Positions 1-23,547 of a stretch of DNA of 23,547 nucleotides are shown here, one piece after another; the first letter of the stretch is position 1, and each line of letters starts with the position of its first letter. Both the position numbers and the translations under genes were made by a program. The notes beneath the pieces are model-generated. The model had not been told where the DNA came from, searched no databases, and was given only the letters and a program-made list of their open reading frames with translations. This DNA is from a virus. The stretch covers positions 1 to 23,547 of IMG/VR virus record IMGVR_UViG_3300029448_000450; one strand, 5' to 3'.

Positions 1-29
1 ACATTTGTTGGGTTTGATCCTTTTGACAT
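1..29 (-). CDS. Start of a late gene cut by the left window edge (partial)
   Basis: An ATG lies at 29-27 on the minus strand, preceded by AAGGAAATATAAA, a good ribosome-binding site that also covers the stop of the preceding gene. Only nine codons are visible (MSKGSNPTN) before the window ends. It continues the virion operon, where further internal virion or tail genes would be expected. The visible residues do not identify a family. Confidence 0.55.
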
Positions 30-30
30 T

Positions 31-477
31 TTATATTTCCTTATTTAGTAAGTATGCTTTAACTCTAAATCCTTTCAATTTTCTCACCCATCCTTTTCGC
101 CCAGCGACTTCAAGATGAGTACAATTTTGTTTCTTAGCAAATTTTTGTATAACTATTTGTATTTGCTCTAACCAATTATCCAGGTTAGTTCCACCAGCTA
201 GAAAATATCGTAATACTTTCGAGTTGGGGTATCGTGCTATTTCAGTAACAACAGCACTTTCGACTTTGTTATTATTCCAACTAATAAATAGTTGCATTCG
301 ATCATTAGCGAGGCCATACAATATATCTTCAATATTGTAAGTTTCGTCTAATGCCTTCTCTAATAATGGAGCTACTTGACTCCATATAAACTCAACATCT
401 TCACTAGGTACTCTAGTTACAACATTATCCAATGACACAGTAGGATAAGTTTTGATCTGCGTTGCTTGAACTTGCAT
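31..477 (-). CDS. GNAT-like acyltransferase-fold phage protein
   Basis: The protein has 148 residues. The visible pattern is an N-terminal VTRVPSEDVEFIWSQV segment, a central stretch beginning LFISW, and a C-terminal LEVAGRKGWVRKLKGF. From memory this fits a family of GNAT-superfamily proteins (N-acyltransferase fold) found in the virion gene blocks of many podoviruses. Substrate and role are unknown for the family. The N-terminus is uncertain: the ATG at 477 overlaps the upstream gene by 53 bases, and its only Shine-Dalgarno-like site (GGGAG) is about 14 bases away. A TTG at 432 would leave an 8-base overlap and starts just before the conserved region. Confidence 0.7.
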   Translation of the reverse strand: MQVQATQIKTYPTVSLDNVVTRVPSEDVEFIWSQVAPLLEKALDETYNIEDILYGLANDRMQLFISWNNNKVESAVVTEIARYPNSKVLRYFLAGGTNLDNWLEQIQIVIQKFAKKQNCTHLEVAGRKGWVRKLKGFRVKAYLLNKEI

Positions 478-754
478 GAGTTAATGTTGCACTCCCATTT
501 GATCTAGCAGAAACATGAAGTCCATTAAAAGCTGTGCTTCCATTAGCAGTTGTTGGCATAAACAAAATAACTGAATTACCACTTATTCTTGCGTCTGTAA
601 GTGTTGTAGTCGTTTGACTTGCTCTTAGTGTAATTGTTCCTGTACTGTTTAATTTACCATTGATCGTATTGTTCAATGATGTCGAAACTAATCTTAGATG
701 TTGTCCTGTATCTGGTATCGATAAAGGAACTGTAGGAAACTGATTATCTGCCAC
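425..754 (-). CDS. Small beta-rich virion-associated protein, uncharacterised
   Basis: The protein has 109 residues and is rich in Thr, Ser and Asn. It reads like alternating beta strands, with the segment DARISGNSVILFMPTTANGS in the middle. Similar short proteins with a D-A-R-I...SVILFMPTTAN pattern sit next to tail genes in marine phages, from memory. It begins with GTG, overlaps the end of the gp10-like gene by 11 bases, and has GAAGG close upstream. No transmembrane segment or catalytic motif is visible. A minor structural or decoration role is inferred from composition and position only. Confidence 0.7.
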   Translation of the reverse strand: MADNQFPTVPLSIPDTGQHLRLVSTSLNNTINGKLNSTGTITLRASQTTTTLTDARISGNSVILFMPTTANGSTAFNGLHVSARSNGSATLTHASSSNADQNLSYCVIG

Positions 755-2222
755 CTTCAGGTCTCGCTTCTATATCTACACCTGATAAGGTATTAAAATT
801 ACCAGTCACATTAACTCGGACTCGATGATACCTAGATGTTGATCTTAGAGGACAAGCACCACTATCATTGGTCGATACTGCATCGCCTACTGATATAGTA
901 TCAAGCTGCGAGTTTCTAGTAATTGGTGTGACTGTAACTGTAGTATTAGATGTTCCATCTACAATCGGTCTGCAATTAATTAGTGTTGATCTTTTATTTT
1001 CAGCACCTTCAAACTCAGTTGTATCAACTGTAGCTGAGAGGCTATTTGCTAAGAACTTACCGAACTTATGCTCACTATTAAAACCAGCTAAACCTACAAT
1101 ACCTTCACCATAATAGTAGGAGTCTAAGGATCTTGTTAAGTTATCTAAATTACCTAACACATCTAAACTCTCTAAGGTTGTAAATGCTTCTTGTGATGCA
1201 CTCGCAACAAACTCTAAGTCGAGTCCACTACCTGTTGACCACTTATCTACTGCATAGTTGTAGATTAAAAACTTGTTATTAGTTGTACCATCAGCACCAC
1301 CACCTCGATATGACCACACAACTATTGAGTTGTTAGGATCTATCGCTGATGTTATTCCATCTAAATTAGAGGATAAATCATCAAAAAAGAAATTGTTTAC
1401 TTTACCATTACCAATCGGTGTTAATTGTTGACCACCAGTTAGTTTGTAGAAACCATCTTGTGCTAAGAAAAATACTTGGTTTCCATAAGAAGCTACTGAC
1501 TTAGGTGCAAAAGCTCCAATGTTATCTGCAATCTTATCAAACTGAAAGATTAGGGGTACACCGACATAAGACATTCTATAGATTGCCTTTTCCATAAAGA
1601 TCACACCAGCAGATTCACCACCGACTATCGCTTGGATATTACCATGTGATCCCACTATATCTTGAAAACCAGATTGAGTTGATTGGCTAGGAGTCCAAGT
1701 AGAACTATCGTTAATACCTGACCATTTAACTCTTTGGTTATAAGTTGTGCTTGACTCTGTGGTATATCCGGCAACAACAAAGTCTCTAATAACTGCGATG
1801 TATTTTGCTTTGAGAGCTACAAGATCACTAAAGGCACTATCTGTTCCTTCATCAAACTTTTGTATGTTGTCTGCAAAGTTAGTAGCAATTATGTTTGTAC
1901 CAAACTGTGTAAAAGCCCAAAAGTCTCTAGCATTCTCTGTTACAGAGTTGCTATAACCACCAGCTTTACTTTTATCAATAAACACTAATGAGTTGTTCAT
2001 TTGATAGAGTTTACTTCTATCACCAGCATAGTTTGTAGAACCACTAGCACTAAAACTTGTGAATAATCCTACAGCAGCATTTGTTAATCCAGAGGTTGTT
2101 AAAGCCTGAAAACCTGGAAGAGCTTGGTAGCCTTTTTGTAGAGGTATTACATTATCTACTTTAAGGGCTCCTGAGTTCTTATAGGTAGGTAAATCAGCTT
2201 GTAAATCACCGAACTCAATCAT
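744..2222 (-). CDS. P22 gp10-like packaged-DNA stabilisation / tail nozzle protein
   Basis: The protein has 492 residues. The N-terminus (FGDLQADLPTYKNSGALKVD, then NVIPLQKGYQALPGF) follows the pattern of P22 gp10-like proteins, a beta-propeller-like component that closes the podovirus tail after packaging. The centre has propeller-like repeats such as YRMSYVG, VFFLAQDGFYKLTGGQ and FLIYNYAVDKWSTG. The Gly/Ser/Thr-rich composition is typical of tail proteins. It starts one base after the stop of the adaptor gene, which in podoviruses lies just before the nozzle protein. The family assignment rests on the N-terminal motif and gene order, not an alignment. Confidence 0.8.
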   Translation of the reverse strand: MIEFGDLQADLPTYKNSGALKVDNVIPLQKGYQALPGFQALTTSGLTNAAVGLFTSFSASGSTNYAGDRSKLYQMNNSLVFIDKSKAGGYSNSVTENARDFWAFTQFGTNIIATNFADNIQKFDEGTDSAFSDLVALKAKYIAVIRDFVVAGYTTESSTTYNQRVKWSGINDSSTWTPSQSTQSGFQDIVGSHGNIQAIVGGESAGVIFMEKAIYRMSYVGVPLIFQFDKIADNIGAFAPKSVASYGNQVFFLAQDGFYKLTGGQQLTPIGNGKVNNFFFDDLSSNLDGITSAIDPNNSIVVWSYRGGGADGTTNNKFLIYNYAVDKWSTGSGLDLEFVASASQEAFTTLESLDVLGNLDNLTRSLDSYYYGEGIVGLAGFNSEHKFGKFLANSLSATVDTTEFEGAENKRSTLINCRPIVDGTSNTTVTVTPITRNSQLDTISVGDAVSTNDSGACPLRSTSRYHRVRVNVTGNFNTLSGVDIEARPEGGR

Positions 2223-2852
2223 CTAAACCACCTGTGGTGTGGACATTTGTAGAGGGGATGATGTGGTTGATCCTCTTGATGATGTTTCGTTAGCATTTTT
2301 TAAAGCCTCTTTGTAAAGATTACCCCAGGTGTTTAGTCTTTCGTCTTGCATAATAAAGGGTGCTGCTTCTGCTAATGAACCATATAAATAAAGTTCAGGG
2401 TAATTTGTTAAAATATCATTTGTTGCATTACTATCTGTTAATGCTGTTAAACTTTTATAATAATTAATTTGCAAGGTTATAGCTGAGTCTGGTGCTACAC
2501 CTAATAAAATATTACTTCCAACAACTGTGAAGTAAGTTGGTTTTCCTCTAGCTTGACTCACATTATATTTGTTGTAGAAATCACTATTACTCATAAATCT
2601 TAAAGTACAGTAAGGATCACTTTGAAATATTACTGAGGTTGCTTCTAAATATCCTGTTGGTAGAGAATAGCTTTGTGTTCCAGATACAGTAGTTGTGGTT
2701 GTATCAGTTGTAACCATTTCTCTAACTCGTAACTCTCTATTAAGTCTAGCTTCAGTTAGTGTAATAAAATCACCTAAGTTAGCTGTCAAATCACTTCTAT
2801 TAAGATAGTTCGCAATAGTAGTTTTAAGATTTGAGTAAGTGTCTAAAGCCAT
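2223..2852 (-). CDS. Head-to-tail adaptor protein (SU10 adaptor-like)
   Basis: The protein has 209 residues. It opens with YSNLKTTIANYLNRSDL and FITLTEARLNRELRVREM, the helical start typical of adaptor proteins that bind the portal ring. It continues with a beta-rich middle (SYSLPTGYLEATSVIF) and a C-terminal helical segment (NYPELYLYGSLAEAAPFI). The family mediates attachment of the tail to the portal. The start codon overlaps the stop of the upstream gene and the end abuts the gp10-like gene, so the three are probably translated together. The last 15 or so residues are Ser/Thr-rich and probably flexible. Confidence 0.8.
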   Translation of the reverse strand: MALDTYSNLKTTIANYLNRSDLTANLGDFITLTEARLNRELRVREMVTTDTTTTTVSGTQSYSLPTGYLEATSVIFQSDPYCTLRFMSNSDFYNKYNVSQARGKPTYFTVVGSNILLGVAPDSAITLQINYYKSLTALTDSNATNDILTNYPELYLYGSLAEAAPFIMQDERLNTWGNLYKEALKNANETSSRGSTTSSPLQMSTPQVV

Positions 2853-3205
2853 TATAAGTTACCTGTATATATTCTAAAATGTCTGTTATCAGAGTCGTTT
2901 AACCATCTAAAAAATTTAGGCTTGTCTATGACTTTACCATTATAATTTAAGATGCCTTTTTTAGCTAATTGATGAACTACAATATTTGGTAGCCTAGCAA
3001 CACGATAACCCTTTTCATGCTCAAATGCTTTTGCTTTATATGCACCTTCGTTTTGAGCTACTTTGTTTGAATCTAAGATTTCTTTAATGGTTGCTTGATC
3101 TTGGTAGTTTTCAATATGAAATTTATTCTCACCTTCATCAACAATAAGATTTGTTTTTACTGATGACTGATCGTTAGGATCATTAAGTGAGAATTTTTTA
3201 GACAT
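2852..3205 (-). CDS. Uncharacterised small virion-operon protein
   Basis: The protein has 117 residues and is charged and soluble, with no transmembrane segment. The C-terminal half contains RVARLPNIVVHQLAKKGILNY and ends in WLNDSDNRHFRIYTGNL. The N-terminal 40 residues are polar and low in hydrophobics. It overlaps its neighbours by one base on each side (TAATG type), so it is firmly in the operon between coat protein and adaptor. A minor head or connector role is plausible from position alone. I do not recognise the family. Confidence 0.65.
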   Translation of the reverse strand: MSKKFSLNDPNDQSSVKTNLIVDEGENKFHIENYQDQATIKEILDSNKVAQNEGAYKAKAFEHEKGYRVARLPNIVVHQLAKKGILNYNGKVIDKPKFFRWLNDSDNRHFRIYTGNL

Positions 3206-3426
3206 TACTTTATTGCTTTAGATATCATCGCATCTAAAGTGTCTTTAACAGAAAGTCCTTGATTACCTGTAAAACTTAACATTGGATCGTACTTACGATC
3301 ACCAGCAGATGTTTGTTTTGATTGTCTTTTACCTTGACCTTTTGAAATCATAGGATCTGATTTTTTTGCGTTTTCTACAATCTTATATAATTTTGATGTA
3401 TGTTTTTTATTTGTAAATATTGCCAT
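3205..3426 (-). CDS. Small basic protein downstream of coat-gene terminator
   Basis: The protein has 73 residues and is Lys-rich. It has a short helical start (TNKKHTSKLYKIVENAKKSD), a polar Gln/Lys/Ser centre, and a C-terminal helix LSVKDTLDAMISKAIK. The start is well supported by AGAGAGGAAATA directly before the ATG. It is the first gene after the terminator that follows the coat gene, so it is likely made at a lower level. The family is not recognised. Its basic character would suit a DNA- or scaffold-contacting head protein, but that is speculation. Confidence 0.65.
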   Translation of the reverse strand: MAIFTNKKHTSKLYKIVENAKKSDPMISKGQGKRQSKQTSAGDRKYDPMLSFTGNQGLSVKDTLDAMISKAIK

Positions 3427-3442
3427 TATTTCCTCTCTAATT

Positions 3443-3469
3443 AAAAAGGGAGGGCGTAAAAACCCTCCC
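3443..3469 (-). terminator. Intrinsic terminator after the coat protein gene
   Basis: On the minus strand a seven-pair stem GGGAGGG/CCCTCCC with an 8-base loop is followed directly by TTTTTAATT. It lies 17 bases past the coat gene stop and before the 3205-3426 gene. The stem is almost pure G-C in a genome of about 33% GC, so chance is unlikely. Placed inside the virion operon, it would favour coat protein transcript over downstream tail genes. Confidence 0.9.
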
Positions 3470-3485
3470 AGTCCTTTAGCTACAA

Positions 3486-4463
3486 TTATGCAGTTAAGTT
3501 AAATATGCCGTAGTTTGCGTTAGGTGCTTTTGCACATAAAGTGTACTCAGCTAAGAGTAACTTCTTGTCAGAGTCACCAGTTTTTGCAAGATCAGTTGTT
3601 TGGAATGGTCTTAAAAAGTCCACACTCCACATATCCATTTGTAGGATATCTACTCTGTTTGCGTTTTGGTGTCTGTTAGGTACAAATGCTACTTCACCAA
3701 AGTCTGATACATAAATGTCAGTTGTACCGATAGATACTTTATCTGAGGCATCTTTGTACTTTGTCGCTACCCCATTGAATGCACTAGCAAGTTGCTTGTG
3801 TGATGGTGACATCATTACTGTTTCAGGCTCTCCACCTAGTTCAAAGGCTTTTAAAAGACCAGCTTTTAATAAAGTCTCTGTGTAAGTTCTGTTTGAACCA
3901 CCAGCGATTGCTGTTGCACCTGTACCAGCTGGACTAGCTGAAGGTGAACCATTAGTTGCAAAGTTACCAGCAGCAGATGATGTTCCAGGTTTGTTACCAC
4001 CATACCATGTTCCTACTGAGGCAAGTTCTCTAGCTGTTGATGCGTCACCAGCGACTTTGGCATTTTCTACTCCTACCATCGCTCTTTCCATATCACGCTT
4101 GAGTTCTTTACCCATCTTAGCTAATTGATACGCCATCTGTGTTCCCATTCCAGCGTTATTAACTGCATCATCTGTTCCAGAAATTGTTACAGATTTAGAT
4201 GAGATTTGTGTTTGGTTGTTAAGTCTTACAGTAGCAGTTCTTGCATCGCCTGTGTAGTCGTCACCTTCGATTTGTGCGTTTGCACCAGCATCAGCTAGTG
4301 AGTCTGTCTGCCATTCGTAAAGTGTGTTAGTTGCAGTACCTTTTGATGCGTTGCTCATAAAAGGAGTTTCAGTCGGTGAAATATTGTAAATTACATCAGC
4401 TAAATCTTCTCTTATAGAGTTTGCACCATCATAGGTATCAAAAGTATTGGTTGGTTGTGCCAT
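3486..4463 (-). CDS. Major capsid protein (SU10-like, DUF5309-type HK97 fold)
   Basis: The protein has 325 residues. The N-terminal region has YNISPTETPFMSNASKGTAT followed by YEWQTDSLADAGANAQIEGD. The pattern 'TETPF...EWQTDSL' marks the SU10-type (DUF5309) coat proteins with an HK97 fold, and the length fits. Further on are FELGGEPETVMMSPSHKQLA and FGEVAFVPNRHQNANRVDIL, typical of the P- and A-domain region. It lies just downstream of the scaffold and upstream of a strong terminator, as expected for the most abundant product. The start is fixed by AAAGGAATAAGTA before the ATG. Confidence 0.92.
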   Translation of the reverse strand: MAQPTNTFDTYDGANSIREDLADVIYNISPTETPFMSNASKGTATNTLYEWQTDSLADAGANAQIEGDDYTGDARTATVRLNNQTQISSKSVTISGTDDAVNNAGMGTQMAYQLAKMGKELKRDMERAMVGVENAKVAGDASTARELASVGTWYGGNKPGTSSAAGNFATNGSPSASPAGTGATAIAGGSNRTYTETLLKAGLLKAFELGGEPETVMMSPSHKQLASAFNGVATKYKDASDKVSIGTTDIYVSDFGEVAFVPNRHQNANRVDILQMDMWSVDFLRPFQTTDLAKTGDSDKKLLLAEYTLCAKAPNANYGIFNLTA

Positions 4464-4484
4464 TACTTATTCCTTTCTATGTTG

Positions 4485-5519
4485 TTATTGAGAATACAAT
4501 TCTTGTAAAACAGAAACAGCATCATTTACTTTTCCTGTTCTTTTCAGAGTTGCTTTTTTAGATTTCATACGTTTTGCAACATCACTATCATCTTGAATTT
4601 TAGGACTAGATGAACTTACTACCTTAGATACTTTAGTAACTTTTTTATTTTTAAGGTTAGCTTTTTTTAACTTATCGTAACGATAAGCATTGGCTAACAT
4701 GATTACTGATCTATGGTCAACTAACATATTTATTTCTTGATCGGTATAACCAATCTCTTTAGCGTAGTTTGTTAAATTTTTAACAAAATCTGCACCTTTT
4801 TCTTTGTCAGCATATATAGGTAATTTTTGAGCAAGAAGTTGTCTTTGCTGTTCGAGGTAAGAATTATATTGTTTTCCTTGTTCCTCTTGCTTTTCAGCCA
4901 GTATTCTTTCTCGCTCTTGATTAGATTTTTCTAGAAGTTCTTTCCTACGATCTTGTTCTGCCTTAACACGAACATATTCCGCTGGATCATCTTCGTAGAG
5001 TCTGTCTAAATCTACCTTTTGTTCACTTGATCTTAATTGTTCTGATAATACTTGAAGTTGTTTCTCGTATTGATCTCGTTTGATTTTAGCCTCCTCGTTC
5101 TGCCTAGTGTATTCGTTTTTTAATTCTTCAACACTTTTTCTATCTTGCGATAGTTTTTCGGTTTTACGAGTATAATCGCTTTGTCGAGAATAACCCTTCG
5201 TAAGTTCTTCTAGGTTGACTTCTTGTTCTTGTCCATCGACAACAACTTTATAAAGTTCCTGATTACTTTCAGATGGTTGTTCATCTTCAATTTGATCTAT
5301 AAGTTCTTCATCATTAAAAGCATCTTCGATATTCGTTTCCGAGTCGCTTACTTCTTTCTTTGATTTTTCACTTGCTGATTCCTGAGTCTCTGAGGCGTTT
5401 AAATTAAATAAGTTCTTCAGTGCGTCAGCGGCCTCTCCTTGATTGAGAGACTTGGGCGTTGGTGCAACAGACTCTGTTTGAGTCTCTGTTGCAGAGTCCA
5501 TTACTGGTTGTTCTGCCAT
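4485..5519 (-). CDS. Capsid scaffolding protein
   Basis: The protein has 344 residues and is strongly charged. Residues 1-90 are acidic and disordered-looking. A VVVDGQEQEVNLEELTKGYS motif follows, typical of scaffolds of this coat-protein class. Next comes a long coiled coil (about residues 115-225, rich in E, K, Q, R) and a basic C-terminus containing KKANLKNKKVTKVSKVV. The scaffold guides coat assembly and is absent from mature heads. The coiled-coil core, basic tail and position immediately before the coat gene all agree. AGGAGTAAA precedes the ATG. Confidence 0.87.
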   Translation of the reverse strand: MAEQPVMDSATETQTESVAPTPKSLNQGEAADALKNLFNLNASETQESASEKSKKEVSDSETNIEDAFNDEELIDQIEDEQPSESNQELYKVVVDGQEQEVNLEELTKGYSRQSDYTRKTEKLSQDRKSVEELKNEYTRQNEEAKIKRDQYEKQLQVLSEQLRSSEQKVDLDRLYEDDPAEYVRVKAEQDRRKELLEKSNQERERILAEKQEEQGKQYNSYLEQQRQLLAQKLPIYADKEKGADFVKNLTNYAKEIGYTDQEINMLVDHRSVIMLANAYRYDKLKKANLKNKKVTKVSKVVSSSSPKIQDDSDVAKRMKSKKATLKRTGKVNDAVSVLQELYSQ

Positions 5520-5531
5520 ATTTTACTCCTG

Positions 5532-5762
5532 TTATTTTTGTACGATCTTGCCTGTTTCCATAACTGATCGTATTTGCATCAAGACAACCTCTAACATTCT
5601 TCTCATGACAAAGATGTTCTCTCGTTGTTCTGAATCTTTTATGTCAGAGTTTAACCATTCGGTATTTAACTCTGATCTAATTTTGTTTACTGCTTCTATA
5701 AATATTTCATCTTCAAGTATTCTTTTTGCTTGGTCGCTTCTTTTTATGTCTTTATCTGACAC
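5532..5762 (-). CDS. Conserved-looking small helical protein between portal and scaffold
   Basis: The protein has 76 residues and is almost entirely helical, with DQAKRILEDEIFIEAVNKIR and then RENIFVMRRMLEVVLMQIRS. Short proteins with this 'AK.IL...F.EA...IR' and 'RE..F.MRR.LE.V' pattern occur in the head modules of marine podoviruses, from memory, without known function. It starts at the stop of the upstream gene (one-base overlap). A head-assembly accessory role is suggested by position only. Confidence 0.75.
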   Translation of the reverse strand: MSDKDIKRSDQAKRILEDEIFIEAVNKIRSELNTEWLNSDIKDSEQRENIFVMRRMLEVVLMQIRSVMETGKIVQK

Positions 5763-6631
5763 TATCTACCACCCATAAATCCAACACCTTCTTTGAATTT
5801 ACTATTATTAAAGTTTGCTTTATTACGCTCTATGTTTCTAGCAACAGCGGCTTTATAAGCAGTATCATTTCTAGTTCTATTACCTTGTGAATCTACTGAT
5901 GTAAGAGGTGATCGACCTAATAATCCACCTGACATATCTTCAGCAATAGGTGATCCGCTAGATTTACTTCCATCTTGAGGTTGTGGGTTCATGACACTAT
6001 CAACTGCTTGACCTACTGTTATGTTTGGTTGAGATCCATAACCATAACTTTGTAGTTGATTGCCTTGTACTGTATCAAAATATTGTTGAGGATTAAAAAC
6101 TTGATATGTGCCATCACCTTGATATTGACCATAACCTTGATCCATAAAAGATTGCATACCTTTTGTAAAATTTTCTTGCCTTCTAGCACCACCGCCAAAT
6201 ATCATATCTCCTAACATAGCTAATGGTAATTTTGGTTGATTAACACTAGGATCAAATTTTAATAAAATATTACCATTTGGATCGTCTATAAGATAATCGT
6301 CTAAAATATTTGAAGCACCAAAGATTGTGCTTGGATCTTTTTTCATTCTATCAAAAAGTGCTTTATTTGGATCTACTTCAGGACTTTGATCGTCACTGCT
6401 ATCACCTGTTCCTACTTCATCTATAGGCACACAACTTTTAATTACTGGATCATAAACATAACCTTCAGGGCAAGGATCGTTATCAGGGGTATCGTCTGGT
6501 GTATCTACAGGTGGTCGAAAAGGATCGACATTAACTCTAAAAGGATTGGCTTGTGCTTGACTTGCATATCCACCTGATAAAAAGTTATTTATGATATCTT
6601 GTGCCGAAGAAGGCATATTTGGGGTTGCCAT
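5762..6631 (-). CDS. Uncharacterised Pro/Gly/Asn-rich head-module protein
   Basis: The protein has 289 residues and lies between portal and scaffold. The N-terminus is polar and Pro/Asp-rich (PFRPPVDTPDDTPDNDPCPE, then GYVYDPVIKSCVP). It has one Cys pair around residues 54-68 whose C-P-E-G-Y...C spacing resembles small disulfide modules. The middle is Gln/Gly/Tyr-rich and the end is basic (ARNIERNKANFNNSKFKEGV). No transmembrane segment or enzyme motif is visible. Low complexity and position suggest a minor virion or assembly protein; the family is not recognised. Confidence 0.7.
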   Translation of the reverse strand: MATPNMPSSAQDIINNFLSGGYASQAQANPFRVNVDPFRPPVDTPDDTPDNDPCPEGYVYDPVIKSCVPIDEVGTGDSSDDQSPEVDPNKALFDRMKKDPSTIFGASNILDDYLIDDPNGNILLKFDPSVNQPKLPLAMLGDMIFGGGARRQENFTKGMQSFMDQGYGQYQGDGTYQVFNPQQYFDTVQGNQLQSYGYGSQPNITVGQAVDSVMNPQPQDGSKSSGSPIAEDMSGGLLGRSPLTSVDSQGNRTRNDTAYKAAVARNIERNKANFNNSKFKEGVGFMGGR

Positions 6632-8616
6632 TATCGTTTAATTCCTTGTTGTAATATTTGTGTTGCTAGTTTTTCTTTTTGTGTATCTTTAGCATCATCT
6701 TCTTTAATTAATTGTGATGCTAATTTTTGTTGATCGAGTTCTAACTTTTGTGCTTTAAGTTGTATTTCAGCTTGATCTTTTGCTTGTTGTCTTTGTAAAT
6801 CTGCTTGTGCTAATTGAATAGCTGGATCAGGTTTTTTTTGTTGTGGTTGAGGTGGGTTGACTTGAGGATTGTTAAAGAACTGACTTGCGTCTTTGTACCC
6901 AGCGTTCTCTAAATATTTCTCTAAGGTGTTATAAATCTTTTGTGGATCGACTATACCCATACCACCAGCACCAATTAGTTTTTCTTGTACTGCTAAAACA
7001 CGACCTAAGACTTCGAGTCGTTGATCTTGTGATCCTGTACCCAGTCCAACTTGTACTGTTGCGTTGTATCTATCTACCCACTCTCTAGGGTTCATAGGTA
7101 CAAACTGATTTCGTAATCTAATAATTCTTTCTTGATCTTGGTACTTACAAATTAATGTTAAGATACCTTGAAACATTCTTTTTATGCCTTCACTAAAGTT
7201 TCTAGCATACAGTTCTATTCTTTGTGTCGATGCGTTCATCATCACATTCGCACTGGTTGCTGTAGTGTGTGATTTGTTTATTTGATCGGCATCTAATCCC
7301 ATTTGGACTTTAGAAACACCTGATCTTGACTCACGAATACTATCTACCTTATCAATCATCGCTAATCCTTGACTCATAAAGTTAGGGGAAGCTAGAGGAG
7401 TAACAGCGTTAGGCGATTTAACTCTGACTATTCCTCCAGCTCTAGAGGTAAGGAGATCATCAATGTTTGCTTGTCCATCTACAACAACTGTTCTGGCATT
7501 GTTTTGTAGATAGGCGTTATTAAGAGTTTGCCTGAGAAGGGTAGTCTTAATCTCTTGCACATCACCGATTAAATCATAAATAGACAAACCATAAAATCTG
7601 TGTGGCATAGGAATAGCAGTCACCATAGCAAAAGGTATCTGCTCTATAGGTTCATTCTCTAAAATGTGATAAGCGTTTTGACCTGTACCACCAACTACAA
7701 TGTGTCGTAGTTCTGCTATACCATCGTTATCATAATCACACTTCATGTAGCAATCTATTACTGCTACTCTTGTCAATAGAGGATCTATGTTTTGATAATC
7801 TTGAGGCATTTCTTGATCGTCATAGGATCGTCTTGTGACAGCCTCTGTGTTATAAATTTCTTCGTCAGCTACAGGTAGATCGTTGACAATATTTTTGTCA
7901 AAACCCATGCTAATTAATTCTGATCTTGTTTTAAAAACTCTTTGTCCAACAAAGTTGCAATCTTCTAATGATGTAGCAGATTTGCTCACAAGCATACTTT
8001 CGGGTGCTACATTTTCTATGCAAACACGACCATACTCTTTAACTCTCTTAACAGTGACGTTATAAGTCTGCTCTGTAAAGTCTTGAGCGGCTATATCTAG
8101 TGTATCTTCATCTCCAGTTACCTCTACAACCTCTACTTCGGTATCTGCTAGTAGTGCTTGGTATTCAGCAGTCGTTAAATTTTCATAAGATTCTTTTTTT
8201 TGTTCTTTATCTGTTTTCCAATAGTATTTGACAAAACCATTTTTAGAAATGAGGGCATCTTTAAACAGTGTGTGTAGTATCTGATAGCCATTATTGTCTT
8301 TGTTAAAGATATGGTTGATGTAATCCGATGCTTGTTCTGCGTAAGCGACATCTTCAGGCATTTGTGGTTCAAATCTGACTATGCTTTCGCCTTGTGTAAA
8401 AATTCTCATCATAGAAGGCAGTATGCTTTCGACAACTTCTAAGACATCTTGTGATCTTACCTGTGATTGTCCTTCTATTTCGTTACCTAATGGCTCTCCT
8501 AAATAAAACTTGAGGGCATTTTTCCTCTGCTCTGTAAGTTCACCGCCATAAAAACCTAGAGAGTTTGTAATTTCTTGTGATATGAGAGATTTTAATCTGT
8601 CTTTTGTTAATTTCAT
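6631..8616 (-). CDS. Portal protein (P22-like)
   Basis: The protein has 661 residues. The N-terminal half has NALKFYLGEPLGNEIEGQSQ, then VRSQDVLEVVESILPSMMRIF. This is the 'YY.G...GNE.EGRSQV...DV' signature of P22-like portals, the dodecameric ring at the packaging vertex. RSGVSKVQMGLDADQINKSH near residues 430-450 is the usual second conserved block. The last 80 residues are a Gln-rich coiled coil (QLAQADLQRQQAKDQAEIQL), like the barrel or crown helices of this family. It overlaps the terminase gene by four bases, the normal phage pairing. Length is within the family range. Confidence 0.93.
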   Translation of the reverse strand: MKLTKDRLKSLISQEITNSLGFYGGELTEQRKNALKFYLGEPLGNEIEGQSQVRSQDVLEVVESILPSMMRIFTQGESIVRFEPQMPEDVAYAEQASDYINHIFNKDNNGYQILHTLFKDALISKNGFVKYYWKTDKEQKKESYENLTTAEYQALLADTEVEVVEVTGDEDTLDIAAQDFTEQTYNVTVKRVKEYGRVCIENVAPESMLVSKSATSLEDCNFVGQRVFKTRSELISMGFDKNIVNDLPVADEEIYNTEAVTRRSYDDQEMPQDYQNIDPLLTRVAVIDCYMKCDYDNDGIAELRHIVVGGTGQNAYHILENEPIEQIPFAMVTAIPMPHRFYGLSIYDLIGDVQEIKTTLLRQTLNNAYLQNNARTVVVDGQANIDDLLTSRAGGIVRVKSPNAVTPLASPNFMSQGLAMIDKVDSIRESRSGVSKVQMGLDADQINKSHTTATSANVMMNASTQRIELYARNFSEGIKRMFQGILTLICKYQDQERIIRLRNQFVPMNPREWVDRYNATVQVGLGTGSQDQRLEVLGRVLAVQEKLIGAGGMGIVDPQKIYNTLEKYLENAGYKDASQFFNNPQVNPPQPQQKKPDPAIQLAQADLQRQQAKDQAEIQLKAQKLELDQQKLASQLIKEDDAKDTQKEKLATQILQQGIKR

Positions 8617-9866
8617 ACTATTCCTAATCTTGGGTACTTAATTTCTGTTGACCAATTCTTGGTTTCTTGTAATCCTGTGCATAAATATCTAAATGCGTCT
8701 GCACTATGAGAAGTCCAATCGTGTTGTGGTCTATTTTTGCTTTCGCCTTTGTCATTCACAGCCCATCGGTACTGTCTCAGGGCATCTAAACCTTCTTTTG
8801 TGTTTTCAAAGTCAAACCAACACCTTGAAAGTGTCATTCTGACTGCGTTAATTCCATCTTCAACGCTCATTTTCGGTACAATACTTGTTGATAGACCTAA
8901 ACTTTGTGCAATTTCTACTCTTGACTTACCTGTTCCAATCTCTCTGACACTTGCATCGTGTGGTAGATAGTGAGTGTCATAGACATAGCCTTTGTTATCA
9001 AGAACTCCAGCGTAGTATTCTAGTGACTCACCACTATCTTCAAAATAATCTATAAGGTGTATTGCTGTTCCCTTTTGCTGACAAAACCATATAGAGGTTT
9101 TATCGGCCATTCCTAGATCCCAAAAAGTTGATACCTTAATCGTAGGATCATAAGGAACAGATGTGATGCGTTGATCTTCATCTGCTTTGTTCAGACCTTG
9201 CGAATAGATTGCTCCGATAGCAGAGCTTTCAAAACTACATTCATATTCTGCCTCATATATCTCTGGAGGCATTAATTTTTTTGCTTCTTCTAATTCTTCT
9301 TCTTTGACGACCTTTGTTTCACTTGCTTTGAACTTTGCAGTAAACCAAGTCTCGTTGTGTTTGCCATGATTATACAGATCAAAGAAAGCATTATGACCAG
9401 CGGGAGTACCAATCGCTATCATAAAGCCTTCTCTGTCTGACAGAGCTGGTCTAATTACTTCAGTCCACATTTTAGGAGGCATTTGTGCAACCTCATCAAG
9501 AACAACACCATCGATGTAAAGTCCTTTAAGGGTTTGTGGTCTCTCACAACCGAGTAACTGTATTCTACCACCATTGGGTAGTTCGGCTCTTAGTTCCGTT
9601 TCATGGTAATCCATGTTCGGTAAAACTGATGTGTAATACTTTAGATAATCCCAAGCTATTCTCTTGGCCATTGAATAGGTCGGAGCTATATAATAATAGC
9701 GTGGTCGTGGTAGCTTACATTGTAAGCATTGTTTAATTAGTTCATTGACTGTCAAAACAGTCTTTCCAAATCGTCTATGACAGACTAGAACATTAAATCG
9801 TTGTAATTTCTTATGTACTTCTTGTTGAAGTTGTCTAGGCTTGTATGGAATTGTTATCGTGTTCAT
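8613..9866 (-). CDS. terL: Terminase large subunit
   Basis: The protein has 417 residues. The ATPase domain has a Walker A-type loop HRRFGKT at residues 30-36 and Walker B GVVLDE ending in D124 and E125. The C-terminal RNase H-like nuclease has D250 (FWDLGMADKTS), D304 (LPHDA) and D390 (HSADAFRY), the three acidic positions expected for metal binding. It would drive ATP-dependent packaging through the portal and cut concatemers at the end. It overlaps the upstream Zn-ribbon gene by 32 bases and the portal gene by four. No confident small terminase is recognised; the two small genes upstream are the positional candidates. Confidence 0.95.
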   Translation of the reverse strand: MNTITIPYKPRQLQQEVHKKLQRFNVLVCHRRFGKTVLTVNELIKQCLQCKLPRPRYYYIAPTYSMAKRIAWDYLKYYTSVLPNMDYHETELRAELPNGGRIQLLGCERPQTLKGLYIDGVVLDEVAQMPPKMWTEVIRPALSDREGFMIAIGTPAGHNAFFDLYNHGKHNETWFTAKFKASETKVVKEEELEEAKKLMPPEIYEAEYECSFESSAIGAIYSQGLNKADEDQRITSVPYDPTIKVSTFWDLGMADKTSIWFCQQKGTAIHLIDYFEDSGESLEYYAGVLDNKGYVYDTHYLPHDASVREIGTGKSRVEIAQSLGLSTSIVPKMSVEDGINAVRMTLSRCWFDFENTKEGLDALRQYRWAVNDKGESKNRPQHDWTSHSADAFRYLCTGLQETKNWSTEIKYPRLGIV

Positions 9867-10029
9867 ATTCTTCGTGTTCTTTTATTGTTTGTTCACTTGG
9901 ATAATACACTTCAACAAAAGAATAACATTTAGGACAGCTTAAATTTGTGACAATAAGATATGAATCATCTTCTTCACAGTCGTGATCTCCACCCCATATT
10001 AATTCTGTATTACAATGCCAACAGTTCAT
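9835..10029 (-). CDS. Small zinc-ribbon protein upstream of terminase
   Basis: The protein has 64 residues with two CxxC pairs, CWHC at residues 3-6 and CPKC near 33-36, giving a four-cysteine zinc ribbon. The start MNCWHCNTELIWGGDHD is strikingly like a small protein found next to terminase genes in many marine phages, from memory. The tail is acidic (KEHEEYEHD). Function is unknown; a DNA- or protein-binding partner of packaging is a reasonable guess. It overlaps the upstream gene by four bases and the terminase gene by 32. Confidence 0.8.
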   Translation of the reverse strand: MNCWHCNTELIWGGDHDCEEDDSYLIVTNLSCPKCYSFVEVYYPSEQTIKEHEEYEHDNNSIQA

Positions 10030-10196
10030 ACATCGTCTTTCTGATCCTTTTTATAGATGTCTTGTAACCTTGCGATTGTTGAGTCTTTGACAACACCCCT
10101 ACCTGAGTTCTGCTTGACTGGTGTTTTTTCTTGTAGTTCTTTCACCATTACCGCAAAAACATCAAGTTTTGCTTTTGACTTCTTTTGTTTTTTCAC
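10026..10196 (-). CDS. Uncharacterised small basic protein, candidate small terminase or packaging accessory
   Basis: The open frame reaches back to 10274, but most of that stretch lies inside the upstream gene in another frame. A GTG at 10196 with GGAG about 12 bases upstream gives 56 residues and only a 35-base overlap; an ATG at 10148 would give 40. The product is basic, with LDVFAVMVKELQEKTPVKQ and a C-terminal STIARLQDIYKKDQKDDV helix. The family is not recognised. Its place just ahead of the Zn-ribbon and terminase genes makes it a positional small-terminase candidate, although it is short for one. Confidence 0.5.
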   Translation of the reverse strand: MKKQKKSKAKLDVFAVMVKELQEKTPVKQNSGRGVVKDSTIARLQDIYKKDQKDDV

Positions 10197-10392
10197 TTGA
10201 ATAATGATCTCCACATAAAAAATAGAACTGTCTGTATGCGTCTTTGGGTTGTATGGCAAAAGTTCCCCAAGCATCGCAATAGAGACAAACTCTATTTTGC
10301 ATTTCTTTTAGTCTATCCCAGCTCAATATAGTAAATTCACTATGTAATTTACCCTCTGGTATGTCTTTTTTGTTTTTTGTAAACTCAATCAT
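10162..10392 (-). CDS. Small CxxC/CxxH zinc-binding protein, first gene of the virion operon
   Basis: The protein has 76 residues. CLYC at about 36-39 and CGDH at about 60-63 form a probable zinc site of the type seen in small HNH-like or treble-clef folds; no HNH catalytic pattern is visible. TILSWDRLKEMQNRVCLYCD precedes it. It is the first leftward gene after the tRNA, so the late promoter should lie close by. There is no clear ribosome-binding site before the ATG at 10392; a TATAAC sits at once upstream, so the message may have a very short leader or start further in. Confidence 0.6.
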   Translation of the reverse strand: MIEFTKNKKDIPEGKLHSEFTILSWDRLKEMQNRVCLYCDAWGTFAIQPKDAYRQFYFLCGDHYSSEKTKEVKSKT

Positions 10393-10408
10393 GTTATAAA
10401 TCAGTCAT

Positions 10409-10483
10409 GCAGATGTAACTCATTGGTAGAGTGTTTCCTTGACATGGAAGAAGTAGGAAGTTCGATTCTTCTCATCTGCACCA
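10409..10483 (+). tRNA. tRNA-Val (anticodon GAC)
   Basis: A full cloverleaf can be folded by eye. The acceptor stem GCAGATG/CATCTGC has seven pairs. The D stem ACTC/GAGT has loop ATTGGTA. The anticodon stem TTTCC/GGAAG has loop TTGACAT, with anticodon GAC at 10441-10443. The variable loop is AAGTA. The T stem GGAAG/CTTCT has loop TTCGATT. The discriminator base is A and CCA is encoded at 10481-10483. Total length is 75. T33 and A37 are present. It decodes GTC and GTT valine codons. It stands alone on the plus strand between the leftward virion operon and the rightward early genes. Confidence 0.95.
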
Positions 10484-11048
10484 AGCCTTTAGAAAGATGT
10501 GTTCTGTGTTGTAATCGGACACTATTACTATAGTCGTAGGCACATGGGGGTTTGTTCGTATTCTGTTCATATAAAAATCAAACAAAATTACAAGTCTATA
10601 TTTGTCAAGTATGTTCTTATTGTTGATATACAACAATTACAGCAATATTTATTGGATAAAATGCGGATAAACTACAATTATTTATAATATTATTTATTGT
10701 TTATGGTCCTTATAGGCTTTGTTTAAACAATATAGCTATTTTATATAACCCCTTACATAAAAAGAAACATAGACATAGCATAATCTAGTTATATCAATGA
10801 TATTTAATATTATTGCCTTAGTTCTTATATATAGCTTTCTTTGTATATCCTTATATAGATTTATGTATTTATTCATTAATAAGTAATATTTTGTTTTTAA
10901 TTGGTGGGAATTTGGGCCAAATTATACATATTTTATTATTAATTTAATTTCTTTTATTTTATCTTTTTTTCTATTTATTTAATCTTTTTTCTTGATTTGT
11001 AATTATATTTTTATATATTCAACTTATACTATGAAAGAGAGATATATA
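10484..11048. other. 565-base AT-rich gap with inverted repeats: probable control region, possible origin
   Basis: No convincing gene is seen. The gap holds three inverted repeats: ATTGTTG/CAACAAT around 10619-10637, TATTGTTTA/TAAACAATA at 10695-10703 and 10724-10732, and a near-perfect palindrome at 10909-10923. A pyrimidine-rich, T-tract stretch runs from about 10930 to 10990. It separates the leftward virion operon from the rightward early genes, where early promoters are expected. AT-richness with repeats would also suit a replication origin, but no iteron array is visible, so that part is a guess. Confidence 0.5.
10901..10928 (+). promoter_or_regulatory. Candidate early promoter with palindromic operator in its spacer
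   Basis: A 15-base palindrome AATTTGGGCCAAATT (seven-base arms around one G) occupies 10909-10923. It falls between a weak -35 (TTGGTG, 10901-10906) and a -10-like TATACA (10923-10928), spacer 16. A repressor bound there would block polymerase. The G+C-containing arms stand out in very AT-rich surroundings. The -35 is poor, so the operator is better supported than the promoter. The first gene starts at 11049. Confidence 0.4.
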
Positions 11049-11270
11049 ATGAAAGATAAAACAATAAGCATTGATTTAACTGAAAGAGATATTAATTGGT
11101 TATATCAAGCTACAAAGAAAGAATATGCTTACTATTTAAAATATTATGGTAATGAAAAGTTTGATGAATTTACAAGTCAGATTTTTAAAATTTATAATAA
11201 ATTTCATAATCTTAACAAAGGCAAATTCTTTTTAAAAGAAAAAGAACTTCCACAACCATTTTTTAATTAA
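11049..11270 (+). CDS. Uncharacterised small early protein
   Basis: The frame is open from 10992 but the ATG at 11049 is chosen because GAAAGAGAGATATATA lies directly before it. The product has 73 residues and is charged and aromatic-rich (DLTERDINWLYQATKKEYAY, then KFDEFTSQIFKIYNKF). It is probably helical and soluble. No family is recognised. As the first gene of the rightward small-gene cluster it is likely expressed early. Confidence 0.65.
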   Translation: MKDKTISIDLTERDINWLYQATKKEYAYYLKYYGNEKFDEFTSQIFKIYNKFHNLNKGKFFLKEKELPQPFFN

Positions 11271-11279
11271 GTATTTATT

Positions 11280-11324
11280 TAAGGGCTTTGATTAGCCCTT
11301 AGATCAATATTTAACAAATATTGA
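11280..11324 (+). repeat. Tandem perfect hairpins before the acidic early gene
   Basis: Two perfect stem-loops follow each other. The first is TAAGGGCT/AGCCCTTA with a six-base loop (11280-11301). The second is TCAATATTT/AAATATTGA with a three-base loop (11304-11324). The ribosome-binding site of the next gene begins at once afterwards. Neither is followed by a T run, so they are not ordinary terminators. mRNA processing, stabilisation or protein binding are possible roles. Confidence 0.75.
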
Positions 11325-11340
11325 GAAAGAGAGATAAAAA

Positions 11341-11685
11341 ATGGACTACTACAAACAAGACGAAATAAAAGATCATTTTGATGATTATTTGAATGAAAAT
11401 TTAGATTATCTAAAAGAGGATTATCCAACATCATGGAAAGATGATTTACATCATTATGCATTTAATGAGGATTATTACATTATTGGAACATATCAAGCTA
11501 AACAATGGCTTGGCGATCATGCCTTTGAAGTAATTGACATCATCAAAGATTATGAACAAGACAATTTTGGCCAAGTATCAACAGATTTTTCTGATCCTGA
11601 AAAAGTTGTCAATATGTATGCCTATATCGTAGGTGAACAGATTGTTTATGATTATCTTGAGCAATTAGATAGCGAGGTTGCATAA
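11341..11685 (+). CDS. Very acidic 114-residue early protein, possible DNA mimic
   Basis: The protein has 28 Asp/Glu, seven Lys and no Arg in 114 residues, a net charge near -21, with many Tyr. A central block IIGTYQAKQWLGDHAFEVID and the segment VSTDFSDPEKVVNMYAYIVG look like a conserved phage family I have seen without a function. Size and charge resemble T7 Ocr, a DNA mimic that blocks restriction enzymes, but there is no visible sequence similarity. That role is inference only. The start is set by GAAAGAGAGAT before the ATG; paired hairpins lie just upstream. Confidence 0.8.
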   Translation: MDYYKQDEIKDHFDDYLNENLDYLKEDYPTSWKDDLHHYAFNEDYYIIGTYQAKQWLGDHAFEVIDIIKDYEQDNFGQVSTDFSDPEKVVNMYAYIVGEQIVYDYLEQLDSEVA

Positions 11686-11774
11686 TGTTTATGCAAGGTT
11701 TCAATGGTGCGGATATAATTTTTATATCTGTTTTTGTTTATGTTTCATACTTACTAATAATGAGAGGTAAATAG
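11685..11774 (+). CDS. 29-residue single-pass membrane peptide
   Basis: The start codon overlaps the preceding stop (TAATG), and GAGG lies seven bases upstream of it. The peptide is a short polar head (MFMQGFNGAD), a hydrophobic span IIFISVFVYVSYLLI, then a basic end MRGK. That is a clean single transmembrane helix with positive residues after it. It ends two bases before the next start codon. No family is recognised. A membrane role in early infection, such as exclusion or inhibition of a host membrane protein, is speculative. Confidence 0.6.
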   Translation: MFMQGFNGADIIFISVFVYVSYLLIMRGK

Positions 11775-11776
11775 TA

Positions 11777-11938
11777 ATGACAATTAAAATAGGTTGGTGG
11801 AAATTAACGATTAATGATTATCCAAATTATGAGCCAAACGACATGGATTTTGAGCATATAGCTGAAATGATTAAACAAGGTTATAATCAAGGGCAACTAA
11901 TACAAGAGGAAGTAAGCGAGGATAAAGACAATGAATAA
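11777..11938 (+). CDS. Small conserved-looking early protein (GWW...EHI...GY motif)
   Basis: The product has 53 residues, MTIKIGWWKLTINDYP followed by DMDFEHIAEMIKQGYNQGQL. Short phage proteins with a 'GWWKL...D..HIAE.I..GY..G' pattern are familiar from marine and T4-like phage genomes; I know no function. GAGAGG precedes the ATG. It overlaps the next gene by eight bases. The C-terminus is acidic. The predicted fold is two strands and a helix. Confidence 0.7.
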   Translation: MTIKIGWWKLTINDYPNYEPNDMDFEHIAEMIKQGYNQGQLIQEEVSEDKDNE

Positions 11939-12119
11939 TTATTATTCAAATGTTGTTATTACTTATTCAATCAACAATTTAGAAGCTGATAGTAAATCAG
12001 ATTACATTGAAAAGTTAAAAAAGCAATATAGTGAATTATATGGCATAGAATTACAAGATAATGAAATTCAAGATATTGAAGAAATAGAGATACAGAATGA
12101 GAAAAAATCTAACTATTGA
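11931..12119 (+). CDS. Uncharacterised small acidic protein
   Basis: The product has 62 residues. An N-terminal strand-like part (NVVITYSINNLEADSKSDYI) is followed by a Lys-rich helix and an acidic C-terminus (NEIQDIEEIEIQNE). GCGAGG lies about 11 bases before the ATG. The frame overlaps both neighbours by 8 to 23 bases, the same packing seen through the cluster. No family is recognised. Confidence 0.6.
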   Translation: MNNYYSNVVITYSINNLEADSKSDYIEKLKKQYSELYGIELQDNEIQDIEEIEIQNEKKSNY

Positions 12120-12282
12120 AGAGATAGATAAAAGAATTTGGGAAATAGAAAGTTATTACTCAAATGGACATAAAGCAAATTCTGAAGAAATGTTATCTTG
12201 GAATTTGAAACATAGAATGTATTTAGGCAGATTGTATAAGTTAAGAAGAAAAAGAGAAAGAGAGGTAAATAATAATGACTGA
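12097..12282 (+). CDS. Uncharacterised small basic helical protein
   Basis: The product has 61 residues: helix TIEEIDKRIWEIESYYSNGH, a second helix around EEMLSWNLKHRMYLGRLYKL, and a very basic end RRKREREVNNND. GAGAT lies seven bases before the ATG. It overlaps the previous gene by 23 bases. Two helices with a basic tail could bind nucleic acid, but no known family is evident. Confidence 0.6.
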   Translation: MRKNLTIEEIDKRIWEIESYYSNGHKANSEEMLSWNLKHRMYLGRLYKLRRKREREVNNND

Positions 12283-12433
12283 TAAACAAGTAATAAACAA
12301 AGTTAGAGAATGGCTAATTATTAATATTAGGCAATCTATGTGTATGAATGATGAACTAATAGAAGATAATAAACTTTTATTAAAAGCTATTAAAGATTGG
12401 AAACAAGAAAGCGAGATAAAAAACAATGATTAA
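12275..12433 (+). CDS. Uncharacterised 52-residue protein
   Basis: ATG at 12275 follows GAGAGGTAAATAATA, a very good ribosome-binding site. The product has 52 residues and looks helical (VINKVREWLIINIRQSMC, then LLLKAIKDWKQESEI). It overlaps both neighbours by eight bases. The sequence around its start is almost identical to that of the 11777 gene. No family is recognised. Confidence 0.6.
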   Translation: MTDKQVINKVREWLIINIRQSMCMNDELIEDNKLLLKAIKDWKQESEIKNND

Positions 12434-12650
12434 TTATGAAATTGTTGAATGTCTTAAATGTGATAATCGATTTATTTCATACGATCATCAAGACGAGCTT
12501 ATAGTTTGTAAACATTGTGATAATCAAGATAGAATGCAAACCATTTTTTTAACTCAAGATGAATTTAATCGATGTGATTGTGAACAATGCGAACAAATTA
12601 AAAGGGAGGTAAACAATGAAAACTTATACAGTTCAAAAACAAGTTTCTAA
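12426..12650 (+). CDS. Small zinc-ribbon-like early protein
   Basis: The product has 74 residues with cysteine pairs CLKC (about 9-12) and CKHC (about 28-31), a spacing typical of a rubredoxin-like zinc ribbon. A further Cys cluster CDCEQC lies near 50-55. Such ribbons often bind nucleic acid or polymerase, but no partner can be named here. The start has GCGAGATAAAAAAC before it. The last 35 bases overlap the next gene, whose own ribosome-binding site (GGGAGG) lies inside this one. Confidence 0.65.
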   Translation: MINYEIVECLKCDNRFISYDHQDELIVCKHCDNQDRMQTIFLTQDEFNRCDCEQCEQIKREVNNENLYSSKTSF

Positions 12651-12819
12651 ATATGAACTTTGGAACGCAAAAATTGAAGCAAATAGTCCTGAAGAAGCTG
12701 AAAGACTTGTCCTTGAAGGAAAAGGCGATTGGCGTTATACTTGCAATTTAGATGAAGATGAAGTTCTTTTAAATGTTGATGAATTGGAAGTAAACACAAA
12801 AGAAAGAGAGAAACAATGA
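12616..12819 (+). CDS. Conserved-looking small early protein (KYELW...SPEEAE)
   Basis: The product has 67 residues. The pattern 'V.KYELWNAKIEANSPEEAE' followed by GKGDW is a strand-strand-helix unit that I associate with small uncharacterised phage proteins. The second half is acidic (LDEDEVLLNVDELEVN). GGGAGGTAAACA immediately before the ATG is the best ribosome-binding site in this cluster. It overlaps the following gene by four bases (ATGA). Confidence 0.7.
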   Translation: MKTYTVQKQVSKYELWNAKIEANSPEEAERLVLEGKGDWRYTCNLDEDEVLLNVDELEVNTKEREKQ

Positions 12820-13037
12820 ACTATATAGTTAAAAAATGGAACAAGAAAGTGTCTTTACTAAATAATACTAAAATAAAAAAAGTGTATTACGAGAAAGATG
12901 AATACACAGATAGGTATGGTGTAGTTCTAGAGTTAGAACGTGGTATTAAACTTTGGATTATGTCAGATGATGAAGGCAATGATGTTGGAGCAATACATAC
13001 TAACATTAAAGAATTATCTCGTTTACCTAGAATATAA
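12816..13037 (+). CDS. Uncharacterised small beta-rich protein
   Basis: The product has 73 residues and looks like a sequence of strands: KVYYEKDEYTDRYGVVLELE, then IKLWIMSDDEGNDVGAIHTN. The start is preceded by GAAAGAGAGAAACA and overlaps the previous stop. No transmembrane segment or motif is visible. Its stop codon directly touches the start codon of the 212-residue gene. Function unknown. Confidence 0.6.
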   Translation: MNYIVKKWNKKVSLLNNTKIKKVYYEKDEYTDRYGVVLELERGIKLWIMSDDEGNDVGAIHTNIKELSRLPRI

Positions 13038-13676
13038 ATGAATAATTTATGTTTAGTTTCAACAGGCGGTGATATGTCTAGTCGTGGTATGGGTGATAAA
13101 AATACAGTTTATGTATTCCCCTATAAATATAAAAAACAAGTAGATGATTTTTTAAAAGCACAATGTAATTATAATTTATCAACATATAATGATAATTTTG
13201 GTAAAAGAGGTGATAATTCTAAAAAATATTATAAAAAACTCTCCGAAACATTTGATGTTTTAATGGATTTAAAAATTTTTACATCAAAATATGATTTTAG
13301 AACTACATGGGAAATGTGTTTTTTAAGTGAATTAGAAGAATTTAAGCCCTATGAAGTTATAGATAAACACAAAGTTTTAGCAAAAAAACCTATAAGGTTA
13401 ATAAGAACATCAAAAAAATCTATTTGTAATTGGTTTGGTGATCGTGGAATAGATATTAATAGTTCTAATTTTGTTTATAAAGTTCTTTATAATCCTAATC
13501 TTGATAATAATTGGATTTTTATTAATGTTAAAACCAATGATATAGACAATATGTTTAATAAAAAAGAAGTAGAATTATATTATCTAAATTCAGAAATTGC
13601 AGAATGTTTTGATTCATGGGATAGAAAAGGCTTTTCATGGTCTAAGAAAAATTTAGAAAAATTGTTGCCTAAATGA
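13038..13676 (+). CDS. 212-residue orphan protein, accessory candidate
   Basis: This is the largest product of the rightward small-gene cluster. It is rich in Lys, Asn, Tyr and Phe and appears more AT-rich than its neighbours. No clear ribosome-binding site precedes the ATG, which touches the previous stop (TAAATG). Visible blocks are MSSRGMGDKNTVYVFPYKYK near the start, SICNWFGDRGIDINSSNFVY near 130 and SEIAECFDSWDRKGFSWSKK near the end. No catalytic motif or membrane span is recognised. Its size, composition and place at the outer end of the cluster suggest a later-acquired accessory gene. Confidence 0.65.
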   Translation: MNNLCLVSTGGDMSSRGMGDKNTVYVFPYKYKKQVDDFLKAQCNYNLSTYNDNFGKRGDNSKKYYKKLSETFDVLMDLKIFTSKYDFRTTWEMCFLSELEEFKPYEVIDKHKVLAKKPIRLIRTSKKSICNWFGDRGIDINSSNFVYKVLYNPNLDNNWIFINVKTNDIDNMFNKKEVELYYLNSEIAECFDSWDRKGFSWSKKNLEKLLPK

Positions 13677-13692
13677 GTAAATATAAATATTT

Positions 13693-13929
13693 TTAATTTA
13701 ATGTTCTCTTTGTTTCATTAAGTTCAGAAAATTTAATTCCCTCTACAAAATCTAATATTTGTTGCTCATTATCAAAGTTTTTATAAATCATCACTAAATT
13801 AGGCTTTTGATTATCATCTTTTACAATAAAAAATTGGCATAAGTCATCACTCTTTTGATATAAGTAAAAATCTGAGATATTTTGCAATTTGATCTTGTTC
13901 AATTTTTGGGTTTTTTTTGGCTTTGGCAT
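13693..13929 (-). CDS. Uncharacterised small protein convergent with the early cluster
   Basis: The product has 78 residues with a basic start (PKPKKTQKLNKIKLQ) and a strand-rich middle (CQFFIVKDDNQKPNLVMIYK). It overlaps the upstream gene by 83 bases and has no obvious ribosome-binding site, so the true start may be further in or translation may be coupled. Only 16 bases separate it from the convergent 212-residue gene. No family is recognised. Confidence 0.45.
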   Translation of the reverse strand: MPKPKKTQKLNKIKLQNISDFYLYQKSDDLCQFFIVKDDNQKPNLVMIYKNFDNEQQILDFVEGIKFSELNETKRTLN

Positions 13930-14125
13930 GAATTTTTAATATGTATTTTGGCTCTTTGTTGGCAAGTTCGCAAACATGGTCAAAAGAGCTTGATCTTAGC
14001 CATATTTTTGCGGAATTTTCTATTCTGAATAGTGAGTCGCTCATTGTCGGACTCGCATAACCTAAACTGTCTAATAATAATCTAATAAGAACGCACTCCC
14101 ATAGCCTTGTATAAGGGCATAACAT
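13847..14125 (-). CDS. Phage protein with WLRS..F..VCELA motif, under its own promoter
   Basis: The product has 92 residues. The core IENSAKIWLRSSSFDHVCEL followed by ANKEPKYILKIH matches, from memory, a small uncharacterised marine-phage family with 'WL.S..F..VC.LA..DP' , and the helix-turn-helix-like spacing hints at DNA binding without proving it. The N-terminal 25 residues are hydrophobic (LIRLLLDSLGYASP). No strong ribosome-binding site precedes the ATG at 14125; an alternative ATG is at 14044. It follows the best minus-strand promoter in the window by about 30 bases, so it may be expressed in conditions different from its neighbours. Confidence 0.6.
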   Translation of the reverse strand: MLCPYTRLWECVLIRLLLDSLGYASPTMSDSLFRIENSAKIWLRSSSFDHVCELANKEPKYILKIHAKAKKNPKIEQDQIAKYLRFLLISKE

Positions 14126-14137
14126 TGTTTGAAATTT

Positions 14138-14154
14138 AGTCGTAGAATTCGACT
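14138..14154. promoter_or_regulatory. Candidate operator (AGTCG-7-CGACT inverted repeat)
   Basis: An inverted repeat AGTCG/CGACT encloses TAGAATT, giving a 17-base element with an EcoRI-like GAATTC inside. It lies just downstream of the expected transcription start of the leftward promoter at 14162-14191, where a bound regulator would block elongation. ACTTTATTA at 14152-14160 also repeats a half-site of the inverted repeat at 16426-16455. Confidence 0.4.
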
Positions 14155-14161
14155 TTATTAA

Positions 14162-14191
14162 TTTATATCAAAATGCGATTCTTGTTGTCAA
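14162..14191 (-). promoter_or_regulatory. Sigma70-type promoter, leftward
   Basis: On the minus strand TTGACA (perfect -35, 14191-14186) is followed after 18 bases by TATAAA (14167-14162). Transcription would start near 14155 and read into the 13847-14125 gene about 30 bases later. It lies in a 166-base gap just beyond the stop of the DUF6456-like gene, so the two small genes need not depend on the replication operon. Confidence 0.65.
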
Positions 14192-14261
14192 ATGAAATGA
14201 ATGGAAAATAGTAGAAATGATTAGAAAAAATAGAAATAAAAAAATTATATAGCAGTTTTAA

Positions 14262-14293
14262 AGCCCTGAGAAAGAGAGATCTAAATCAGGGCT
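14262..14293 (-). terminator. Hairpin at the end of the DUF6456-like gene, possible weak terminator
   Basis: An eight-pair stem AGCCCTGA/TCAGGGCT with a 16-base loop overlaps the stop codon of the 14292 gene. On the minus strand TTTAAAA follows, a poor U run, so termination is uncertain. On the plus strand the loop contains GAAAGAGAGAT, the ribosome-binding sequence seen before early genes at 11049 and 11341, but no gene follows it here. Confidence 0.45.
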
Positions 14294-14813
14294 AACTTAT
14301 CTTAAAGTATTCAGCGACATTATCCAAGCACTCTCTGAGTCGATCCATGTTTTTTCTACCAACAGGTTGATCTTCGATTATTAAATCGTAAAGAATCATT
14401 TGATGTGGACCACAAAGTTTTAATGCTTTGTTAAATTCTGTATGAGCGTCAAAGGTACTTACATTTAATAAATCATGGCCACCAACAACTAAACCCTCAA
14501 TACGATCCCAATTTTGACTAACTGATCTTTTAATATTAGCCATAACAGATAAAATTTCCATTTTTTCACCCGCTATGTGTCTTATTGCATTTTTTTTTGC
14601 ATCAGTTCTACATAATTGATTATTTGTAAAGTATTTGTGTAGTACAGATTTAATTTTTAACTCTACTCTACCAGCACTAAGTATTATTTCTTTGTAATCT
14701 GGTAATCTTACATATTTTCCATCAACATTTATAATTTGATGGCCACCAAAATCTTTTTGCTCTTCAACAATTAGTGATTTTTGTTTTTTATGCTTCTTTT
14801 TTTTCTTTGCCAA
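14292..14813 (-). CDS. DUF6456-like protein of the replication/early operon
   Basis: The product has 173 residues. A very basic start (MAKKKKKHKKQKS) is followed by a middle region of unknown type. The C-terminal third contains FNKALKLCGPHQMILYDLII and then RLRECLDNVAEYF. The 'AL...GP...IL.D......RL...L..LA.Y' layout resembles DUF6456, a helical domain common in alphaproteobacteria and their phages. It overlaps the DUF1376-type gene by 26 bases. A DNA-related role is likely from charge and context, but the molecular function is unknown. Confidence 0.65.
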   Translation of the reverse strand: MAKKKKKHKKQKSLIVEEQKDFGGHQIINVDGKYVRLPDYKEIILSAGRVELKIKSVLHKYFTNNQLCRTDAKKNAIRHIAGEKMEILSVMANIKRSVSQNWDRIEGLVVGGHDLLNVSTFDAHTEFNKALKLCGPHQMILYDLIIEDQPVGRKNMDRLRECLDNVAEYFKIS

Positions 14814-15576
14814 ATAACTTTTCCGCTCTATTAAACTCTTGTTGAGACATTTGAGGAATTAAACTACCTTTTACAAGACACATTTCGTATCTTGATTTAA
14901 GAATATAATTTTCGTGTTCTTCTCTATCTTTTTTTTCTTCAGCAATAGTTTTTGGCATATCGATTTCGTTATACATTTCGTTTAAGATCCAACTTTCTAA
15001 CGATTTTGAAAATTCTTTTTGTTGTTCTAAGTAAACAGGATAAGTTTTTAATACTTTATTTTGGTTTTCTTCACTAAGTTTTAAAAATCTTTCTAATGAT
15101 TTTGGTTTTGATGATCTTGTTCTAATTTTTGCAGAAATTTCTTTCCACATATTATTAAAGTTATTTATATTTATATTATATTTATATACGGAGTGGTCTT
15201 TTTGTTCTAACAAAACAGTATCAACTTTTTTCTTTCTAGCTTTACTTCTTGCTGATGATAATTCTTTTGATTTTAAAAATTCTGTATGTTGTCTTTCATT
15301 AAAAAATCTACCCTCTACTAATTGAAATTTATTATTAATAACAAAAATTAAATCTTGCCTTAATTCTTCAGCTTTATTTGGATCAGGCTCATAAGGTAGT
15401 ATTAAACGACATAATTCATCAAGATCACTTGGCAAACCTTTACCATTAAAAGTTTGAGAAAAAAAAAGAGCGTCTGAGTAAATGCCTCGTCTTTGGAGGC
15501 TTAAATTCCTTGTTCCCGCTATATAATCAGCAACAAATACATACATTCCGACCATTTTTGGATCTTTTTCAGTCAT
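14788..15576 (-). CDS. DUF1376-type phage replication protein
   Basis: Residues near the N-terminus, YVFVADYIAGTRNLSLQRRG followed by GLPSDLDELCRLIL, match DUF1376, a domain at the start of phage replication-initiation proteins that often includes a winged helix. The frame is open to a TTG at 15594, but the ATG at 15576 is preferred, giving 262 residues. No ribosome-binding site is obvious for either. The rest is Lys/Glu-rich and helical. It leads a leftward operon away from the repressor, the usual place for a replication gene under repressor control. No helicase or loader is visible nearby. Confidence 0.7.
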   Translation of the reverse strand: MTEKDPKMVGMYVFVADYIAGTRNLSLQRRGIYSDALFFSQTFNGKGLPSDLDELCRLILPYEPDPNKAEELRQDLIFVINNKFQLVEGRFFNERQHTEFLKSKELSSARSKARKKKVDTVLLEQKDHSVYKYNININNFNNMWKEISAKIRTRSSKPKSLERFLKLSEENQNKVLKTYPVYLEQQKEFSKSLESWILNEMYNEIDMPKTIAEEKKDREEHENYILKSRYEMCLVKGSLIPQMSQQEFNRAEKLFGKEKKEA

Positions 15577-15592
15577 AATGGAATTATTAAAC

Positions 15593-15650
15593 AATAATAT
15601 TTCTTATACAACAAATAAATTTCATATTGACAAATATTATTAATTATGAA
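15593..15650. promoter_or_regulatory. Divergent control region left of the repressor: two nested inverted repeats
   Basis: AATAATATTT (15593-15602) and AAATATTATT (15632-15641) form ten-base inverted arms 29 bases apart. TTCATA (15621-15626) and TATGAA (15645-15650) form a second pair. A plus-strand TTGACA lies at 15627-15632 without a well-spaced -10. On the minus strand TTGTCA and TATAAG are 19 bases apart. The sequence is extremely AT-rich, so some symmetry may be chance, but this is where promoters for the repressor and the DUF1376 gene must lie. Confidence 0.4.
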
Positions 15651-15679
15651 AAAACTCTACATATATTGATAAAAAAGGA

Positions 15680-15697
15680 ATTTAATTGAAATTAAAT
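15680..15697. promoter_or_regulatory. 18-base palindrome before the repressor gene, candidate autoregulatory operator
   Basis: ATTTAATT and AATTAAAT flank a central GA, giving eight-base perfect arms. It ends 17 bases before the repressor start codon. A site here could let the repressor limit its own synthesis. AT-only arms make chance symmetry more likely than for a mixed-base operator. Confidence 0.4.
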
Positions 15698-15714
15698 AAA
15701 AAAGGTGTGATAAT

Positions 15715-16419
15715 ATGGAAACTGCATTAGAGATAATAAGTATGGAAAAGGAAATAAAAAAATATAACGCTGGATTAAACAGAGTATTAAGTGAATTGGA
15801 ATTAACATCAGTTCAAGCAATACACAAAATTACTGGAATAGATAAACCAACTATTTCTAGACATTTGAACAATCAGCAAAGATTAACAGTCGATCATATG
15901 ATTACTTATTCTAAAAAACTAAACACAGATGTTAGTTTTTTTATTTCTGATAACATAGCTCGTTACCCTATTATTGGTTATTCTCACGATATTCAACCTG
16001 AAGTGCTTGGTAAAAATGAAATTGATAATCACGAATTAATCTTTTTTTTACAACGATATAAAACAGAGGGTTCAAAATTTATTTGGAATAAACCATTAAA
16101 TCATGCCATGAGATTTAATGAAAAATATCATGATGGTATATTAGGGAGTAAACTTATCAACAGTTTTTGCTTTATTAGAACAAATGATAAAATATTTGAA
16201 GGTTTGTTAGCAATAGTTAAAAGAATGGATATAGAAAATAAAACTGTTGATTTAGATCCATTGTGGAAACCATCACAATCTACTAAATATTATAAAATTT
16301 ATCCTATTGGAACTACCTATTCAATAGACTTCAACGATGCACATATACAAGTACTAGAAAATGGTAAGATATTTTTAAGTAACAAATCAATATTAGATAT
16401 TACTCAAAAAAATTTCTAA
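15715..16419 (+). CDS. Phage repressor-type HTH transcriptional regulator
   Basis: The product has 234 residues. Residues 21-70 form an XRE/lambda-type helix-turn-helix: SVQAIHKITGIDKPTISRHL followed by NNQQRLTVDHM, with the recognition helix around KPTISRHLNN. From residue 82 (ARYPIIGYSHD) a beta-rich C-terminal domain begins where LexA/CI-type repressors carry an S24 peptidase fold, but I see no Ser/Lys catalytic pair, so SOS self-cleavage is not indicated. It lies between divergent and downstream operons with inverted repeats on both sides, as a lysogeny repressor should. AAGGTG precedes the ATG; an internal ATG at 15742 is possible. Confidence 0.8.
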   Translation: METALEIISMEKEIKKYNAGLNRVLSELELTSVQAIHKITGIDKPTISRHLNNQQRLTVDHMITYSKKLNTDVSFFISDNIARYPIIGYSHDIQPEVLGKNEIDNHELIFFLQRYKTEGSKFIWNKPLNHAMRFNEKYHDGILGSKLINSFCFIRTNDKIFEGLLAIVKRMDIENKTVDLDPLWKPSQSTKYYKIYPIGTTYSIDFNDAHIQVLENGKIFLSNKSILDITQKNF

Positions 16420-16425
16420 TATTAC

Positions 16426-16462
16426 AACTTTATTATTGACTTTTTCAATAAAGTTTCATAAT
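16426..16462 (+). promoter_or_regulatory. Rightward promoter overlapped by a nine-base-arm operator
   Basis: TTGACT (16436-16441) and CATAAT (16457-16462) are 15 bases apart, a tight but possible sigma70 promoter; TAATTT at 17 bases is an alternative. Inverted arms AACTTTATT (16426-16434) and AATAAAGTT (16447-16455) flank the -35 and cover most of the spacer, so a bound repressor would exclude polymerase. The expected start is near 16470, feeding the nuclease-to-integrase operon. The arms could also act as a hairpin at the end of the repressor message. Confidence 0.55.
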
Positions 16463-16470
16463 TTTCAAAT

Positions 16471-16557
16471 ATGGCTAACATATTCGGAAAATTCATTTTA
16501 AATCCCTATTATTTTAACCGATTTCTCAATTCCCTCCTAATAATTGAGGTTAGCCAT
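16471..16557 (+). promoter_or_regulatory. Structured leader that can hide the ribosome-binding site and start codon
   Basis: ATGGCTAAC at 16471-16479, close to the predicted 5' end, is the exact inverse of GTTAGCCAT at 16549-16557, which includes the A and T of the start codon at 16556. Inside it, CTCAATT (16525-16531) pairs with AATTGAG (16542-16548), covering most of the GAGG ribosome-binding site at 16546-16549. Both stems together would sequester initiation. A 30-codon frame from 16471 to 16563, overlapping the next start, could be a leaderless upstream peptide that affects the fold when translated. Confidence 0.55.
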
Positions 16558-16714
16558 GCTTAATCCTGAGCAAAGAAAAGAACTTCAAAAAAAAGAAAAT
16601 TTTGTCAAACAGATGTGCAGAAACAATTTAAAGCATCACAGAAATTTTAAATGGGTTTGGCATCACATTAGAAACACAACAGATATAGAAAATGAAATCC
16701 ACAAAAAAAAGTAA
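16556..16714 (+). CDS. Small basic His/Asn-rich protein, first gene of the rightward operon
   Basis: ATG at 16556 has GAGG seven bases before it. The product has 52 residues: helix PEQRKELQKKENFVKQMC, then a basic aromatic stretch NLKHHRNFKWVWHHIRN and a short tail. It could bind nucleic acid and takes the place a Cro- or early-regulator gene would hold, but no helix-turn-helix is evident. It ends inside the next small gene (23-base overlap). No family is recognised. Confidence 0.6.
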   Translation: MLNPEQRKELQKKENFVKQMCRNNLKHHRNFKWVWHHIRNTTDIENEIHKKK

Positions 16715-16820
16715 AGCGTCTATAAAAGAAATTTTAAGAGTTTTAAATAAATTTGAACAAGCAACCACAACATTAAAAACGAGGTTAGAAAATGCCAACA
16801 GGCGATTACAGACTAAATAA
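16692..16820 (+). CDS. Uncharacterised 42-residue basic helical protein
   Basis: The ATG lies inside the preceding gene and the end overlaps the nuclease gene by 29 bases. The product has a basic start (MKSTKKSKASIKEILRVLNK) followed by an amphipathic helix (FEQATTTLKTRLENANRRLQ). The ribosome-binding site is weak, so coupled translation is likely if it is made. Supporting evidence is limited to the open frame filling the gap between two genes, plus plausible composition. Confidence 0.45.
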   Translation: MKSTKKSKASIKEILRVLNKFEQATTTLKTRLENANRRLQTK

Positions 16821-17433
16821 CGATAAAAAAGTTGCTGGTGTTACAACTATTATGAGTCCTTTTAAGGACCAATCAGCATTAATACATTGGGCATGGGGTT
16901 GTGGTATGAAGGGCATTGATTACAAAAAAGAACGAGATAAAGCTGGTGGTCAAGGCACATCAATACATGACCTTGCAGAAAAATATATATTAGATCAAGA
17001 ATTTGAACTCCCTGACGATAAAAAAATACAAAAGGCTTTTGCTAAGTTTGTAAATTGGTGGGATAGCCAACAATATCAAATTGTATGGACAGAAAAACAA
17101 ATGGTTTCAGAGACCTATGAGTTTGGTGGTTGTCCTGATTTACTTGTAAAAGATAAAGACGAAAAATTTGTATTAATAGATTTTAAAACAGGCAAACATA
17201 TCTACCAAGAAACTGTCATACAACTTGGAGCATACGCTAGACTCATATTTGAGAACGAAGGCAATCACATCACTAAAGGAATTATTGTAAGACTACCAAA
17301 AGACAACTCTAAATTAGAAACAAAAGAATTTAATCCTAGCCAACTAACATTAGGTTGGGATCAGTTCAAACTTTTTAGAGAGGCTCACAGTAATAATAAA
17401 ATCATCGATACTTATTTCAGGAAGGATAAATAA
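16792..17433 (+). CDS. PD-(D/E)XK exonuclease, RecB/Cas4-like
   Basis: The product has 213 residues. The nuclease core is clear: H59 in GTSIHDLAEKY, D116 in GCPDLLV, D130 and K132 in LIDFKTGK, Q144 and Y148 in IQLGAYARL. The H...D...D-x-K...QxxxY order is the RecB-family signature also seen in Cas4 and phage recombination exonucleases. There is no Fe-S cysteine set, so it is not a typical Cas4. A role in recombination or in making single-strand ends during replication is likely. GAGG lies nine bases before the ATG. Confidence 0.85.
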   Translation: MPTGDYRLNNDKKVAGVTTIMSPFKDQSALIHWAWGCGMKGIDYKKERDKAGGQGTSIHDLAEKYILDQEFELPDDKKIQKAFAKFVNWWDSQQYQIVWTEKQMVSETYEFGGCPDLLVKDKDEKFVLIDFKTGKHIYQETVIQLGAYARLIFENEGNHITKGIIVRLPKDNSKLETKEFNPSQLTLGWDQFKLFREAHSNNKIIDTYFRKDK

Positions 17434-17792
17434 TGGTAACAATGAAAGAAGCATTACAAGATGTTAATGTTCATGAACTAAACGACTTTGAACAAACTTT
17501 TTACGATAAAAATAAAAATGGTTCGTATGAGCCATCAGATAAGCAAATGGGTGTAATAAGAAAAATGCCTAAGATTACAGGTCAATCCAATGGTTCTGAT
17601 AATTATCAAAGTCAAGATCCTGATGTCAAATATGACGAAATGGAAAAAAATTTACAATATATAGATAAGGCTTTCGATATGATGGAAAAATATCCAAATC
17701 TCAATGAGTTAGATCAAGAGAACAAAAGAGCCATAGCTATAAGTTGTGCTATTAACCAATCAAGAGCAGATTATTTTAATGGCAAAAAATGA
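17433..17792 (+). CDS. Uncharacterised protein coupled to the exonuclease
   Basis: The product has 119 residues; the start overlaps the exonuclease stop by one base, with AGGAAGGA just upstream. It is acidic and polar. Blocks are DFEQTFYDKNKNGSYEPSDK, QMGVIRKMPKITG, and a C-terminal ELDQENKRAIAISCAINQSR. Phage exonucleases are often followed by an annealing or ssDNA-binding partner, which makes that a possible role, but the sequence shows no OB-fold or annealase pattern that I recognise. Confidence 0.65.
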   Translation: MVTMKEALQDVNVHELNDFEQTFYDKNKNGSYEPSDKQMGVIRKMPKITGQSNGSDNYQSQDPDVKYDEMEKNLQYIDKAFDMMEKYPNLNELDQENKRAIAISCAINQSRADYFNGKK

Positions 17793-18130
17793 GTTTAGCT
17801 TTTCAAAGTTGGAAAATTGATTTATTAGAAGCTCGGCCTGTGCAAGATCATACAAAAATACTTTTTAAAGGTAGAGGTTGGAAAATACCTGAAGATGCTT
17901 TTTGCACACATTGTGGTGATTTTGCAGTAGATACTCATCATTATAGAAATCGTGGATCTGGCTCAAGCAAATATTTAGATTATTACGAAAACTTAATTCC
18001 ATTATGTAGGTTATGTCACGACATCGCTGGTGTCGATAAAGAATTTAATCATGAGGTTTACATCAAAAACTTAGAAAACATTATAGAACATGAAAAGGAC
18101 AAACACAAAAATGGCGACTACTCCAAATAG
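17789..18130 (+). CDS. HNH-type endonuclease-like protein
   Basis: The product has 113 residues. Zinc ligands C39 and C42 (CTHC) and C73 and C76 (CRLC) frame an HNH core: H50-H51 (DTHHYRNRG), N68 (YENLIPLC) and H77 (CHDI). This is the beta-beta-alpha metal fold with its zinc knuckles intact. Small stand-alone HNH proteins in recombination modules may act on branched DNA or help packaging; the substrate here is unknown. It starts four bases before the upstream stop (ATGA). Confidence 0.8.
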   Translation: MSLAFQSWKIDLLEARPVQDHTKILFKGRGWKIPEDAFCTHCGDFAVDTHHYRNRGSGSSKYLDYYENLIPLCRLCHDIAGVDKEFNHEVYIKNLENIIEHEKDKHKNGDYSK

Positions 18131-18464
18131 TTTAAGTAGCATTTTAGAACAACGAGCCGAAAAATCTTTAACAGATTTAGACTCTATTGAAGAAGTTGTC
18201 GATGCAAAAGAACAAGCTGAGTTTTTTAAGGCAAGGAAAGACAGAATGTTAGCCGAGTTAGAACTACAAGAAGAAGCAAAAGGTGAAACAGTATCAGCAA
18301 AACAAAAAAGAAATGCACTTGCTAGTAAAGAGTTTGGTGAGTTTATAAAAGATGAAACAGAAAAATTTAGAAAGTCTTATGTGAACTTATTAAAAAGAGA
18401 TAATGCCAAGATAACAATATCTGCTTGGCAAACATCAGTAAAAGAAAAAGGAGTCTATGTATGA
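18111..18464 (+). CDS. Conserved-looking helical recombination-module protein
   Basis: The ATG at 18111 is preferred over 18090 because AAAAGGA lies at a workable distance and the upstream residues look non-native. The product has 117 residues, nearly all helical and charged (LDSIEEVVDAKEQAEFFKAR, then KDRMLAELELQEEA). It ends in NAKITISAWQTSVKEKG. From memory, marine phages carry a family with the same coiled-coil body and a 'A..TI..WR' ending, of unknown function. It sits between the HNH protein and genes leading to integrase. Confidence 0.7.
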   Translation: MATTPNSLSSILEQRAEKSLTDLDSIEEVVDAKEQAEFFKARKDRMLAELELQEEAKGETVSAKQKRNALASKEFGEFIKDETEKFRKSYVNLLKRDNAKITISAWQTSVKEKGVYV

Positions 18465-18700
18465 AAAAAGTAATTATACAAAAACCATTATGGAAAAATG
18501 GTGGTAGCGTAGGAATAGATGAACGAAAGTTTGACAATGAAGGGGTGTTAGTAGAGGTGGCCTATAAGAATAAATATGGTGATAAAATATATCCCCACAC
18601 TTACAAGTTTTCTAAAGAAAAAGCAGATAACTGCGAAACAATGATGTGGAAAAATACTACATTAAAAGTAATACCGATAAGAGAAATGGAGATTGTATGA
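18461..18700 (+). CDS. Uncharacterised small protein (KPLWKNGG...GIDE motif)
   Basis: The frame is open from 18425, but ATG at 18461 follows AAAGGAGTCTATGT, a strong ribosome-binding site, giving 79 residues. The product is mixed strand and helix: VIIQKPLWKNGGSVGIDERK, then YKNKYGDKIYPHTYKFSKEK. From memory, small phage proteins share the 'WKNG..VGI.E' and 'YPH.Y..SKEK' blocks. It overlaps the excisionase-like gene by four bases. Function unknown. Confidence 0.7.
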   Translation: MKKVIIQKPLWKNGGSVGIDERKFDNEGVLVEVAYKNKYGDKIYPHTYKFSKEKADNCETMMWKNTTLKVIPIREMEIV

Positions 18701-18909
18701 ACAATTTAGAAAAACCCATAAAATTCAAAGAACTAGCACTACTGTTTGATGTGCATGAAAAGACCTTGAAAAAGCATTTTAATGAGCTTAGAATCAAGTT
18801 TCCTGACGAACCCTGTTTACACAGACACTTCAATAACAAACCTATAGTTTATCCTAGCGATTTGGAACGAATAAAAGAATGTCAAGTAGAACTAAAATCG
18901 GACAACTAG
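18697..18909 (+). CDS. Excisionase-like helix-turn-helix protein
   Basis: ATG at 18697 overlaps the upstream stop and follows GGAGATTGT; the product has 70 residues. FKELALLFDVHEKTLKKHFN is a helix-turn-helix of the MerR/excisionase kind, followed by a wing-like segment ending in PIVYPSDLERIKECQ. Its frame overlaps the start of the integrase gene by 31 bases, the classic position for a recombination directionality factor. It may instead be a transcription regulator. The context makes excisionase the leading guess. Confidence 0.65.
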   Translation: MNNLEKPIKFKELALLFDVHEKTLKKHFNELRIKFPDEPCLHRHFNNKPIVYPSDLERIKECQVELKSDN

Positions 18910-20045
18910 CAGTACATGAAAGACACACGAAAACCGCAAAAGGTAATATAAAAACATATTACTACGCAAGAGGAACAGTCACTTATAAAAATGAAAAAGA
19001 AACTATTGACCAAATACTAAAGCGTATAAACAATCGACCACAAGCAGAAATAGAAGTTCAAGATGTAGAGATTGCATTACTCAAAACACTTAAAGACAGA
19101 TATTTAAATAAAAATCCTGACTTTATGACTTTTAAAAAAATGACCGATCAACTTTTAGACGATCATATGGAAGCTGTGAGTCCTGAAAGACAGGGTACAT
19201 TTAAGAAAAATGCAAAAATATTAGGCAGTAAATTAATAGCTGAAATTCAACAAAGTGATATTACGCAAACAGCTTTCATTAGATATCCAAAACTTCTTGA
19301 TTATAAAGGCAAGAGACTAAATACAATTTACGATTTAGATGAAAGAGAAAAAATATCAGGGTGGTTTAGCACAGCGAACACAAATGTTATGATCCCTATT
19401 GGTAAGGTATTACATTACGCTCATCAAAAAGGTTTATGTCCATATATAAAAGTAAAATATTTTGAGACACTTAATTCTAGAAATAGAAGGCGACCTAAAT
19501 ATTCTGCGGAAGAGATAAAAAAATGTATGGAATATGAAACAAAAGATTTTGGTATTGTATCTTTGTTTGTATTTTTATTATTTAGTGGCCTACGAGTTAG
19601 TGAAGCACTTAGAATACATTGGTTGGACCTAGATATATATGAAAACAAAGTAATCGATTTAGATAATCGAACATTAAATATCTTTGCTAATAAAACTGGT
19701 ACATGGATTAAAAAACCAATGCACCCTATACTCTTTGCTTGGTTAGATAAAGTTGAAGATAAAACAGGTTATCTGTTTGAATGGCGATCCTTACATGAAT
19801 CAAAAAATGCTGATAGAGGTATTATAAAAAGGTGGAACGCTATGCAAGAATTTGCTGGTATAGAGCATCATAAAAGAAAAAAGAGACACGCTCTGAGGCA
19901 TACGATTACATCAATGCTATCTGATAATGGAGCGTCATTACAAGAATTAATGGCTTTTAATGGGTGGTCTGATGAGAGATCAGCTCTTGGTTATACTGAG
20001 ACAGGGCAAGATAAACTCGCAAAACTTATAAATAAAATTAACTAG
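18879..20045 (+). CDS. int: Tyrosine-family integrase
   Basis: The product has 388 residues. The catalytic set can be read: R239 (LLFSGLRVSEAL), K272 (ANKTGTW), H337 and R340 (HALRHTITS), W363 in the His/Trp position (NGWSDERSALGY) and nucleophile Y372. Residues 1-60 look like an arm-binding domain and 80-200 like the core-binding domain. Length fits phage integrases. It would insert the phage genome into a host attachment site. It overlaps the excisionase-like gene, and repeats that may be arm sites lie 3' to it. Confidence 0.93.
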   Translation: MSSRTKIGQLAVHERHTKTAKGNIKTYYYARGTVTYKNEKETIDQILKRINNRPQAEIEVQDVEIALLKTLKDRYLNKNPDFMTFKKMTDQLLDDHMEAVSPERQGTFKKNAKILGSKLIAEIQQSDITQTAFIRYPKLLDYKGKRLNTIYDLDEREKISGWFSTANTNVMIPIGKVLHYAHQKGLCPYIKVKYFETLNSRNRRRPKYSAEEIKKCMEYETKDFGIVSLFVFLLFSGLRVSEALRIHWLDLDIYENKVIDLDNRTLNIFANKTGTWIKKPMHPILFAWLDKVEDKTGYLFEWRSLHESKNADRGIIKRWNAMQEFAGIEHHKRKKRHALRHTITSMLSDNGASLQELMAFNGWSDERSALGYTETGQDKLAKLINKIN

Positions 20046-20055
20046 GATAGTTCTA

Positions 20056-20250
20056 TTGCACAGTAAAGGCGACCAAAACAAAATTGTTGTTTGTCAAAAA
20101 TGTCATCGCAAATATACAAGACATATGATGATACAATATGATAATCACTCGGATCTATATAAGTGTATTCGTTGTTATAATGGCGGTAGTATCATTATAA
20201 CTGTAGAAAACTTTTTGCACAAAATTGGACAAAATTTTAAAAACCTATGA
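20056..20250 (+). CDS. Small zinc-ribbon protein after integrase
   Basis: The product has 64 residues with CQKC near 13-16 and CIRC near 37-40, a four-cysteine zinc ribbon. It begins with TTG at 20056, with AGGA seven to ten bases upstream. No ATG is available before the first CxxC. It lies ten bases after the integrase stop on the same strand. The TTG start lowers certainty, but the paired CxxC motifs argue that the frame is real. Function unknown. Confidence 0.55.
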   Translation: MHSKGDQNKIVVCQKCHRKYTRHMMIQYDNHSDLYKCIRCYNGGSIIITVENFLHKIGQNFKNL

Positions 20251-20395
20251 TTATCAACCTTAATTTAGGTATTGCATATAAGTGTCGATTATGTTCTAAT
20301 GTGGAAAACAATGGAAGGAGTTTGACAAATCGTTAAAAAATAAGAATTGTCTGTAGTAGTCAGGAAAACTAAATTGGACAAAATTGGATAAATTA
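20222..20395. repeat. Direct repeats AAATTGGACAAAATT around the post-integrase gap
   Basis: AAATTGGACAAAATT occurs exactly at 20222-20236 and again at 20371-20385, 149 bases apart. A degenerate third copy, AAATTGGATAAATT, follows at 20382-20395. They flank the only gap next to the integrase gene. That is the arrangement of integrase arm-type sites around an attP core, though no core can be identified without the host site. The gap between them also contains TTGACA with no good -10. Confidence 0.55.
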
Positions 20396-20656
20396 AGGGG
20401 TGTCTATCTGGCACTCCTTAACTTCTAAAATACATTTATTATATATAATTTGTATCGTACCCTCGTTGCCATCTTTGTAACTTCCATCATCTAAAGAATA
20501 ACTTGAAAACAAAATTGTTTTATCTTTTGTCTTTTTATATAGCCAACCTATCGTCATACAGATAGGCATAGACTTCTCCTCATAAGACTTAGCCTCAATC
20601 CAAGAGGGATCACAGAGACCACTATCAATCCATTTGACTAATAGTAGTTGTTTCAT
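20393..20656 (-). CDS. Uncharacterised protein, last gene of the leftward lysis block
   Basis: The product has 87 residues and looks like alternating strands: LLLVKWIDSGLCDPSWIEAK, then MTIGWLYKKTKDKTILFSSY. From memory, short phage proteins share 'V.WIDS....SW' and 'TIGWL..K..D...L'. There is no membrane span. It starts one base after the stop of the Lys-rich gene and is convergent with the integrase region. Function unknown. Confidence 0.7.
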   Translation of the reverse strand: MKQLLLVKWIDSGLCDPSWIEAKSYEEKSMPICMTIGWLYKKTKDKTILFSSYSLDDGSYKDGNEGTIQIIYNKCILEVKECQIDTP

Positions 20657-20809
20657 TTATGTCTTTTTCTTCTTCTTCTTCTTATTCTTCTTACTATTAG
20701 GGAAACCAGCCTTCATATTAGCATAGGCTTTATCGCTAATGGTGCTATTCTTCTTGGAACGAGATTTATTTGCTTTTCTGCGTTTGTTAATATTTTCATA
20801 TAAAGACAT
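20657..20809 (-). CDS. Small very basic protein with poly-Lys tail
   Basis: ATG at 20809-20807 overlaps the stop of the upstream gene. The product has 50 residues: MSLYENINKRRKANKSRSKK, then STISDKAYANMKAGFP, then a run of seven Lys before the last Thr. There are 16 Lys and three Arg in total. The start is very like a small protein seen in many marine phage genomes, from memory. The tail is encoded by repeated AAG codons. Strong positive charge suggests DNA or RNA contact; the function is unknown. Confidence 0.7.
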   Translation of the reverse strand: MSLYENINKRRKANKSRSKKNSTISDKAYANMKAGFPNSKKNKKKKKKKT

Positions 20810-20919
20810 TATTTCTTAGCCTTTTTCTTTGTTTTCTTTTTGTCTTTTTTCTTATCTTCGTTTAATTTTTTCAATCCTTTAGATGTGTAAGAATATGACT
20901 TTCCTTTATACATAGGCAT
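20809..20919 (-). CDS. 36-residue Lys-rich protein
   Basis: AAGGAGTAATAAATT stands before the ATG at 20919, one of the best ribosome-binding sites in the window. The product has 36 residues, 16 of them Lys: MPMYKGKSYSYTSKGLKKL and a Lys-rich tail. Short 'M.YKGK.Y.YT..G' proteins are familiar in marine phages. It overlaps the following gene by one base. The role is unknown; charge suggests nucleic acid binding. Confidence 0.7.
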   Translation of the reverse strand: MPMYKGKSYSYTSKGLKKLNEDKKKDKKKTKKKAKK

Positions 20920-20932
20920 AATTTATTACTCC

Positions 20933-21178
20933 TTAACAATTCCACATTCTACGAGACCAATAGTTTGCAGATAGCTTGTTGTTTTTTCCTTTAATCCCAC
21001 CTGATCTCGCACAATAAGATTTCTTTCGTGCTGGTGAGTTCTTCTTAATGCTCATATTAGGATCACCAAAGTTTATCTTTTTTACTTTGTCTCCATCTTT
21101 TACAAACACCTTGAATTTTTTTACATCGCCTTTCATAGGCTTATTAAGTTTTACAGTTCTACCCTGATAGGTTGCCAT
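20933..21178 (-). CDS. DUF5872-like small phage protein
   Basis: The product has 81 residues. The centre reads KKFKVFVKDGDKVKKINFGD, then PNMSIKKNSPARKKSYCARS, and it ends YWSRRMW. The 'V.FGDPNM.I....P.R..SF.AR....YWS..MW' pattern belongs to a family of small proteins found in T4-like, cyano- and marine phages (DUF5872, from memory). Its function is unknown. It overlaps the upstream coiled-coil gene by 20 bases. Confidence 0.8.
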   Translation of the reverse strand: MATYQGRTVKLNKPMKGDVKKFKVFVKDGDKVKKINFGDPNMSIKKNSPARKKSYCARSGGIKGKNNKLSANYWSRRMWNC

Positions 21179-21452
21179 CTAGTTTTACCTTTTCTTGAGT
21201 TTCTAATTGTTCACTTAAAGATTTATTTTGGGAAGAAGCATAATCTGACTTAGCTTTTTGGAAAGCTATAACATCATCTACTGTAATCTTTCTTTTTTCT
21301 TCTCTAAGTTGTGCATTTTTATCAGCCCAATTATCTAATCGTTCATTAAGGAACTTAATGTGTAAATTTTTTTCATCATTGTCTTTTTTTAATTCTCTGT
21401 TTTCTTTTTTTGACTTGCGTAATAATGCTTCTACTTCTTTAAGGGTACTCAT
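21159..21452 (-). CDS. Coiled-coil protein next to holin
   Basis: The product has 97 residues and is highly charged. A long coiled coil covers about residues 5-60 (LLRKSKKENRELKKDNDEKN and onward), with a Gln/Ser-rich second half. There is no signal peptide or membrane span, so it is not itself a typical spanin. It overlaps the holin gene by four bases. Role unknown; a partner in lysis or in the virion are both possible. Confidence 0.6.
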   Translation of the reverse strand: MSTLKEVEALLRKSKKENRELKKDNDEKNLHIKFLNERLDNWADKNAQLREEKRKITVDDVIAFQKAKSDYASSQNKSLSEQLETQEKVKLDGNLSG

Positions 21453-21847
21453 TTTTTAAACATCTTCATAGCACCTGAAGCTCCCTTAATTCCAAAACTT
21501 GCACTTATAGCAATGTAAAGTAAATGTTGGTAATAGGTAGGCAGACTATGTAACGCTTCAAATCCAGCTTTAATATGTGCTGTCATACCAGGAACAAACA
21601 CTAATACTGCTGGAGTTAATAAAACTATTAAGGCTATTTCATCTTTAATACTGCCTTGCATCTGATCAACAGCAGAGGCCTCCCATTTGACTTTGCCAGC
21701 AATCTGATCTTCTTTAAGTTTGGTTTTAGCTTTTATTTCTGTAACAGCTAACTCTGCTTTTGCTTTTTTAGTATCTACAAAACCTTTAACTGCATCACCA
21801 GCTACACCCATTAGGGGTTTTAATAACATTGTCCACATACTAGGCAT
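21449..21847 (-). CDS. Holin (GTA-type, 3TM family-like)
   Basis: The product has 132 residues. An N-terminal amphipathic stretch is followed by a charged linker (VDTKKAKAELAVTEIKAKTK). Two hydrophobic spans follow at about 70-86 (IALIVLLTPAVLVFVPG) and 108-122 (HLLYIAISASFGIKG), and a Lys-rich C-terminus. The KAELAVTEIKA linker and C-terminal spans fit the GTA_holin_3TM-type family that permeabilises the inner membrane at lysis. It overlaps the endolysin gene by eight bases, the standard pairing. Confidence 0.8.
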   Translation of the reverse strand: MPSMWTMLLKPLMGVAGDAVKGFVDTKKAKAELAVTEIKAKTKLKEDQIAGKVKWEASAVDQMQGSIKDEIALIVLLTPAVLVFVPGMTAHIKAGFEALHSLPTYYQHLLYIAISASFGIKGASGAMKMFKK

Positions 21848-22295
21848 CCTGTATTAATTTAACTATTGGTTCATATCTTGAGGTAAGTGTCCTATACAAA
21901 CGACTATCTCTTAACTGATTTGCCATTTCTAAGAAGTCTGCATCTTGCATAGCTTGACGCATTTTAACAAATTTGAATAATTTAGGCTCACCAATATTGT
22001 AAGCTATCTCTATGATACAGTCTTTAATAACATCTGGTACAACACAATCACCGATATATCGTTCTGCTGCATGAAGATAGACAAGAAAGTCTTTTTCAAA
22101 CTGTTGTTCTAATACTTCTTTTGGATATTCAACTCCAGGTTCATAAGGATCACCATCTACACACTTATGGCCATATCCAATAGTCATAAAATCTTCTTTG
22201 ATGGTTTCACCATTAGCTCCTTTATATTCTAGGAAGTACCCAGTTGCAGAATATCCTTCCGAAGTCTTAATTTTTTCTTTTACTTCTTCGTACAT
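21840..22295 (-). CDS. Endolysin, T4 lysozyme-like (GH24 muramidase)
   Basis: The product has 151 residues. Catalytic E13 (KTSEGYSATGY) precedes a beta insertion and the TIGYGH motif, with T38 the counterpart of T4 lysozyme T26. A later AYNIGEPKLFKF and C-terminal LTSRYEPIVKL match the helical lobe. Length is close to T4 lysozyme (164). No signal peptide is seen, so it needs the holin next door to reach the cell wall. It would cut the MurNAc-GlcNAc bond of peptidoglycan. Confidence 0.85.
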   Translation of the reverse strand: MYEEVKEKIKTSEGYSATGYFLEYKGANGETIKEDFMTIGYGHKCVDGDPYEPGVEYPKEVLEQQFEKDFLVYLHAAERYIGDCVVPDVIKDCIIEIAYNIGEPKLFKFVKMRQAMQDADFLEMANQLRDSRLYRTLTSRYEPIVKLIQDA

Positions 22296-22483
22296 TTACA
22301 CTCCTTTAATTTTTGTGGTATTTCAATATCTTTCCACATTTGATAAGTGACTTCTGATATATCTTTTTGAAGAAGTCTTGCGTTAGATAAATCTAATTCT
22401 GTTATTTTACCTGGTTCTATATCTTCATATTCTTTCTTTGTAAGACTCATATAAAGTTTGCCAGACTGATAAACTATTCTCAT
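22280..22483 (-). CDS. Uncharacterised small protein before endolysin
   Basis: The product has 67 residues with LTKKEYEDIEPGKITELDLS in the middle and two Cys in the C-terminal KECKCTKK. It is charged and has no membrane span. It overlaps the phosphoesterase gene by four bases and the endolysin gene by 16. No family is recognised. Confidence 0.6.
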   Translation of the reverse strand: MRIVYQSGKLYMSLTKKEYEDIEPGKITELDLSNARLLQKDISEVTYQMWKDIEIPQKLKECKCTKK

Positions 22484-23175
22484 ATTGTTTTATTCCACCT
22501 ATTTCCTCTTTTAAGAACCATTGGTATAAGTTGAGGAACACCATTAATTATAATTCCACATCCTAAAACTGGTCTTCTAATGTTTACTTTAGAATAAGCA
22601 AAAGCTAACGAGTCCTTGTCTATAAGACATCCAACATTCATTCCCCACCTTAAATGTTCAGGACTTGACCAATAGCCTATGCGAAACTCTGTATGATAAT
22701 GGCCCTGGGCAAAGTTCATGCCTATAGACATGGATGATTTTACAGGATCTTTACTCATATTATGGCAAAAATAATATTCGCCATAATTATCTTTAATTAT
22801 TAGTTTATCGTGCCATCGCCAATTTTGTTTATCGACACCTAATATATCTGGATAGTCCTTCACTACTAAGGAAGGAAAGCCATGATGCTTTCTTTTCCTA
22901 TAAACCATAGAACCATGATTGCTATGAAGTAAATCCATTTTAGGAAATAACTTCTCAATCATTTTGATCTTGTATAAACCGAGCTCTAACTCTTTAGATG
23001 CACTTGGTAAATCAGGATCAGAATCATGAAATGATAAGGCATGGTAATCTAGTTCATCACCAATATTTACAATTCTATCTGGTTTAAATTTCTTTTTAAC
23101 AGCTTCTAAAAAAGCGAAACTATCTGTATGACTGTATGGTTCGTGAAGGTCTGAGATTATTAAAATCTTAGACAT
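22480..23175 (-). CDS. Calcineurin-like metallophosphoesterase
   Basis: The product has 231 residues. Metal-binding motifs appear in order: D9-x-H11 (IISDLHEPY), GD at 39-40 (NIGDELDYHAL), N86-H87 (HSNHGSM), H138 (FCHNM) and GHYH at 158-161 (H159, H161). This is the two-metal phosphoesterase fold; the GDELDYHALS block is common in phage versions. The substrate could be a nucleotide, nucleic acid or protein phosphate and cannot be read from sequence. Its place in the lysis block is positional rather than functional evidence. Confidence 0.85.
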   Translation of the reverse strand: MSKILIISDLHEPYSHTDSFAFLEAVKKKFKPDRIVNIGDELDYHALSFHDSDPDLPSASKELELGLYKIKMIEKLFPKMDLLHSNHGSMVYRKRKHHGFPSLVVKDYPDILGVDKQNWRWHDKLIIKDNYGEYYFCHNMSKDPVKSSMSIGMNFAQGHYHTEFRIGYWSSPEHLRWGMNVGCLIDKDSLAFAYSKVNIRRPVLGCGIIINGVPQLIPMVLKRGNRWNKTI

Positions 23176-23184
23176 CTTCCTCCC

Positions 23185-23394
23185 TTATGTATTTGTCACC
23201 TCTTTTGTTGTGCAGAATGTAGTTATATAAATATTAGGTAATTCCATATATTTACGAGCCAACTTTACTGACGCTTGTCTGCATTCTTCTCTGGTATTGT
23301 AAGAGGTGTCATAAACAATACTAGATGCACAAGTTTGATCTAATGGTAGTGTAGGATTTTGCACACATAACCAAAAGATAAGAAACATTTTCAT
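23185..23394 (-). CDS. Small probable exported Cys-containing protein
   Basis: The product has 69 residues. A short hydrophobic start (MKMFLIFWLCVQNPTLPLDQ) looks like a signal or anchor, followed by a soluble part with Cys near 22, 38 and 61. Small proteins with this start and spacing lie near lysis genes in marine phages, from memory. No proper lipobox is seen. It overlaps the next gene upstream by four bases (ATGA). An envelope role, possibly paired with that membrane protein, is inferred. Confidence 0.65.
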   Translation of the reverse strand: MKMFLIFWLCVQNPTLPLDQTCASSIVYDTSYNTREECRQASVKLARKYMELPNIYITTFCTTKEVTNT

Positions 23395-23547
23395 GTTCCG
23401 TTAAGATATTTTTCTATCCATATAATCTTTTCTTTAATGACAGCTATATCTTGCTGCATTTCAGATATAACATCTGCTTTCTTTTCTACAGCTTCTAATC
23501 TTTCTGACCACATTCCCCAGGTCATTGCTAAAGAAACAATGATAACT
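23391..23547 (-). CDS. Membrane-anchored coiled-coil protein, C-terminal part (partial)
   Basis: An open frame enters from the right edge and ends at 23391. Fifty-one residues are visible: a hydrophobic stretch VIIVSLAMTWGMW, then a helical heptad-like region (LEAVEKKADVISEMQQDIAV) ending in EKYLNGT. One N-terminal membrane helix plus a periplasmic-type coiled coil is the layout of inner-membrane spanins and similar phage envelope proteins. The true start lies outside the window, so length and family cannot be judged. Confidence 0.65.
   Translation of the reverse strand, partial: VIIVSLAMTWGMWSERLEAVEKKADVISEMQQDIAVIKEKIIWIEKYLNGT

Follow-up and report, generated by a model that had tools for sequence, protein, structure and literature searches.

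A conserved stem at the predicted 5' end of an early-operon mRNA in relatives of SAR11 phages may gate translation from a leaderless start

The window analyzed here is a virus record of 23,547 bases (IMGVR_UViG_3300029448_000450), and the question it raises is what is achieved by the nested inverted repeats at the start of its rightward early operon, which an earlier note had read as translational control layered on repressor control. The leader that carries the repeats lies between an HTH repressor-like gene (15715-16419; + strand, as are the operon genes and leader features given below) on one side and the operon on the other. The operon runs, in order, through ORF A (16556-16714; 52 amino acids, basic, helical, and without a known family), ORF B (16692-16820; about 42 amino acids, overlapping both ORF A and the exonuclease gene, with a homologue, MKKNPKEKIDIQRF..., in relatives), a PD-(D/E)XK exonuclease that is the first large gene (16792-17433), an HNH protein, and other small genes, to a tyrosine integrase at its end (18879-20045). 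It is an early recombination/replication operon, and the integrase stands at its far end in some members only. The predicted fold of ORF A consists of two helices (pLDDT 74), and comparison of this predicted structure with the PDB returned no match.

The window terminase is nearest to those of cultured Pelagibacter phages of the HTVC010P type (50 to 52% identity), and the phages carrying the leader belong to a family of SAR11 phage relatives. Published descriptions of HTVC010P-related genomes present them as lytic and report that no integrase was detected (PMC6811365). Because an integrase and a repressor-like gene here accompany an HTVC010P-like terminase, the window phage looks like an apparent temperate relative of that type. 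All carriers of the leader element are metagenomic contigs; scanning of the cultured HTVC010P-type phages Greip, HTVC024P, HTVC204P, and HTVC010P revealed no comparable early-operon stem, and the early genes of these four phages differ from those of the carriers.

The inverted repeats were located where the earlier note had placed them. The outer stem (P1) is 9 bp long and joins ATGGCTAAC (16471-16479), which comprises the predicted mRNA 5' end and predicted leaderless start codon, to GTTAGCCAT (16549-16557), which overlaps the ORF A start codon (ATG, 16556-16558). The second stem (P2, hairpin 16525-16548) joins CTCAATT (16525-16531) to AATTGAG (16542-16548) and covers the Shine-Dalgarno GAGG of ORF A (16546-16549), with an anti-Shine-Dalgarno-like CCTCC (16533-16537) in its loop. 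When RNA beginning at 16471 was folded, the minimum-energy structure was a three-way junction that contained exactly these stems together with a further hairpin, P3 (16484-16521, paired as 16484-16492/16511-16521); the core of P3 is UCGG (16484-16487)/CCGA (16518-16521), with a G-C pair where L117 and L118 have U-A. This fold has an energy of -22.8 kcal/mol (z = -3.7), equalled by 0 of 200 shuffles, and folding of 16465-16600, the interval put forward in the earlier note, gave a z of -2.4. Screening of the window with Rfam covariance models at the gathering score returned tRNA alone and nothing over the leader, for which a known RNA family was accordingly rejected; a complete tRNA-Val (GAC) gene is present at 10409-10483. 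In 23.5 kb of AT-rich sequence, a single 9-bp stem close to an ATG is nothing unusual (several were seen in our scan) and is only modest evidence, so the significance of P1 rests on its position and its phylogeny. As to position, the boundary of the helix coincides with the AUG to within 1 nt, and when the downstream sequence was shuffled, an AUG-anchored helix of equal quality arose in about 0.08% of cases.

The predicted promoter (16436-16464) consists of TTGACT (16436-16441) and TAATTT (16459-16464) separated by 17 nt, with 8 of 12 matches to the consensus, and its -10 element ends 6 nt before the ATG at 16471. Because of this spacing, the window RNA probably starts at AUG 16471 itself, in keeping with the earlier prediction that the transcript begins at the first repeat element; a -10 element ending 6 to 7 nt before the AUG was found in 11 of 12 related leaders, compared with 2.4% of ATGs in the window. 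The repressor gene of the relative L003, at about 4028, may likewise have its start close to a 5'-terminal AUG (ATATATGGCACATG, preceded by a promoter-like stretch).

Relatives were gathered using the exonuclease, two downstream proteins, ORF A, the arm pattern, and a divergent DUF1376 gene as probes. A nucleotide search of phage records with the window gave no match, a search of genome contigs found no relative, and the repressor, used as a probe, matched only the near-identical L006. The repressor proteins of the window and L006 are just 86% identical and the leader and downstream DNA are 98% identical, which suggests a recombination boundary directly upstream of the leader, around 16420. 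In all, 12 distinct leader versions were compared, in which P1 spans 72 to 227 nt. The arms that read ATGGCTAAC/GTTAGCCAT in the window read ATGGCTAATACATTTG/TAGGTGTGTTAGCCAT in L022, ATGGCAGATTA/TAGTCTGCCAT in L002 and L003, ATGGCAGATTGCA/TGTAGTCTGCCAT in L014 and L013 (the outer two bases being lost in L013), ATGGCAGATTA/TAATCTGCCAT or TGATCTGCCAT in L161 and L168, ATGGCGAATACGA/TCGTATTCGCCAT in L146, ATGGCGAGTAAT/ATTACTCGTCAT in L153, ATGACGAGTGAT/ATCACTCGTCAT in L154, and ATGGCGAATATTCG/TGAGTATTCGCCAT in L160. Four further clades (L153/L156, L154, L160, and L161/L168) were reached through the DUF1376 gene, which lies outside the operon, and in each of them the top AUG-anchored helix was this stem. 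The two outer A-U pairs of P1 are absent from L013, L015, L016, and L020. P2 is confined to the window-like clade (window, L006, L117, and L118), where it reads CTCAGA(A)/(T)TCTGAG in L118/L117, with three pairs changed on both sides. On these comparisons, what is general in the element is its 5'-terminal stem together with the predicted leaderless frame, and the stem over the ribosome-binding site is a clade-specific addition. L117 and L118 (2573-3840) keep the leader and ORF A, and a different nuclease and next protein replace the exonuclease, an apparent module exchange behind a conserved leader.

Over the 12 arm pairs, 91% of cells are paired, and both sides have changed at 9 of 13 pairs; L153 and L154 provide a textbook series, G4-U to A4-U and A10-U to G10-C. 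The covariation score of P1 is 0.57, compared with 0.23 ± 0.03 in shuffles (matched in 0 of 500, a count that is not a probability because the sequences are related), and sliding the partners, a control that retains this relatedness, lowered it to 0.03 to 0.15, in agreement with the shuffles. The compensatory changes that the earlier note had proposed looking for were thus found in the outer stem across the 12 versions and in the second stem within L117/L118. These alignments were anchored on arms already identified and lean towards structure; a blind scan of all fetched loci was therefore run, in which an AUG-anchored helix scored at least 22 at 19 of 398 promoter-plus-ATG sites and at none in the reversed-sequence control. 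Fourteen of those 19 sites are this leader element. The mismatches within P1 pairs 1 to 11, read in the mRNA sense, comprise 10 G-U cells and no A-C cells, which points to pairing in sense RNA rather than in DNA or antisense. By computation, the leader is structured, and its structure is conserved.

The 30-codon frame reported earlier (16471-16563, MANIF...EVSHA*) is present and overlaps ORF A out of frame, with its stop (TAA, 16561-16563) inside ORF A. The first frame is open in every leader version. From the +1 AUG it extends for 30 codons in the window, 39 in L117, 35 in L118, and 25 in L022, and in these four it ends in VSHA* across the ORF A start in identical relative frame, staying in frame over lengths of 78 to 120 nt with unrelated interiors; chance openness is 12 to 34% for each, with the multiple-of-three lengths still uncounted. 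The upstream frame thus overlaps the next start in the manner of a coupled upstream ORF (TAA 16561-16563 against AUG 16556, and also in L117, L118, and L022), and both calculation and covariation indicate that this downstream start is hidden by structure when the frame is untranslated. In L002, L003, L013, L014, L146, L153, L154, L161, and L168, the +1 frame is ORF A itself, as a homologue of 62 to 65 amino acids with an extended N-terminus. ORF A homologues occur in all clades but L160, which has a 16-codon frame ahead of the exonuclease; upstream-type frames range from 16 to 39 codons. In every version, the 3' arm is placed between where the first frame ends and where the next gene begins. 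The stop of the first frame falls within the 3' arm or at its edge in L153, L154, L002, L003, L014, L161, and L168, and the next start codon is inside this arm in the window type and in L161/L168. The 3' arm of L002, L014, and L146 lies just upstream of the next Shine-Dalgarno, not on it, and the first stop of L146 is 24 nt before the arm, so a ribosome at that stop may not melt it.

We consider it fairly probable that the leader is a lock at the mRNA 5' end, that is, a leaderless, self-closing translational-coupling gate. The pairing, the covariation, the anchor at the predicted +1, and the open frame in every version are the computed parts of this model, to which we add by inference the transcript start, the closure kinetics, and the direction of regulation. 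The early operon would be transcribed as a leaderless mRNA whose first base is the A of the AUG or is at most a nucleotide or two away from it. Its first 9 to 16 bases would pair with a segment where the first frame ends, a segment that adjoins the second gene's start site or overlaps it. After synthesis of the 3' arm, the RNA end would close and hide the 5' AUG; in the window type, closure would also hide both the Shine-Dalgarno of ORF A and its start codon, with P2 helping. A ribosome that loaded on the 5' AUG before closure (about 70 to 200 nt made) would hold the 5' arm open, and at the stop it would melt the 3' arm and P2, allowing ORF A to start by re-initiation or facilitated binding. 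Because of these two actions of an early-loaded ribosome, the upstream frame may be regarded as a translational-coupling device and the stem as a use-it-or-lose-it gate.

In calculations of accessibility, the upstream AUG is partly open until about 80 nt have been transcribed and mostly closed from 90 nt, and once the leader is complete, the upstream AUG and the ORF A AUG are largely paired, as is the Shine-Dalgarno (unpaired probability about 0). When nt 1 to 17 were blocked in the calculation, the Shine-Dalgarno was still shut in P2, so a ribosome would need to bind early and then translate the frame right through. In E. coli, 70S ribosomes bind 5'-terminal AUGs, which can influence the downstream cistron (PMC4965119), and coupling through unmasking or through re-initiation at an overlapping stop and start is established (PMC2268962). 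On this model, the fold probably controls the timing of early-gene translation. A more tentative form of the model, which we regard as possible, is a kinetic gate that responds to ribosome availability: the 5' AUG would be open for only a few seconds, between its own synthesis and that of the 3' arm, and each transcript would be captured at once or locked. If this were true, a phage of slow-growing, ribosome-poor bacteria would read the translation capacity of its host before committing its early operon.

Of the earlier reading, translational control is the part that is supported as the best interpretation, because the stems are compensated at the RNA level, the start is predicted at the first element, and the frame is maintained. 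The repressor layer and the lytic-integration decision are not borne out: L022, L002, L014, and L146 have the stem with no repressor beside it, and no integrase was seen in the fetched stretches of L022, L002, and L014. Because the stem occurs in such relatives, the element appears to be an early-operon leader and not a lysis/lysogeny switch as such. In another marine phage group, an Hsp20-like gene (L031, about 7416; L033, 7418; L030, 7406; all on the - strand) has a similar promoter and AUG, and an AUG-anchored 9-bp stem, ATGGCCCTT/AGGGGCCAT, ends just past its stop; this is possibly an independent instance of the same design.

Known 5'-terminal stabilizing hairpins pair from the first nucleotide, and most of the leaders likewise are paired from their predicted first nucleotide onward. 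The strongest rival to the coupling gate, which we judge unlikely and which could coexist with it, is that the chief role of the stem is to shield the 5' end of the mRNA from decay dependent on pyrophosphohydrolase and RNase E, with any effects on translation secondary. Such protection, however, leaves unexplained the position of the 3' arm, always between the first frame's end and the start that follows it, the open upstream frame with its unrelated peptides, and the two unpaired 5' bases of L013-type leaders, and leaderless translation would need to open the protecting stem. Less likely again is a regulated RNA switch, in which binding by a factor from the phage or the host, such as the basic ORF A protein or an RNA able to pair with CCUCC, sets the open or closed state. 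A C-rich, anti-Shine-Dalgarno-like motif does occur in the loop of all versions (CCUCC in most; 35 to 76 nt after the start in every leader, with a chance expectation of 1 to 7% per leader) and in differing reading frames, and the small, basic ORF A is encoded immediately downstream, but this candidate factor is absent from L160, where the stem is kept, and its fold has no structural match. Pairing of CCUCC with the next Shine-Dalgarno was considered and rejected, as it amounts to only 4 to 6 bp and is inconsistent.

It is very improbable that the repeats act as operator half-sites in DNA, bound by the repressor or by some other DNA-binding protein. Although an inverted repeat adjoins the promoter and, in some members, the repressor gene, a conserved half-site, a fixed spacing, and carriage together with a repressor were not what we found: the arms vary widely among clades, the spans differ as given above, several carriers have no adjacent repressor, G-U but not A-C mismatches occur, and the repeat ends at +1. 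Just as improbable is a functional small peptide made from the upstream ORF, with the repeat a by-product of coding constraint, since the MAN...VSHA ends common to the four open frames are merely the stem arms, the interiors of the window, L022, and L118 frames have nothing in common beyond the letters that the stem dictates, and the arms covary also in clades whose frames code for different proteins. What keeps small upstream frames in phage genomes may instead be that they are translated, and not the peptide they yield.

The proposed gate shares parts with several known systems. Attenuators of the erm and cat type also combine a short leader ORF with stems that hide the next ribosome-binding site; the phage leader differs from them in having no drug or stalling signal, no conserved peptide, a predicted leaderless start, and a stem that includes the leader's own start codon. 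Classification as an erm-type attenuator was rejected because a conserved stalling peptide is lacking, the interiors being unrelated. Lambda cI mRNA is a leaderless phage mRNA that begins at its AUG, as is predicted here, and we know of no closing stem described for it. To our knowledge, leaderless mRNAs are common and few regulatory devices built on them are known, and almost nothing is known about gene regulation in the relatives of abundant marine phages. A search of the open-access literature found no equivalent leaderless 5'-end stem locking translation, and the phage leader may represent a compact leaderless-mRNA device with strong evolutionary support. The E. coli mRNAs with 5'-terminal upstream AUGs and leaderless upstream ORFs resemble it, in its predicted form, in having an AUG at the 5' terminus and a short leaderless frame that sometimes overlaps, out of frame, a Shine-Dalgarno-led gene and can affect its expression; that work describes no conserved stem between the 5' AUG and the place where the upstream ORF ends, whereas the phage pairing is conserved across clades (Beck et al. 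2016, PMC4965119). In translational coupling, as in the gate proposed here, a downstream start hidden by structure is opened when an upstream frame that overlaps or adjoins it is translated (PMC2268962); the phage leader would differ in that the very 5' terminus of the mRNA does the hiding, which means that the upstream start codon is hidden too.
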